Notes under the pieces: model-generated
The model's database searches: none
What the model was told of the DNA's origin: nothing
The model's input: only the letters and a program-made list of their open reading frames with translations
In this document: positions 1 through 52,583 of the stretch, one piece after another
Numbering within the stretch: position 1 is the first letter of the stretch
How the letters are laid out: every line of letters begins with the position of its first letter
Translations under genes and position numbers: made by a program
Virus record (IMG/VR): IMGVR_UViG_3300010371_000043
Location: 1-52,583 of that record
Origin: a virus
Length of the DNA stretch: 52,583 nucleotides
Direction: 5' to 3' (one strand)

Positions 1-1
1 A

Positions 2-805
2 CTGGCGACCCAGCGGATCGACAAGTTGCGCCATAACTTCGGTCAGATCGGCCTGCTATATGCGCAGTACCTCGGCATCAACCACGCCGCGATCCTGCAG
101 CAGGTCACCAACGCGGCGCTGGCGTTCGAGCAGTCGCTACGGAGTACGCAGGAAGAACGCCTCTGGATCGCGATGTGCGCCTGTCTGGTGGTGGGCGCCG
201 AACTCGGCAACAAGATGGGAGCCTCGTTCGATCCGCCCGCGCTGCGCGCCTTCCTGCTCGACGTCTACGCCAAGCAGCGCGCCATCCGGGACGCCTCGAA
301 CCTGCGCGCCGGCAGCAAGGACAGCGCCGAGGATATCCTGACGTACTACCTCAAGGCCAAGGTCGGCCGGAAGCAGTGCATCTGGACCGAAGGGCTGGCC
401 GCGGCGTTCGGGCGACCCAAGGACATCACCGTGCTCGGCGAGCCGCCGGCCAACACCCAGAACGATGGTCTCATGGTGCGCTTCAACGTCACCACCAGAC
501 AGATCATCTTCTCAAAGCGTGACTTCCACGGTTTCTGCCAACTGAACAAGTTCGCCTACCAGATCACGGAGGAGAGCCTGATCAAGGACTATGGCGCGTC
601 GCTGCAGAAACTGCTCCTAGGTGCGGGCACCAGCTACAAGCTCCTGCGCGAGCCCTGTATCGTGATCCCGACCCCTCCGGGAAGCGACCTAGAAGGGATG
701 CTCATGAACCGATCGGGACAGGCGACCGCCGGTGCGTCTGAACCGAACCCCTTAGACACCGGCATCGGAGCCCCTGATGGCAATATCGAACAAAGCCCTG
801 TTTAG
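2..805 (+). CDS. C-terminal fragment of a large phage replication-type protein (helicase/primase-like, DUF927-like?)
   Basis: The frame is open from the first base of the window, so the gene begins outside it; the TTG at 26 is only the first possible internal start. About 267 residues are visible. The N-terminal half is helical and reads like the end of a helicase/primase-associated domain (HNFGQIGLLYAQYL, then ERLWIAMCACLVVGAELGNK). The C-terminal half has a winged-helix look (DILTYYLKAKVGRK). The tail is Pro/Gly-rich and probably disordered. I associate this architecture with the C-termini of large phage DUF927-type proteins, but no Walker or primase motif lies in the visible part, so the function is inference. 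It overlaps the next gene by 29 bases. Its missing N-terminus and the broken gene at the other end of the window suggest that replication genes lie in unsequenced DNA between the two ends. Confidence 0.5.
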   Translation: MATQRIDKLRHNFGQIGLLYAQYLGINHAAILQQVTNAALAFEQSLRSTQEERLWIAMCACLVVGAELGNKMGASFDPPALRAFLLDVYAKQRAIRDASNLRAGSKDSAEDILTYYLKAKVGRKQCIWTEGLAAAFGRPKDITVLGEPPANTQNDGLMVRFNVTTRQIIFSKRDFHGFCQLNKFAYQITEESLIKDYGASLQKLLLGAGTSYKLLREPCIVIPTPPGSDLEGMLMNRSGQATAGASEPNPLDTGIGAPDGNIEQSPV

Positions 806-1097
806 TATCGACCAATGCCTCTTGGCCGTGCGCGCGGAAATTATCCGCGCCAAGGAGAAGCATCCCGGCGACTTTCACGGGCCGCATGAAGCCTATGCGA
901 TCGCGCTGGAAGAAGTCGATGAACTCTGGGATAAGATCAAAAAGGACGGCGGCGGTCGCGACTTTGCGGCCTACAGGGAGGCGACGCAAGCCGCCGCCAT
1001 GTTCGTGCGATACATGGCAGAAGTCGCTCAGCCACAGCCGCATACGTCCCCGCAGCAGCCCCCAGCACCGCTGGACACAGTAGAGTTGGATGATTGA
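777..1097 (+). CDS. MazG-like all-alpha NTP pyrophosphohydrolase-type protein
   Basis: A 106-residue helical protein. The core has a PHEAYAIALEEVDELWDKIK segment, whose acidic EExxE-like pattern is what MazG/dUTPase-like all-alpha NTP pyrophosphohydrolases use to bind magnesium. A second helix (EATQAAAMFVRYMAEV) follows, then a Pro/Gln-rich tail. The family hydrolyses nucleoside triphosphates to monophosphates, and phages use such enzymes to adjust nucleotide pools. GGAG lies 6 bases before the ATG. The gene overlaps the end of the preceding one by 29 bases, so it belongs to the same rightward unit, and it is the last rightward gene before the leftward cluster. The substrate cannot be read from sequence. 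A MazG-like fold with another role is possible. Confidence 0.6.
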   Translation: MAISNKALFSIDQCLLAVRAEIIRAKEKHPGDFHGPHEAYAIALEEVDELWDKIKKDGGGRDFAAYREATQAAAMFVRYMAEVAQPQPHTSPQQPPAPLDTVELDD

Positions 1098-1254
1098 CGT
1101 AGAGGATCGTCGCAAGGCCGCTCACTAGGAGCAGCAGACCCGCAGAGAAGGACGCCCGCAAGGCGTCCTTTTTGCTGACGTGGAGGATGTAGAGCGCCCA
1201 TATGAAATCCACCACGAACATCAAAACGAACGCGAGGACCCACTCGCCGATCAC
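937..1254 (-). CDS. Small multi-pass membrane protein
   Basis: The GTG start at 1254 overlaps the stop of the upstream gene (GTGA), which suggests translational coupling. The first ~75 residues hold three hydrophobic helices: WVLAFVLMFVVDFIWALYIL, ASFSAGLLLLVSGLATILYV and LLCPAVLGAAAGTYAAVAE. A short basic cytoplasmic loop (HVSKKDALR) joins the first two. This matches a small three-helix membrane protein that I recall from other phages, of unknown function. The last ~30 residues (after AERLL) are Arg/Pro-rich and lie antisense to the MazG-like gene at 777-1097, so they may be read-through rather than functional. The membrane part is well supported; the exact C-terminus is not. Confidence 0.6.
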   Translation of the reverse strand: MIGEWVLAFVLMFVVDFIWALYILHVSKKDALRASFSAGLLLLVSGLATILYVNHPTLLCPAVLGAAAGTYAAVAERLLPCIARTWRRLASPPCRPQSRDRRRPF

Positions 1255-1478
1255 TTGCTGTTCTCGATGATCTTGAGGGCTTGCTGCGGGGTCTCGTGAA
1301 TGAAGAAGCTCCCGTTCGAGGTGCTGATCTTCGCATTGGCGCCGGGTGCCCCGTCGGTCGCGTGGGTGACAGAGAGGATTTGATGTGGGTCGACCCAGAC
1401 CCCGTTGCCGTCCGGGGCAGTGAAGCAAGCCAGCACCAAGGAAAAGATCAGAAGGACCGGGGCGAGGAAATGCATCAT
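1251..1478 (-). CDS. Small exported protein or lipoprotein, function unknown
   Basis: 75 residues starting MMHFLAPVLLIFSLVLACF: a short N-terminus, a hydrophobic core and LVLAC, which resembles a lipobox with Cys as the acylated residue. The mature part (VWVDPHQILSVTHA, then NAKISTSNGSFFIHE) resembles a small beta-rich phage protein family that normally lacks a signal peptide. The export signal could therefore be an addition, or the start could lie further in. AGGTG precedes the ATG by about 5 bases. The start overlaps the stop of the upstream gene (ATGA), placing it in a chain of coupled mini-genes. No function assigned. Confidence 0.65.
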   Translation of the reverse strand: MMHFLAPVLLIFSLVLACFTAPDGNGVWVDPHQILSVTHATDGAPGANAKISTSNGSFFIHETPQQALKIIENSK

Positions 1479-1639
1479 GACCGCACCTGTGTTGCTCTGA
1501 ACTGCAGCTTGCCCCCTTCGGCAACGCGGTAGTCCACTCGATGGATCAAACCACACTGACAGCACTGCTCTCGCTGCCCCTTCCATTCGACGGTGACCCA
1601 ATCCCCGTCATCGATTTGTACAATCGGCCGCTTGGGCAT
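1475..1639 (-). CDS. Small conserved-type phage protein with Cys cluster (54 aa)
   Basis: 54 residues: MPKRPIVQIDDGDWVTVEWK, then a CCQCGLIHRVDYRV segment and a basic C-terminus. The CCxC pattern followed by His could bind zinc, but only three cysteines and one histidine are close together. The start overlaps the stop of the upstream gene (TGATG), and the stop overlaps the next start, so the cluster is translationally coupled. The HRVDYRVAEGGKLQFRA stretch resembles tiny proteins common in alphaproteobacterial phages (recalled, not searched). Function unknown. Confidence 0.7.
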   Translation of the reverse strand: MPKRPIVQIDDGDWVTVEWKGQREQCCQCGLIHRVDYRVAEGGKLQFRATQVRS

Positions 1640-1776
1640 CAGTCTGCTCCCACGAGCCAGTCTGGATTTTCGACGCTCTCGAACACATGCGCGTCGTCAT
1701 CCACAAGGTGGTAGCGTCGCTTCCGTGGCGGCGCGATCGTGGTGTTCTTTCTTTTCACCTTTCGAGGGCGGGACAT
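1639..1776 (-). CDS. Small basic protein (45 aa), function unknown
   Basis: 45 residues: a Lys/Arg-rich N-terminus (MSRPRKVKRKN), then RRYHLVDDDAHVFESVENPDW and a short tail. The stop overlaps the start of the next gene (TGATG). The basic start suggests nucleic-acid or membrane-surface binding, but nothing more specific. It overlaps the preceding 48-residue gene by 80 bases in another frame, which is long for this genome, so one of the two may be shorter than drawn. Confidence 0.55.
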   Translation of the reverse strand: MSRPRKVKRKNTTIAPPRKRRYHLVDDDAHVFESVENPDWLVGAD

Positions 1777-1843
1777 CGTGAAGTTCCGAACATTTACGAC
1801 AGAGAAAAGTTGGCATGGCGTGGGGGCAGTCGGCGGTGATCAC
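1697..1843 (-). CDS. Small CxxC protein (48 aa), GTG start
   Basis: 48 residues with the N-terminal pattern ADCPHAMPTFLCRKCSEL, a possible zinc knuckle (C-x2-H then C-x2-C). The GTG start overlaps the stop of the upstream 64-residue gene as GTGA, which is the main support for it. Its 3' half overlaps the next gene, and the C-terminal half is low in pattern and may not be functional. Function unknown. Confidence 0.45.
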   Translation of the reverse strand: MITADCPHAMPTFLCRKCSELHDVPPSKGEKKEHHDRAATEATLPPCG

Positions 1844-2034
1844 GGTAGGGGGAGGTCCTTGTCGCCGGTGCGCTTCGAGACACCCTTGCTGGACCCCTTG
1901 GTGTAGTCCTGCTTGTTCGGCGGCCCTAATTCGCCGCACTCGTCGTCCTTGAGGAACGACCGGGTACGCAAAAGCGTAGGGCCGCCCTTTGCGGCGTCGA
2001 GGTCTCGTGGCATTTCGCCCTTGGTGAGTTTCAT
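1840..2034 (-). CDS. Small hydrophilic protein (64 aa), first gene of a coupled mini-gene cluster
   Basis: 64 residues, rich in Lys, Gly and Asp (MKLTKGEMPRDLDAAKGGPT, then KDDECGELGPPNKQDYTKG). The start is well fixed: AGGAG lies 7 bases before the ATG. It sits just downstream (leftward) of a perfect copy of the dispersed GTTACCG palindrome at 2061-2085, so the cluster of six genes it leads is probably controlled by whatever binds there. Function unknown. The sequence looks disordered. Confidence 0.7.
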   Translation of the reverse strand: MKLTKGEMPRDLDAAKGGPTLLRTRSFLKDDECGELGPPNKQDYTKGSSKGVSKRTGDKDLPLP

Positions 2035-2060
2035 GTTCGTGCTCCTGCCTGCAGTTCGAC

Positions 2061-2085
2061 CGCTGTTACCGGGACGGTAACAGCG
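2061..2085. promoter_or_regulatory. Dispersed palindrome copy 1 (GTTACCG-GGA-CGGTAAC) with extended arms
   Basis: A perfect inverted repeat with 11-base arms around GGA; the 17-base core is at 2065-2081. It lies between the stop of the 1709-residue protein gene (2091) and the start of the leftward mini-gene cluster (2034), about 26 bases before that start. It could also fold as an RNA hairpin, but no T-run follows, so an operator is more likely than a terminator. Confidence 0.7.
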
Positions 2086-2090
2086 GTGCC

Positions 2091-5000
2091 TTAATGACCA
2101 ACTAATTTGTTCACGCCCTTCTCAATCAGGCCGGCGGGGCGCTTCTCGCGGGACCGCTCGCTCTGAGCGTTCCGTTTTGGTAGCTGATGCAACCACTTAC
2201 GGGCCGCCGGGCTGGGGTTTTTCTGGTCGGCTAGCTGGTCCCGGATAGCAGCGCCCGGCCCCTCCCCTTTGTGCCACGCGTTGGAGGCGGTGCTGTACGG
2301 GCTGATCGCCGATCGGGCAACCCAGTCCACGGCTTGGCCGGCCGCCATGGCGGCGTCCGTAGGATGGCCCTTGGCGGCCCGCGAGAGCGTCCCGGGATCG
2401 ACGATGGCTTTCCCGTTATAGTCCTTGCCGCCCGTCAGAAGCTGCCATACGGCCGTGGTGAGGGGTGCCAAGGTGAAGGTGCTGCGCGCGAACGAGGTGA
2501 GGTCCTCTTCGCCCCGGAGTGAGGCGGCGACATGCGACGGGACCGCCAGCGGCCCGCGGCGCTGCTGCGATGCGTCCGGGTTGCCAGTGAGATACCGCGC
2601 CAGCTTGTCCATTTCGTAGTAGATACCGCCCAGCGCGGCGAGCGCCACGATATTGCCGGCGGCCTCGGCCTTGTCCCTCCCGTTGCCGTGGACGACGTCC
2701 TTGAAGATGTTGGCGTAGCCGTTCCACACCCCGTAGTGGTAGTTACCGAACATGAAGACGGATTTTTCCCGCATCAGCTTGGCAATGGCGCGGCTTCCCA
2801 TCACGTTCATCGGGATGTCGTAGTTCGGCATGTGGCGCTCAAGGTCCACGATGGCGTCGCGCATCGTCATCCCCTCAGCCATACGTTCCTTGACACCTTG
2901 CGTGATCATGACGTCGTGGGCGGCCCACAGAATGTTGCGGGAATTTCTGTAAATCGCCTTCACAAGATCGGTGGGGCCGACACCGAACTTCTTGGCGACC
3001 GGGTCCCATTTTGACGGGTTGATCTCGAACTCGTGCCCGAGGCGATCGGCAAACGCCTCGACGAAATTATGCATCCGCAGCGGGCGATAGATCAGGCTCG
3101 CGCCGTTGTCCGCCAACTGCCGTTGAAACGCGTCCTGCTTCATGACCGAAGCAAGACTGTCGGCAGACGTACTGGCCAGCCGACCGTACTGTTGCGGCAA
3201 CAGCCAACGATAGCCGCGCGCCACGAACGCGTGGGTTAATTCGTTGAACATGTGCGGGATCGGGTTCCAGAACAAGGTCTTGGCCAGCGCCGTGTTGACG
3301 CGGCGCACGACGTCAAGGGCGCTATCGTTGAGGCCCGGCTTGGCAAAGTTGTCGAGGACGTCCGCGATGTGGGGGTCCATGCGATACCCGTCAAAATTCG
3401 GTAGCTTGGTGGTCACCCAACCTTCTTTCGCCTCGTGGCCCTTCGCTGCGAGAAGGCCCATGTCCTGCAACTGCTTTTTGACTTCCTCCATCGCGTTCAG
3501 GCCGTCCCACAGATCACGCAGTTCTTGGTGGGCAATGCCCGCCGACAGGACGGGATCGTGGTAGTAGCGCACGCGCATACCGTTCTCGAAGCGCGCGTTG
3601 TCTTCGATCTCGTCGGTCAGGGCCTGTGTCATCGTGTAGCTATCGTTGCCGACCTTGTAGTGTTCGCCTTCTTTGAACTCGAAGTCCGGGTCGCGGATGC
3701 GGGTGGCCTTCCCGTCGTCGAAGACGGTGTACCCATCCTTGTTGACGTGAATGACGAACCGTTTGCCGTCGGCGTCACTCTGCATCGCCATGAACGGCCG
3801 ATCCTTACCCGTCGATTGGGCACGCGTGTTGACGGCACTCAGATCGAGTTTACCACCAGCGACCGGATCATCGTCTTCCTTGAGGATATTATACTCGGCT
3901 GTCGACCCCTTGGTGACGCGCATGACATGGGTCGGTGTCTTCACTTTCGCCGCAAGCACCCCGGGGAATTTATCAAGGATGGCGTCATAGAGCGCCGTAT
4001 TCTTTTCGAACATCGGCTTGACGTACGAGTTGAACGCGGCTTCCTCCGCGGGCGGCAAAGAAGAGAGGTCGTTGCGCTCCCACGCACGATAGGCGCGTTC
4101 CAGCGCTTTCTTGTCGTCCAGAGGCTTGGGGAGATCGTCCGCCCAGTCCATGATGTCATATTTGGTGCTCGTGCTGTCGCGGCCCACCTGTGTCAGGAGC
4201 CGATTGGCATCACGACCAGCTTCCTCGGCGGATGATTTAGCGTCGCGGGCGAAGCTCCATTTCGGTACGACCTTCTTCCAGTAGTCGCGGATGCCGGATA
4301 CAGCGTCGCCCGCACCCTCGAACCCGCCAAGGCCGCCACCTGTCGTGTCGTTGACGAAGTGGTCGAACAAATCCTTGACAACGCCTTTCTTCTGGGCGGC
4401 CTTGTTGACCTTGGCACGTTTTTCAGCTTCAGCGGCCTCCGCTTCAGCATCTTTCGCCCTAGCGGCTTCCGCGGCCTTCCCATAGGCGTTCTTGGGCTCC
4501 GGTGGTTTGACACCGGCTCCCTGCGCCGCGAGACGTGCGGCCTTCTGCCGGGCCATTTTTTCAGCGACGGTCTCCGTCGGTGCCTCGTTGATCGGTTCCG
4601 CAGGCTTTTTACCGGCTGCGAGCAGCGCGTCGGCGATTTTCTCCACGTCCGCGGGCTTCGACATGTCATAGTCGGGCTTCGGCTGCGGCAGGTCGGCCGC
4701 CGACGTGACGTTCTTCACTTCGGCGCTATCGGGCGTCTCTTCGAGGTCAGGCGCGGCGTGTGTCTCCATCGCCTGCTCAGCGGTCGGCCCCCGGCGCTTC
4801 TCGATATCGGCGTTGATGCGGTTGGTCTGCCGCGAGATATCCACCCCGGTCTTCTCGGGATCGCGAAGCAGTTTTTCTTCGGCCAAAAATCTATCGACGC
4901 CGATCCGCTTGTTCACGAGATCGCGCGCCTGCTTGGCCATCATGTACTCAGCCGGCTTCTTCGCCGCCTTGAGCGTAATCATATGTTGCGCGGCGTCCTT

Positions 5001-7220
5001 ATAGAGCGCAGCGGCGCGAGCGCGGGTTTCCTCGGGAGTTTCGAGATTACCGTCGCCGGCGTTGGCACCCTTCGGCGGGGCGTGCTCGTCGAACGCCGTC
5101 TTGAGCCCATCATAGGCGGCCTGTTTCTGCGCGGCCTCGTCCTTGTTCTTGGCCTCGACCGTGATGTCGCCCATCTTGACTTTGAGGTTGTCGCGGTTGC
5201 CCGGCACGCGCGGGACCTGCAACTCCTGCTTCGGCGCGACGCCGGTGGTGGCCACCTTATAGACGGTCGCCGCCTTCTTGATCTGGTCGGCAACAGGCAG
5301 CGCCTCGAACGCGTCAGCGGCCTTGTCATTGCCGGCGTCGCGCATCGCCTTGATCGCCTTACCGACCACCTCGGGTAGCGGCTTCTCGCCCATAGTCGCA
5401 CCGCTCGCCAACGCGGCCTGCGCGCGGCTTGCAAGGTCATCACCCACAATTGATTGTGACTTTTCCGTCACATTCGTATCTGACGGCGCGTTCTGATCCG
5501 TTAAGGTTTTTTCACCTTCTTGTGGAGCCACAGGTCGCTGAACACCCTCCTCGAAAGTTTTGGAGAAGGGCTTCGTCTTCTTGGCAGGCTTGGCGAGCCA
5601 ATTTTTAAGATCATCCTCAGACACCTTCGTAATGGCGCCCAGTCGTTCAGGACCACGGCCGTCAGAAAAGCCTGCGTTGTAAAGTTCACGAACGCGGTCA
5701 GGCGTCGTCGTCCCGGCGAACACCTTGTGCTCGTCGAACTTGCCGGTGTCGGCATCTTTCTGGTCGACGACATAGGTGTTCTCCCCGCCTTTGGGATCGA
5801 ACGCGATGTCGACGTTGTCACCGTCGGCTCCGCGCGTCCCTTTGAGATCGCCGTAGTGATACGGCATCTGGACTTCCCACGGCACGGGGGCGCCGGGCTT
5901 GGACTTGCGGATCGAACCCTCCGCGTTCTCGATCGAGATTTTCTTCCCAGCGAACGTGCCGGGTGGGTGGCCCTTCTGGAAATTGTCCGCGTCGATCTGC
6001 GCCGGCGACGGCGTCGGGTGCGCGTCCGACGCGGCCGTGTTGACGCGATCACTCAGTGTGAGCGTCGGCTTCGCCTTGTTCACCTGCGCGGCGGCACTCT
6101 CGATGCCGGTGTCGATCGGTGCCTCAGCAGGCTTTGTTACCGCGGCGGTAACGGGCGCTTGCGGCGCGATCCCCGTCTCCACCGGCGTGCCCGAGGGCTG
6201 CGTGTCGGCGACCTTCTGGATGCCGGTGTCGATCGGGATTTGCTCACCGGGATTACCCGTCATCGGGCGCGGCACGTTGGGGGTGCTCCGCACGAGTGGG
6301 TTCCCTGCCTCAGTCGGCGCGACGCCGGGTTGGTTGTCGCCGGCAAGGGCGGCACCAATATCAGGCGCCACGTCGCCCTTGGAGAGCATGTCCTTCTGGC
6401 CGCCGGTGACAAAGTTCTTCGCTTTGCTGTAAAGTGTCTCCGACCGCTCCGTGTTCAGGGTAGCCGGCGAGATATCGTCCTCGCTCGCTCGCGCCGGGTC
6501 TACGGCCGGCGCTGGTACGTTGGGGCGGCCGGGGACGAACTTCCCCGCCATCCGACGACCGATGCCCACGGCGGCCTCGCCGAGGCGATTGGTGTTGGGT
6601 GCCAGTGCAAAGGCGCCGGCGTTCATGGCGATTGCAGCCGGGTCCCAGTCGCCCTTGCCGGCAGCTTGTTGGCCGGCTTCCATACCACCACCAACGACTG
6701 CCGCGGCACCGCGCTGCACGAGTGAGGCTGGCGTGAACGGGTTCATCCCCACCAGACTGCCCACGATGTCGCCCGCAGTGGAGGATTTGGGGTTAGCCTG
6801 CGCATCGGCGGCCATCTGGGCTTCGTCGTTCCACCCGATGGCCTCCTTGGCTTTGTCCTGCGCCCGCTTCGCCAGATAGGCGTTGACGAGCGCACCAGCG
6901 CCCGCACCCACGAACCTACCGACCGCGGCACCGACGGGGCCTAGCGGCGCACCGAGCGCAGCACCGACTGCCTCACCTGTACCCGCACCCGCAAGGCTGG
7001 CGACACCGGGAACTACCGTATTGGCGACATGGCGCACGAACGAACGCACAGGACTTTCGTGCTCTGGCTTCTCGTCGAACTGGGCAAATGGGTTATCAGC
7101 TTCTGCTTTGGGCGCCGGACCGAACTGGGCAAAGGGGTTCTCTCCGTCGCTTCCACCCTGCGGCGTCTGCGACTGGTTATCGTCCGCTTCGTCGAACTGA
7201 GCGAAGGGATTATCGGCCAT
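2091..7220 (-). CDS. 1709-aa internal virion / polyvalent-type ejected protein with pyrophosphatase-like (InPase) domain
   Basis: The largest gene. Residues 1-50 carry three copies of NPFAQF (4-9, 28-33, 43-48), a short motif typical of internal virion proteins. Residues ~66-118 form a glycine-zipper-like hydrophobic stretch that could enter a membrane. Residues ~415-540 (GTFAGKKISIENAEGSIR, then PYHYGDLKGTRGADGDNVDI) match what I know as the phage InPase-type domain of polyvalent proteins, which are thought to be ejected with DNA. Residues ~550-950 are charged, Ala/Lys-rich and partly coiled coil. The C-terminal ~700 residues include SFARDAKSSAEEAGRDANRL and NPIPHMFNELTHAF, resembling a polyvalent-associated domain (LPD38-like, uncertain). 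It is last in the structural operon, the usual place for ejected proteins. A dispersed palindrome lies inside it at 6136. Confidence 0.8.
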   Translation of the reverse strand: MADNPFAQFDEADDNQSQTPQGGSDGENPFAQFGPAPKAEADNPFAQFDEKPEHESPVRSFVRHVANTVVPGVASLAGAGTGEAVGAALGAPLGPVGAAVGRFVGAGAGALVNAYLAKRAQDKAKEAIGWNDEAQMAADAQANPKSSTAGDIVGSLVGMNPFTPASLVQRGAAAVVGGGMEAGQQAAGKGDWDPAAIAMNAGAFALAPNTNRLGEAAVGIGRRMAGKFVPGRPNVPAPAVDPARASEDDISPATLNTERSETLYSKAKNFVTGGQKDMLSKGDVAPDIGAALAGDNQPGVAPTEAGNPLVRSTPNVPRPMTGNPGEQIPIDTGIQKVADTQPSGTPVETGIAPQAPVTAAVTKPAEAPIDTGIESAAAQVNKAKPTLTLSDRVNTAASDAHPTPSPAQIDADNFQKGHPPGTFAGKKISIENAEGSIRKSKPGAPVPWEVQMPYHYGDLKGTRGADGDNVDIAFDPKGGENTYVVDQKDADTGKFDEHKVFAGTTTPDRVRELYNAGFSDGRGPERLGAITKVSEDDLKNWLAKPAKKTKPFSKTFEEGVQRPVAPQEGEKTLTDQNAPSDTNVTEKSQSIVGDDLASRAQAALASGATMGEKPLPEVVGKAIKAMRDAGNDKAADAFEALPVADQIKKAATVYKVATTGVAPKQELQVPRVPGNRDNLKVKMGDITVEAKNKDEAAQKQAAYDGLKTAFDEHAPPKGANAGDGNLETPEETRARAAALYKDAAQHMITLKAAKKPAEYMMAKQARDLVNKRIGVDRFLAEEKLLRDPEKTGVDISRQTNRINADIEKRRGPTAEQAMETHAAPDLEETPDSAEVKNVTSAADLPQPKPDYDMSKPADVEKIADALLAAGKKPAEPINEAPTETVAEKMARQKAARLAAQGAGVKPPEPKNAYGKAAEAARAKDAEAEAAEAEKRAKVNKAAQKKGVVKDLFDHFVNDTTGGGLGGFEGAGDAVSGIRDYWKKVVPKWSFARDAKSSAEEAGRDANRLLTQVGRDSTSTKYDIMDWADDLPKPLDDKKALERAYRAWERNDLSSLPPAEEAAFNSYVKPMFEKNTALYDAILDKFPGVLAAKVKTPTHVMRVTKGSTAEYNILKEDDDPVAGGKLDLSAVNTRAQSTGKDRPFMAMQSDADGKRFVIHVNKDGYTVFDDGKATRIRDPDFEFKEGEHYKVGNDSYTMTQALTDEIEDNARFENGMRVRYYHDPVLSAGIAHQELRDLWDGLNAMEEVKKQLQDMGLLAAKGHEAKEGWVTTKLPNFDGYRMDPHIADVLDNFAKPGLNDSALDVVRRVNTALAKTLFWNPIPHMFNELTHAFVARGYRWLLPQQYGRLASTSADSLASVMKQDAFQRQLADNGASLIYRPLRMHNFVEAFADRLGHEFEINPSKWDPVAKKFGVGPTDLVKAIYRNSRNILWAAHDVMITQGVKERMAEGMTMRDAIVDLERHMPNYDIPMNVMGSRAIAKLMREKSVFMFGNYHYGVWNGYANIFKDVVHGNGRDKAEAAGNIVALAALGGIYYEMDKLARYLTGNPDASQQRRGPLAVPSHVAASLRGEEDLTSFARSTFTLAPLTTAVWQLLTGGKDYNGKAIVDPGTLSRAAKGHPTDAAMAAGQAVDWVARSAISPYSTASNAWHKGEGPGAAIRDQLADQKNPSPAARKWLHQLPKRNAQSERSREKRPAGLIEKGVNKLVGH
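6136..6152. promoter_or_regulatory. Dispersed palindrome copy 2 (GTTACCG-CGG-CGGTAAC), intragenic
   Basis: A perfect copy of the 17-base dyad inside the 1709-residue protein gene, where it encodes VTAAVT. Its identity with intergenic copies suggests a protein-binding site retained within coding DNA. Confidence 0.6.
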
Positions 7221-7224
7221 GGTC

Positions 7225-8775
7225 CTACTGTCCTAATACGGCCTCGGCTGCTCCGGGTCCGTACCAGTCGTCAAAATGCGCAGCAAGCTGTGGATTTTTC
7301 CTTAACATATCTATCGCCGCGGGCGGCGCGCTGCTACCGGCGGCGCGGGCCCCCTTCTGCGCCGGGTTACCCCGCGCGGTGGACGTGATCGGCGCCGCGG
7401 GCGCCTCCTGCTGGGGGAACGGCACATTCAATTTCTTGTAGATATCTGCGATATCCATGTCGGGATGCGCCGCCTGTTCCGCCCGGACTGCGCGCCCTTG
7501 TTCACGCATGACTTGCGCCTGTTGCGAGGTACCCGCCGCGTTGATCTTGCGGTTGATATCGTCCTCGAACGCATCGGCACGCACCTTGGCGGCGTCCACA
7601 CGACCACCGGCCGTCGCCTGCGCAGCCCCAACACGAAAGCCGCCGGTGATGGCCGCCCGCTGGTTAGCGAGCTTGCCCTTCTCCTGTGCGACCTCGACGG
7701 CGTTCTCGTTGTTCTCGCGCTGGCTGCGCTGCTGCGCGATCCACGCGTTGCGTTGCGCCCCCTGTGACGCCCACGGAAAACGCTTGTTACCTTCTTCGAG
7801 AAGACGATCCTCGCTGGCTCTATAGTCCTCGTCGTCCTTTTTCTTCTGGTCGGCGTCGGCCTTGTCTTGGTTGCCCTTCGCTATACCCGCCTTGGCAGCG
7901 TCGACGTCGAGATCGCCCTTGCCGGCTTCACCACCCTGTGGTGCCTGCGCTTGATCCTTACCGCCGGGCGCACTGTCGTCCTCGTCATCGCTACCGTAGA
8001 ACGGCTTGGCGCCGACCTGCCGCATGGCGCCGGCAACGCCGCCGGTCTGCATGAGGCGATCGAACTGGCTGGTCTTGGACAGATCGAGGTATTGCCCGAA
8101 CTGATCCTTCGTCATATCGTAGCTGGTCTTTTTTCCCTGCGGGTCCGTGACTATGGCAGTCACGCCCCTGCCGTCGACATGAAACGTCGAAGACGAACCA
8201 TCGACGACATGAGCGCTGGCCTGCGTCGCCGCGGTGGCGGCTGCGTCGAGGTCGGGGGCCTTGCCGTCGACGCCATGGAAGGCGGCGTTGGCAAACGACT
8301 GTTTGGAGTTGAAGGCGCCGCGCTGATATTGGAGCATTTCCCACGTATCGTTCATCCCACCCTTGGCACCGCCCATCACCGTGGCGAGCAAATTGGCCTG
8401 ATTGTCGTTGGCACCTTGCGCCTTGAACGCGTCGACCCGCTGTTGTGCTTCCTGCGGGTCCTTGGCACCCTTCGACATCAGGAGGGATGCGATCATCTGC
8501 GTGCCGGGGAAAGGTCGACCGCCGGGCTGTTCCTCCGGGTTCGGGTTCGCTGCCGGCTGCTTCTGCATATCCGTGCCCGCGTTGGCAAGGTTGGAGAGCC
8601 CTTGCCCCACGGCTGCGCCGGCCCGCGCGATCGGGTTGTTGACGGGACCCGGACCATAGACTTGCTCTGGCGACTGATTACTGTCTGGAATGCCCTGATC
8701 GGGTCCCATGCTTGTCGGAGTAGCAGGGGACGCCCCGTCATCAGCCGGAATTGCCTGATCTTCGTCTTCCATCAC
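7225..8775 (-). CDS. Internal virion/tail-associated protein, 516 aa, function unknown
   Basis: An acidic, Gln/Ala/Pro-rich protein. Residues 1-100 are low complexity (DEDQAIPADDG start). A middle segment (GAKDPQEAQQRVDAFKAQGA; WEMLQYQRGAFNSKQSFANA) is helical. Residues ~290-420 are strongly charged with coiled-coil character (DKADADQKKKDDEDYRASED). It lies directly before the 1709-residue protein, 4 bases apart, and its start overlaps the end of the preceding gene (ATGA), so the group is co-translated. Position and composition fit an internal virion (ejection) protein, but no family motif is recognised. Confidence 0.7.
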   Translation of the reverse strand: MMEDEDQAIPADDGASPATPTSMGPDQGIPDSNQSPEQVYGPGPVNNPIARAGAAVGQGLSNLANAGTDMQKQPAANPNPEEQPGGRPFPGTQMIASLLMSKGAKDPQEAQQRVDAFKAQGANDNQANLLATVMGGAKGGMNDTWEMLQYQRGAFNSKQSFANAAFHGVDGKAPDLDAAATAATQASAHVVDGSSSTFHVDGRGVTAIVTDPQGKKTSYDMTKDQFGQYLDLSKTSQFDRLMQTGGVAGAMRQVGAKPFYGSDDEDDSAPGGKDQAQAPQGGEAGKGDLDVDAAKAGIAKGNQDKADADQKKKDDEDYRASEDRLLEEGNKRFPWASQGAQRNAWIAQQRSQRENNENAVEVAQEKGKLANQRAAITGGFRVGAAQATAGGRVDAAKVRADAFEDDINRKINAAGTSQQAQVMREQGRAVRAEQAAHPDMDIADIYKKLNVPFPQQEAPAAPITSTARGNPAQKGARAAGSSAPPAAIDMLRKNPQLAAHFDDWYGPGAAEAVLGQ

Positions 8776-9644
8776 TGCTCCTCGTCGGGGATCGCACCCT
8801 TGGTGTTGTCGACGTCGTTGATGCCGGCCTGCTGCGAGAGCGGGTTCTCGGACTGATCATCGAGCGGGATCGCGCGCTGCGCGAGGTCGTAAGCCTTCCC
8901 CTCGAAGTTGTTGACCGCCTGCGACGCCGGGTTCATCGGCGGGTTATTGCGCCGGTCCTCGACGTTCGGGGACCGGTTGAAGTCCTGATACCGCGGCGAC
9001 CCCACGCCGGCGCTCCCGGCCTGACTGTCCTGCTGGCCCGCAGGGAGCCCTGAGGTGGCGCCGCTGAGCCCGTGAAGCTGGTAGCCATAGGAGAGCGCGT
9101 TGTTCACCTTGGAGATCGCATCGTTGACCATCGACTGCCATTTGCTGCCACTATCACTGCTATCACTGCCTGCATCGGGAGTGCTGGCATCGCTGTCGTT
9201 ATCGCCGTCGCCATCGGTCACTAGGCCACCTTCTGCGTATCCCATGGCTTTATCCCATGCGGTAACCTGATCTTGGCTCTCGCCGCTGCCTTTGAGCATA
9301 CTGTCGTTGATGCCAGCGAGGTTCGAGGCGTTCTCACCACCGGGACCACCGACCCCGGGACCGTTGGCATTGACCGCGTCGTAGACCTGCCCCGTTGTCG
9401 GGTCCTTGGTCCACTTGCCGCTGTTCTCCCCGAGGGACGCATACATGGCGTTCTGCGATCCGGCGTCGTTCATGTTCCAGCCACCCCACTGCACTTGCCA
9501 CGGGTCGGCACCGCCCGTCGGCGTCATACCGGGGTCCTGCATGGTGGGTGGGTTCGGCGATCCGACGGCGCTGGGATTATCGCCACTACCACCGCCGCTC
9601 GCACCTGCGGCGCCATCCTGTGAGAAATCGCGAGGACCGGCCAT
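8772..9644 (-). CDS. Structural/internal virion protein, 290 aa
   Basis: A Gly/Ser/Asp-rich protein with a mostly disordered composition. It contains GYAEGGLVTDGDGDNDSDAS, an Asp-rich stretch that might bind calcium, and WQSMVNDAISKVNNALSYGY. The xxAxGGLV element is shared with the neighbouring 431-residue protein (DYAQGGLIQNFKPGG), suggesting related roles. It is coupled to both neighbours (1-base overlap upstream, 4-base overlap downstream). No enzymatic motif. Internal virion or tail component by position. Confidence 0.65.
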   Translation of the reverse strand: MAGPRDFSQDGAAGASGGGSGDNPSAVGSPNPPTMQDPGMTPTGGADPWQVQWGGWNMNDAGSQNAMYASLGENSGKWTKDPTTGQVYDAVNANGPGVGGPGGENASNLAGINDSMLKGSGESQDQVTAWDKAMGYAEGGLVTDGDGDNDSDASTPDAGSDSSDSGSKWQSMVNDAISKVNNALSYGYQLHGLSGATSGLPAGQQDSQAGSAGVGSPRYQDFNRSPNVEDRRNNPPMNPASQAVNNFEGKAYDLAQRAIPLDDQSENPLSQQAGINDVDNTKGAIPDEEQ

Positions 9645-10939
9645 CAGTGCATTCCCATCCGCTGCGTGGCTTCGTGCATCATGCGAGCCTTGCGGGTCTT
9701 CGCGATGATGTTCTGGAAGAACTCTTGGCCCTTATGTGCAACGACGTCCTTCGGCACGACGAACTCGCCGGCGTTGACGTTGGCGTGGACGTCATCCGTC
9801 TGCTGGCCGCGCGACGGCGACATGCTGGGGGTGACGGGGCCGCCCGGCTTGAAGTTCTGGATGAGACCACCCTGCGCGTAGTCGCCGCTGTTGTCCGAGT
9901 AGTCGCTGGTCGCGGTGTTATAGTCAGTCGGCAGGGCGCTGTAGTCGATGCCGCCCCCGCCATCGGTATTATCACTACCCCAATTTGGGTACAGAATGCC
10001 CGCGTCCGGTTGCGATCCGCCGCCACCGCCGCCACCGCCCATACCGGCGCTGTTGGGGTCGCCGGCGTTGCCAGTCGGCATGTCCATCCCCCACGCCGGA
10101 CCGGAATTACTGATCGGCCCATTCGGGAACGGATTGCTCGCCCCACCGCCGGACCCACCGCCGCCGTCATCCGGGAACGGATTGTTCGAGTTGCTGGTGC
10201 TGAACGAGCCACCATGCGATGTCTGGGCAACCGGCGAGAGCGGGATGCCCATCGCGGTCTTGAGATAGTCGTTGCCAACGTGCATCAGGTTGGCGCCGGT
10301 GTTGGCGTTTGCGTCCGTCGCGTTGGCCGCGCCGGTGTTCGCCGCGGTAGCGACGTTGTTGACGTTAGCAATGGCGCCCGGCAGTTGCGCGCCGACCTGC
10401 ACCGCCTCGGACCGCAGGCGCTGCCCGGTGGCGATATCGGCGTTGCGCTGGGTATTCTCTGCGCCCGCGACGTTGGCCGCGTTCTGGACCGCCGCAGCCT
10501 TGTCAAGCGCAGCGTAACGCCCTGAAGATGGGTCGATGCCGTAGGACTTCAGGGCCTCCTCGCTGTTGTGGAGCGCCGCGTCGCCAGCCTGTGCTTGGGT
10601 GGCGCCGGCTTGGCCCATGTCTACGGCCATACGCGCAGGCGAGGCGTAGCTGTTAGCGTCAGCGACGAGTTGCGCGTTCTCCGGTGCGAAGAGATTGTTG
10701 TATTGTCCAGTGAGCCCCTGCGAGAACGCGTTCATGTTCTGGGAGGTCTGGAAGAAATTCTGGACGGCCTGATTGGTGACGGACGAGGTCTGCGCGAAGA
10801 CGCCCTGCGCCCAGTTGACCATCTGGCTGGCCAAGCCCGCGGCCACGCCCGAAAGCTGATCCAGAATACCGTTTTCTGGCGTCGATACGACGGTCGGCGT
10901 GGAGGAACTAAAGCTGCTACCCGAGGATGTGCCGGCCAT
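9644..10939 (-). CDS. Structural/internal virion protein with GEFVVPKDVV motif, 431 aa
   Basis: Residues 1-200 are Ala/Gln-rich helix (LSGVAAGLASQMVNWAQGVF; QNFFQTSQNMNAFSQGLTGQ), followed by a long Gly/Ser/Asn/Pro-rich linker and a C-terminal box DDVHANVNAGEFVVPKDVVA with GQEFFQNIIAKTRKAR. I recognise the GEFVxPxDVVxxxGxxFFxxL box from the end of internal virion/tail proteins of many phages; its role is unknown. Upstream DNA has a GGGGTTT ribosome-binding region before the ATG. Part of the terminal virion-protein cluster. Confidence 0.7.
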   Translation of the reverse strand: MAGTSSGSSFSSSTPTVVSTPENGILDQLSGVAAGLASQMVNWAQGVFAQTSSVTNQAVQNFFQTSQNMNAFSQGLTGQYNNLFAPENAQLVADANSYASPARMAVDMGQAGATQAQAGDAALHNSEEALKSYGIDPSSGRYAALDKAAAVQNAANVAGAENTQRNADIATGQRLRSEAVQVGAQLPGAIANVNNVATAANTGAANATDANANTGANLMHVGNDYLKTAMGIPLSPVAQTSHGGSFSTSNSNNPFPDDGGGGSGGGASNPFPNGPISNSGPAWGMDMPTGNAGDPNSAGMGGGGGGGGSQPDAGILYPNWGSDNTDGGGGIDYSALPTDYNTATSDYSDNSGDYAQGGLIQNFKPGGPVTPSMSPSRGQQTDDVHANVNAGEFVVPKDVVAHKGQEFFQNIIAKTRKARMMHEATQRMGMH

Positions 10940-11002
10940 GGAGAAACCCCAAATTGTGCCCTTCTGGGATACGCCAGCGCCCTTAAAGCGAGGTTAACCG
11001 GC

Positions 11003-11590
11003 TCAGAAGGGGCCGGTCACGAGGAGATTGCTGGGGTCCACCAGAAATGTCGCGTCAAATTGTTTGAACGGAAAGATTGCTATTGAACTAACCGCCCCCG
11101 GGCCCCCCATCGGCATTCCCGCTTTCAATGATTTGTAGGTGCTCACCCTGACGTTCGTCTCACCTGTCAAAGGGTTCACATTGAAAAAATGTAGGTGGAA
11201 CGGGCTTTTCGGGAGGCTGGAAAACTTCAAAAGAATGTCACACGCACTAACAGGCGGGGGAAACTGTATGCCATAGCCGGCGCCGAACCCAGCCATTTCC
11301 GCGCCAGCCTCGGTGGTAAGGGTGTGCGTCAAATCCGCCGCGGTAATAATGTGGGGGAGTGGCGTTGCGCTGAATGGCGTCGTGCCGCTCTGTCTAATCA
11401 GCGTAAAGCCCGGCGTCCCACCAGCCTGATCTGGGAAATTAACAGTGAGACCATAGTTCGGCTGTAGGCCCCCGAACCCTTGAGCCCCAGATAACAGAAG
11501 CCATGAGCCGGAACCAAAATGGACACTGACGATCCGCGACAGAAAGCCCAGATTGATCGGCGTGATGCCGGATGTATCAGGTTCAGCCAC
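11003..11590 (-). CDS. Hypothetical structural protein, 195 aa
   Basis: A beta-rich, low-charge protein (FLSRIVSVHFGSGSWLLLSG; MAGFGAGYGIQFPPPVSACD) ending VDPSNLLVTGPF. Composition and place between the tail protein and internal virion genes suggest a virion surface or tail component. No family recognised. It overlaps the upstream 119-residue gene by 8 bases. Confidence 0.65.
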   Translation of the reverse strand: MAEPDTSGITPINLGFLSRIVSVHFGSGSWLLLSGAQGFGGLQPNYGLTVNFPDQAGGTPGFTLIRQSGTTPFSATPLPHIITAADLTHTLTTEAGAEMAGFGAGYGIQFPPPVSACDILLKFSSLPKSPFHLHFFNVNPLTGETNVRVSTYKSLKAGMPMGGPGAVSSIAIFPFKQFDATFLVDPSNLLVTGPF

Positions 11591-11942
11591 GATTATATGT
11601 CCACGTTTGCTTGCCGGCTTTCATGATCAACTGGTTGGTCTGCTCGACGTCGACCCAGTTCTCGCTGGTCTTGTCGCCATTCTGGAAAACGCGCACGGTC
11701 TCGGTCACGCGCTTGCTCTCGGTGAAGGACCCCGGAGCCGACGGCGAAGAAATAGTGCCACCGGTATTGTTGACGGTGGTGATCTGGTTGGTGATGGTTT
11801 GGAGCACCTGTCGCATCGTGTTGACGGTATGCACAAGGGATTGCAGGTCGGGCTGCGCAGGCGGGATCGACGGGATGTTGACCGGTTGGGGCTGGTTCTT
11901 CGGAGTGACCGGCGGGATATGACAGACTGTCGGATCGACCAT
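11583..11942 (-). CDS. Small tail-associated protein with coiled coil, 119 aa
   Basis: A Pro-rich N-terminus (residues 8-32), then a predicted trimeric-type coiled coil (LQSLVHTVNTMRQVLQTITN, ~33-58), a Gly/Ser linker, and a beta-like C-terminus ending KAGKQTWTYNRG. This short fibre-like arrangement fits an adaptor or small fibre at the tail. It lies between the large tail protein and the 195-residue gene, in the same leftward unit. Confidence 0.6.
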   Translation of the reverse strand: MVDPTVCHIPPVTPKNQPQPVNIPSIPPAQPDLQSLVHTVNTMRQVLQTITNQITTVNNTGGTISSPSAPGSFTESKRVTETVRVFQNGDKTSENWVDVEQTNQLIMKAGKQTWTYNRG

Positions 11943-11954
11943 GATTACGCGTCC

Positions 11955-14684
11955 TTAGACTTGGGCGAGGGCCTTGACGGACGTGCCCACTTGGATGTTG
12001 GAGATTGGCACGCGCGCCGTCACCTCGAAGTACCACGTCTCGTGTTTGGTATCGCCAAGGATACGCAGCAACTCCTGCGGCTTGCGAATTTCCCGCACCG
12101 TGATCAGCACGTCGTTCCCGGAGAACACCCTGATGAAACCGTACCGATCGGGAGGAAGCGTGTTCCAGAACGGGTCGTCGGTGGCATTTTCGGCCCGCAC
12201 GGGATTGAGCGCCGGCGTGCCCGGGGGGATCGTGAACTGGATGCGCATGGCAGCGAAGTTCTTCCGCGACCCCTGCTGCAGCTTCTTTGATCGCCACGTG
12301 TAGACGGTGCTCACCGGCGCCGGGTCGGAGAAGTCGTAGTAGTAGATCGCGTTGTTCTGGATAAGCAGAGCAACCGCTGACCAGTGATCAATGGTGAGGT
12401 TGTCCAGCAACAGTCCGTTCGGATTATCGAGTAGGTTGAACCCAATGCGGTGCCCACCCGGCTGAGGCCAGATCGTAAAGCTCTGAGTATCTGTCGAGCT
12501 AAGCTCGATAGTAAAGCCCCTGTCAGCCTCGCTGGCGTCACCATTGCGAATACTCCCCATGGCAAAATATTGCGAGACGAGGAAGATCGCATTGAGGTTC
12601 TTCTGCGAAGTGAGTTGTTGCCACTTTTCGCGCGTGATCCACGTTTCACTGGTGTTCATTACCTGACCGAACTGCGTGACGAGGATCAGCCCGTTTCGCG
12701 AGGCATAATAGACCCCCGTGGTATTGCCGAGGATGCTCTTGCGCGAATGGCAGGGTTCACTGTTCTGAACTTTCACTGTTGACATGGAGCCCGGCGCAAC
12801 GCCTGTGGCGATGTAGGGGGCGCCAGTCGTGCAGGCGACGACACTCGATGCGGTGACGCCGAGACCGACGATCGGATATTCGGTCGTCAACGTATAGGAC
12901 GCAGGCCACGCGTGCGGCCGATACGGTTCGGCGAACCAGATTTCATTGCCGACCCAGCCGACGGACATTCCGTTCGGCATGGAGATAATCCCCTGCAGAC
13001 CGGGCGGCGGTGGGGTCCATAGCTGGCTCTGCAGTTGGAAGTTCCCCACGATCACGTCATCGGTGATGATGTCGGAATACACCGCTGTGGAGATATCCAT
13101 GTCCGCGATCCAGAAGAACGTCGTCGGACCCGCCTGCGAGGTGATGGTGCGGTAGAGGCGAATTTTCGTGAGGTTGCGGACGACGCCAAGCTGATCGGGT
13201 GGCGGCTCGAACAGATTGATGGTCCACGTCCCATTCGACCAGCCGGTCTCTACCGTCGCCGGGCTGGGGGCGCTCTCCTCGTCATATTCGGTGAGATACG
13301 TGTAGACGTAGCCGCGCGCCTCCAAAACGGACGAGGACGTGAGATCGCCCCACACTTGCAACTCGGCGAACCCAACCGATAGTTGATTGATCACCGGCGG
13401 GGCGCCGTTCGCGAACGTGTTCAGGCTGACGACGCCCTTCGAGCCAGCGTCATCGGCGACCTGCACCGAGAACGCCGTGTCGGTCATGTAGCCGATCCAG
13501 TATTGCACATTCATCAAGAGCCCAGTCGGGTTGACGAACGCGCTGGATACCTGTGCGCCGGCGGTGACGCCCGTGACCAGCGCACCGAGATTTTGTAGCT
13601 CGTGCGGCGAGCCATTGAGATCGTTGTAGAGCACCCCCACGACCTGTGCCGCGGTGTTGGTGGACGCCGGCATGAGCGTGATGTCGTTGAGGATCATCGC
13701 GCCCTGCGGCGTGATCGGCACAAGATAGAGAATATTAGACCCGGGGTCCCCTGTTTTGGTCGACGTAGTCGTCGGGAAGCCAAGCGTCACTGCATCGCCG
13801 CCGCCGCTTACCGTCACACCGGGCGCGCAGCCGGGCGCCGGGACGCCGAGGAGCCACGCCGGCTGGCCTGCCTCGATGCGGGCGCGGGTGTTATACATCG
13901 GGGGTAGGGAAGGGCTGGCGAAATAGTAGCGGTCGAACGTGTCATCCACCACCGGCGATCGCATAACGTCGGTGTCGGGATCGACGAACTCCATCCAGAT
14001 GCTGGCGCCCGTGATCGAGCTATCGAATGTCTGGTTGAGGCCGCCATTGAGGACGCTGGTGGCGTTACCGCCGTTGGTCCACTGCATCCGCACGCCGCCG
14101 GTGCTCTCGCTTACCGTCGTGGTGTTATAAGCAGCGCCAAAGGTCGGTGCATTCACTTGGATGCGCACCGGCCCGATGGCGAGAATATTAGTCGTCTGTG
14201 GCGAGGTCTGATCAATCGCGGGGTTGGCGATGGTGCCCGTCCCGTAGGAGACACCCTCATTGGTCGCAAGACCGTTATCTTGCGTCAAGGCCGCGAACAG
14301 GTTGGTGGCCGCGTTCACGGTGCTCCCGCCGATATTCACGTCATAGGCGTTTGTTACCGTGGCGGTAAACTTATAGGTTTCCTCGCCGATGAAGACCGTG
14401 TCGCCTTCGAGTGGCGTCGACAGGAATGTGAGGAGGGCGGTCGCCACCGCCTGCACCGTCGAGGGCAGGCGGTACGCGAATTTGGCGGCGGTGTTCGTCA
14501 GGTTGCGCAACAGCTTCGGCTGACGCCAGCCGGCCAGTTCACCCGAGAAAAGATAGGTGTCCAGCGCCGATGTGGCTTGGCCGTCCGGGAGTAATCTATC
14601 CGACCACGCGGGCAACTGCCCCCCAAATTGTTGTAATTTAAAGCTGTCCGGTTTCGACGGCGGATTTGGTCCCTGCTGCGCCAT
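11955..14684 (-). CDS. Large tail (nozzle/hub-like) structural protein, 909 aa
   Basis: A beta-rich protein typical in size and composition of the large tail proteins that close the short tail of podoviruses. Elements I recognise from such proteins include EARGYVYTYLTEYDEESAPS (~residue 455) and IWFAEPYRPHAWP (~590), then VASRNG-like blades (GVYYASRNGLILVTQFGQV) that suggest a propeller. The C-terminus (AAMRIQFTIPPGT; WYFEVTARVPISNIQVGTS) is beta sandwich-like. No enzymatic motif is seen. Its first 47 bases overlap the end of the endonuclease VII-like gene upstream. Confident as a tail structural protein; the nozzle assignment is inference from size, context and motif memory. Confidence 0.7.
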   Translation of the reverse strand: MAQQGPNPPSKPDSFKLQQFGGQLPAWSDRLLPDGQATSALDTYLFSGELAGWRQPKLLRNLTNTAAKFAYRLPSTVQAVATALLTFLSTPLEGDTVFIGEETYKFTATVTNAYDVNIGGSTVNAATNLFAALTQDNGLATNEGVSYGTGTIANPAIDQTSPQTTNILAIGPVRIQVNAPTFGAAYNTTTVSESTGGVRMQWTNGGNATSVLNGGLNQTFDSSITGASIWMEFVDPDTDVMRSPVVDDTFDRYYFASPSLPPMYNTRARIEAGQPAWLLGVPAPGCAPGVTVSGGGDAVTLGFPTTTSTKTGDPGSNILYLVPITPQGAMILNDITLMPASTNTAAQVVGVLYNDLNGSPHELQNLGALVTGVTAGAQVSSAFVNPTGLLMNVQYWIGYMTDTAFSVQVADDAGSKGVVSLNTFANGAPPVINQLSVGFAELQVWGDLTSSSVLEARGYVYTYLTEYDEESAPSPATVETGWSNGTWTINLFEPPPDQLGVVRNLTKIRLYRTITSQAGPTTFFWIADMDISTAVYSDIITDDVIVGNFQLQSQLWTPPPPGLQGIISMPNGMSVGWVGNEIWFAEPYRPHAWPASYTLTTEYPIVGLGVTASSVVACTTGAPYIATGVAPGSMSTVKVQNSEPCHSRKSILGNTTGVYYASRNGLILVTQFGQVMNTSETWITREKWQQLTSQKNLNAIFLVSQYFAMGSIRNGDASEADRGFTIELSSTDTQSFTIWPQPGGHRIGFNLLDNPNGLLLDNLTIDHWSAVALLIQNNAIYYYDFSDPAPVSTVYTWRSKKLQQGSRKNFAAMRIQFTIPPGTPALNPVRAENATDDPFWNTLPPDRYGFIRVFSGNDVLITVREIRKPQELLRILGDTKHETWYFEVTARVPISNIQVGTSVKALAQV
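14353..14369. promoter_or_regulatory. Dispersed palindrome copy 3 (one mismatch), intragenic
   Basis: GTTACCG-TGG-CGGTAAA: the last base departs from the consensus. It lies inside the 909-residue tail gene, encoding FTATVT. The imperfect arm may mark a decayed or weaker site. Confidence 0.45.
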
Positions 14685-15093
14685 TTAAATACTCGGCTCC
14701 CGCCAGTAGGTGGTTGGGTTTATCGCGTGCGTGACCCAACATTCTATTACAGTGGTGACAAAGAATACCCCGAACTCGGCTCGTTTGGTGATCGTGATCC
14801 GTCGCCCAGTTCTTGCCGCCCGGCTGATCCGTCCGGCAGATGGCACACTTAGACCCCTGATTGGTAAAAATTTCATTCCATGCTTCGGGGGTAAGCCCAT
14901 AGTGACGTTTAAGATCGTGTTTTCGCATACTCACCCGGTATCTCTCCGGGTTCTTTAGCCGCCATAACTTTCCCTGTAGTCGCGCCCGTTCACGGCCTTC
15001 GGGTGACGTGAGATACGCTCCGCGCGTCACCTTTCGCTTTGCTTTTCCGTGGGATGACTGGCTGTAGCGCCGTTTTGCTTCGGACGCCGCCAT
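14638..15093 (-). CDS. Endonuclease VII-type HNH nuclease (free-standing)
   Basis: 151 residues. The C-terminal half carries the complete recombination endonuclease VII / HNH pattern: Cys83 and Cys86 (CAIC), the DHDH box at 99-102, Cys112 and Cys115 (CHHC), a treble-clef zinc site with the His-metal motif. The typical lead-in KRHYGLTPEAWNEIF is at 62-76. Residues 8-40 contain SPEGRERAR-type basic repeats. Such genes act either as Holliday-junction resolvases or as mobile homing-type nucleases. It sits between structural genes, overlapping the start of the tail gene by 47 bases, which fits a mobile insertion. It starts in a TAATG overlap with the upstream gene stop. Confidence 0.85.
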   Translation of the reverse strand: MAASEAKRRYSQSSHGKAKRKVTRGAYLTSPEGRERARLQGKLWRLKNPERYRVSMRKHDLKRHYGLTPEAWNEIFTNQGSKCAICRTDQPGGKNWATDHDHQTSRVRGILCHHCNRMLGHARDKPNHLLAGAEYLNGAAGTKSAVETGQL

Positions 15094-15716
15094 TATCCTC
15101 GGCTGACCCCCGCGACCACGCCATTGGGCGCGTCGATGGTAGGATCGGGTACTGCGTCACCCGGACGATAAACCGGCGTTGTATAGCCCTCTTTCGTGCG
15201 GTCCTCCGTTGGAACGGGCCGCATGGCCTGCTGGGCCTGCGCCCGAGCGACGGCACGACGACCGGCTTCAAGTTCCTCTTCCCGCCGCGATAGCTGGCGC
15301 TCCGTCATCGGGGGCGGCACATAGGGCGCGGGCTTCTTCTCGGCGTGCTTGCGCATCGCTTCGAGGAGGGCGTCACGACCCTGCGAGGCGATCGCCGCGA
15401 GGGAGATTTCGGGCTCCGGTATCTCAACCGGCGCGTTCGAGGTGGGTCGTCCCTCCATAGCGGCAGCAACCTGCTCGTCGAGCGCCTTCGCGGCAGCGAC
15501 GGCCTCAGCCTGCGCGGCTTCCTCCGCGAGAGCGTCCGCCTTTGTAGGCCCCTGCTGCTGATCCACTGATGCTTCCACCAGCGTCTCCTCGTTCGTTTCC
15601 TGCACTTCCGGCATTGACTTCTCCTGTGGATGCTCCGGGGGTTGTGGAGCGGTAGGCGCCGTGATCGGCGCGTTCAGACCGGCCCTGTGAGAGCCGTGAT
15701 GCTTGTTCTTGGACAT
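15093..15716 (-). CDS. Ala/Glu-rich hypothetical protein, 207 aa
   Basis: I chose the start MSKNKHHGSHRAGLNAP because the upstream extension of this frame is antisense-like, Arg-rich, and fully overlaps the 59-residue gene. The protein is Pro-rich at 15-35, acidic at 36-60, helical and Ala-rich at 60-90, and has a coiled-coil-like basic helix (TERQLSRREEELEAGRRAVA, ~140-160) before a disordered tail. It may be a minor virion or assembly protein. Function unknown. Confidence 0.6.
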   Translation of the reverse strand: MSKNKHHGSHRAGLNAPITAPTAPQPPEHPQEKSMPEVQETNEETLVEASVDQQQGPTKADALAEEAAQAEAVAAAKALDEQVAAAMEGRPTSNAPVEIPEPEISLAAIASQGRDALLEAMRKHAEKKPAPYVPPPMTERQLSRREEELEAGRRAVARAQAQQAMRPVPTEDRTKEGYTTPVYRPGDAVPDPTIDAPNGVVAGVSRG

Positions 15717-15721
15717 GCCGC

Positions 15722-15901
15722 TTACTTCCCACGGGCTTTGGCGAATGTCTGGGCAAGACGCGCTTCCTTGCCGAGTTTGCCGGGCGCGTTGCGCTCCTTG
15801 GCGGCGTAAGCAGCAGTGCTCATACCTGCGCGTTCGGCCTTGGCCTTGAACACCCCCTTGCGAGAAGGCTTCACGGCGTCTTTCATCCAGTTGGCACTCA
15901 T
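15722..15901 (-). CDS. Small basic phage protein (59 aa)
   Basis: MSANWMKDAVKPSRKGVFKA, then AERAGMSTAAYAAKERN and a basic end (LAQTFAKARGK). This closely resembles a widespread family of small phage proteins of the form WIxxAIKxPGx...AAKxAGMSTxAYA, whose function is unknown. The start at 15901 overlaps the stop of the upstream gene (ATGA), so it is preferred over the in-frame start at 15946. Confidence 0.75.
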   Translation of the reverse strand: MSANWMKDAVKPSRKGVFKAKAERAGMSTAAYAAKERNAPGKLGKEARLAQTFAKARGK

Positions 15902-16377
15902 TTCGAGGGCTCCGCAGTTGGTGCCGCAGCCACAAGAGGCGGACACGGTTTGACGATTTCCTGTGCGTCGATCATCAGGAAATCAGGATGGTTGCGCGGC
16001 TCCGCGAAATGGTGTTTCACAAGCACCCTATGGAGCCGTTCGACGTTGTTGTAAAGCTCCCACATCATCGCCGTCATGATCGGCGCGTAGTGGGGCTTGA
16101 TCTCGGGGTGTCCCGGGTAGATCGTCGATGCTGAGTGGAAACCGAACTCTGCGTTGCGCGTCGCGCAGATATGGTCGATGGGAATAAACACCAGAACCAA
16201 CGTACAGGCGCTGTCGCATTCCCCCTCGATCCGCACGTCGGTCCGCTGATTGTACCACGTCACATATTTCGTGATGTAGTCGAAGATAACGCCGCCGCCG
16301 TCGTGGGTGATGGTCTCGTCGGCGGCGGTGGCTGGGGCCGCAAAGAGAAGGGCAACTACGAGCAGGAGGGCTTTCAT
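15898..16377 (-). CDS. Exported ClpP/crotonase-like predicted peptidase, 159 aa
   Basis: MKALLLVVALLFAAPATAAD is a clear Sec signal peptide with AxA cleavage near residue 19. The mature part has GGGVIFDYITKYV, then GECDSACTLVLVFI, ending NAEFGFHSAS. The SAC(T) element followed by a GFHxA strand is the pattern of periplasmic ClpP-like proteins common in alphaproteobacteria, in which the Ser is the presumed nucleophile and the later His part of the active site. Catalysis is not proven: the triad Asp is not identifiable. It starts in a TGATG overlap with the upstream membrane protein and lies in the lysis region beside the endolysin, so a role in envelope breakdown or secretion is plausible. Confidence 0.6.
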   Translation of the reverse strand: MKALLLVVALLFAAPATAADETITHDGGGVIFDYITKYVTWYNQRTDVRIEGECDSACTLVLVFIPIDHICATRNAEFGFHSASTIYPGHPEIKPHYAPIMTAMMWELYNNVERLHRVLVKHHFAEPRNHPDFLMIDAQEIVKPCPPLVAAAPTAEPSK

Positions 16378-16796
16378 CACTGATCCTTCCGATTGAAGAA
16401 CATGTGGCCGGTGGCGAGGATCGTGTTCGAGCCGAACAGACAGGCGATGATGGTCTTGGCCCAGTCCGCGACATCGCCGTGGATTGCCGGCGTAGAGCCC
16501 CAGCCGAGCATCGTGTCCCACACGACGACCTTGGCTTCATAGGCGGCCCATGGCAGGGAGAACGCGAGGGTGAGGAAGAGGAGCGCCTTGGAGCCGGCGA
16601 TAACCTGCAACCCAGCGATGCGCGCGTGCTCCGCAACGGCCTCGGCATTGACCATCGTAGTGGCCATGGTGACATCGCCGCCGATACGCGCCGTAGTGAT
16701 CGCGACCTTGGCGTTGTACGCCGCGGCGACCCACCCGGTGGCGAGCGTGCTCAGCCCGGGGATCAGATGCAGCACGGTCATGACGACGCCGAGCAT
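16377..16796 (-). CDS. Membrane protein, holin candidate (139 aa)
   Basis: Hydrophobic segments at ~1-28 (VVMTVLHLIPGLSTLATGWV), ~70-88 (ALLFLTLAFSLPWAAYEAKV) and ~112-130 (AKTIIACLFGSNTILATGHM), separated by an amphipathic Ala-rich helix (NAEAVAEHARIAGLQVIAGS). I recall similar proteins beside endolysins in other phages. Position in the lysis cassette and multiple membrane helices make holin or holin-associated function likely, but a second candidate is encoded at 38071. One-base overlaps link it to both neighbours. Confidence 0.6.
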   Translation of the reverse strand: MLGVVMTVLHLIPGLSTLATGWVAAAYNAKVAITTARIGGDVTMATTMVNAEAVAEHARIAGLQVIAGSKALLFLTLAFSLPWAAYEAKVVVWDTMLGWGSTPAIHGDVADWAKTIIACLFGSNTILATGHMFFNRKDQ

Positions 16797-17041
16797 TACT
16801 TCTTGTCCTCGTCGCCGTGCCAGTCTTCCTTGTACCGGCGCAGGCTCTCAGTGATGAAGGCGTTGGCCATCAGCCAATAAGCCATCTGCTTATGGTCGGT
16901 GATGAACGGCGACATATCGGTCTGTGAGACCGCCAGCCATGCTGGTCCGACGAGCGCCTGCACGCGCGCAAAGACGATGATATGGCTTCCATGAAAGCTC
17001 TCACGGAAGTAGGTCCATTTGCCTTTCACAAATTCCCACAT
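16796..17041 (-). CDS. Small membrane-associated lysis-region protein (81 aa)
   Basis: 81 residues with an aromatic N-terminus (MWEFVKGKWTYFRESFHGSH), a moderately hydrophobic helix (IIVFARVQALVGPAWLAVS) and a second amphipathic helix (YWLMANAFITESLRRY) followed by a charged tail. The family looks familiar from phage lysis regions but has no assigned function. It lies between the endolysin and the holin candidate. Confidence 0.65.
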   Translation of the reverse strand: MWEFVKGKWTYFRESFHGSHIIVFARVQALVGPAWLAVSQTDMSPFITDHKQMAYWLMANAFITESLRRYKEDWHGDEDKK

Positions 17042-17052
17042 AGTGCGAACTC

Positions 17053-17802
17053 CTACAGATGAACTGTTGCGTTGGCCTTAGCGGCGGCACCAGCCGCCCA
17101 CGCTTCGTAGGCGACACCAACCGCCAACATGGCTGCTACGACACCGGCGACAACCTTCCAGTCGTATCCAGCGGCGTGTGCAGCAACCGCACCGCCAACC
17201 GTCCCGCCGCCTGTGGCAGTCCCGGCGGTTTTCGGCACGTGCGTGGCCTTCGGCTGCGCCACGTGCGTCAAATCGGGGGCTGGCATCGGGATATGGGGCG
17301 CCCCCGCAAGGCTCTCGCAATATTGCCGAAGGTCAGCTACGCGCGCCCCCCATCCATGCCCAAACTCAGCCCATGCGCTACCGCCGCGTATCGCGTGCAT
17401 AAATGCAAGGCGCTCGTCGCACATCCGGTTGACGAAGTCGGCGGCCGGGATAGTCGTCCCGTATTTCTTGAATATTTCGTTGCGCGCGAGCATCGCGCGC
17501 GACACCCCGCTGTTGATAGCGTAGTCCAGCGTGCAGCAGTCCTCACCGGCGGGCTCCACATCGAAGTTGACGCCAGCGGCGTACTTCGTCTGGTAAATCT
17601 TCTCGGCGACATCGAGCGGCATCGCCTGCACGCGGGGTGCCCATGCCGACATGCTATCCATCTTCAAGTGGAGATAGTCCGCATAGTCGTAGCAGGTGAT
17701 CCCATATTTCGTGGGACCACCCGGGTCTTTCTTGTTCCAACCGTAGCCACCCTCGTACTTTTGGATGACCCGGTCGATGAATGGTTGATAGTCAACCTGC
17801 AC
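17053..17802 (-). CDS. GH108-family endolysin with C-terminal membrane anchor
   Basis: 249 residues. The N-terminal ~170 residues are a glycoside hydrolase 108 (ZliS-type) muramidase: the catalytic Glu17 lies in the signature YEGGYGW, followed by DPGGPTKYGIT at 26-36 and the partner region DYAINSGVSRA. It cleaves the glycan backbone of peptidoglycan. After a Pro/Gly-rich linker (~175-210) there is a hydrophobic helix (VVAGVVAAMLAVGVAYEAWA, ~216-235), so the enzyme is probably membrane-tethered at its C-terminus. No N-terminal signal is visible. It heads the lysis group, followed by the 81-, 139- and 159-residue proteins. Confidence 0.85.
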   Translation of the reverse strand: MQVDYQPFIDRVIQKYEGGYGWNKKDPGGPTKYGITCYDYADYLHLKMDSMSAWAPRVQAMPLDVAEKIYQTKYAAGVNFDVEPAGEDCCTLDYAINSGVSRAMLARNEIFKKYGTTIPAADFVNRMCDERLAFMHAIRGGSAWAEFGHGWGARVADLRQYCESLAGAPHIPMPAPDLTHVAQPKATHVPKTAGTATGGGTVGGAVAAHAAGYDWKVVAGVVAAMLAVGVAYEAWAAGAAAKANATVHL

Positions 17803-17812
17803 GGAGCACCTG

Positions 17813-18115
17813 TTAGGCGGCCGGGGCTACGGGCGCGGGAGCCGGTGGAGGAGCGACCGGGGCTACAGGCGCCGGGGCGATCGGCTTAACGGCCGGAACC
17901 GGCAGAGAGGCTAGCACGTGCGCGTGCGCGTTCGCTGCGGCGGTCTTGATGTTCGCGGCGGTGGTCTTCTCGACGCCGTTCAACGCCGTGCGGACGTCCG
18001 CCGGGATGCCCTTGACCCAGTCCTTGAGTTTGGTGCCAAGCGGGCTGAGACAGACGGCAGCGGTACCCACAACGCAGACCACGTTGAGTTCGAGAGCGGT
18101 GAGAAATGAGAACAT
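17813..18115 (-). CDS. Single-pass membrane protein with Pro/Ala tail (100 aa)
   Basis: An N-terminal membrane helix (FLTALELNVVCVVGTAAVCL), an amphipathic region (GTKLKDWVKGIPADVRTAL), then an Ala-rich helix and a C-terminal Pro-Ala-Pro tail of ~35 residues that could span the periplasm or cross the wall. This is a reasonable shape for a pinholin or spanin-like component, but there is no lipobox and no recognised family. It lies 10 bases before the endolysin. Confidence 0.6.
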   Translation of the reverse strand: MFSFLTALELNVVCVVGTAAVCLSPLGTKLKDWVKGIPADVRTALNGVEKTTAANIKTAAANAHAHVLASLPVPAVKPIAPAPVAPVAPPPAPAPVAPAA

Positions 18116-18127
18116 GGGGGTCTCCCG

Positions 18128-18418
18128 TTACGGTGCAACGACGGTGAAGGTGATCGTGTCCTTCACGATCTCGCCTCGACTGTCGGTACCTTGCACGTCC
18201 ACCGTAAAGGTTTCATTAACGGCCCCCCCGTTGACGAAGAACACCCCTTCACCCTCGGGATTGACCGAAACTTGTGTAATAGTTGCGGACGTCGAGGACG
18301 CCGGGTCGATCACCGCGGTGAAGGCAGTGATAGTCGTCCCCGGATCGAGGAACTGCTCGTAATCGAGGATGTAGCGGATCACGTTGCCCGCGGTGTGGAA
18401 GAGGGACTTAAGTTTCAT
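18128..18418 (-). CDS. Small fibre-associated Ig-like domain protein (96 aa)
   Basis: The start at 18418 ([20 protein letters not shown]) overlaps the stop of the fibre gene as ATGA, so the longer frame is rejected. After a short N-terminal helix, one beta-sandwich follows: [46 protein letters not shown]. The same pattern (TATVxxVxVxPG, FxxxxxSYGQIxxDxIxFT) is at the N-terminus of the 1102-residue fibre, so this looks like a stand-alone copy of the fibre attachment or stalk domain. Confidence 0.65.
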
Positions 18419-21400
18419 AGCGGTACCTCCTGAATAACAATGTTGATGTCTTGGATCGACGCACCGCCGCCAGTGACGGCAAGAAGGGAGAGATCGAACC
18501 ACACCGCCGTGTTGATCGCGAGCCCGGTAATACGTGTTGAGATCGCGAAACCTTGGCGGCCGGCAGTAGTAGAAGCGACGAACCGTTGCGACTGACCCCG
18601 TGCCGTCCCCGTAACCGTTGCCCCCGCGGCGGGCGCTGTGCCAGTGCCCTGTTGAAGCTGGATGGTGGTGCCATCCCCCGCAAGCGTCGTGTTTTCCGCA
18701 AGGCCAGTCAGGTGAACGAGGAGAATACCAGATATCTTCGGCGTAAAAGCAAACCCCGCTATCGAGCCGAGGCCAGCCATCTTCGCCGTAGTCGAAACAC
18801 CGCCGGTCGGGCCGGCAAAGACGCCGCCCGTTGAACCCCCCAACAACCCGGTGGGGCCAGTCGGGCCGGTGTTCCCGGTGGGGCCCGTGTTGCCGGTGAA
18901 GCCCGTGGGGCCTGTAGGTCCTGTGGGGCCGGCACCGCCAGAACTTAGAAGCGCAACGGAAAACAAGTTTAGCCCGGATGAACCGGACGAACCAATCAGA
19001 ACGCTGCTCGCCTGTACGAAATAGTCGACGGTAAGGGTATCCGTCGTCCCATTCATAAAGACGATCGCACTGCCAGTGGCTGAGTTAGTGCCTGCATCCA
19101 CCCCACACGAAAGCGCAGCCCGCGCGCCATTGAGCATCAGACGGACGTTGCCACTTCCCGTCCATCCCGTCGTGTTGGCGAAATAGCCCGAAAAATTACA
19201 TTGGTAGTAACCCGCAACTTTGGGGGTGAAGAGTTTAGCCGTGGAGTCCCACGAATTCGTGGTGTCAGTGACCACCAAATCATACGGCATCACCGTCACG
19301 GCGCTGGCCACGCCCGTAAATTGCGTGGAGAGATCGACCGCAAGGACAACGGTTTGCGCACCCCCCGGGCCGGTGTTCCCGGTCGGGCCAGTGACCGTCG
19401 ACGCAGCACCCTGTGCGCCCGTGGGGCCGGTGTTCCCGGTAGGGCCAGTGGGTCCGGTCGAACCCGCAGCGCCAGCAGAGCCGGCCGCCCCTTGAGGGCC
19501 GGTGTTTCCGGTCGGGCCAGTGACTGTCGAGGCGGCACCCTGCGCGCCCGTGGGGCCGGTGTTTCCGGTCGGGCCAGTGACTGTCGAGGCGGCACCCTGC
19601 GCGCCCGTAGGGCCGGTGTTTCCGGTGGGGCCGGTGTTTCCGGTGGGGCCTGTGGGTCCTGTCGAACCCGCGCCACTCCCGGAGCCGACTGGCGACCAGC
19701 CGGTCGAACTAATACCCGCCAACTTCGTATACATCGACGTGCCGGTGGCGCCATCGGAGCGCAGGAACACGCTGCTAGGACCGGCAGTAACAACGCCTTC
19801 GGGGCTCCCGGAGCCAGCGATGATGTTCGAGAACACGCCCGGCTTGTCGATCTGTCCCACACCGAAGAGAGCGTCCACCGCGATCTGCGGGTTCGTCACC
19901 TTCATCGTGTTGTACTCGCGCGCATTCAGCACGAGCAGCGTCCACGCGATGCCGTCGGCGCCGGTGACCGTGCCGCTGGTATGCGTCGGCTCGACCGACG
20001 CGGTACCACCGACGTTGCTGCAGCGATAGCTGTTGCCGCCGCTGGTATAATTCACTGACCCATAAATAACGGTCTCGCCGTTCGTCCACGGGCTGAAATG
20101 CCGGATTACGCCGCCGACATCGTACCGGAGACCGACAGCGGCAGTGATGCTCGCGTGGCGGCTGTACTCGCGCGTGATCACGCTGTTGTAGTTGTTGACC
20201 GTGGTGTCATTGACGTGGGTGCCCGTGACGGAGCGGTCGTCCGAGTTCGGACCGATCCCACATCCCGTCGGCTCGCGGAAGGCGTTGCTCCACGAGTTGA
20301 CATACTGCCACGACACGCCACCATCCGACTGCGTTCCTGACGTCCATGTCGGTGGCGTCAACCCCGAGGTCCCCCCGGCTGCGGTGAAATAGATGTTGAC
20401 GCCGTTCGAGCAGTATTCGCCAGCGGTAAACACCGTCGAGGAAGCCCAAAGCGCGTAGTTGCTCGTGCCGTTGAGATAGATGCCCCAGTGCTGCGTCGGA
20501 GACACCTGATCGTCATCCGTGGTGTTGCCGACCACCGTGTTGTTCTGGCCGTTGCCTCCGAACGCACTCTGGACCGCGATACCGGCATAGACGGAGCCGC
20601 CCTGTCCGTTGCTGATGCAGACGTTGCTCGTTACGGTGTTGTGCGACCCATAGACACCGATGCCATGAAACGCGCACTTACGGCAGACGTTGCCCACCAC
20701 CGCGTTCCACTGGCCAGTGATCGAGATACCGTTGTCGCCCGTCCCCTCGGCGTGGTTGCCGATGATCCGGTTGTCGTGACAGTCGTACTTGAGCCCGATC
20801 AACTCGATCGCGTTGAGGGTGGTGTAATTGCCTTGGATCAGGTTGTGGTTGGCGCCATTTTCGAGGAAGACGCCGAAGCCCCCACCATTCACGATCTGGT
20901 TGTTGGCGATCAGGTTATCCGCGACACCATCCAGCGTGATGCTACGCCCAAGACTGTTGGTGACCGTATTCTCTTTGATCACGCACTGGGTCGAACCGCT
21001 TTGGAGATTGATCTCGCCCTTCGGATTGAGGAACGAGCAGCCGGACACCTCGCACCCGGTGGCGCCGGTGAGGAGGGCAGCGAAGCCACTGGTCCCCGGC
21101 GTCGTGGTCATATCGAACAAGATGCCCTTACAGCGTGCACCGGCGACCGAGGACATGACGAAAGCACGGAAATTCCCCGGCACGATGGTCGTCGCGCCGC
21201 GCCCGTCGAGCGTCACATCGGCCGGGAAGACCAGTGGCTGGCTGATCGTATAGACGCCTGTCAACGCCACGATGCCGCCGACCGGAGCCAGCGCGTTCAT
21301 CGCCGCCTGAATGGTCGTCCAGTCGTCGCTTCCTGATGGCGGAATAATGCCAGACCCACCCCCGCCGGCCGGGCCGGTCGGGCCGATAATCGACAACATC

Positions 21401-21723
21401 AATTGTGCGTTACCGGAAACAACCACCGTGCCGCCATTGGTCGCGATGGTAAACTGAATGTGATCGGTCTTGATCTGACCGTAGGACGTCGTCTGTACGA
21501 GCACGACGTTGAAGACGTCCCCAAGCGTCCCGTTGGCCAGATAGAACTCGAACGCCCGGTTCTCGGCCCCGGGAAGCACCGCGACCGCGTTCACAGTGGC
21601 GGTCCCGCTGTCGACCGTCGCCTGCACGCCGCTCAGCGTCTCACTGTCACGCAGCCAGCCATCGCAGTCGACGCGATAGCGCCGACGCTCTCCGACGTTC
21701 TGTGTGACCGTGCGCAGTAGCAT
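18415..21723 (-). CDS. Tail fibre/tailspike: Ig-like + beta-helix + CBM-like + collagen-like + C1q-like modules, 1102 aa
   Basis: Modules in order (approximate residues): 1-100 Ig-like attachment domain; 130-410 right-handed parallel beta-helix of pectate-lyase/NosD type (repeated turns such as [20 protein letters not shown]); 420-670 two carbohydrate-binding-like repeats ([27 protein letters not shown], each ending DGxxW); 683-789 Gly-Pro-Thr collagen-like repeats; 790-925 a C1q/TNF-like jelly roll ([19 protein letters not shown]); 926-962 a second collagen stretch; 963-1102 a beta-rich tip. The protein should trimerise through the collagen and C1q parts. The beta-helix may bind or cleave host polysaccharide, but no catalytic residues can be assigned. 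It is the main receptor-binding candidate. Confidence 0.8.
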
Positions 21724-21724
21724 G

Positions 21725-21853
21725 TTAACTCCGTGGCGGGCGCTGGATCACACGCGTAAGAGGTGGCCGCGGCAGTAAGCGTGCAATCGGCGGTCGCATA
21801 ATGCGTCGTGGAAGCGGTGGTCGAACGATCCGTACTGTGGCTGTTTCTGACAC
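21725..21853 (-). CDS. Tiny RPP-repeat protein (42 aa), GTG start
   Basis: This fills the gap between two fibre genes exactly. GTG start at 21853 with GAGG a few bases upstream, 7 bases after the preceding stop; the TAA stop is one base short of the fibre ATG. The sequence is Arg/Pro-rich with a repeated xxRPPxxR unit: [36 protein letters not shown] recall similar short Arg-Pro-(Leu/Pro) peptides beside tail genes of alphaproteobacterial phages; their role is unknown. It may bind a negatively charged partner or act as an assembly peptide. Confidence 0.65.
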
Positions 21854-21860
21854 AACATCC

Positions 21861-22592
21861 TCACTGAATAATTATCGAGCGAGCACGAAAAATAGGCGGT
21901 GGCGTCACACCGTCAGTGAGCGATACAGCCAACGCGCTCCACCGTCCGACGGTCGAGCCGCCCTCCGCAGTGGTAGTCGTCGGGCCGCTCTGAACTGCAT
22001 AGTAGAGCCCGAAGTCCGAGCGGTCGGAGCCCACGGCGGGCTCCTGCGGATTATCCGCTAGGAAGACATAGCCGGTACCGGCTTGATCCCACGTATGCTG
22101 AACCGTTGACCCCACCGCGAGAAGGATCAGATCGTTGACGTTGGAGAGGATTACCGGGGAGGCGGTCGCCTGTGAGGCGCTGTTCGTAGGGTTCTGACCC
22201 GTCGCCGTGCTTTGGGGGTTCGGATCAAACGGCGCATTGATGTTGACGCCGTCGACCGCACATGTGAAAATTGAACACGTGCCCGGGGCGGCATTCCATG
22301 TCAACGTTGCCGTCGCGTTAATCGGCCCGATCGGCGCGCGGGCCCGCCACATCGTCAGGGTCACATACCGCCCGTTCGCATCAATCGGAAAGAACACATC
22401 CGTCGGCCCCTGCCATGTTAGGCCAGCCGTATCGGAAACATGCGTCGATGCAATATTTGCGAATGACGACGAACAACACATGGCAAAGAGCAAAAGAAGT
22501 TGGTTGTTCTTAGTTGTCTGGATCGGACAGGTGTACGTGAGCGCCGACCCGTTGGTGCCCCCTTTCTTCGGTCCTATAAGAGTGAAGCTCAT
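21861..22592 (-). CDS. Fibre-cluster beta-rich protein, 243 aa
   Basis: A beta-rich protein ([21 protein letters not shown]-like strands; [20 protein letters not shown]) ending [17 protein letters not shown]. Overall it looks like a jelly-roll or concanavalin-like accessory domain often found with tail fibres. Three cysteines occur near position 40 and after 100. It lies between collagen-like fibre genes and starts in an ATGA overlap with the upstream gene. No catalytic motif recognised. Confidence 0.65.
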
Positions 22593-23362
22593 AGGCGGAT
22601 CGCTTTCAACGACACGGTGACCTGCGTGATCGCCGAACAGCTAATAACGTAGGCCGCCACGATATCGCCGGCGTTCAGGTTCTTAGACCAGCCCGGGAGC
22701 GTCGCATCTTGCATCTTGTTGCTGGACGTGATGGTGAGTGGTGCACTGCCGGTGATGCTCTCGGACGCACCGGGGATCGAAGGTGTGTTGACGTTGACAT
22801 ATGCCGCCTTGCGAATATCGATCACGCAACTCCCGCTCGTGTTCGCGATGATCGTCCCCTGCTGAATTTGGCAATTGCACGGCACTTCAAGATACGTCAC
22901 CGAGCCGGCCGCAAGGGTCGCGTTGAAGCCATCGAGCACCCACTCAATACCCATGAGTTGCGTCGGGCCGGTCGGGCCAGTGTTGCCTGTGGCGCCCGTG
23001 ATCCCGGTAGGGCCTGTGGGACCGCCGCTGGGGCCGGTCGGGCCAATCGGACCAATAAACCCGACGCCGGGGGCACCCGTCGCGCCGGTGGCGCCCGCTG
23101 GGCCCGTAGCGGCAGCGCCGGTCGATCCCGGGTTTCCGGGAGGGCCTGTATAGCCGGTCGGACCCGTCAGGCCGCGTGATCCGGTCACGCCGGTCGGGCC
23201 GGTGCCGATCGGGCCGGTGGGGCCGGTAAAGGACTGGCCTGTGGGACCGGTCGCGGCAGCGCCCGTAGCACCGGTGGGGCCGCCGCTGGGGCCGGTGGGA
23301 CCGCGTGCAACGACAACCGGTTGCGCCATAATCTGGGCTGGTTCTAGCTGTTGGACTGTCAT
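22589..23362 (-). CDS. Collagen-like fibre protein with C-terminal beta domain, 257 aa
   Basis: N-terminus ~1-20 ([19 protein letters not shown]), Gly-X-Y collagen-like repeats to ~136, dominated by GPT and GAT triplets, then a globular beta domain (~137-257: [59 protein letters not shown]). Both the start (AQPVVVxxGPTGP) and the C-terminal domain are clearly paralogous to the 297-residue protein at 24343, so the pair arose by duplication. The C-terminal domain resembles the tips of other phage fibres. Probably a trimeric fibre or side fibre. Confidence 0.75.
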
Positions 23363-23363
23363 G

Positions 23364-24341
23364 TCAGCACACCACCGTTCCGAATTGATATTTGAAGCCG
23401 ACGATCGGCGCGGTGACCACGGCTTCTATCGCCACCCACGATTTTCCGGTCGTCAACGTACCTGTCGTCGCCCACGTCGCTGCATCGGTCGAGCCGATGA
23501 CGCCCTGTGTCGCCGTCCCTCCACCAATACAGATGAAATATTTAAGAAGCCCTGCTGAATAGGTGATGCTGAACCCTTGGGGGGACGCACCATCATTCAT
23601 AGCGTGGGTCGTCCACGTCGAGCCGTCGGCAGAGGCAGGTGCGACCGCCCCCTGCATGGCGACGATGAAGCCGCCCGCACCAACGATGGCGCACATATCG
23701 TGGTGGTTACCAGTGTTAAGCGGTGCGTTCGACGAGTGGGCAGTCCATGTCGTGCCATCCGGCGACGTCGCGCTCTTGTTCGTGCTGAAACACGACGTAC
23801 AGAATAGCGCGAGCACCGGGTCCCATGCCAACGCCTGCAGGGACGTCATTGGGGGCGTCACGAGGCTCCACGACGTACCGTTGGTCGATGTCGCAAGCTG
23901 GTGGGTGCCAGAATTCGACATCGCAACAAGGACGCCCTGTGAGGGCGACCATGCGAGCTTCTGCCACGTATTCTGCTCACCGATCGCGTGCGCGGTCCAC
24001 GCGAGCCCATCAGTTGAGATCGCAGAGTTGCTCGCCTGTCCGGTGTTGTTGCTCACCGCGACAAACGCACTCAGCGCATCAATCCAGATAACCGTACACC
24101 ATCCGATCGTGCCATTGATCGCGGCGGATGAATACGTCCACGTCACACCATCTGATGACACGGCAGTATGGCCGTTCGTCGCGTTGACGGCGCACCACTG
24201 CCCAAGCGTGTCGGAGTAACACATGTCCGACCAGCCGGACGATGCGTTTCCGTTGAGGCCAGTGTTCGTTGTCCACGTCGACCCGTCCGGCGTCGTCGCC
24301 GTGGTGCCATCGGATGCGAGGATGGTAACTGCGGTCGTCAT
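23364..24341 (-). CDS. Seven-repeat Asp-box-type beta-propeller protein, 325 aa
   Basis: Seven regularly spaced repeats of the form S/T-x-D/N-G-x-T/S-W are visible: [62 protein letters not shown]. This is the Asp-box pattern of sialidase-like propellers and predicts a seven-bladed fold. Sialidase catalytic residues (Arg triad, Tyr/Glu) are not apparent, so binding, probably of glycans, is more likely than hydrolysis. It is placed between two paralogous collagen-like fibre genes with 1-2 base gaps, and is presumably part of the same host-binding apparatus. Confidence 0.75.
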
Positions 24342-24342
24342 T

Positions 24343-25236
24343 TTACGACCTCAGAACTTTGAGGCCCACCGTGCAGCGTGTGATTGTCGCGGCGCTGGTC
24401 ACGTTGAACCCGAGCACCGTCCCGGCCGCGACCGCCGTGGTCCATCCCGAGAGAGTTGCGTCCTGCGCCTTTTCGGCCGACGAGATCGTCAGGGGCGCGC
24501 TCGCGCTGATTTTGTCCGCGGTTGCCGGGTGCGTCGGCGGCGCGAACGCCGAATAAGTACACGCATCGATCTCAACGACGATCGACCCGCTCTGATCGGC
24601 AAGGAGGGTTCCCTGCTGGATCGTACAGGCGAAATCGACTATCAGGTATCCTTTGATACCGGTCGTGATCGCTGAGCCGCCGCCGTCGATGACGAACTGC
24701 AGACCGGCGACCTGCGCAGGGCCGGTTGCGCCAGTCGGCCCGGTGCCTCCAAGCCCGGTCGGGCCGGTGGGGCCCCCCGATGGCCCGGTGTTACCGGTGG
24801 GCCCGGTGACGGTCGAGGCGGGGCCGGTTGGACCCGTCCCCAGCGGGCCAGTCCAGCCCGTATAGCCGGTCACGCCCTGCGGGCCGGTTGCGCCAGCGCC
24901 GGTGGGGCCAGTGTTGCCGGTGGGACCCGTGAGAGTCCCCGTCGGGCCGGTGGGACCAAACCCTGTCGGACCGGTGGGACCCGTGAGGGTCCCCGTCGGG
25001 CCGGTCGGGCCGGGCACGGAGGGGCCGGTGTTGCCGGTCGGGCCGGTGATGCTGCTGGCGGGACCCGTCGCCCCGAGCCCTGTCGGGCCGGTGGGGCCGG
25101 TCGCCGCGGCGCCGGTTGCGCCTGTCGGCCCGGTAAAGGACGCGCCTGTGGGGCCGCCGGCGGGGCCGGTGGGACCAAGGACGACGACAACCGGCTGAGC
25201 CGCGATAGTCGCCGGGGAATTTTCGGAGACAGCCAT
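24343..25236 (-). CDS. Collagen-like fibre protein, 297 aa (paralogue of 22589-23362)
   Basis: The start ATG at 25236 overlaps the stop of the upstream gene (TGATG). A short anchor ([20 protein letters not shown]) is followed by ~150 residues of Gly-Pro-Thr-rich triplets, then a globular C-terminal beta domain ([59 protein letters not shown]). Several near-identical DNA blocks encode the triplets, so copy number may vary by slippage. The C-terminal domain type is widespread in phage tail proteins. Likely a trimeric fibre with its tip at the C-terminus. Confidence 0.75.
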
Positions 25237-25619
25237 CAATCCTCCGTGACGCCTTGGCGCACAAACACGTGGCCGGTCATCAACTGCACGCGGATCGCCG
25301 GCGAGGACCCATCGAACATGATCAGGTCATAGACATACTGGCCGACCGGCAGATCGGTATCGATCGTGGTGTCCGGCACATTCATGTGAAGCACACGCTG
25401 CACCAGATCGTCGACGACGATGGTGCCGCCGGCGGACGTGAAAGTCGCCAGCGGGGTTGTGTCGTTGTGGCTCGCCTTGATTTCGAGCTTGAACGATTGC
25501 CCGGTAAAGTCCCACGACGTGTCGCCCACGACGCCGAACTGAAACGCGTCGCTCCATGTCGCGTTGTTCGGGATCACGATGTCGACGAGAGCCGCCGTTG
25601 CGCCGCGAAGCTGGGTCAT
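25236..25619 (-). CDS. Fibre adaptor-type beta protein (BppU N-terminal-like), 127 aa
   Basis: The start at 25619 overlaps the previous stop (TGATG); the longer frame is rejected. It is a compact beta protein: [75 protein letters not shown]. The G.Y.YDL...D.......L..G...V pattern matches the N-terminal adaptor domain of baseplate/fibre proteins such as BppU. Here it is a separate gene and probably links the collagen-like fibres to the tail. Confidence 0.65.
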
Positions 25620-26269
25620 CAGAATGTCCTCTCGTTGCCAGTCGCGCCGCCACTGGGGACACCACCCTGTTGCGTGCGGGTGCGGAAGCCCTGCGGGAAG
25701 GCCCACGCCTGCGACCCGTTCGTATTCGCGCGCAGCTTAGAGACGCGCGCTCGTGCGATCGCATCCCGGAAGCGTTTGAGGTGATAAACGCCCTTGGTCT
25801 CGTTCGAGTAGGCGCGCTGCGGCGTCGAGTACATTTTCCCAAGCAGCCCATCGAGCAGCCCGACATGCCAGATCGGCAGAAGCCAGTCGGGGCCGACCGG
25901 GATGTCCTCTTTGGTGAGCGGCAGGTAGACGTTCTTCACGAACGTCGCAGTGAACATCTGGACACTGTTGGCGGGATAGGCGAGCGTCACCGTCCCGATG
26001 TCGTACATGAGGGCCGGCTGGGGGAAGCCGCCGCTATCCACGACGATGGCGAGCCGGACGATCTGGCCCTCCGTCACCTGCAGGGGATAAACCCGCGTGA
26101 CGTTGTCACCAATGGTCGGGAACTGCACGTCCTCCGTCCACGCCGAGCTATCGTTCAGGAACTCGGAGAGCACGTCATACAGTTCGTTCTTGAGCGCGCC
26201 GCTCGACGCGCCCGTCAGCTTCGAGGCGGCCTGCGTCAGCAACTGTTCATAGTCCTGTTTATTGATCAT
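25619..26269 (-). CDS. Head-tail or tail adaptor structural protein, 216 aa
   Basis: A helical N-terminus (residues 5-45, ALKNELYDVLSEFLNDSSAW), a beta middle (GQIVRLAIVVDSGGFPQPAL; MFTATFVKNVYLPLTKED) and a helical C-terminus (YHLKRFRDAIARARVSKLRA). This helix-beta-helix arrangement and its neighbours fit a podoviral gatekeeper/adaptor component. It overlaps the upstream adaptor gene by 4 bases (ATGA). Confidence 0.65.
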   Translation of the reverse strand: MINKQDYEQLLTQAASKLTGASSGALKNELYDVLSEFLNDSSAWTEDVQFPTIGDNVTRVYPLQVTEGQIVRLAIVVDSGGFPQPALMYDIGTVTLAYPANSVQMFTATFVKNVYLPLTKEDIPVGPDWLLPIWHVGLLDGLLGKMYSTPQRAYSNETKGVYHLKRFRDAIARARVSKLRANTNGSQAWAFPQGFRTRTQQGGVPSGGATGNERTF

Positions 26270-26661
26270 GGCTGCGGTGCTGCCTGTGCGATGGCCGGTC
26301 GAGTGCCAGTGAAGATATCGTTGAAAGTCTTGAGGAAGATCGCGGCGCGGACATCTTGGATGTCCTCCTGATCGCGTTCGAGCGCGAAGCCGACGAGCCC
26401 GTGCAGGATGCCGAGCCGGAACTGCTCCTCCATGAACACGGGTTGACTGAGGTTCTGCTGGAACGTCTGCACGAGTGGATCGCCCGGCCGGCGCCGGCGG
26501 AACAAGAAGACGTCGGGCCGGATGCGTCGGGCCTCGAACATCGTGACGTTGAAGGCCGAGAGCAGCGACGGATCATCGTAACGATACGGCTGGATCAGGT
26601 CCTGCAGGAGGACCCGGGCGTCGTTGATGTAGTCGGTGATCGTTTCGAGTTCACTGGCCAT
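26266..26661 (-). CDS. Head-tail adaptor protein (DUF6682-like), 131 aa
   Basis: MASELETITDYINDARVLLQ, then YRYDDPSLLSAFNVTMFEAR and RIRPDVFLF: the pattern Y-x-x-D-A-R-x-L-L-Q ... Y-x-D-x-x-L-x-x-x-x-N matches the small helical adaptor that sits under the portal in many podoviruses. The C-terminal half (LGILHGLVGFALERDQEDIQ) is also helical. It is one of a set of connector genes following the capsid gene. Confidence 0.7.
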   Translation of the reverse strand: MASELETITDYINDARVLLQDLIQPYRYDDPSLLSAFNVTMFEARRIRPDVFLFRRRRPGDPLVQTFQQNLSQPVFMEEQFRLGILHGLVGFALERDQEDIQDVRAAIFLKTFNDIFTGTRPAIAQAAPQP

Positions 26662-26720
26662 CGAAGTCTCCGCAGATGGCCCGAACCCTATGGATTACGC
26701 GTTAAGGAACGGATAACGCA

Positions 26721-26963
26721 TCAGGCTTCCCCTTCGGAGAGGGGGAGCGCCGCGAGTGCCTTGAGGACAGCAAGCCAGAGGGCTTCGGTCGTGTATTGGA
26801 GCCGCATCCGACCACCATCCGTCGTGACATCGATCCCGTAGTTGCCGTCCCACTTCCACGCGTAGAGCCCGCGGTAGGTGGAGCGCCTGATCTCCGCGTG
26901 GAGGACGTCCCCGAACCACACGCGGATGGCATCGAAGACGACCTCGGCGCGGACGGGGGGCAT
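26721..26963 (-). CDS. Small virion-assembly protein, 80 aa
   Basis: Start MPPVRAEVVFDAIRVWFGDV at 26963, in a TGATG overlap with the upstream stop; the longer frame is Arg-rich and rejected. Then YRGLYAWKWDGNYGIDVTTD and an amphipathic C-terminal helix (LWLAVLKALAALPLSEGEA). No family recognised. A minor connector or tail protein by position. A further 59 bases to the next gene carry nothing obvious. Confidence 0.55.
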   Translation of the reverse strand: MPPVRAEVVFDAIRVWFGDVLHAEIRRSTYRGLYAWKWDGNYGIDVTTDGGRMRLQYTTEALWLAVLKALAALPLSEGEA

Positions 26964-27364
26964 CAGTAGCTTCCAAAACCGTCCACTTCGAGCGAGGACG
27001 CGCCAGTGTAAGTGCCGACGACGATATATTTGATCCGCCAGTAGCGGCCCAAGAAACCCGCCTTTGCAGTCCCGGCGCCGAGCGCGCCGTCGGTAAGGGT
27101 GCCGGTCTGCGACGATCCCGGAGGGCCAATCGACCAAAACTGGTTACCGGCAGACGTGGTGATCTGCGAAAATGCAACGCTGTCGAAAAACGTCACCCCA
27201 TCGAGCGACGTCTGGATATAGACGTTGATCGAGGTGCCGCCGGCCCCATACAGGAATTTCAAGAAGAACGAAATCAACTTGGGGCACTTACCCCCTGCAT
27301 CCCAGACGGGCGATACATAGGTGCCGGCGGCGGGGATAGTCGTCTGCGGGAGAACAGCGGTCAT
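26963..27364 (-). CDS. Beta-sandwich structural protein, 133 aa
   Basis: I place the start at ATG 27364, with TGGAG 6 bases upstream, instead of the in-frame TTG. The sequence is a single beta-sandwich of discoidin-like pattern (TYVSPVWDAGGKCPKLISFF, INVYIQTSLDGVTFFDS, GRYWRIKYIVVGTYTGASSL). It is the first gene after the terminator that follows the capsid gene. It could be a capsid decoration, neck or tail protein; binding to sugars is possible but not shown. Confidence 0.65.
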   Translation of the reverse strand: MTAVLPQTTIPAAGTYVSPVWDAGGKCPKLISFFLKFLYGAGGTSINVYIQTSLDGVTFFDSVAFSQITTSAGNQFWSIGPPGSSQTGTLTDGALGAGTAKAGFLGRYWRIKYIVVGTYTGASSLEVDGFGSY

Positions 27365-27380
27365 GGGACGCTCCAATGAA

Positions 27381-27410
27381 AAGGCCCCGAAGTGTTACCT
27401 CCGGGGCCTT
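27381..27410 (-). terminator. Intrinsic terminator after the major capsid gene
   Basis: An AAGGCCCCG stem, ~11-base loop and CGGGGCCTT stem, followed on the minus strand by TTTC. It sits 22 bases downstream of the capsid stop. Its core is nearly identical to the hairpin at 42928-42953. A partial terminator here would set high capsid expression relative to downstream tail genes. Confidence 0.75.
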
Positions 27411-27432
27411 AATTTTCACTTAGCGACCAGCC

Positions 27433-28443
27433 TTAGCTGTTCGGGGTAACCTGTGCCTGAACCAGCGCCTTGCCGTCGACGACCTGATAGCCGTAGACCT
27501 GCAGGCCGCGCAGGATTTGGCCGAAGGTCAGTTCGGACCGCAGGGTTTCCACCTTGCTGATCTGGCTGGCGAACGTCAGGCCGTGCGCGTGGCCCGCGAA
27601 GATCGGCCACTCACCGGCGTTGAAGTTCGTGCTGTCGGACGAGTTGTTCGGCAGCAGGTTGCTGATGTAGATGGTGAACCGGTCCACCATGCCCAGCCGG
27701 CCGTTGCGCAGCATCGAGACGCTGTCGCCCGACAGGTAAGCCTGACGGAGTTCGGACTGCTTGATCATGCGGCCCGCCCAAGACGGCATCACGACCCAGC
27801 GCCCGACTTCCGGGATGTTCTGCTCGTCGAGCACCTGACCCATACGCATCAGGACGTCGAGCAGTTCGATGTCACCCACGCCCGGGTTCTTGGAGACCAC
27901 CGAGAGGGGGGTGCCCTTGACGCCGAGATTGATGTTGCCGGTGACGGCACCGGCCGCGGTTCCCTTGTTCGCCGCAACCATCTGGCCGACGATACCGTCG
28001 AGGACATCGCTGTCCACGGTGATCTTCAACTGCTGGGCCGCGTCGTCCGACCACATGGAGAGGACGTTCAGATCGCTCTGAATTTCCATCACGTCGTCGA
28101 GGATCAGGGAGAAGTACTTGCCGTTGCCGATGTACAACTCCACGGTGCCGCCCGTCGGACGATCGAGGCCCAAGAGCCCGTCCGAGGAGTAGTTGTGGAT
28201 GCTGATGGTCGGCTTCGTACGGATTTTGACGCGGTCGCCCTTGTTCTTGATCTCACCTTCGTAGTCGGTGTTGGAGATCGCGGCGAGGACGGTGGACGCG
28301 TAGAATTTCTCCACGAGCTTACCGGACCAAATCTCCGGGATAAAACCCGTCGATTGGAGGTTGTTGCCCGAGGAGCCGGTTGGGTAGATCAAGGGGCTCG
28401 ACCCAGAGGTTGCGCCGGGAAAACCTGCTGAAGGAATGGACAT
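27433..28443 (-). CDS. Major capsid protein
   Basis: 336 residues. The N-terminus is flexible (SAGFPGATSGSSPLIYPTGS). Then FIPEIWSGKLVEKFYASTVL leads into DYEGEIKNKGDRVKIRTKPT, a beta hairpin typical of podovirus/N4-like HK97-fold capsid proteins. The A-domain region includes ELLDVLMRMGQVLDEQNIPE and GRWVVMPSWAGRMIKQSEL, and the end is GLQVYGYQVVDGKALVQAQV. It follows the scaffold and a collagen-like gene and precedes a terminator, as expected for the most abundant protein. CAGGAG precedes the ATG. Confident as capsid by motif pattern and order. Confidence 0.9.
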   Translation of the reverse strand: MSIPSAGFPGATSGSSPLIYPTGSSGNNLQSTGFIPEIWSGKLVEKFYASTVLAAISNTDYEGEIKNKGDRVKIRTKPTISIHNYSSDGLLGLDRPTGGTVELYIGNGKYFSLILDDVMEIQSDLNVLSMWSDDAAQQLKITVDSDVLDGIVGQMVAANKGTAAGAVTGNINLGVKGTPLSVVSKNPGVGDIELLDVLMRMGQVLDEQNIPEVGRWVVMPSWAGRMIKQSELRQAYLSGDSVSMLRNGRLGMVDRFTIYISNLLPNNSSDSTNFNAGEWPIFAGHAHGLTFASQISKVETLRSELTFGQILRGLQVYGYQVVDGKALVQAQVTPNS

Positions 28444-28456
28444 TTACGTTACTCCT

Positions 28457-28469
28457 GCCCCTGCGGGGC
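28457..28469 (-). promoter_or_regulatory. Small hairpin before the capsid ribosome-binding site
   Basis: GCCCC-GCA-GGGGC on the minus strand, ending just before CAGGAGTAACGTAA and the capsid ATG. It is too short for a convincing terminator. It may stabilise the 5' end of the capsid mRNA or insulate its ribosome-binding site from upstream translation. Confidence 0.4.
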
Positions 28470-28471
28470 GC

Positions 28472-28855
28472 TTAATTGCCGAAGACAAGCCAAGACGCCG
28501 TGGTGGATGCGCCACCAGCGTTCAACTTGGCGGATGAAGTCGTGACGTCGAAGGAGAAGGCATCAGGTGCGGGACTACCGAAGCCGCCCATAACCAAACC
28601 AAGGGTCGCGTTCGGGAACGCGGGCCAACTCACCGAAACATCTGTTCCAGCGGGTAAAGACACGGTGCCTCCGAAGAAGATCAAACCTGCGGGGGCCGAA
28701 GCGCCCGTAGGTCCTTGCGAACCTGTCGCCCCGGCTACGCCAGTCGGACCCGTCACACCCACACCGGCTTCGCCGGTCGGACCTGTCGAACCCACACCAG
28801 CAGAGCCAGCGGAGCCGGTAGGACCTGTGGGACCTGTGAAGTTTGGACCGGGCAT
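28472..28855 (-). CDS. Collagen-like capsid-associated (head fibre/decoration) protein, 127 aa
   Basis: Residues 1-57 are collagen-like triplets ([20 protein letters not shown], then [16 protein letters not shown]), starting almost at the N-terminus. Residues 60-127 are a small beta domain ([34 protein letters not shown]). Lying between scaffold and capsid genes, with its own leader hairpin, it is most likely displayed on the head, as a head fibre or decoration protein. It is shorter than the tail collagen-like proteins and not closely similar to their globular domains. Confidence 0.7.
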
Positions 28856-28859
28856 AGAA

Positions 28860-28885
28860 AGAGCCCCTTCTTACGTTGGGGCTCT
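28860..28885 (-). promoter_or_regulatory. Leader hairpin overlapping the ribosome-binding site of the collagen-like head gene
   Basis: On the minus strand AGAGCCCC, a 10-base loop and GGGGCTCT, followed by TTTC and, 5 bases after the stem, the ATG at 28855. The only purine-rich Shine-Dalgarno-like sequence (AAGGGG) is inside the 3' arm. The element could terminate transcription after the scaffold gene and also limit translation of the gene downstream. Confidence 0.5.
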
Positions 28886-28915
28886 GGTGTCGTGCGGATG
28901 CAGACGAGCCCCGGG

Positions 28916-30049
28916 TTACCGGACACGCCCCTCACGTTGCGCGACGGTCAAATCAGCCTCGAATTGCGCTGCCTGTGCCTCTCGGCCGGCATAAAATCCG
29001 CGGCGCTTGTCGTCGTAGAACTTCGTGATCTGAGCGCGAGTGATGAATGGCTTGTCTGCGGGCATCGCGGTGTCACCGCTTGCCGGCTTCGCCTTGCCGG
29101 GGGCTGCGAGCGTTTGCAGGTCCACCGCTGCGGTACGAGGAGTAGGCAGATCAGCCTGCTGCTCACCTTGCGGGGTCTGAACCGTCTGACCCGTGGCACG
29201 GACTTCCCCTACGAAGTCCCGGAAGAGAGCGATCACGCGAGGGGCGTCTGCCGCTGCGTAGGCCGTTCTCAACATGTCCCTTCGTATCTGCCCAGTGTAA
29301 ATATTCGGTAAAGCGAGCCATGTGAGGAATTGCTGGCTCTTATTGATGGCCGCCCAGTCCGGGACAGCCTGCGTCAGCGCGCTTCGCAATTCCTTCTGAC
29401 CTGTTGAAGTTACTTGCTTTTTGAGGTTCTGGTTCTCGGTCCGCAGGCTCTCGATCTCCGGTCCGATCGTCTCCATGGCGGCGCGTTTCGCGACATCGAT
29501 CAGGTCGTCGCCATAGGTCTCGCGATCCTGATCCGTGATCAACTTTTTGTGAACCTGAGTGTGGTCCTGAGCCACCGGTTTGCTTGAAGTCGGCTGTAGC
29601 AGCGCCTGCGTTCGGGTCAATTCATCGGCAAGCTCCTGCATTTGCTGGCGATCTGCCCCGCTCTGGCGCACCTGCGCGTCATAGCGCCCCTTCATCGACA
29701 AGAACCGATGACGCCACTCGGACGCCGAGATACCCTCGTCGTCGGTCGAAACGCCCGGCTTGGTGGGGTCCGGCTGCTGGGTCTGGGGATGCGTCTGCGC
29801 GGCGGCGCGAGCGGCTTCCGCGCGGGCGGCCTCTTCTGCCGCGGCGGCGGCATCGCCGGGCTGGGCGGCCGGCGTAGCGTGGGTGTGTTCTGGCTGGGCT
29901 GGCTGCGGCAGGTCCTCCTTGTAGACCTGCTTGTGGAGCGCGTCGGCGGCGTTCGCCTGCTGCTTGACGTGGTCTGGGATACGGACGTTCGGGTCCACCG
30001 AGAAGTCAGTAAGTCCTTTTCCGTCAGATAGTTGGTCGTTGGCGGCCAT
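28916..30049 (-). CDS. Capsid scaffolding protein
   Basis: 377 residues from ATG 30049 (a GTG three codons earlier is possible). It is acidic and Ala/Gln-rich; ~60-105 is Ala-rich, ~125-170 coiled coil (QQMQELADELTRTQALLQ), ~195-230 another helix (AAMETIGPEIESLRTENQNL), and the C-terminus is basic helical (TRAQITKFYDDKRRGFYAG). A helical, charged protein of this size immediately before the capsid gene is typical of podoviral scaffolds. No protease is encoded nearby, so the scaffold is probably released whole. Confidence 0.75.
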   Translation of the reverse strand: MAANDQLSDGKGLTDFSVDPNVRIPDHVKQQANAADALHKQVYKEDLPQPAQPEHTHATPAAQPGDAAAAAEEAARAEAARAAAQTHPQTQQPDPTKPGVSTDDEGISASEWRHRFLSMKGRYDAQVRQSGADRQQMQELADELTRTQALLQPTSSKPVAQDHTQVHKKLITDQDRETYGDDLIDVAKRAAMETIGPEIESLRTENQNLKKQVTSTGQKELRSALTQAVPDWAAINKSQQFLTWLALPNIYTGQIRRDMLRTAYAAADAPRVIALFRDFVGEVRATGQTVQTPQGEQQADLPTPRTAAVDLQTLAAPGKAKPASGDTAMPADKPFITRAQITKFYDDKRRGFYAGREAQAAQFEADLTVAQREGRVR

Positions 30050-30064
30050 GGGTAGCACTCCAAA

Positions 30065-30298
30065 TTAACGTGGGGGTGGGTCTCGGGTGAGGTGGCACTC
30101 TTGGAACAGCCGCAGGAGCGCCAGCATCTGCTGGGCTCGACCTTGGCAGCGGAGGATTTCCTCGGACGGCGCCTGTGTTACCGCCACGGTAACTTCGGTC
30201 GCATAGCCGTCGAACGCCTGCACGAAGCGGTCCCAACTCTCGGGATCGGCGTTCTTGAGGCGTAAAGCGTAGTGTTTGATGACGTCAGTAGGGGTCAA
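30065..30298 (-). CDS. Small helical phage protein before scaffold (77-84 aa)
   Basis: A helical protein (VIKHYALRLKNADPESWDRF, then APSEEILRCQGRAQQMLALL) of a type seen upstream of scaffolds in related phages; function unknown. The TTG start at 30298 overlaps the preceding stop (TTGA); a GTG seven codons earlier (30319) is the alternative. The gene contains a perfect dispersed palindrome, encoding VTVAVT. Confidence 0.65.
   Translation of the reverse strand: MTPTDVIKHYALRLKNADPESWDRFVQAFDGYATEVTVAVTQAPSEEILRCQGRAQQMLALLRLFQECHLTRDPPPR
30177..30193. promoter_or_regulatory. Dispersed palindrome copy 4 (GTTACCG-CCA-CGGTAAC), intragenic
   Basis: A perfect 17-base dyad inside the small gene upstream of scaffold, ~130 bases before the scaffold start. 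Same arms and 3-base spacer as the intergenic copies. Confidence 0.6.
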
Positions 30299-30516
30299 GC
30301 AATTCCGTTTCCGCCCCACGTACCACTGCCGATACCATCGGGAGCGGGTGCAGGCTGTGCCATGGGGGTGGCTTTGCCGTAGGACTGGAACGACGCGGGA
30401 CCGCCGCCGGTGGCTGCACCGGGAAGCGCGCGTTGGTTCGAGCCCTTGTTGGGTGAATTATCGAGGGTGCCCGCCTTGGAGTGTGGCTTGAGGGGCGTCA
30501 TGTGCTTCTTGAACAT
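30295..30516 (-). CDS. Small Gly/Pro-rich protein (73 aa)
   Basis: MFKKHMTPLKPHSKAGTLDN, then Gly/Pro/Ala-rich sequence ending GIGSGTWGGNGIA; predicted disordered. It starts in an ATGA-type overlap with the upstream gene. Its YGKATPMAQP element resembles YGKAPPMAPP of the next gene upstream, so the two are probably diverged duplicates. Function unknown. Confidence 0.55.
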   Translation of the reverse strand: MFKKHMTPLKPHSKAGTLDNSPNKGSNQRALPGAATGGGPASFQSYGKATPMAQPAPAPDGIGSGTWGGNGIA

Positions 30517-30764
30517 CAGAAGCCTCCGATGTTGGAGTTGCCGCCGCTGTGCCCGAACGGGCTCGGTGGCGCCATGGGTGGGGCCTTCCCGTAGTCACGG
30601 GTGTTGCCGCCCCCCGGAGGGATCGGCTTGATGCGGGCTTGCGGGCCCCCAAGACCAGTCCCCGGCTTCGGTGGCTTGATCCCGACCGTCGGCGTCGCTC
30701 CCGGTGAGGGGACCGAACGCGGCGCGGTCGGCGTTCTGCCGCTGATGGAGGACCGGTTGACCAT
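30516..30764 (-). CDS. Small Pro/Gly-rich protein (82 aa)
   Basis: A basic, Pro-rich protein (GIKPPKPGTGLGGPQARIKP) with YGKAPPMAPPSPFG near the C-terminus, shared with the neighbouring 73-residue protein. Overlapping starts and stops on both sides. No fold or function is apparent; it may be a minor virion protein. Confidence 0.55.
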   Translation of the reverse strand: MVNRSSISGRTPTAPRSVPSPGATPTVGIKPPKPGTGLGGPQARIKPIPPGGGNTRDYGKAPPMAPPSPFGHSGGNSNIGGF

Positions 30765-31036
30765 TAGCGAGCGCCGGTCTGTCCAGCGGTCGCGGGCACG
30801 GCGCCCTCGTAACCGAACATCTTGGTCGAGCCGCCCTTGGCGAACTTGTCGCCGGTGCTCGGACCCGGGCCGGAAGCCCCATGGTCAGTCGTACCGGAGC
30901 CCTGTCCGTGTGCGCCATCGGCCGGTGCGGTCGTGGTGCGGTCGCCCTTGCCAAACATCGGGGTGTTGCCACCCTTGGCAAAGTCGGCCTTCTTCTCGGT
31001 CTTCTTCTGGAAGCCGCCGTTCAATGAACCAGCCAT
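30764..31036 (-). CDS. Small repeat protein with FAKGGxTxMFG motifs (90 aa)
   Basis: The start at 31036 has TTTGGAG upstream. Two copies of a short motif are visible: FAKGGNTPMFGKGDR (~residue 18) and FAKGGSTKMFGYEGA (~65), separated by a Gly/Thr/Pro-rich linker. I recall proteins with the same FAKGGSTKMFG repeats beside structural genes of other alphaproteobacterial phages. Function unknown; the motif may be a virion-binding element. Confidence 0.65.
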   Translation of the reverse strand: MAGSLNGGFQKKTEKKADFAKGGNTPMFGKGDRTTTAPADGAHGQGSGTTDHGASGPGPSTGDKFAKGGSTKMFGYEGAVPATAGQTGAR

Positions 31037-31099
31037 CGGTGTGTCTCCAAAGTGGGAAGAAATCCCGGGGAGCATACCGATGGCTGTGCTAAAGAAACG

Positions 31100-31693
31100 T
31101 TAAGACGCTTTGGTGAGGAGGACGAGCCGTTCGTCCTTGTGGGTCTGCACTACTTCGGCGTGGCTGATCGACGGGAGCGCCTGCATCAGTGGCACGAGAA
31201 ACTTCTCCCAGACGTCGAAGTCGGCGATCTTATAGGGACACAACTCCTCGATCGCGTAGACGCCGCCGGGGGCAAGCTGGTCCCAGAGCATCATGCAGAG
31301 CTTCGCCTGCGGCCCCGGATCGTGGACTGCGTCGTCGCAAATGAAGTCGAACGGCGGGGCGCCGAACACCTGCAGGGCGTTGTAGAGTGCGTGCGGCTCG
31401 TAGGCGTCCGCGAGCGCAGTGGTGATCCGCCACTGATCGTTGAAGATGAAGCGTGGGTCGTTGTCGATCCCATAGACAGTAGCCTGCGGGAAATACTCGC
31501 GCCATGCGAACAGGCTCGCTCCGATGACGTTGTTGGGGATGTCCCGGAAGCCGCAGATGCCGATCTCCAAGACGTTCTTGATCGCCTGCGGGCCGTCGCG
31601 GCGCCCCAGCAGGTATTTCTCGTAGGCTGGGGTGTAACCCCAGATGCCCTTGTCGGTGCCGTAGAACGTGAACAGTTCTTCAAGCGAACTCAT
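31100..31693 (-). CDS. Class I SAM-dependent methyltransferase, sugar O-methyltransferase-like (197 aa)
   Basis: Start MSSLEELFTFYGTDKGIWGY. The GTDKG...YEKYLLGRR lead-in followed by NVLEIGICGF (motif I, SAM-binding) and VYGIDNDPRFIF (acidic motif II) matches small methyltransferases of the TylF/rhamnosyl-O-methyltransferase type that act on sugars; FDFICDDAVHDPGPQ supplies motif IV and metal-ligand-like residues. Its start overlaps the stop of the upstream glycosyltransferase-like gene (ATGA), strongly implying a shared pathway. The likely role is to methylate a sugar put on a virion protein or host glycan. Substrate specificity is inferred from context only. Confidence 0.65.
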   Translation of the reverse strand: MSSLEELFTFYGTDKGIWGYTPAYEKYLLGRRDGPQAIKNVLEIGICGFRDIPNNVIGASLFAWREYFPQATVYGIDNDPRFIFNDQWRITTALADAYEPHALYNALQVFGAPPFDFICDDAVHDPGPQAKLCMMLWDQLAPGGVYAIEELCPYKIADFDVWEKFLVPLMQALPSISHAEVVQTHKDERLVLLTKAS

Positions 31694-32349
31694 TGTGGTC
31701 TCCGAAAGTTGTCGAACATCGAGACATTGTGATCTGCCATGTACACTTCGACCGGCAGACGGTGGCGCTTCTCGACGCGCGCCCACGTATTGACCTCCCA
31801 CTCGACATTGAGCGTTTTCGCGATATGTCGTCGAGCGGCGACACGCACCGCGTAGTCGAACTGGTCAACGAGCTTCTTCGGCACCGCGATCATCGATCCG
31901 CAGAACCGCCAGCACGGATAGGAACTCTCCACCGCCGCGGGCTCACCTTGGCACCCGGGCGCATAAATCTTCTTGTCGTCGAGCCGCTGGACGAACTCAT
32001 AGATCGACTGGTTGTTGACCCCGGGTAACCGGAAGATGCCGTAGTCGATCCACACCAACACGTCCGCGTCGGGGTCGTCATCCGCCGCGGCGACGAGCCA
32101 CGACGACTTCTGGTGGTTGACGGCATGATAGGCCAGCGTGTTCTTCGCGGAGTTGTCGTGCTCGGACACCGTCGGGATGTAATCTAGCGAGTGGACATGC
32201 TTCCATAGCCACGTATCCTCGACGCGCATATAGAACGCCTTCTTCGGGATCGGGACGCCGCTCAGCCGCTCGCCGAGTTCGCCGTATTCCGCCGCGGTGC
32301 GCGGATGACCCGGGATCGGGACATAGCCGGTGACCAGCTTAACCCTCAT
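31690..32349 (-). CDS. YibB/HtrL-like predicted glycosyltransferase (219 aa)
   Basis: MRVKLVTGYVPIPGHPRTAA starts a Rossmann-like strand. DADVLVWIDYGIFRLP (~97-112) supplies a D-x-D-like acidic site, and YPCWRFCGSMIAVPK with VEVYMADHNVSMF resembles the HtrL/YibB family, a poorly characterised glycosyltransferase-like group. It overlaps the GT2 gene upstream by 11 bases and the methyltransferase downstream by 4. The three genes form one coupled cassette. Activity is inferred; no nucleotide-sugar specificity can be read. Confidence 0.55.
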   Translation of the reverse strand: MRVKLVTGYVPIPGHPRTAAEYGELGERLSGVPIPKKAFYMRVEDTWLWKHVHSLDYIPTVSEHDNSAKNTLAYHAVNHQKSSWLVAAADDDPDADVLVWIDYGIFRLPGVNNQSIYEFVQRLDDKKIYAPGCQGEPAAVESSYPCWRFCGSMIAVPKKLVDQFDYAVRVAARRHIAKTLNVEWEVNTWARVEKRHRLPVEVYMADHNVSMFDNFRRPQ

Positions 32350-34336
32350 AGAAGTCACTCAGCATCGCCGACACCTCGGTTGCAGCTACGCGGGCGATCC
32401 GCGCCTCGCAGTCGCGCACGCCGTAGGAGACGACGAGATCGACGCCGTTCGGGTGCGCTGCCAGCCCGGCTGCGAACTCGATCTGCCGGTCGTGGAAGCA
32501 GAACGGCACGGAGAGCCGGCGCAGCGTATGGTCCTCGCTGAGCCACACCCAGCGGTGGATATAGACACGCCGGTAATCGCCGGGGTCGATCGCCTCGTGG
32601 ACGATGCCCAACCACCCATTCTTGAACTTGATTAGCGGGCTACCACCACTGATGTTGTCAACTGCCGGGAGACCCACTTTGACTGATATACCGTCGCTGG
32701 CGCGGATCGTATCAAGTCGGTCGATATAGAACAGATGGTCATCTGGGATCGGCATCCAGTTCTTCTCGCACGTCGAACCGTTCGAAAGCGCCTTCCATTC
32801 GGTGATCTCCCACCCATCGTCGAGTTGACAGAGAATTTGCTGCGGCATTCCCGACGCAAGCTGTTCGCGGATGCAGGCGGTCGCCATCCAGAACCCGCCA
32901 TGGTGGAAGAGGCGCATGTCCTCCAAGCCGGTGACGAGATCGAACGCGGGCGCCGGCCGCTCCCACATGATCTCCATTTGTCCGGCCCTGTTAACGAGAT
33001 CGTTGTCAAGCCGCACAAACAGGTTGATGGTGTTGATCGGGTTGGTGCCGTTGGCCTCACTCCCGTCCTTCTTGATCAGGTAGCGGCCGTCGCCGTCGAT
33101 CGTGTAATTCACCGTGCGAACGATCGCGCATAAGCCGCCCGTGTCCGGGTCGTTCGCCACTGATGGGTTCATCGCGGTGTAACCCGCGGGTGGTCGCACC
33201 TCGATCAGCTTAGACGAGAACGAGGGACAGTGCGCGCTGAGCGGCTTGACGTACCAGCGCAGGTTCTGTCGCGCGCCCCAACGCACGTGTGGCGGCACCG
33301 AGGGATCGAGCGCCAAGCTATTCGCACAGGCGGCGCCGCGCTTCTTGTCCTCATCGGTCCCATAGAACCCGAGGATCGTGTACTCTTCCTTGAAGCCCCA
33401 GTTGTAGACCCAATCCGGCACGAAGAGGAGATCGTCCGGCCGCTTCGCGCCGTAACCGGCGCGAAGGAACATGAGGGCGGTCGCCTGCTGGCCGGGCTTT
33501 AAGCGATAGTGCTTGGTGAGATCGTGGAGCACTTCGGCGCGCTGCGGGCGCATACTGTAGGCCGTCAGCATGTCGGTAACGAACTGGCTCTCGACCCCTT
33601 GGTTGTTCATGCAATGGGCAAGCTTGACTTGTGCGTTATGAACCTCTTCGTCCCAGCCGCCGATCGCGATCCGCTTGCGGTAGGCGAACTCCGCGGACGC
33701 CCACTTCCCTATGTCCATGTACGAGTTGCCGAGATAGAACCATGTCCGTGGGTTCTCGGGGTCACACTCCAACTCCGCTGTCAGAAGGACGATGTCCCGT
33801 TCGGCCTTGTTCGTCCGGTTGGCGCCGTCGGCATGGTCGAGGAAGTCGACACCGGTGAGTTGTCCGGCGACCGCGATATCCAGATACTCGTGTGTGGCAC
33901 CCCGGTAGAGCGCGGTCGCCTTGGTGTTGAGCAGGCGCGTGTTCGCATAGGAGACACCGCCGGCGCACTGCAGCACCGTATAAGCGGGCGCGTCTTTCCG
34001 CAGGTTAGAGAACGGCGCCGGGATGGTCGGGTCCACCCGCATTTCCATGTCGGCATCGCAGAGAAGGAAGAAGTCGGCGGGGTGGCGTCGCTGCTGCGCG
34101 CGGCCGAGAGCGAGCGCGTCGTTGCGCGCCTGCGAGAAGTCACGGAACGCCCCTTTACCGATGACGCCGGGGATCAAGCGGTCCTTGAAGAACTGCTTGA
34201 TCACCTCGATCGTCTCGTCGGTCGAGCCCGTGTCGAGAATGGCGTAGTTGGAAATGTAGGGCGCAACGGAAGCGAGGCAACGCTCAATGCGCGCAGCCTC
34301 GTTCTTCACGATCATATTCAAACACAGTCGGGTCAT
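32339..34336 (-). CDS. GT2 glycosyltransferase fused to TPR and GH130-like propeller (665 aa)
   Basis: Residues 1-~190 are a family 2 glycosyltransferase: MIVKNEAARIERCLASV, LDTGSTDETIEVI and the D-x-D metal site in LLCDADMEM (Asp94-Asp96). Residues ~195-290 are TPR-like helices (PRTWFYLGNSYMDIGKWASA). Residues ~350-665 look like a five-bladed propeller of the GH130/GH43-like superfamily (SGGSPLIKFKNGWLGIVHEA, FHDRQIEFAAGLAAHPNGVD). This fusion is known in bacterial glycan-modification proteins. It lies next to two collagen-like protein genes and upstream of the other two cassette genes, so I infer it glycosylates virion proteins; modification of host glycans is the alternative. Confidence 0.7.
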   Translation of the reverse strand: MTRLCLNMIVKNEAARIERCLASVAPYISNYAILDTGSTDETIEVIKQFFKDRLIPGVIGKGAFRDFSQARNDALALGRAQQRRHPADFFLLCDADMEMRVDPTIPAPFSNLRKDAPAYTVLQCAGGVSYANTRLLNTKATALYRGATHEYLDIAVAGQLTGVDFLDHADGANRTNKAERDIVLLTAELECDPENPRTWFYLGNSYMDIGKWASAEFAYRKRIAIGGWDEEVHNAQVKLAHCMNNQGVESQFVTDMLTAYSMRPQRAEVLHDLTKHYRLKPGQQATALMFLRAGYGAKRPDDLLFVPDWVYNWGFKEEYTILGFYGTDEDKKRGAACANSLALDPSVPPHVRWGARQNLRWYVKPLSAHCPSFSSKLIEVRPPAGYTAMNPSVANDPDTGGLCAIVRTVNYTIDGDGRYLIKKDGSEANGTNPINTINLFVRLDNDLVNRAGQMEIMWERPAPAFDLVTGLEDMRLFHHGGFWMATACIREQLASGMPQQILCQLDDGWEITEWKALSNGSTCEKNWMPIPDDHLFYIDRLDTIRASDGISVKVGLPAVDNISGGSPLIKFKNGWLGIVHEAIDPGDYRRVYIHRWVWLSEDHTLRRLSVPFCFHDRQIEFAAGLAAHPNGVDLVVSYGVRDCEARIARVAATEVSAMLSDFYEG

Positions 34337-34367
34337 TTTGCACGGACCTTCGGTTGGGGGTCATATT

Positions 34368-35054
34368 TTAGCGGCTGGGGCTCGGGCCTCCATGGGAGAT
34401 TTTGAACCACGCCCCCGTCAGGCCGATGAAGATACCGGTCTGGTTGGTGCCGGTCAGGCCCGTGACGCCGGTGTAGTTGAAGCCGGTCATGCTGACCGCC
34501 CCCGTCCCGCCGTTCGCGTTCCAGATCGCACCCGCAATGCCGGGGTCGACGCTCGGCGGTTTCCACACCGTTGTGGTGTTCAGCGGGCCGTAGCGGCCGG
34601 CGTAATCGCTGGCCACGCCGGTCGGCCCGGTGACGCCGGTGGCGCCGGTGGCCGAAGCCGCACCCGTTGCACCCGGCAAGGACGAGCCGCCCGTCGGGCC
34701 GGTCTGCCCGGTCGGTCCGGTGGCGCCGGTGGTCCCGGTGTTGCCGGCAGGTCCCTGCGGACCCTGATAGCCGGTCGAGCCGGTCGGACCCGTATTCAGG
34801 ATGCCGGGGCCGGTCGGGCCTACGCCCGTTGGGCCGGTCGGGCCAGTAAACGCCGCAGCGCCACCGCCCGTTGGTCCTTTGGCCCCGGTGGGGCCAAGCG
34901 GACCCGGGATGTTCTTTGCGTTGATCAGGTCGACGACTTCCTTGAGGGCCGCCGGGATACGGTTGTCGTCGTAGGTCATGTGGACGTCGGTGTCGTTCCG
35001 AACATCGGGGTCCGGTGTAACCGGGACCCCGAAGACGCTGTTTCCTACTGCCAT
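34368..35054 (-). CDS. Collagen-like protein, 228 aa (head/neck fibre candidate)
   Basis: An N-terminal anchor of ~50 residues with a short helix ([19 protein letters not shown]), Gly-X-Y repeats at ~50-148 ([20 protein letters not shown]), and a small beta C-terminus ([20 protein letters not shown]). The helix [10 protein letters not shown] matches [10 protein letters not shown] in the next collagen-like protein, so they share an attachment element. Placed between the portal and scaffold genes. Many triplets are Gly-Pro-Thr, and the Thr could accept sugars from the adjacent glycosyltransferases. Confidence 0.7.
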
Positions 35055-35066
35055 GTCAGCCTCCTA

Positions 35067-35576
35067 TTAACCGGCCGAGACGGTGAGGACGCCCGCGTTC
35101 ACCCAGACCTGTCCGTTGGCATGCGGGTCGGAGGTCGGCGGGATGATGACGATGCCAACGGTGCCCGACGGCCCGGTCGGGCCGGTTGCTCCGGTGGGGC
35201 CAGCAGGACCTGCAGGACCGACAACGCCGGTGCCCGTCGGGCCGGTGGGGCCGGTGACGCCATTGGCGGCGCCGGTTGCGCCTGCGGCGCCCGCGGGACC
35301 AGTGGCGCCGGGCCCTGTCGGTCCGGTGACGCCCGTGATGCCCTGTACGCCGTTCGGACCCTGCGGTCCGGGGACTGAAATGTTGGTGCCGGTCGGGCCG
35401 GTGCTGCCGGCAGGGCCGGTGTTGCCCGTCGCGCCGGTGGAGGCGCCGGTCGGTCCGGCTGGGCCGGTGACGCCGGTGGGGCCGCCCACGCTGCCATTGT
35501 TGATGACGTCGACCACCTGCTTGAGGACGCTACCCAGCATGTTGCGGTCGTAGTTGCGTGAGCTAAGAATTGCCAT
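35067..35576 (-). CDS. Collagen-like protein, 169 aa (head/neck fibre candidate)
   Basis: Anchor [20 protein letters not shown] (helix [12 protein letters not shown]), ~110 residues of Gly-X-Y triplets rich in GPT/GPA, and a short beta tail ([20 protein letters not shown]). The anchor is related to that of the 228-residue neighbour; the tail is reduced. It lies directly after the portal gene. The ~90-base gap to the portal stop has no other gene. Confidence 0.7.
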
Positions 35577-35668
35577 CGAAGTCCCCTGTCAGTTTTCACT
35601 GGCCTCAGCCCCATCGGCTGAACATGCCCGCGAGAGCACCACACTCACCTTAAAAAGCTCTTAAGAGA

Positions 35669-37969
35669 TCAGCCCACGCCCCCCGTAACCTGTTTGGCGC
35701 CGGGGCCCGGCTGGTTGCCGAGAAGATGCGTCTGGGGTCCCATCGACTTGGAAAGCGGCGAGGGCTGCGCGCCCTGCGCTTGGCTGGCTTCGCTCGACAG
35801 GTCCATGGACGGATTGTTCGTCGCGGTGACGCCCGAGGGCGGCAGCGCGCCGCTACCCGGGGGCGTGCCGATGTGTGCCGGCGGGCCTTCGCCCATCTGC
35901 TCGTGCTGCGCGAGGACGCCGGACGTCAACTCCTTGGTGATCAGCTTGACACCGGCAGCAACACCTTCTTGGACGTTCTTCTGGATCAGCGCGTCGATGT
36001 CGCCACCCTGCTGCGACTGCTGCTGTTGCTGCTTCATCATCTGGTCGATGGCGTCCTCGCTCGGGACGATGTCGTCGCCCGGCATACCGATCGTCGTCGA
36101 CACACTGCGCAGCACGGTCGAGCGGCCCTTGAGCCCCATGATCTTCATGTCAGTCGGGTTGTTCGTTGCCTGCAGGAACTCGATTTGTCGCTGGCGCAGG
36201 GTCTCGCGCTGGATCGCCACGTTGACGCCCTGCACGGTGACCTTCTCCTCGCCGGTGAGTAGCCCACTCGTATCGGTCAACATCAACAGGTCGAACAGTT
36301 GGAGAAGACATTCCTCCAACACGTCACGGTCGATGTTCGCGCTCACTGTCTGCAAAATCTTCGAGGCATTCCCCATGAGCATCGCTAGGCCCGATGCGGT
36401 CCTGCCAGCACCACCACCAGCCTGCCCACCGACATACTTCGGGATCGCCGAGACGTCGTCCGCAATGCTGATGAACTCCTGATACACTTGGATCAGCGGC
36501 GCCGCGTTGTTCGCCGGCATGAAGAAGCTGATCGGCTGCTTCGTCTGGCTCTGAACGGGGTCGCTGCGGACATGCCATCGCTTCCATGGATACAGGTCCT
36601 CTCCGTTTTCCTCGGGCGCGAGCATGTCGTCGTTGACCACGACCTGTGGTCCCGACGAGATCGAGACGTTGTTTACAATCGACCGGAGGGTGGCGTTCGC
36701 GACTTCTTGTAGGTCTTGAAGCAGATCGGTGAGGCCGTTCCCGACGGGCGTGCCCGGGACTTTCTCGAAAGACGTGATGAAATAGGGATGACGCTGGCGC
36801 GGTGACGGGGAGAGGTGGGCTTTAATGACATGACTGCCCACAACCCAGATTTGAACGTGGTAATCGCGGAGTTCATCCGGGACCGCCATTCCATAATCCT
36901 GCAGCAGACGCCCTTGAACATTGCCGTTGAACTCCATCATGGAGATCATCCCGGAGCGGTTCCACGCTGGGTTCTCACGGTTTTCGAGGACGCTGCGCTC
37001 GGCGTCGGTCGTGTCCCAGTTGTCATAGAGGCCGCCTCGACCGTACTCGTCGAGCACCATCCTGATCTCGTCCTGATTGTAGCCGGGGAGATCAAGCAGA
37101 TCGTTAAGCTCGGCGCGGGTGACGCGCAGCTTCTCGATCACATTGGCGTTCGCGATGTCGGCCACGCCCGGCGTGAACCAGAGGTCGAACGGCGAGACCC
37201 GGTTCCACGTCAGCGTGGGCACCTGCTGCACCGTCGGCTGGCCGCCACCTTTGCCCCATGTCACCTTCGGGCAGACCTTGACGACGGGACCCTTGATACA
37301 GGCAAACGGGAAGATCGGCAGGTCGACCAAGAACTCGGCGAGCGCGTGATAGAAGCCGCCCTGCCGCAGCATGTCCTCGATCTTGTCCTCGCTCGCGCGG
37401 GCCTGTTTGGTCGCCTTCTTCTTGGCGGCCTCCTCGGCCTGATCGAGCAGGTTGCGCTTGCGGTCCGCCATGTCGGACGGCGACGGCGGCTGGCCAAGTT
37501 GCTGGGTCACCATCTGACCCTCTTGCTGGATCAACTGGTCGATCTGCGCCTTGACGTCGTCCGGGATGTCGGGGTCCGCCGGCGCTTGGAGCGCCCACGG
37601 CTGGTCCTGCCCGAGGTAGATGTCCCGCAACAACGACGACGCCGCGCGGCACTTCTGCGCGATCATGCGCGCGTAGACCGTCGAGCCGCCCATCTTGGTG
37701 ATCTCGACGAGCTTGGTCGGATCGTACTGACCGTTGAATGTGCGCAACGCCGCGAGCATCCGATTGGACCAGCCCGCCTGCGTGTTGCGGTGGTTTCGGA
37801 AAATCTCGAACTGTGCTTTCACATACCCGGCGAGTTCCGGGTACTGCGTGATGTTGCTCTGAGCGGCATCCTGAACCTGCGCCTTCTGTGTCGCGGCAGT
37901 CTGTAGCTGCTGCTCCAACTGAGCCGGCGCGGTAAACTGGATTACGCCCTCCTGTCCAAGATTGGCCAT
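35669..37969 (-). CDS. Portal protein (766 aa)
   Basis: The start at 37969 (MANLGQEGVIQFTAPAQLEQ) is preferred; the upstream extension would overlap the divergent promoter region. The size and pattern are those of large podovirus portals: WSNRMLAALRTFNGQYDPTK and MIAQKCRAASSLLRDIYLGQ (wing), PFDLWFTPGVADI, YFITSFEKVPGTPVGNGLTD, then the helical stem and crown (DLLQDLQEVANATLRSIVNN). The C-terminus is Gln-rich coiled coil and a disordered Pro/Gly tail. It forms the dodecameric DNA channel and docks with the terminase encoded next to it. High confidence. Confidence 0.88.
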   Translation of the reverse strand: MANLGQEGVIQFTAPAQLEQQLQTAATQKAQVQDAAQSNITQYPELAGYVKAQFEIFRNHRNTQAGWSNRMLAALRTFNGQYDPTKLVEITKMGGSTVYARMIAQKCRAASSLLRDIYLGQDQPWALQAPADPDIPDDVKAQIDQLIQQEGQMVTQQLGQPPSPSDMADRKRNLLDQAEEAAKKKATKQARASEDKIEDMLRQGGFYHALAEFLVDLPIFPFACIKGPVVKVCPKVTWGKGGGQPTVQQVPTLTWNRVSPFDLWFTPGVADIANANVIEKLRVTRAELNDLLDLPGYNQDEIRMVLDEYGRGGLYDNWDTTDAERSVLENRENPAWNRSGMISMMEFNGNVQGRLLQDYGMAVPDELRDYHVQIWVVGSHVIKAHLSPSPRQRHPYFITSFEKVPGTPVGNGLTDLLQDLQEVANATLRSIVNNVSISSGPQVVVNDDMLAPEENGEDLYPWKRWHVRSDPVQSQTKQPISFFMPANNAAPLIQVYQEFISIADDVSAIPKYVGGQAGGGAGRTASGLAMLMGNASKILQTVSANIDRDVLEECLLQLFDLLMLTDTSGLLTGEEKVTVQGVNVAIQRETLRQRQIEFLQATNNPTDMKIMGLKGRSTVLRSVSTTIGMPGDDIVPSEDAIDQMMKQQQQQSQQGGDIDALIQKNVQEGVAAGVKLITKELTSGVLAQHEQMGEGPPAHIGTPPGSGALPPSGVTATNNPSMDLSSEASQAQGAQPSPLSKSMGPQTHLLGNQPGPGAKQVTGGVG

Positions 37970-38070
37970 CGGTGGTTCCACGTTTGCGCCCGCGGAACAT
38001 AGCCGTGCCCCCCTAAAGAACTTCTTAACGCCATACCCGTAGCAATGGTGGGACGAAAGGGGCACCACCA

Positions 38071-38349
38071 ATGGACCAGCACGGCGCGTTCACCTACTGG
38101 CTCGGCAACGGCACGGCGGCAGCGGCGATCGTTGGCACATTGCTCGGCTGGGCTCCCGCAATCGCCGCCGTCATCGCCGGCGGCTGGTACCTTCTACAGA
38201 TGTACGAGAGCAAGACCGTGCAAGGATACGTGCGGGACCGCCGCATCCGCAGGTTGGCGCGGCTGAAAGCCTCAGCGATTATGTTGGAGGCGAAGCTCAA
38301 GCACGCCGAGACCCCGCTGCCGCCCGAGTTCACAACCCCGTCGCACTAA
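38071..38349 (+). CDS. Holin-like membrane protein, encoded against the surrounding operon (92 aa)
   Basis: The only rightward gene inside the leftward late region. AAAGGGG lies ~8 bases before the ATG. An N-terminal segment and one long hydrophobic stretch (AAAAIVGTLLGWAPAIAAVI to AGGWYLLQMYE, residues ~16-46) could be one or two membrane helices; a basic cytoplasmic tail (YVRDRRIRRLARLKASAIML) follows. This shape, including the LLQMYESKT transition, is typical of small phage holins. It is convergent with the terminase large gene (stops overlap by 4 bases) and divergent from the portal gene. It probably needs its own promoter in 37970-38070. Confidence 0.65.
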   Translation: MDQHGAFTYWLGNGTAAAAIVGTLLGWAPAIAAVIAGGWYLLQMYESKTVQGYVRDRRIRRLARLKASAIMLEAKLKHAETPLPPEFTTPSH

Positions 38350-39800
38350 GTCCAGCCCAGCGCCGATACCCGCTCGCGCTTCTTTCCGCGCGGGCGTAGT
38401 CGTCTGGTGATCTCCGGGACGACGCCGCCATGCACCACGAGCGAAACGTACTGCAGGTCGTCAGCGACGTGCGAGAAGCCCTCCGCGTCGTTCTTGTCGG
38501 GGACAGTGCGCAAGGCCCCCTGCTTCGTTTTCGTAAAACGATAGCCGCCAGCCATAGCGCGACACAAGAACGGGCACCCGCGTCTCGATATCATTAATGT
38601 AGGTCCACCGTTCGTCTGACGCGTGAGTAGGGCCTCCACAGCGCGCAACCTCGGCTCGATATCGTTCGTTGGTGCTGGAAAAGCCGGCAGGCCAAGCCTC
38701 GCCAGCGCGTCGAAGCAACTCTCTTCCGAGACGTTGCCCTTCGCAACACCAGACGGATCGCCCACAACGGCAACGCGGTAGCCAAGATATCGGTTCGACA
38801 AAAGGGCCGGGCGCAGGCTCTGATTGATGTGTTTCTCCAAACCAACGTTGGTACCGGGCACTTCCTGCAGCACCAAGAGGCGTCCCATATGATCCATCTG
38901 ACAGATAAGTGACCATGGATTTCTCCCGAAGTCTTGACCAACCAGCAGCGGGTAGCCGGGGATCGGCATGACGTCATCGACTATGTGAAAATCTGTACGA
39001 AACGAGTTCTTGAACACAGCGGCGCCGCTGGGGTCGTCGCCGTACTGGGCCTTGACGTAGCGGCGGACCCAGTCGCTGTCCTCGCCGTACATTTCGACGA
39101 ATCGCTCGTAATACTTGCGCCCCTGCGCAAGTCGCGCCGGGTGATCCACAGGGAGCGACATCGACGCTTCATTTTGCACCAACCAGTTCAGGTTCTCGGC
39201 GTTCGGCGCGAGCCCGCTCGGCTGTCGGAAGATCGACCAATTCGGCCGCGGGTTCTCCATGAATTCATGCCACGGCGTCATTTCTGTCGGGAAGTTCGTA
39301 TCAGCCACGAGGCCGTACCACGAAGGAGTACCGTCGTCACCAGAAGGATAACGACCGAGACGCCCAGAGATAGGACCAATAACATCGAGGTCCATTTCAA
39401 TGCACTCTGACAGCCACGCGCCAGTAAGCTGCATAGACAGCAGACGCGACTGGTCCTCAGCATTTTCCAGCGGGATGAACACCCATTCGGATCGCACATT
39501 GTCGAACTCCAAATGGAAGGTGTTCTCGGAGACCTTCCAGTTGCCGAAGCCGCGGAGCCACTGCTGGCAATCCTTGAGCACGGTGTCTTTCAATTGCTTT
39601 AACGTCTGCCGCACAATCGCGTGGCGGGTGTGCCGGATGCCGTCCTTGCCGGGCGCCTGCACCGAGGAGCGTTTCAGCAACTCGATGACACACGCGGTCG
39701 TCTTGCCGGAACCGACCGGCCCGGCAATGAGCCGCCCGAAGGCTTCTGACTTCATAAACCGCGCGCAGGTGGGGGGAGCCGTGTAGTTCAGTTCAGCCAT
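38346..39800 (-). CDS. terL: Terminase large subunit
   Basis: 484 residues. ATPase: Walker A GPVGSGKT at 27-34; the Walker B-like strand is GAWLSECIEMD, with Ser in place of the usual Asp/Asn before Glu. Nuclease (RNase H-like): acidic residues in LLVGQDFGRNPW, RVAVVGDPSG and SHVADDLQYV. The enzyme pumps DNA through the portal and cuts concatemers. The length is typical. It follows the metallophosphoesterase gene with 3 bases between, and the candidate small subunit lies just upstream. The N-terminal KSEAFGRLIAGPVG and this gene order suggest a T7/N4-like rather than siphoviral packaging system. Confidence 0.92.
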   Translation of the reverse strand: MAELNYTAPPTCARFMKSEAFGRLIAGPVGSGKTTACVIELLKRSSVQAPGKDGIRHTRHAIVRQTLKQLKDTVLKDCQQWLRGFGNWKVSENTFHLEFDNVRSEWVFIPLENAEDQSRLLSMQLTGAWLSECIEMDLDVIGPISGRLGRYPSGDDGTPSWYGLVADTNFPTEMTPWHEFMENPRPNWSIFRQPSGLAPNAENLNWLVQNEASMSLPVDHPARLAQGRKYYERFVEMYGEDSDWVRRYVKAQYGDDPSGAAVFKNSFRTDFHIVDDVMPIPGYPLLVGQDFGRNPWSLICQMDHMGRLLVLQEVPGTNVGLEKHINQSLRPALLSNRYLGYRVAVVGDPSGVAKGNVSEESCFDALARLGLPAFPAPTNDIEPRLRAVEALLTRQTNGGPTLMISRRGCPFLCRAMAGGYRFTKTKQGALRTVPDKNDAEGFSHVADDLQYVSLVVHGGVVPEITRRLRPRGKKRERVSALGWT

Positions 39801-39803
39801 AAA

Positions 39804-40907
39804 TCACTTCCACTGTAGCCACGCCACGTTCTCGCGGGCGACCTTGCGACCTTCCAGCAAGACTTCCCAGCGGGCGGTGATGCCGTGCTCGGGATGCACG
39901 AAGAACAGTGCCTGCGAGGGGCGCGAGAACGGGGCGCGCAGCTTGAGCTTGGCGTACTCGTCGTAGCCCTTGAGGGCGCCGTTGACGATAACGCTCGGCA
40001 ACCAGAGCATCTGGTGATAGTGCCCCATCAGCAAGTGGTCGAAGTCCGCGCCGATAGCCGCCTCGCTGCGGCCGACCTTGAACGTGCCGCGCATGATTGG
40101 GCCGATCGCCCCAATAATTCCGTCGCCACCGGAGGTGCCGAGGCTGTCGCCGTGGGTGAGGAGGAACCGCTCGCCATACACCGAGAAATGGGCATCGGCA
40201 TCGACCGGGATGTGGAACTGAATGCGCTTGTCTTTGCGGAAGTGTCGCTCCAAATTGCAGTAGATGTTCCAGTCGAACGAAGTATAAACTCTTCCCTTCA
40301 TCCGCATCTTCTTGGTGGAGCGGCCGTGATTACCTACCACGCACGGCACGAATACTCGGCCGAACTTGTCGGCCATCTGCTCTAACCCTGCAGCAATCAT
40401 GTCGGAGAGATCGTTGACCGCTTGGTGCGGTGTGCGATCATTCGTCTCGGCGAGTTCTTCGTGGATGTCGCCTGAGATCATGTCGCCCCCGAGACAGATC
40501 ACGATGCCCGGATACTTGACGTTCGCCCGCCCCATGTGGTTCTCGCAGAGGTCGATGGTGATGTTCACCAGCCGCGTGAACCGCTCCTTTGCCACCTTGT
40601 TGTTGAAGACGTTGACGCCCCCGACTTGGTCTGGGAAGACCCGCTCTCCGTAGTGGAAGTCCGACCAGATGGTGACCGGACCGCCGCGGGCGCCGTTCTT
40701 GACGCCCTTCCCGGAGAGCCACACTGGTGGCTCTGGGGTGTGTGCCGCAAGATTGTAAATCTCCTGTCGGATTTTCTCGGCGGTGTCTTCGGCGCGCTGC
40801 AGCCCTTGGATCACGCGCTTGGTATCAAGTAACTCCGCATTCTTCTTCTTGATGATGTCCATCGCGTCTTGAAGCTGCTGCTCTACGGTTTTCTTTGCGC
40901 CGGCCAT
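39804..40907 (-). CDS. Calcineurin-like metallophosphoesterase (367 aa)
   Basis: All five metallophosphoesterase motifs are present: SDFHYGE (82-88), GGD (140-142), GNH (192-194), THGD (251-254) and GHYH (295-298), giving the usual two-metal site. Residues 1-50 are coiled coil (EQQLQDAMDIIKKKNAELLD). The family includes nucleases such as SbcD/Mre11 and small phosphatases; the GNHGR and GHYH forms resemble DNA-processing phage enzymes, but the substrate is not determined. It lies between the two terminase candidates, so a role in packaging-associated DNA end processing or repair is possible. Confidence 0.85.
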   Translation of the reverse strand: MAGAKKTVEQQLQDAMDIIKKKNAELLDTKRVIQGLQRAEDTAEKIRQEIYNLAAHTPEPPVWLSGKGVKNGARGGPVTIWSDFHYGERVFPDQVGGVNVFNNKVAKERFTRLVNITIDLCENHMGRANVKYPGIVICLGGDMISGDIHEELAETNDRTPHQAVNDLSDMIAAGLEQMADKFGRVFVPCVVGNHGRSTKKMRMKGRVYTSFDWNIYCNLERHFRKDKRIQFHIPVDADAHFSVYGERFLLTHGDSLGTSGGDGIIGAIGPIMRGTFKVGRSEAAIGADFDHLLMGHYHQMLWLPSVIVNGALKGYDEYAKLKLRAPFSRPSQALFFVHPEHGITARWEVLLEGRKVARENVAWLQWK

Positions 40908-41229
40908 TCGTGTATCTCCAAGTTCGCTCGTGACCCTTTGGGGAGTGGGAGTATCTAAACGCCCGCTCCTTACTTTTTGGTGTCTTCCGGTATCGCTGCT
41001 CGATCGCTTGGCGCTTGGGAGACCAGTCGAAACGTCGATGCGTTTCCCGCCCCTTCGGCGATTGGTCGAAGCGCCTGCGCACGATCTTGCCCTTCGGCGT
41101 CGACTGGAATTTGGCCGACGCCAGCCGCAGATACACCTGCCGCCGATATTTCTTTAGGGGCCCCGACCACAAGCCTCTCGTCGGCCCCAAGATTGATAGT
41201 AATAGTAAATCTCTCTCCCGTGGCGACAT
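40825..41229 (-). CDS. Out-of-frame overlapping ORF with five 13-residue SPKG repeats (134 aa)
   Basis: This frame overlaps the end of the small-terminase candidate and the start of the phosphoesterase. It encodes five consecutive 39-base units (about 41105-40910): STPKGKIVRRRFDQ, SPKGRETHRRFDW, SPKRQAIEQRYRK, TPKSKERAFRYSH, SPKGHERTWRYTN. The period is kept at the protein level (S/T-P-K at the start of each unit, aromatic near the end), which argues for present or past translation. Similar basic SPxGRxRxxRY repeats precede HNH domains in phage nucleases, including residues 29-38 of the endonuclease at 14638. It may be a remnant of such a gene. The start (41229) is uncertain. Confidence 0.4.
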   Translation of the reverse strand: MSPRERDLLLLSILGPTRGLWSGPLKKYRRQVYLRLASAKFQSTPKGKIVRRRFDQSPKGRETHRRFDWSPKRQAIEQRYRKTPKSKERAFRYSHSPKGHERTWRYTNGRRKENRRAAASRRDGHHQEEECGVT

Positions 41230-41785
41230 TCCCCATGTCGCGCTCGCCGACGCCAGCGATTTTTGCAAAGAGCTTTGCCGCTTCAACGACGCCGGGCAGG
41301 CCCTCACTCTTGTTACCCATGCGGATGGCAAGATCAGGGAGCTTGTCTTCGAGGGCGGCTGCGGCTTGCGCCTTGATCCGCTCTGGGGTGGACATCGCGC
41401 TGTTCCACTCGATGACGGACGCGTAGAGCGCGGCTTTGAAGAACTCGTTGTGCTCGCGGAGGAAGTCATACTGCACCCGGTTGAGGCCGTAGTCTTTGAG
41501 GATGTCGAGTTGTGGTCGGATGTCCATGGCCAACTCGCGCGCCAGTCTCGCCAGCATCTGCGCGGTAAGCGCCGGCAGGGAGAGGAGCGCCTTCGCCGCC
41601 TGCACGCCGTCGGGGGTCAGCTTTGTTACCGTGGCGGTAACAGCGGCATCGAGGCCCGCCTGCTCCTCGGGCGCCGCCTGCGCGCGACTGAGAACAGCAT
41701 AGATCGAGCCGTCGCTCGGCTCCTTCCACACTGCGTTCGGGTTGGTGAGGACCGCCGCAAAGCCGGTATCGACTGGCTCGTCCAT
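40970..41785 (-). CDS. Terminase small subunit candidate / DNA-binding packaging protein (271 aa)
   Basis: The start MDEPVDTGFAAVLTNPNAVW at 41785 overlaps the upstream stop (TGATG). Ala-rich helical middle (LLSLPALTAQMLARLARELA; GLNRVQYDFLREHNEFFKAA) and a region AAAALEDKLPDLAIRMGNKS to AAKLFAKIAGVGERD, then a strand FTITINLGADERL, which recalls the oligomerisation part of small terminases in podoviruses. The C-terminal ~60 residues are low complexity and overlap another open frame. It contains a dispersed palindrome (VTATVT). The position upstream of the large subunit supports the call; no direct helix-turn-helix is certain. Confidence 0.6.
   Translation of the reverse strand: MDEPVDTGFAAVLTNPNAVWKEPSDGSIYAVLSRAQAAPEEQAGLDAAVTATVTKLTPDGVQAAKALLSLPALTAQMLARLARELAMDIRPQLDILKDYGLNRVQYDFLREHNEFFKAALYASVIEWNSAMSTPERIKAQAAAALEDKLPDLAIRMGNKSEGLPGVVEAAKLFAKIAGVGERDMGNVATGERFTITINLGADERLVVGAPKEISAAGVSAAGVGQIPVDAEGQDRAQALRPIAEGAGNASTFRLVSQAPSDRAAIPEDTKK
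41625..41641. promoter_or_regulatory. Dispersed palindrome copy 5 (GTTACCG-TGG-CGGTAAC), intragenic
   Basis: A perfect copy inside the small-terminase candidate gene, encoding VTATVT, ~145 bases after its start. Confidence 0.6.
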
Positions 41786-42153
41786 CAGTGGACCTTGTCT
41801 TCCTTCAACGGGCATTGCTTGAGGAGACAGGCAAGCTGACGCGCGTTGCCCGTCATGTCGGCGACACTGGCGATCAGGGCACACTGCGCCTCCAACACGT
41901 GCGCCGGGTCGAGGTAGCCCTCGTCGCAGGCCGCCTTGATGTTCGTCATCAGCCAGAGCTTGGCAGCTTGAGAATACGCCTTGACGGCGGCGTCGGCGAT
42001 CTGGGCGAACTCGCCGCGGGTGGTCTTGCGGTCATATGCGTCGATCAGAAGCAGCATGGCCCCGGTCTGCAACCGCGCGATCGTCTGCGGGGAGACCTCG
42101 GTGGACAGTGCTTCGACCATGAACTCTTCGTCGACAACCGGGTCGGCGGGCAT
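41785..42153 (-). CDS. Helical hypothetical protein (122 aa)
   Basis: The start MPADPVVDEEFMVEALSTEV at 42153 overlaps the upstream stop (TGATG). All-helical: SPQTIARLQTGAMLLLIDAY, EFAQIADAAVKAYSQAAKLW, and a Cys/His-containing end (EAQCALIASVADMTGNARQL). No motif recognised. The position before the terminase genes suggests a packaging or regulatory accessory. Confidence 0.6.
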   Translation of the reverse strand: MPADPVVDEEFMVEALSTEVSPQTIARLQTGAMLLLIDAYDRKTTRGEFAQIADAAVKAYSQAAKLWLMTNIKAACDEGYLDPAHVLEAQCALIASVADMTGNARQLACLLKQCPLKEDKVH

Positions 42154-42722
42154 CAGGCATTTCCTCCACCAGTGGCAAGGGCCGTAAGCATCACAAGCGC
42201 AGCCTCGCGGTGCACCGGGTCCATACGGTATCCAACCCCCCACACGGTGAGGATGTCGAAATTGAAAGGTTTCAGCTTTTTACGGAGATGGCAGACCATG
42301 ACATCGACCATCTTCTGGTCGGTCGGCTCCTTGTTCGTCCCATACATCAGCCGCGTGTGTTCGATCACGTCGTGCAAGGTTTGTTTGGAGACTTGCTGGC
42401 GCTTGAGGACGGCGGTCAGCAGGGCGGATTGGAGGCGGGTAGTTTTGAATTTCACGGAGCAGAGAAACTTGACCTGCTCCTCGTCGTTCAAGATATTGTG
42501 ATCCGATTGTGATCGGTTCGCGCGTGGCGATCCCGGTGGCCAGTCGTCCTTGGGGATGTCGACGATACGCCCTTCGAGCAGCGCGGTGGTCAGTATCTCG
42601 TAGACGTCCGACCCTGCTACCCTGATCGCCCGGGCGATCGCCCGAACTGGGATGCCCTCGTCAGCAAGGCGGATGGCGATGTCTTCTGGTGATGCGGCGA
42701 CAGGCTGGACGTCTGCTAACAT
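42153..42722 (-). CDS. OmpR/PhoB-type winged-helix transcription regulator without receiver domain (189 aa)
   Basis: The start MLADVQPVAASPEDIAIRLA has GGGAG upstream. The N-terminal part (EDIAIRLADEGIPVRAIARA to YEILTTALLEGRIVDIPKDD) is helix-turn-helix-like. The C-terminal ~95 residues are an OmpR-type winged helix: LQSALLTAVLKRQQVSKQTL, then MVDVMVCHLRKKLKPFNFDI and ILTVWGVGYRM, where the VWGxGYxM ending is the wing signature. No phosphorylation receiver is present. It is first in the packaging operon behind a strong promoter-like sequence, so it may be the late-gene regulator. Its binding site is unknown. Confidence 0.7.
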   Translation of the reverse strand: MLADVQPVAASPEDIAIRLADEGIPVRAIARAIRVAGSDVYEILTTALLEGRIVDIPKDDWPPGSPRANRSQSDHNILNDEEQVKFLCSVKFKTTRLQSALLTAVLKRQQVSKQTLHDVIEHTRLMYGTNKEPTDQKMVDVMVCHLRKKLKPFNFDILTVWGVGYRMDPVHREAALVMLTALATGGGNA

Positions 42723-42750
42723 GTGATGCGGCTCCCACTGACCGGAGGGG

Positions 42751-42780
42751 AGCATAAGTTAATTTTCTCGGAACTGTCAA
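42751..42780 (-). promoter_or_regulatory. Sigma70-like promoter for the regulator/packaging operon
   Basis: On the minus strand: TTGACA (42780-42775), an 18-base spacer and TATGCT (42756-42751). The -35 is a perfect consensus match. Transcription would begin about 42745, giving a ~20-base leader before the regulator ATG at 42722. It is the best promoter sequence I can see in the late region and suggests recognition by host RNA polymerase. Confidence 0.6.
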
Positions 42781-42927
42781 GCGGGTGATCAAAATAGCTC
42801 ACACGAGGGGAAGTAGGCTCGCCACCTTCTGACCCCCATCGGTAGGCGTCCGTGCAAACGCCGGAAGACGGCAGCGAGCCCGACGATGACACTATCGTGA
42901 TGGCGTTAACGAACCCCAAACGCCGAT

Positions 42928-42953
42928 GGCCCCGAAGCATTACCCTCGGGGCC
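42928..42953 (-). terminator. Intrinsic terminator upstream of the packaging operon
   Basis: GGCCCCGA stem, 10-base loop and TCGGGGCC stem, 28 bases after the stop of the gene at 42982. It is nearly identical to the post-capsid hairpin at 27381 (same length, a few loop changes). No long T-run follows. The rest of 42723-42981 holds only the promoter above; I see no gene in it. Confidence 0.6.
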
Positions 42954-42981
42954 ACCTTGCGTCATGTTTCGGTGAGTATCG

Positions 42982-43293
42982 TTACGCCGCCGGTGGAGTG
43001 GGGGGCGCCGGCGGTGCAAGCGCAGTCTCTGCCGCTGTCGAGCTTGTGTCAAGCGTCCCGGCGAGCGCATCGAGAGCGGTCTGGTCGGCCGCTGCCTGTG
43101 CCGGGTTCGGGAGTGCCGCCACGAGCTTGGCGACATCGCCGTCGACGCGAGCGACGGCGGCATTGATCTTGGTGAAATCGAGAGCCATGGCGTGTTGTCC
43201 TCTGAGCAGGTGGTGAAGCAGTTGGCGATCGGTGACGTATTGCAGCTTACCGTGGAACAGAAGCTCCTCGGTTTCTCTGATCCAGTCCATCAT
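42982..43293 (-). CDS. Small Ala/Pro-rich protein, possibly two nested starts (103 or 68 aa)
   Basis: The full frame begins MMDWIRETEELLFHGKLQYV with AAGGA upstream. An internal ATG at 43188 (MALDFTKINAAVARVDGDVA) has its own AGAGGA and starts a pattern seen in other phage proteins (MALDFxKIxAAV...). The C-terminus is an Ala-rich helix and a Pro/Ala tail. It may be one protein or a nested pair. Function unknown. Confidence 0.6.
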   Translation of the reverse strand: MMDWIRETEELLFHGKLQYVTDRQLLHHLLRGQHAMALDFTKINAAVARVDGDVAKLVAALPNPAQAAADQTALDALAGTLDTSSTAAETALAPPAPPTPPAA

Positions 43294-43316
43294 GACGGCA
43301 TATCCTTAAGCGAGAG

Positions 43317-43445
43317 TTAGCGGCGGCGGGGCGGCTTCTTATCGTAAAGGTGTTCCGCGACGAGCAACGCGCCGGCGACAAGCACGGCAACGAGGATCAT
43401 GCGCGCGGCCTCCACGGCCAGTACGAACGGAATATCGTTCATCAT
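43317..43445 (-). CDS. Single-pass membrane peptide (42 aa)
   Basis: MMNDIPFVLAVEAARMILVA continuing VLVAGALLVAEHLYDKK: a single hydrophobic helix (~14-31) with a basic C-terminal tail (KKPPRRR), so probably N-out. The start codons overlap the stop of the upstream 97-residue gene (ATGATGA). Function unknown; small membrane proteins recur in this phage. Confidence 0.65.
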   Translation of the reverse strand: MMNDIPFVLAVEAARMILVAVLVAGALLVAEHLYDKKPPRRR

Positions 43446-43735
43446 GTGTCCTTTGGTCGCGGGAACCGCGCTATCACCTTGCCACGCACGAGGCAGCGCC
43501 GCAGCCGCGTTGCCATCTGGGAACAGTCGTCCCCGCCGTCGTTGAAAGCGATGCTCGATGCCGTGGTGATGGTGGTCGGCGTGACGTCGAGCACGAACCC
43601 GACAGTCTCGCAGATGGAGTGCGGCACCAACTCCTCCTTGATCTTATTGATCTCCTTCCACCCCATCGAGGAATAGCTGCAGTGGTCGTCCCAGCGCATG
43701 TAGACGAGATCACCGACCTTCGGATTGAACTTCAT
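43442..43735 (-). CDS. Hypothetical protein, 97 aa
   Basis: MKFNPKVGDLVYMRWDDHCS suggests an SH3-like or Tudor-like barrel start (KVGDLVYMR), then KEINKIKEELVPHSICETVG and a basic C-terminus (RLRRCLVRGKVIARFPRP). The GDxVxM/R pattern is common in small regulatory or adaptor proteins. Its start overlaps the stop of the upstream 68-residue gene by 4 bases. Confidence 0.65.
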   Translation of the reverse strand: MKFNPKVGDLVYMRWDDHCSYSSMGWKEINKIKEELVPHSICETVGFVLDVTPTTITTASSIAFNDGGDDCSQMATRLRRCLVRGKVIARFPRPKDT

Positions 43736-43938
43736 GCCGCCACCGGCTTGGCCATGGACCCGAGGTGCGTACGGCCGATCATGGTGGTGGCGCGCTGCTC
43801 CTGCATCGGGGGCAGGTGCTGGGTGGCATGCGGCTGGCGGCAGATACCGTCAGGGTCGAGCGGGTCGCCGCACTTGTTGCAGTGGGTGGGGTTCGATGGG
43901 CGCACGGGATCGCTGCCGCGGTGAGCTACGTGTTGCAT
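43732..43938 (-). CDS. Small zinc-knuckle-like protein (68 aa)
   Basis: Contains CNKCGDPLDPDGIC with nearby histidines (THCNKC, RQPHATQH), a plausible single zinc site. The remainder is Pro/Gln-rich. It is coupled to the neighbouring genes by a 4-base overlap downstream and a 1-base gap upstream. Role unknown. Confidence 0.6.
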   Translation of the reverse strand: MQHVAHRGSDPVRPSNPTHCNKCGDPLDPDGICRQPHATQHLPPMQEQRATTMIGRTHLGSMAKPVAA

Positions 43939-43939
43939 T

Positions 43940-44254
43940 TCAGTTGCTCCCCCCGATGGAAGAGACCGAGGCTGTCATTGGCGGATCGTCGGCAGCGCTC
44001 GCGGCCTTGGTGGCGGCGATCTGTTTGTCGCGCTCGATCACCTGCCGCTTGGTCAGCGGCCCCTCGCTGATGCGGGTAATCATCAGGTGGTCGTGGATGT
44101 TGAAATAGACGTCGCCGCCCGGCAGCACGAACTGCGGCTTCTGCGTCTCCCATTTGCCGGTGCCCGCGGACAGGTCGCCGACATAGGCGCGGGTGACGAC
44201 TTTGACTTTCCAGTTGGCGTAAAGCCCGACGGTGACACGGACGGAAGTAGTCAT
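43940..44254 (-). CDS. Hypothetical protein, 104 aa
   Basis: A beta-rich N-terminal half (TTSVRVTVGLYANWKVKVVT, FVLPGGDVYFNIHDHLMITR) followed by a helical, Ala/Ser-rich C-terminus (LTKRQVIERDKQIAATKAAS). Fairly typical of small phage accessory proteins; no function is suggested. It opens the coupled group 43317-44254. The leader 44255-44457 has no other gene. Confidence 0.65.
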   Translation of the reverse strand: MTTSVRVTVGLYANWKVKVVTRAYVGDLSAGTGKWETQKPQFVLPGGDVYFNIHDHLMITRISEGPLTKRQVIERDKQIAATKAASAADDPPMTASVSSIGGSN

Positions 44255-44401
44255 GGGGACGGCTCCAAGGGATGCGATCTCACCGGCGCCCTGTACATCC
44301 GAGGGCTCTCCCGTGAGACCGTGGGGGTCAGGGAAACATCACCTTGTCACCTTAATAAAGGGTTAAAATGGGTTTTTGGCTCCTAGGTATTTCCGGGGCG
44401 G

Positions 44402-44484
44402 GTCTCGCGCAGCGAGACGGGGGGCGCCCGTCCATGCTACCGGGGGGCGCGCGAAAGCCCCCGACGGGGCGAACCCGTCGGGGG
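44402..44484 (-). terminator. Two hairpins after the 68-aa gene (terminator region)
   Basis: 44458-44484: CCCCCGACGGG, 5-base loop, CCCGTCGGGGG, a very stable stem 28 bases downstream of the stop at 44513. 44402-44418: GTCTCGC-GCA-GCGAGAC, a second perfect stem. No clear T-run, but the tandem arrangement fits transcription termination between the first leftward gene and the next operon. The remainder of 44255-44512 has no gene I can support. Confidence 0.6.
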
Positions 44485-44512
44485 ATCAGGTCAGGAACTG
44501 GTTAGCAAGGTG

Positions 44513-44719
44513 TTACTTCGCGGGTTTCTCGTAGGCCGAGTTGGGAACTGTCACATTCAGGGACACTCCCACATTGCCGAAGCGGGTAAAGCCACGGGTG
44601 GATGCCACGGTGAACGACTTGCCAGAGGCTGACTTGGGCGCATTCTTGCACGCCTCAGGCGACACGTCGATTTCGAGGAACAGCTTGCCGTCTTTGATGG
44701 TGCCGTTGATATTGGACAT
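44513..44719 (-). CDS. Small protein next to the origin-like region (68 aa)
   Basis: MSNINGTIKDGKLFLEIDVS, a beta-rich protein with SGKSFTVASTRGFTRFGNVG and a C-terminal VSLNVTVPNSAYEKP. The pattern resembles a small conserved phage protein of unknown function. It is the first leftward gene from the divergent region and has its own terminators, so it may be expressed early and separately from the late genes. Confidence 0.65.
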   Translation of the reverse strand: MSNINGTIKDGKLFLEIDVSPEACKNAPKSASGKSFTVASTRGFTRFGNVGVSLNVTVPNSAYEKPAK

Positions 44720-44869
44720 GATGTAGACCTTTCAGGGTGAAGAGGCGGCCGCCAATCGGCCGGCTCACACTCGCCGCGTCGAACGGCCTGCAAGGTGGTA
44801 GCGCTCGACAGTTACACTGCCCTAGGCTAAAAACTGAGCGATTAAGCCATGCGCTCTAAACACGTCTAA

Positions 44870-45474
44870 AATGTCCAATAAGTGTCCAATCTGGTTTGGA
44901 CACTTCTTTGTGAGAGATTTCAACCACTTAACCCCTAAAAGGCATAAGTGTCCAGTTTTTTTGAAAACAAGACCCCCTACGTAGCACCTTCCTACCCCCT
45001 ACCCCTCCCCCCCCCTCCAATACTTCTTTAACCTTTGGCAGAAAATCGTCCGGCAGAAAAATATCTGTCTTTGTAAATAGTATTATTAGGAGAACAAAAC
45101 ATAAACACAGCTACTATTAGTGGTATGGCCTCGAAAAAGGTGAAAAGGTTAAAATTCTATTCGGGTAGGGGGGAGGGGTGGGGGGTAGGTAAGCCCGAGG
45201 TAGGGTCATTTGTTTTCAAAAAGTTGGACACTTGGACACTTATATACCATTTTACCACAACGCACTTGCACCATCACGTCCCCGTTACCTGAGCTACGCT
45301 CCCAGCACATAGTGCCCACGACCTCAATAAGTGTCCACCGCAAATTACGCTATACCTCGATACCACATGGCTGGCGCTCTCCGAGCCGCGCTCTGCCGCT
45401 CTCCGTCGCTCGATAGCGGTATCATGATATAGCAGATTATCGCGTGGACACTTTCGCGACCATTGGACACTTAT
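44870..45474. repeat. Iteron-like repeat family, consensus TTGGACACTTAT
   Basis: Copies in both orientations. Forward (TTGGACACTT type): 44896-44905, 45224-45233, 45232-45243, 45445-45454 (partial), 45463-45474. Reverse (ATAAGTGTCCAA type): 44870-44878 (partial, AATGTCCAA), 44878-44890, 44944-44954, 45327-45337. Two forward copies overlap by two bases. Such clustered 10-12-base repeats are typical of initiator or repressor binding sites. Confidence 0.75.
44946..45240. repeat. Long imperfect inverted repeat with C-rich and G-rich tracts
   Basis: The left arm (44946-45036) and right arm (45143-45240) are reverse complements over ~90 bases with interruptions: each has AAGTGTCCA, then a T-run, GAAAACAA, a pyrimidine tract (left CCTACCCCCTACCCCTCC; right the complement, 45163-45189 as GGGTAGGGGGGAGGGG), then a TTTAACCTTT-type element. 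The ~105-base centre is AT-rich. It could extrude a cruciform; the G-rich strand of each arm could also form a quadruplex. Confidence 0.7.
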
Positions 45475-45541
45475 CGACCTAGCCACCCCTCATGGGGGCG
45501 TTCGGCCCGGCGGGATCGGCGCGCCGCGATCGGCCCGCCGC

Positions 45542-45558
45542 GTTACCGCTGCGGTAAC
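45542..45558. promoter_or_regulatory. Dispersed palindrome copy 6 (GTTACCG-CTG-CGGTAAC), before first early gene
   Basis: A perfect copy 35 bases upstream of the first rightward start (45594). This is the expected place for an operator controlling the early unit. Confidence 0.7.
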
Positions 45559-45593
45559 GGAACCCCTCCCGACTTGAAAGGTCACAAGCTACC

Positions 45594-45929
45594 ATGACGA
45601 AGATCAATCACCGCTCGAACTCGCTGCACCCGGCGCGGCGCACCGCCGCTGCCTACGACAGCCTTGAATTGGCCACGTTGGCTTGGCTCGATGCCAGCAG
45701 GCACATCGCCACATCCCGCAATGCAGCGCCCACCCTGTCACTACGGTCTTTCCCCATGCCGTCCATCCCCTTCAGAGAAGGCGCAGACGTGATCCAGCCG
45801 GTGCGCAAGTATCCGGCAGCGCCAGCCTTCGGGCGCCGTGGAGCGCCTCGCCAGTTCGCTTGCAGCATGAACTGCGGCTCGCCGGCCTGTGTGAGCGGCT
45901 GCACCCGGCAGAACGGAGGGTCACGTTAA
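45594..45929 (+). CDS. First early protein, Cys-rich C-terminus (111 aa)
   Basis: MTKINHRSNSLHPARRTAAA, a helical middle (DSLELATLAWLDASRHIATS) and a C-terminal Cys cluster (FACSMNCGSPACVSGCTRQN) that could hold a metal. GAAAGG lies ~12 bases upstream. Its stop overlaps the next start (TAATG). Other frames are also open here, so the exact gene is less certain than its neighbours. Function unknown; the first gene after the divergent region is often regulatory or host-directed. Confidence 0.55.
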   Translation: MTKINHRSNSLHPARRTAAAYDSLELATLAWLDASRHIATSRNAAPTLSLRSFPMPSIPFREGADVIQPVRKYPAAPAFGRRGAPRQFACSMNCGSPACVSGCTRQNGGSR

Positions 45930-46117
45930 TGGCACTGGCAAACGACGAAGGGCCGATCCGGAGCGTGGTCGGCAAGACTATCCAGTCGGCAGTGGCGGCT
46001 CTTGATGTGAGTGGCTATGGCTTTGTCCATCTGACCTTCACGGACGGTACGTCGCTGACCGTGGAGGAACTCGGGCAGTGCGGCGAGATCAGGTACTGGA
46101 TCGGGGAGGATGCGTGA
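45929..46117 (+). CDS. Small early protein (62 aa)
   Basis: MALANDEGPIRSVVGKTIQS, then SGYGFVHLTFTDGTSLTVEE and a short acidic end. A compact alpha-beta protein with a strand pattern (VHLTFTDG) common in small phage proteins of unknown function. GGAGGG precedes the start. Overlapping both neighbours by one base shows coupling. Confidence 0.65.
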   Translation: MALANDEGPIRSVVGKTIQSAVAALDVSGYGFVHLTFTDGTSLTVEELGQCGEIRYWIGEDA

Positions 46118-46302
46118 TGGAGAAAGGCACGTTCAGCGATCCGAAGTGCGCGCGTTGCCGCGCCTTCCCGGTGTCCGTCATCCGGGAAGGCCGCGACGTG
46201 TTCATCACTGTGCGCTATGACATAGGCGGCCAAGATGAAGCCGCACGATATGCATCGCTGACCGACGACGAAGCGCTGGCAAGCCTGTGGTGGCGAGCAT
46301 GA
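46117..46302 (+). CDS. Small early protein with CxxC (61 aa)
   Basis: MEKGTFSDPKCARCRAFPVS, then IREGRDVFITVRYDIGGQDE and SLTDDEALASLWWRA. The CARC pair could be half of a zinc site or a redox pair; no second pair is present. The start overlaps the upstream stop (TGATG). Function unknown. Confidence 0.65.
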   Translation: MEKGTFSDPKCARCRAFPVSVIREGRDVFITVRYDIGGQDEAARYASLTDDEALASLWWRA

Positions 46303-46315
46303 TGGAGGTGCTGTG

Positions 46316-46558
46316 ATGCGTGGCCGTCCGAAAGCAGCCGCTACCATGCGGCACACCGCAATCGTATTGCCAGAAACCTTGCTAACTCGGCTTAAGGAGG
46401 CTGGGGCGGCAAGTGGTCGTGGGTTCAGTGGCGAGGTGCGTCACCGCCTGATTGCGAGCCTTGAACAAGGTGACGTGGTAGATCGACCGCGGCTTGCTCC
46501 TGCGCAACGGGACTACGTGGTCAACATCGTCAAGGAAATGGTGGAGGGCTTGCGATGA
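46316..46558 (+). CDS. Ribbon-helix-helix (Arc/MetJ-type) DNA-binding protein (80 aa)
   Basis: MRGRPKAAATMRHTAIVLPE: the beta strand MRHTAIVLPE and helices LLTRLKEAGAASGRGFSGEV and RHRLIASLEQ form a ribbon-helix-helix domain; the basic N-terminus adds DNA contacts. A C-terminal helix (RDYVVNIVKEMVEGLR) may mediate oligomerisation. GGAGG is 7 bases upstream. Arc-type proteins bind palindromes as dimers of dimers, making it the most attractive phage-encoded candidate to bind the dispersed GTTACCG dyads, though this is not shown. Confidence 0.75.
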   Translation: MRGRPKAAATMRHTAIVLPETLLTRLKEAGAASGRGFSGEVRHRLIASLEQGDVVDRPRLAPAQRDYVVNIVKEMVEGLR

Positions 46559-46692
46559 TCGGGATCGCAGTGATGCTGTTAGGCATTGCCGGGCTGCTGT
46601 GGATGATCTACGGCGAGTTGTGCCTGATCCGCAAGATCATGGATCGGCAAACGGGATGGAGCGAGCCCACATGGTGGAGTGGCCCCACATGA
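46555..46692 (+). CDS. Single-pass membrane peptide (45 aa)
   Basis: MIGIAVMLLGIAGLLWMIYG is one membrane helix beginning almost at the N-terminus; the tail is short and Trp/Pro-rich (RKIMDRQTGWSEPTWWSGPT). The start overlaps the stop of the ribbon-helix-helix gene (ATGA). One of four small membrane proteins in the early region; function unknown. Confidence 0.65.
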   Translation: MIGIAVMLLGIAGLLWMIYGELCLIRKIMDRQTGWSEPTWWSGPT

Positions 46693-46967
46693 TCAACAGA
46701 GCGGTGACCATGCGGCAGTACCCTGATGACTATCCCCACGTTCGCGCCTCGTCCTATTGCGTAGGGTGCGAAGGTACGAAGGAAGCAGGGCTAGTGTTGT
46801 GCTGGCCTTGCTGGCGCGCCCTGAAACATGCTTCGCGGGTCGAGCAAGCGGCAGTGGACAACAAGCTTGATCTCCAAGAGGTGCGCCTTGCGGCGCACTT
46901 TGCCCTACAGGCGAGGTTCGCACCGATCGAAAGCCGCGAAGTGGTGGAATATGGAAAGGAGTTTTAA
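46689..46967 (+). CDS. Small zinc-ribbon-like early protein (92 aa)
   Basis: The start MINRAVTMRQYPDDYPHVRA at 46689 overlaps the previous stop (ATGA), with GGAG upstream. It has SYCVGCEGTKEAGLVLCWPC, two CxxC pairs 11 residues apart, so a zinc ribbon or knuckle is likely; a helical C-terminal half follows (RVEQAAVDNKLDLQEVRLAA). Possibly a DNA- or RNA-polymerase-binding regulator; no closer family recognised. Confidence 0.65.
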   Translation: MINRAVTMRQYPDDYPHVRASSYCVGCEGTKEAGLVLCWPCWRALKHASRVEQAAVDNKLDLQEVRLAAHFALQARFAPIESREVVEYGKEF

Positions 46968-46968
46968 C

Positions 46969-47154
46969 ATGAGAGATTATCGACCAGACCAATCGGATCG
47001 CGACAATCTTAAGGTCGCGACGCTGACCGGCATTCGCATTACGGAATGCAACGACGGCATGTGGGCGTGGACTGATGGAGCCGTTGGCAATTGTGGCTTC
47101 CAGACCAAATGGGAAGCCGCGCGCGATGCACTGGCAGGAAGGAAAGGGAGTTAA
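46969..47154 (+). CDS. Small early protein (61 aa)
   Basis: MRDYRPDQSDRDNLKVATLT, then GIRITECNDGMWAWTDGAVG and a helical end. A strand-rich protein with one Cys pair (ECNDG, GNCGF) too far apart to judge. A clear AAAGGAG lies ~7 bases before the ATG. Same leader style (GAGTTTTAACATGAG) as the gene at 47156. Function unknown. Confidence 0.65.
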   Translation: MRDYRPDQSDRDNLKVATLTGIRITECNDGMWAWTDGAVGNCGFQTKWEAARDALAGRKGS

Positions 47155-47155
47155 C

Positions 47156-47308
47156 ATGAGAAAGCGTGAAGTGAGTAAAGTTCATCGTTGGATCGAAACC
47201 AACGTGGACCGCGATCAGGCTGCGCTGGGCTTCGTGATCGCGCTCCTATCGAGCATCACCATTGTGGTTGGTGCAGCGTTTGCGGTGAGCACATGGCTAC
47301 TCGGGTAG
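47156..47308 (+). CDS. Single-pass membrane peptide (50 aa)
   Basis: A basic N-terminus (MRKREVSKVHRWIETNVDRD) and one C-terminal membrane helix (ALGFVIALLSSITIVVGAAF to AVSTWLLG). The orientation is probably N-in. AAAGGGAG is upstream. Function unknown. Confidence 0.65.
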   Translation: MRKREVSKVHRWIETNVDRDQAALGFVIALLSSITIVVGAAFAVSTWLLG

Positions 47309-47553
47309 ACAACTCGGCCCACGAGCGAGCCGAGCGCAGGAAGTATTGCGGCACTTGTGGTTGTCACTACCACAACCGCTTCAATCCCGAGCGCGGCTGG
47401 CCCGAGTGTCCGCACAATCCCGAGCGCGGCTGGCCCGAGTGTCCGCACTATCACGTCAACATCGTGGAGCTTCACGATGAAGAGGCTGTGCTGGCGCACC
47501 GTGCGAAAAGGGTTTTGGCAGCGAAGTTCGCACCAAAGAAGGAGCACGCATGA
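47293..47553 (+). CDS. Cys/His-rich early protein with internal duplication (86 aa)
   Basis: MATRVDNSAHERAERRKYCG, then CGTCGCHYHNRF and two adjacent identical units NPERGWPECPH encoded by an exact 33-base tandem duplication (47383-47448). With four Cys in the first part and the added Cys/His of each unit, it may bind one or two zinc ions. The C-terminal helix (DEEAVLAHRAKRVLAAKFAP) is charged. The start overlaps the end of the previous gene by 16 bases; the ribosome-binding site is weak. Confidence 0.6.
   Translation: MATRVDNSAHERAERRKYCGTCGCHYHNRFNPERGWPECPHNPERGWPECPHYHVNIVELHDEEAVLAHRAKRVLAAKFAPKKEHA
47383..47448 (+). repeat. Exact 33-base tandem duplication (two units)
   Basis: Units at 47383-47415 and 47416-47448 are identical, encoding NPERGWPECPH twice. 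The absence of any difference implies a recent event. The in-frame length adds exactly 11 residues. Confidence 0.85.
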
Positions 47554-47681
47554 GGATATTCACGCTCTCGCTCGTTGCCGTCCTAGCGCAGTTGCTGGGT
47601 GACCATGACGTTGCTGCGGGCTGCGCTATCGCGGCCATCGTGATGCTTGTGGTGTTTCCGAAGCAGGAGCGCAAGCGATGA
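47550..47681 (+). CDS. Small membrane peptide (43 aa)
   Basis: MRIFTLSLVAVLAQLLGDHD then VAAGCAIAAIVMLVVFP and a basic tail (KQERKR). Two short hydrophobic stretches; the second is a convincing membrane helix and the first may be a second one or a signal. The start overlaps the previous stop (ATGA) and the stop overlaps the next start. GGAG is 6 bases upstream. Confidence 0.6.
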   Translation: MRIFTLSLVAVLAQLLGDHDVAAGCAIAAIVMLVVFPKQERKR

Positions 47682-47920
47682 AGAAGCATGCGCGGCTCCA
47701 TGACATTGCGATGGCGCGGCGCGTCCTGCAAGAGCGTTATGAGCCGTGTCCGAAGCTGGTCGCTGTCAAAGCGCCCAACACCACGCACCACTGGCTGTTA
47801 GAAGAGTGCATCTTCTGTGGCACGACACGCCCTTCTCTTCCAGAGGGCTGGCGCGCCCCCGGGGAGTATGGACGGCGGGCCGTTCGGCGCGGCGGATGCG
47901 TTCGATTACCGCCGCGGTAA
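47678..47920 (+). CDS. Small early protein with Cys pair (80 aa)
   Basis: MKKHARLHDIAMARRVLQER, then a HHWLLEECIFCGTTRPS segment with one CxxC and two His before it, a possible zinc site. The C-terminus is basic, Arg/Gly-rich and ends inside the dispersed palindrome at 47905, whose CGGTAAC arm supplies the TAA stop. The start is in an ATGA overlap. Function unknown. Confidence 0.6.
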   Translation: MKKHARLHDIAMARRVLQERYEPCPKLVAVKAPNTTHHWLLEECIFCGTTRPSLPEGWRAPGEYGRRAVRRGGCVRLPPR

Positions 47921-47921
47921 C
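47905..47921. promoter_or_regulatory. Dispersed palindrome copy 7 (ATTACCG-CCG-CGGTAAC, one mismatch)
   Basis: It lies 32 bases before the 225-residue protein gene (47954) and overlaps the stop of the previous one. The first base is A rather than G; all other arm bases match. Confidence 0.6.
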
Positions 47922-47953
47922 AATTCACCACCAACGAAAGGAGCGAAAGGACC

Positions 47954-48631
47954 ATGACGAACGTTCTAACTGCACAAGACCTGATGGCTGTTGCGTCCGA
48001 ATTGGGCGCAGAGGCCGGCAAGGGCACGGACACACAGATCAAGTTCATGCTCAAAGTCGTCGAGGGCGGCTATCACAACGCCATCGACTTGAAGCCAAAC
48101 AAACACGGTCGCGGCGTCGATGATGCCGAGAAGCTGGCCGAGGCGTATTACAAGGCACGCACTGGCGCCAACATCTTCGACGCCAAGGCGGACAACCAGC
48201 GTAAGCTGGTCTCCTGCCTGCGCACTGGGATCAAGTTGGGGATGTGGCCCAAGGGCGGCAACGGTGAGCCGCTGGCGACCGTGAACGCCTTGATGAACAT
48301 TCGGCAGAAGTTGCGGCAAGTGCCTGCCGAGGCGAAAAGGTTGCAGGACGCCACCAACACGCTCTTGAAGTATGCTCGCGAGCAACTTAGGCGTGATACG
48401 CTGATCGACGAGGAAGAACTTCGCGGGTTTTGCTTCAAACCCAACGGCAAGGAGCCGGCGACCGCAGAAGAGGTGCTTGAGAATATCCGCAAGCAACTGG
48501 ATAAGCTCGTCAAGGGCAACAACCACGGTGTGCGGGATACCTCTGCCGAGGTGATCGCAGCGCGCGGCGAGTTGCAGAAAAGGTTATCTGCCATCGCCAA
48601 AGCCAAAAACCCGCAAGCGATCGCGCCATGA
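47954..48631 (+). CDS. Early helical protein, 225 aa, function unknown
   Basis: MTNVLTAQDLMAVASELGAE, a mostly helical protein: IKFMLKVVEGGYHNAIDLKP, EKLAEAYYKARTGANIFDAK, NQRKLVSCLRTGIKLGMWPK, ALMNIRQKLRQVPAEAKRLQ, KQLDKLVKGNNHGV. A conserved-looking basic patch (DNQRKLVSCLRTGIKLG) suggests nucleic-acid binding. The ribosome-binding site ACGAAAGGAGC is strong, and a dispersed palindrome precedes it, so it begins a separately controlled unit. I recall similar proteins in other phages without a known function. Confidence 0.7.
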   Translation: MTNVLTAQDLMAVASELGAEAGKGTDTQIKFMLKVVEGGYHNAIDLKPNKHGRGVDDAEKLAEAYYKARTGANIFDAKADNQRKLVSCLRTGIKLGMWPKGGNGEPLATVNALMNIRQKLRQVPAEAKRLQDATNTLLKYAREQLRRDTLIDEEELRGFCFKPNGKEPATAEEVLENIRKQLDKLVKGNNHGVRDTSAEVIAARGELQKRLSAIAKAKNPQAIAP

Positions 48632-48780
48632 ACTGGATATGGCCAATCGCAGCCGGCGTCGTGGTGTTCCTGTTCCTACAGATCAGCGAGCATCGCGGCT
48701 ACGAGGCTGGTGTCCGCGATACCACGACAGCGTGGGCAACGGAGTTGAGCCACTTCGACTGCGTTCGCAAGACGCAGTAA
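48628..48780 (+). CDS. Single-pass membrane peptide (50 aa)
   Basis: MNWIWPIAAGVVVFLFLQIS is an N-terminal membrane helix, followed by an HRGYEAGVRDTTTAWATELS helix and a tail (HFDCVRKTQ). The xGYExGVRD pattern after the helix is common in small phage membrane proteins. The start overlaps the previous stop (ATGA). Function unknown. Confidence 0.65.
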   Translation: MNWIWPIAAGVVVFLFLQISEHRGYEAGVRDTTTAWATELSHFDCVRKTQ

Positions 48781-48852
48781 GAGTTGCGGCGCGCAGGGAC
48801 AGTTGGTGCAGGGCTTAAGACCTTTCACCTGCACTGACCGAGCGCGACGCAG

Positions 48853-48901
48853 GGCGGCGAGCATGGGCAGGCTTTCAGGGCTCCGCTCATGGCTTGCCGC
48901 C
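48853..48901 (+). terminator. Imperfect hairpin between early units
   Basis: GGCGGCGAGCATG paired with CATGGCTTGCCGCC (one wobble, one bulge) around a 22-base loop, followed by CACCCTTTCT. A weak terminator or RNA-stability element at the end of the 47954-48780 unit. The rest of 48781-48944 shows nothing else apart from the ribosome-binding site of the next gene. Confidence 0.4.
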
Positions 48902-48944
48902 CACCCTTTCTGAGAGGTTCACACTAGCAAAGGAGCGAAGGACT

Positions 48945-49373
48945 ATGGAGATCAATGGCAAGAAGGTAATCAATGCTACCAAACCACTCACAGTGATCGT
49001 GACAGATCATGACGTGGCACACGGTGCCACCAAAGACCCGGGCGGGTGCGCTGCGGCGCGTGCTGTCAAGCGGACAGCGAAATGCACCAAGGCTCGCGTG
49101 CATCTGGGCTGCACGTATATCGAGACGGACAAGTACTGGCTGCGCTACAAGACGCCGGATGCGGTGCGGACTGAGATCGTGGCGTTCGATCGCGGTGCTA
49201 CGTTTACGCCTGACGAATACACGTTCCGCCCCATGCCGCCGTCGCACAGGAGGAAGTACGGCGTAGCACAGGGATCGGAAACCAACAAGACCAACCCCAA
49301 ACGCAAGAGGACCATGGTAGCACGCGTCCGCCACCACGAAGTATCGGGTGTGCGCCACGGACTGATCCGCTGA
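48945..49373 (+). CDS. Early protein, 142 aa, basic C-terminus
   Basis: MEINGKKVINATKPLTVIVT, then HGATKDPGGCAAARAVKRTA and YIETDKYWLRYKTPDAVRTE, and a strongly basic tail (KTNPKRKRTMVARVRHHEVS). The middle looks like a compact alpha-beta domain with conserved-looking Cys residues (GGCAAAR, HLGCTYI). GCAAAGGAGCG precedes the ATG. Possibly nucleic-acid binding from its charge; no family recognised. Confidence 0.65.
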   Translation: MEINGKKVINATKPLTVIVTDHDVAHGATKDPGGCAAARAVKRTAKCTKARVHLGCTYIETDKYWLRYKTPDAVRTEIVAFDRGATFTPDEYTFRPMPPSHRRKYGVAQGSETNKTNPKRKRTMVARVRHHEVSGVRHGLIR

Positions 49374-49675
49374 TGGCAAGGTTTTATGGAACACTACAGG
49401 GACAGCGCGGGCCGACGTCACGACTAGGGAGTGCGTCGTCCGGGCTATACGTCACTGCACAAAGCTGTAACGGCGACGTGACTGTGCAGCTATTCGCAGT
49501 GGGCGAGGAAGATCACGTCCAAATCCATGCGTGTCACCACGGCAACAACGGACATGGGACCATGCTCTACACCGGCCCCATCACACATCTTCTCGACCGA
49601 AAAGGGCACGAATTTCTGGTCGAACAAATGGCAAAGCGTGCACTAGCAAAGGAGAACGACAGTGCAAGTGACTGA
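49373..49675 (+). CDS. Early beta-rich protein, 100 aa
   Basis: MARFYGTLQGQRGPTSRLGS, then SSGLYVTAQSCNGDVTVQLF and EEDHVQIHACHHGNNGHGTM. A small beta domain with a His cluster (HACHHGNNGH) that might bind metal; a helical C-terminus. The pattern (GxLxGxRGxxxRxG...GxxVxAxxxxGxV) resembles small phage proteins of unknown role. The start overlaps the upstream stop (TGATG). Confidence 0.65.
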   Translation: MARFYGTLQGQRGPTSRLGSASSGLYVTAQSCNGDVTVQLFAVGEEDHVQIHACHHGNNGHGTMLYTGPITHLLDRKGHEFLVEQMAKRALAKENDSASD

Positions 49676-49901
49676 CATCAAGGTCGTGCTGCGGCTCGCG
49701 AAGGTGCGAGCAGAGCAGGGTACATATTCGAGCGAGGAATATGCGTCCAACCATGCCTCGATCGAGGCTGTGGAGACGTGGCTGCGTGAAGTCGGCGCTC
49801 TGCCGCCTGAGCGGGATACCCCGCTTCGCGGATCGCGATCCATCTATCGGGACGGCGCGGCAGCCACGGCAAAGGCCGTCCGCGCAAGACGAATAGCCTG
49901 A
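49662..49901 (+). CDS. Early helical protein, 79 aa, GTG start
   Basis: The GTG start is supported by AAAGGAG 7 bases upstream. Mostly helical: VTDIKVVLRLAKVRAEQGTY, SIEAVETWLREVGALPPERD, with a basic C-terminus (AAATAKAVRARRIA). It overlaps the previous gene by 14 bases. Function unknown. Confidence 0.6.
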   Translation: MQVTDIKVVLRLAKVRAEQGTYSSEEYASNHASIEAVETWLREVGALPPERDTPLRGSRSIYRDGAAATAKAVRARRIA

Positions 49902-49902
49902 C

Positions 49903-49943
49903 GCTCGTTCCTGCCGGGCGCGTTCGACCCGGCAGTGACGAGC
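49903..49943 (+). terminator. Strong interrupted hairpin before the AAA+ gene
   Basis: GCTCGT, TC bulge, CTGCCGGG, 9-base loop, CCCGGCAG, TG bulge, ACGAGC. A perfectly paired two-part stem just after the stop at 49901 and 46 bases before the ATPase start. No T-run, so it may be a stability or attenuation element, dividing the early genes from the ATPase unit. Confidence 0.55.
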
Positions 49944-49988
49944 GCCCATCGCGTTCGATCCCCCCACTCCACAACGAAAGGAGATCAG

Positions 49989-51131
49989 ATGAATTTGAGC
50001 CAAGCTGAGCGTGAGGCGTTCCGACTTATTCAGTCGGGGCAGGCCGTCATGTTGTCGTCCGGTTCGGGCATCGGCAAGAGCCAAACCGTGTATCGCATGT
50101 TCGAGAAGATCAAGGCACGCGACGCTGCCAAGGGTATCTCTTGGGGTTTCGGTGTGATCTTCGCGGCCACGCAAACCCCGCCTGACCTGATCGGCTACCA
50201 GTTCAAGGGCGACCGGGAGTTCGCTATCAGCCCGACCGAGACGCGCAAGATCACGGTCACCGACCCGAGCGTGCCGCTCTGGTATATCTCGACCGAGGGC
50301 AAGCCGGCCTTCATGTACGATCGTTTCTTTCTGTTCATCGACGAGTACGGACAGGGCGAAGGCGACGTGAAGCGTGCGCTTGCTGAAATCTTCCTGAATG
50401 GCGGCACCTCGCCGTGGTATCTGCCGCCCGGCAGTGTCCGCGTCGCAGCCACCAACAAGGGCGTGCGCTACGGTGTGTCGAAAGACTTCGACTTCTGCAT
50501 CGCCCGCCGCACACTCTTGGAGATCGATGGCAACATCGACGAGTTGCTGACGTATCTGGACAAGCCCTACGAGCATCAGGGTAAGCAGTGGCAAACCATG
50601 CCGGTGATCAAGGCGTGGGCTGCGACGAACCCGCAGATCGTATTCGAGAGCGAGCCCAAGGAACAGGGACCGTGGTGCAACCCACGGCAACTCTGTGCGG
50701 TCGACCGCTACCTGCAAGTCGCGTTCGATGATCAGGGCAACCAAGAAGTGGACGCGCTGGCGATCAGCACGATTGCCGGCACGATCGGGATGCCTGCCGC
50801 GCAGAGCATCGTGAACCATCTGCAGTTCCGGCTTGAACTGCCGAGCTACGCGGACATCGTGGGTGACCCGCAAGGCACGCCAGTGCCGACCCGGGCTGAC
50901 CTACAGATGCTGATGGCCTACGAGTTGGCGGCGTATACGCAGCGGGCGGACCTGCCGCAGTGCATCCAGTACATCCAGCGCCTCGAAAAGGTGGCAAAGG
51001 ATATGGGCGTCACGTATATCAGCGCGCTGTTGCGGCGCGACTACATGGGCTTCTTCAATGAGCCAGCCATGTCGGGCTGGATCAACAAGAATGCCGCGTT
51101 GATCAGCGTTATCGCTTCGCTGAGCAACTGA
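49989..51131 (+). CDS. MoxR-like AAA+ ATPase (380 aa)
   Basis: The start MNLSQAEREAFRLIQSGQAV has ACGAAAGGAG upstream. Walker A GSGIGKS at 25-31; Walker B FLFIDEYGQ with Asp118-Glu119; sensor 1 in VRVAATNKG. The MoxR subgroup works as a chaperone with von Willebrand-type or metallopeptidase partners, and the truncated metallopeptidase gene 700 bases downstream fits that pairing. The two probably form a remodelling complex used early in infection. The ~260 residues after Walker B are helical and have few known features. Confidence 0.8.
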   Translation: MNLSQAEREAFRLIQSGQAVMLSSGSGIGKSQTVYRMFEKIKARDAAKGISWGFGVIFAATQTPPDLIGYQFKGDREFAISPTETRKITVTDPSVPLWYISTEGKPAFMYDRFFLFIDEYGQGEGDVKRALAEIFLNGGTSPWYLPPGSVRVAATNKGVRYGVSKDFDFCIARRTLLEIDGNIDELLTYLDKPYEHQGKQWQTMPVIKAWAATNPQIVFESEPKEQGPWCNPRQLCAVDRYLQVAFDDQGNQEVDALAISTIAGTIGMPAAQSIVNHLQFRLELPSYADIVGDPQGTPVPTRADLQMLMAYELAAYTQRADLPQCIQYIQRLEKVAKDMGVTYISALLRRDYMGFFNEPAMSGWINKNAALISVIASLSN

Positions 51132-51176
51132 GCAGACGGTGGGCGCGTGTTTCTGGCAAGCTTCACGGCGCCCGCC

Positions 51177-51193
51177 GTTACCGTCACGGTAAC
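51177..51193. promoter_or_regulatory. Dispersed palindrome copy 8 (GTTACCG-TCA-CGGTAAC)
   Basis: A perfect copy 46 bases after the ATPase stop, 134 bases before the preferred start of the next gene (51327), or 17 before an alternative ATG (51210). The remainder of 51132-51326 holds no gene I can support apart from that possible extension. Confidence 0.7.
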
Positions 51194-51326
51194 TTGATTG
51201 GATCGCAGAATGCCCACAGTTCGTAATATGACGCGGCTCTGGACATTCTCCGGCCCAATTGATCAGCTAAAGGCGCTGGCCGATTGGCAGATGCAATATC
51301 ACGAACACGAAAGGAGCAAACCGACC

Positions 51327-51614
51327 ATGCAGCGACAATTCACGATCGAAGTTCGCGTTGACTACGAGGACAGCGCCAAGAACGAAGCGATGCGGCTTGC
51401 GGTAGCGCAGGCGGCACAGCACGTCTACGCCAAGGCGTGCCTTCTTAAAGACGGCCAGAAGCCGACCATCGCCGCGTTCAGCGATGACTGGTACTCGGGT
51501 CGCGAAGAGATCGAGGTGATCCCCAACACGATCCAACAGGGCTTGGATAGCATCACTGGCGATGGTGACGAGCCGAGTGTCGTGTCGGACGAATTGCTGG
51601 CGGCGTTCAAGTAG
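51327..51614 (+). CDS. Small early protein, 95 aa
   Basis: The start at 51327 (MQRQFTIEVRVDYEDSAKNE) has the strong leader ACGAAAGGAGC seen before other early genes; an upstream in-frame ATG at 51210 would add 39 residues and is less well supported. A strand-helix pattern (MRLAVAQAAQHVYAKACLLK; PTIAAFSDDWYSGREEIEV) suggests a compact alpha-beta fold. It lies between the ATPase and metallopeptidase genes and may be an accessory of that pair. Confidence 0.65.
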   Translation: MQRQFTIEVRVDYEDSAKNEAMRLAVAQAAQHVYAKACLLKDGQKPTIAAFSDDWYSGREEIEVIPNTIQQGLDSITGDGDEPSVVSDELLAAFK

Positions 51615-51615
51615 C

Positions 51616-51969
51616 ATGGATCGCAAACGCAAACGCCTTCGCGCGAACGAGTACAGGCGGAAGCAAATCACCGCGTGTATACATCGTTATAAGGCCGCCC
51701 GCGTTCTGCGGACCAAAGGCGTCCCGCGCGCCGAGGCGGCCGGCTATGTCATGTGGCGGCAGTACATGGAGTGGTGCGCCGCATGGATGAATTATTTGAA
51801 ACGAGAAAGGAGCAAGCAATATGACAGCCCCAACGAGCGCGCCTTCCGAGGACGCATTGCCGACAACCATCGAGATCGCCCCATTAACGCCGCAACAAAA
51901 AGCGCAGTGGGGCGATACCATGTCGCTCATGACGTGGACCTGTCCGGGCTTCCGACATCTGTTCTATAA
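51616..51969 (+). CDS. Basic early protein with long overlap (117 aa, C-terminus doubtful)
   Basis: MDRKRKRLRANEYRRKQITA, IHRYKAARVLRTKGVPRAEA and AGYVMWRQYMEWCAAWMNYL look like a real basic helical protein over residues 1-68. From 51821 the frame overlaps the well-supported metallopeptidase gene for ~149 bases, which is exceptional here, so the last ~50 residues may be an open-frame artefact or an unusual dual-coded region. No ribosome-binding site is obvious. Confidence 0.4.
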   Translation: MDRKRKRLRANEYRRKQITACIHRYKAARVLRTKGVPRAEAAGYVMWRQYMEWCAAWMNYLKRERSKQYDSPNERAFRGRIADNHRDRPINAATKSAVGRYHVAHDVDLSGLPTSVL

Positions 51970-52320
51970 GCTGCTCACCAACAATCGCGGTGAGATCGCT
52001 GCCGTGCCGTCCCGCGATTGTCCCATCGCAGCCACAGACGGGCGCAACATCATCATCAATCCCGATAGGTTTTTCTCGCTGCCGCTGCCGCAGCGCGTGT
52101 TCGCTATCGGCCATGAGATCGTTCACAACGTGTTCAATGACGTGCAGTTCCTGCACCGCTGCGCGCTGGCAGGGCAAGTCCCCATGAGCGACGGCACCAC
52201 GCGGCCGTTCATCAACAAGATGATGCAGTACGCGATGGACTACCGCATTAACGCGCTGCTGGTCGACAGCAAGATCGGCCAGCCGCTGCCGGGCATCTGC
52301 CTTGATCCTGCGGTCGGCAA
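51821..52320 (+). CDS. DUF2201-type putative metallopeptidase, truncated by a sequence junction
   Basis: The ATG at 51821 is preceded by GAAAGGAGC. The visible ~167 residues are the N-terminal putative metallopeptidase domain (DUF2201 type): GRNIIINPDRFFSLPLPQRV, then the zinc motif HEIVH at 98-102 and the helix MMQYAMDYRINALLVDSKIG. Full-length members continue into a von Willebrand A domain that would partner the MoxR-like ATPase. At ~52310-52327 the sequence changes to an unrelated bacterial gene on the opposite strand. The frame stays open to the window end only because that antisense frame happens to lack stops. Partial gene. Confidence 0.75.
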
Positions 52321-52583
52321 GGCCGACGAGCTCGAGGATTTCCTCGGCGCGGCGATTGCGCTCCCGGCGCCCCACTCCCTGGTAGTACAGCGGCAGCGCC
52401 ACGTTCTCGGTGGCGTTCTTGAACGGCAGCAGGTTGAAGGACTGGAAAACGAAACCCAGCATCTTGTTGCGCAGCCGCGCAGCCTCGGTCTCCGCCAGGT
52501 TTGCGACCTGCTGGCCCGCGAGCAGATAGGTGCCGCTGTCATAGGCATCGAGAATGCCCAGGATGTTCAGCAGCGTGGACTTG
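52311..52583 (-). CDS. Fragment of a bacterial LolD/MacB-type ABC transporter ATPase
   Basis: Read on the minus strand from the window end: KSTLLNILGILDAYDSGTYL (the end of Walker A and following helix), then the Q-loop KMLGFVFQSFNLLPFKNATE, then NVALPLYYQGVGRRERNRRA and EEILELVGLADR. This is the canonical order of LolD/MacB-family ATPases that drive lipoprotein or efflux transporters. After ADR the expected LSGGQ signature is missing: the sequence reverts to the phage gene. Both ends are incomplete. It is cellular rather than viral DNA and is probably joined by assembly error or a rare recombination. Confidence 0.85.

Follow-up and report, generated by a model that had tools for sequence, protein, structure and literature searches.

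A Repeat Array Between the Divergent Gene Arms of a Phage Family as a Probable PICI/SaPI-Like Replication Origin

Genome Context of the Array Region

The DNA analysed here (hereafter the window) is the whole IMG/VR viral record IMGVR_UViG_3300010371_000043 (52,583 bases), an incomplete phage genome encoding an SU10-like portal, a terminase and a major head protein. Its array region lies between structural genes, which run leftward, and replication genes, which run rightward, these gene directions bearing out the location between divergent transcription units that had been proposed from the sequence. While the leftward arm carries structural genes, the rightward arm includes genes for an AAA ATPase, a DUF2201 metallopeptidase, a family A DNA polymerase, a PD-(D/E)XK nuclease and an SNF2 helicase, and a PrimPol-DUF927 protein (about 1,035 aa) is encoded near its end, where the two arms converge; the middle of the rightward arm is missing from the window. 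Long relatives measure about 57–69 kb, several of them with terminal direct repeats (e.g., G005 and G009), as would befit complete genomes assembled in circular form. Among named phages, the TM3_14A group of Rhizobium phages comes closest (TerL 51%). No similarity of the window to named phages was found at the DNA level, and scans of bacterial and archaeal genomes (84,980 species genomes) turned up no prophage form. The features discussed below are the following (window coordinates):

26–805, + strand: end of the PrimPol-DUF927 protein (C-terminal 259 aa), the proposed initiator, recognised by homology to the full-length protein
42153–42755, − strand: gene of a CtrA/OmpR-like regulator (Pfam Trans_reg_C; NCBIfam CtrA 3.3e-5, below cut-off), a rival candidate reader of the repeats
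44867–44878 (− strand, three mismatches), 44878–44889 (− strand, exact) and 44896–44907 (+ strand, one mismatch): left outer iterons
44918–44930, + strand: IHF-consensus-like site with one mismatch, TTTCAACCACTTA
44944–44955, − strand: left inner iteron, CTGGACACTTAT
44944–45036: left arm of a large imperfect inverted repeat, with a C-rich tract at about 44991–45018
45023–45160: AT-rich core (33% GC, the lowest of the window), proposed melting region
45140–45149, − strand: conserved element GTGAAAAGGT (ACCTTTTCAC on the − strand)
45144–45243: right arm of the large imperfect inverted repeat, with a G-rich tract at about 45163–45189
45224–45243, + strand: right inner iteron doublet, two copies 8 bp apart, TTGGACACTTGGACACTTAT
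45327–45338, − strand: iteron, GTGGACACTTAT
45444–45455 (three mismatches) and 45463–45474 (exact), + strand: right outer iterons

Several observations concern the genome at large. At its right end, positions 52304–52583 carry in antisense a piece of a bacterial ABC-transporter ATPase (best NCBIfam match 4.9e-26), with the junction inside the phage DUF2201 gene; this is a chimeric contig end or some other rearrangement, so that this edge is not to be trusted. In the window the terL gene (38346–39800) is on the − strand, as it is in some relatives, whereas others have it on the + strand; this corresponds to an inversion within the structural arm, recurring between lineages. The strongest coding repeats, both in the window and in related genomes, are collagen-like G-P-T repeats in genes of the structural arm (22589–25239, 28472–28855 and 34368–35576 in the window). 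Finally, the GANTC motif (CcrM/HinfI site) is nearly erased in the window (3 sites vs. 232 expected); about half of the related genomes have 0–5 sites (vs. roughly 190–320 expected), and the others are partly depleted. Considered alongside the CtrA-like regulator and the kinship to Rhizobium phages, this loss points to alphaproteobacterial hosts and to strong selection against GANTC.

Repeat Array and AT-Rich Core

Nine TTGGACACTTAT-like sites in both orientations are clustered at 44867–45474 (starts and strands: 44867−, 44878−, 44896+, 44944−, 45224+, 45232+, 45327−, 45444+ and 45463+), of which three are exact, three have a single mismatch, one has two and two have three, just as the original prediction had described (nine full or partial copies within about 600 bases). 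That the repeat is absent elsewhere in the window also holds: when the whole record is scanned with at most one mismatch, all six sites found (6/6) fall inside the array and the reversed-pattern control yields none, while two-mismatch matches outside the array occur only at 14553, 38905 and 49739. In an unbiased 9-mer scan allowing at most one mismatch, the array ranks first among 77 scan windows (10 copies vs. 3 elsewhere; Poisson −log10P 16.5), the Poisson score having been adopted because a ranking by excess count was swamped by the collagen-like coding repeats.

The copies bracket, as had been proposed, an AT-rich centre and an imperfect inverted repeat, the arms of which (44958–45036 and 45144–45222) are 76% complementary over 79 nt and are extended by 44946–44966 and 45213–45233. 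Over the whole record, every 200-bp window below 45% GC starts between 44881 and 45081, hence the claim that this is the only extended AT-rich DNA of the window is correct. The C-rich and G-rich tracts of the two arms (44991–45018 and 45163–45189, respectively) might fold into G-quadruplex or triplex DNA next to the core, and C-runs like the one in the window's arm also exist in three relatives (G004, G012 and G029). Rfam and tRNA searches returned nothing.

Repeated motifs near AT-rich DNA are also known at pac and partition sites, and those of the array might bind a terminase subunit, a partition protein or a recombination protein, but we regard a packaging, partition or recombination site as very improbable. 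Among the proteins searched, none was recognisable as the product of a partition gene, the array lies 5 kb from terL and stays in place while the orientation of terL varies between relatives, and the lack of a prophage form in the genomes scanned also speaks against such a site.

Equivalent Arrays in Related Genomes

Relatives of the window (about 30 usable genomes or contigs) were gathered by ATPase and TerL scans. The literal TTGGACACTTAT repeat is absent from most syntenic relatives, which at first sight would go against the original prediction, for which such an absence counted as a refutation. Yet, most relatives have at the same place (about 4–7 kb upstream of the ATPase gene, usually the genome-wide GC minimum, and in most of them a divergent region) a short repeat of their own that is rare or absent elsewhere in the genome concerned. 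Since equivalent arrays replace the literal repeat, reading its absence as a refutation would be misleading. The words of these arrays are:

G003, G004 and G012: GGACATTTA
G015: GACATTTGG
G010: TGACATTTA
G008: GGACATTA (weak)
G001: TTGACTAAT
G005: GACCAATTA
G006: CAGCTAATA
G007: TAGACAG
G009: AGCATTTC
G013: CTGCTATGC
G024: TTTGGCATTT
G030: TAATGGGAC
G035: TATTCGC
G025: CCCACCATTTTC (12-bp unit, in inverted tandem blocks)
G022: ATTGTACAAT (palindromic)

In the relative G029, whose TerL is 91% identical to that of the window, the aligned sites are kept with GTGTCCA changed to GTGGCCA, and the IHF-consensus-like site at 44918–44930 is conserved between two such changed iterons. The word thus differs between relatives while the copies are alike within each genome, which suggests that the sites and their reader co-evolve; origin site and reading protein seem to change together quickly. 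Other properties of the arrays are shared. The commonest spacing between same-strand iterons is 8 bp (seen in ten genomes), and the two-arm layout around an AT core recurs in most relatives with a looser symmetry, the mirror symmetry of the copies being weakly supported (pooled p 0.017; window alone p 0.68). Hexamers enriched across the arrays are mostly AT-rich words. Four relatives (G011, G016, G017 and G023) have no clear array at the syntenic place, and the best cluster of TM3, which belongs to the isolated Rhizobium phages, falls in a nearby co-directional gap of low GC (near 19.4–20.1 kb), outside the divergent region. In the Pseudomonas phage Rollin (L357), another isolate, the strongest repeat cluster is the palindrome-forming AAAAGGTAGCAAGTTACTACCTTTT, situated in AT-rich DNA at the start of the record (1–800).

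Base composition skews do not help to locate an origin here. GC skew, which had been suggested as a check, is uninformative in this phage family, as it is inconsistent among the genomes and does not mark the array in the window; the AT skew flips at the array region in most genomes, but it follows gene direction.

Host-Factor-Like Sites and Other Recurring Elements

Exact matches to the IHF consensus (WATCAANNNNTTR) number 18 in 29 array regions (vs. 1.3 in dinucleotide shuffles), with a density of 0.62/kb compared to 0.007/kb in the lowest-GC windows elsewhere, and nine genomes have at least one in their array region. The array of the window itself contains IHF-consensus-like sites with one mismatch only, and in many relatives the middle bases of the IHF-like sites seem to be under tighter constraint than IHF would need. 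In the 29 array regions, a second element (ACCTTTTCA) was counted 12 times (vs. 0.3 in shuffles). A DnaA-dependent origin was considered and rejected, TTWTNCACA being found once in the 29 array regions (vs. 2.5 in shuffles) and not at all in the array of the window. CtrA half-sites (TTAACC) are slightly above shuffles in the array regions.

The proximity of these elements to the iterons, and the position of the array in the divergent region of most relatives, would both suit an origin whose initiator also represses the divergent promoters, or is timed by them, so that replication and transcription would be coupled. We nevertheless find such a dual role improbable, given that no promoter is recognisable by consensus in the array region and that the best cluster of TM3 is not located between divergent genes.

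Candidate Reader of the Repeats

All complete relatives searched encode the PrimPol-DUF927 protein. When a profile of 20 such proteins was compared to solved structures, the matches were SCCmec Cch (5dgk, 8.8e-19) and SaPI Rep (8tch, 1.7e-18), and the top fold matches of an AlphaFold2 model (mean pLDDT 78) were again Cch (1e-19) and SaPI Rep (1e-16). For the fragment retained in the window (26–805; confident AlphaFold2 model, mean pLDDT 83), the sole significant PDB fold match is SCCmec Cch, and the model features at its C-terminus the strand–helix–helix–strand–strand succession typical of a winged helix. These matches make the protein a homologue of SaPIbov1 Rep and SCCmec Cch, with a predicted winged helix at its end; we refer to it below as Pri-Rep. 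In RHph_TM3_14A (L025; MN988472.1, 42239–45322), it is annotated as a “putative integrase”, even though by homology it is a replication protein, and the phage Rollin also encodes a relative, annotated as hypothetical.

Motif distances between genomes were compared to those of 16 protein families by partial Mantel tests, in which Pri-Rep came out best (r 0.67; partial 0.48, p 0.010 uncorrected), a correlation that is not significant after correction for the number of families and that weakens with one genome added (partial 0.26, p 0.087). This support for Pri-Rep as the reader is suggestive only. Along the protein, sliding windows give the highest correlation at residues 447–595 and 823–933, a result that is not decisive.

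Two other proteins encoded near the array were considered as readers. An Arc-like ribbon-helix-helix protein (46313–46558) was discarded, for it has neither a homologue in the relatives nor a Pfam match. The second is the regulator at 42153–42755, in which a resolvase-like HTH N-terminal part is combined with a CtrA/OmpR-like DNA-binding domain while a receiver domain is lacking, and which is possibly a mimic of the host cell-cycle regulator CtrA. If the array were an operator, a phage transcription factor, most plausibly this regulator, would switch the divergent units through the repeats. The place of the array between these units, the two orientations of its repeats and the location of the regulator gene, only 2 kb away and conserved in the clade of the window, are all compatible with such a role. 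However, the regulator was not found in the TM3-like clade, where arrays are present (G018, G020, G021 and G022), and its best conserved parts include the third helix of the C-terminal wHTH, yet the repeat word changes. Moreover, its distances correlate with motif distances no better than background (partial 0.19, p 0.20), while a promoter-like match in the array region is at chance level only. An operator array is thus unlikely in our opinion.

Proposed Mechanism and Implications

The original prediction had left the choice between an origin of replication and a repressor array. The former is now better supported and the latter less so: the phages encode a Rep-like initiator fused to a primase, iterons are arranged in two arms around an AT core next to IHF-like sites, and arrays persist in genomes devoid of the neighbouring regulator. 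We conclude that the array is probably the replication origin of the phage, similar to those of PICI/SaPI elements and read by the phage's own Pri-Rep fusion. According to this model, the C-terminal winged helix of Pri-Rep would bind the iterons (8–12 bp) to the left and right of the core, and Pri-Rep, i.e., a primase fused to a SaPIbov1 Rep-like initiator helicase, would assemble on each arm and melt the AT-rich core, presumably helped by the bending of the DNA by host IHF. Two forks would then start, one moving with the leftward structural arm and the other with the rightward replication arm.

Some of our results do not fit an origin as well. These are the four relatives without a clear array and the cluster of TM3 outside the divergent region, the separation of array and initiator gene (compared to PICI origins), the weakness of the symmetry, the silence of the GC skew in the window and the sensitivity of the distance correlation to one added genome.

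More tentatively, a phage family known mostly from metagenomes may use a satellite-type (PICI/SaPI) replicon as its main chromosome origin, with the iteron word and the initiator specificity rewritten in most lineages and the spacing, the AT core and the host-factor sites kept, as expected under an arms race with origin-directed antagonists or competing satellites; we consider this broader scenario conceivable but somewhat doubtful. If a phage group indeed has such an origin and a fused Pri-Rep, its replicon would form a link between satellites and phages. Besides, the candidate reader is orthologous across some twenty lineages that differ in their iteron words, and these offer a series for studying how a winged helix chooses its DNA, as well as for asking whether origins face antagonistic selection. 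Last, these mostly uncultured phages gain a likely origin and a likely initiator, the latter being annotated as “integrase” or “hypothetical” in their nearest named relatives.

Comparison with Known Systems

The alpha protein of phage P4 (ori/crr) unites primase and helicase in one protein, and its C-terminal domain reads short iterons. By description, it resembles Pri-Rep in domain plan, while the helicase family differs according to the searches made. Another phage primase, the PrimPol of NrS-1, has a fused C-terminal helicase and initiates synthesis on a specific motif of 8 bases, TTTGGTTA (PMC8718748). In NrS-1, nonetheless, it is a single-stranded template that is read, by the helical-bundle domain of the primase (PMC8718748), unlike the winged-helix reading proposed here, and its C-terminal region is a weak structural match to the phage protein (6lrb, 6e-4).

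The PICI/SaPI replicons (SaPIbov1; Gram-negative PICIs, PMC6092414) share with Pri-Rep a DUF927-type Rep initiator helicase, likewise have a primase encoded with or fused to Rep, and use an iteron sequence specific to each element; in SaPIs, Rep reads the iterons through its C-terminal domain (PMC7581432). In the window too, a Rep-type initiator helicase belongs to the same element as the array (C-terminus at 26–805). In contrast, PICI/SaPI origins are directly 3′ of rep, whereas the phage array is located about 25 kb from the PrimPol-DUF927 gene, in the divergent control region, with the repeat word rare or absent elsewhere, so that we do not file it as a strict PICI origin. Further differences are that the origin would be that of a 60–69 kb phage, that PrimPol is always fused and that the mirror symmetry is looser. 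As for the element itself, it is not a PICI, i.e., an integrated helper-dependent satellite, since it encodes a portal, a terminase and a major head protein of its own and the scans of bacterial genomes did not find it.

SCCmec Cch is the best solved-structure match of Pri-Rep by both sequence and fold, and Cch2 binds direct repeats downstream of its own gene (PMC7581432). This system differs in being a chromosomal cassette with separate proteins, few repeats and an origin beside the gene (PMC7581432). Finally, the turnover of the iteron word has a documented parallel in the Vibrio PLE, in which the RepA initiator and the iterons change together between relatives and an origin-directed nuclease exerts selection for altered iterons (PMC8263062), even though the PLE initiator is of the RepA_N type, without primase or helicase, and its iterons are larger and semi-palindromic, unlike those of the phages (PMC8263062).
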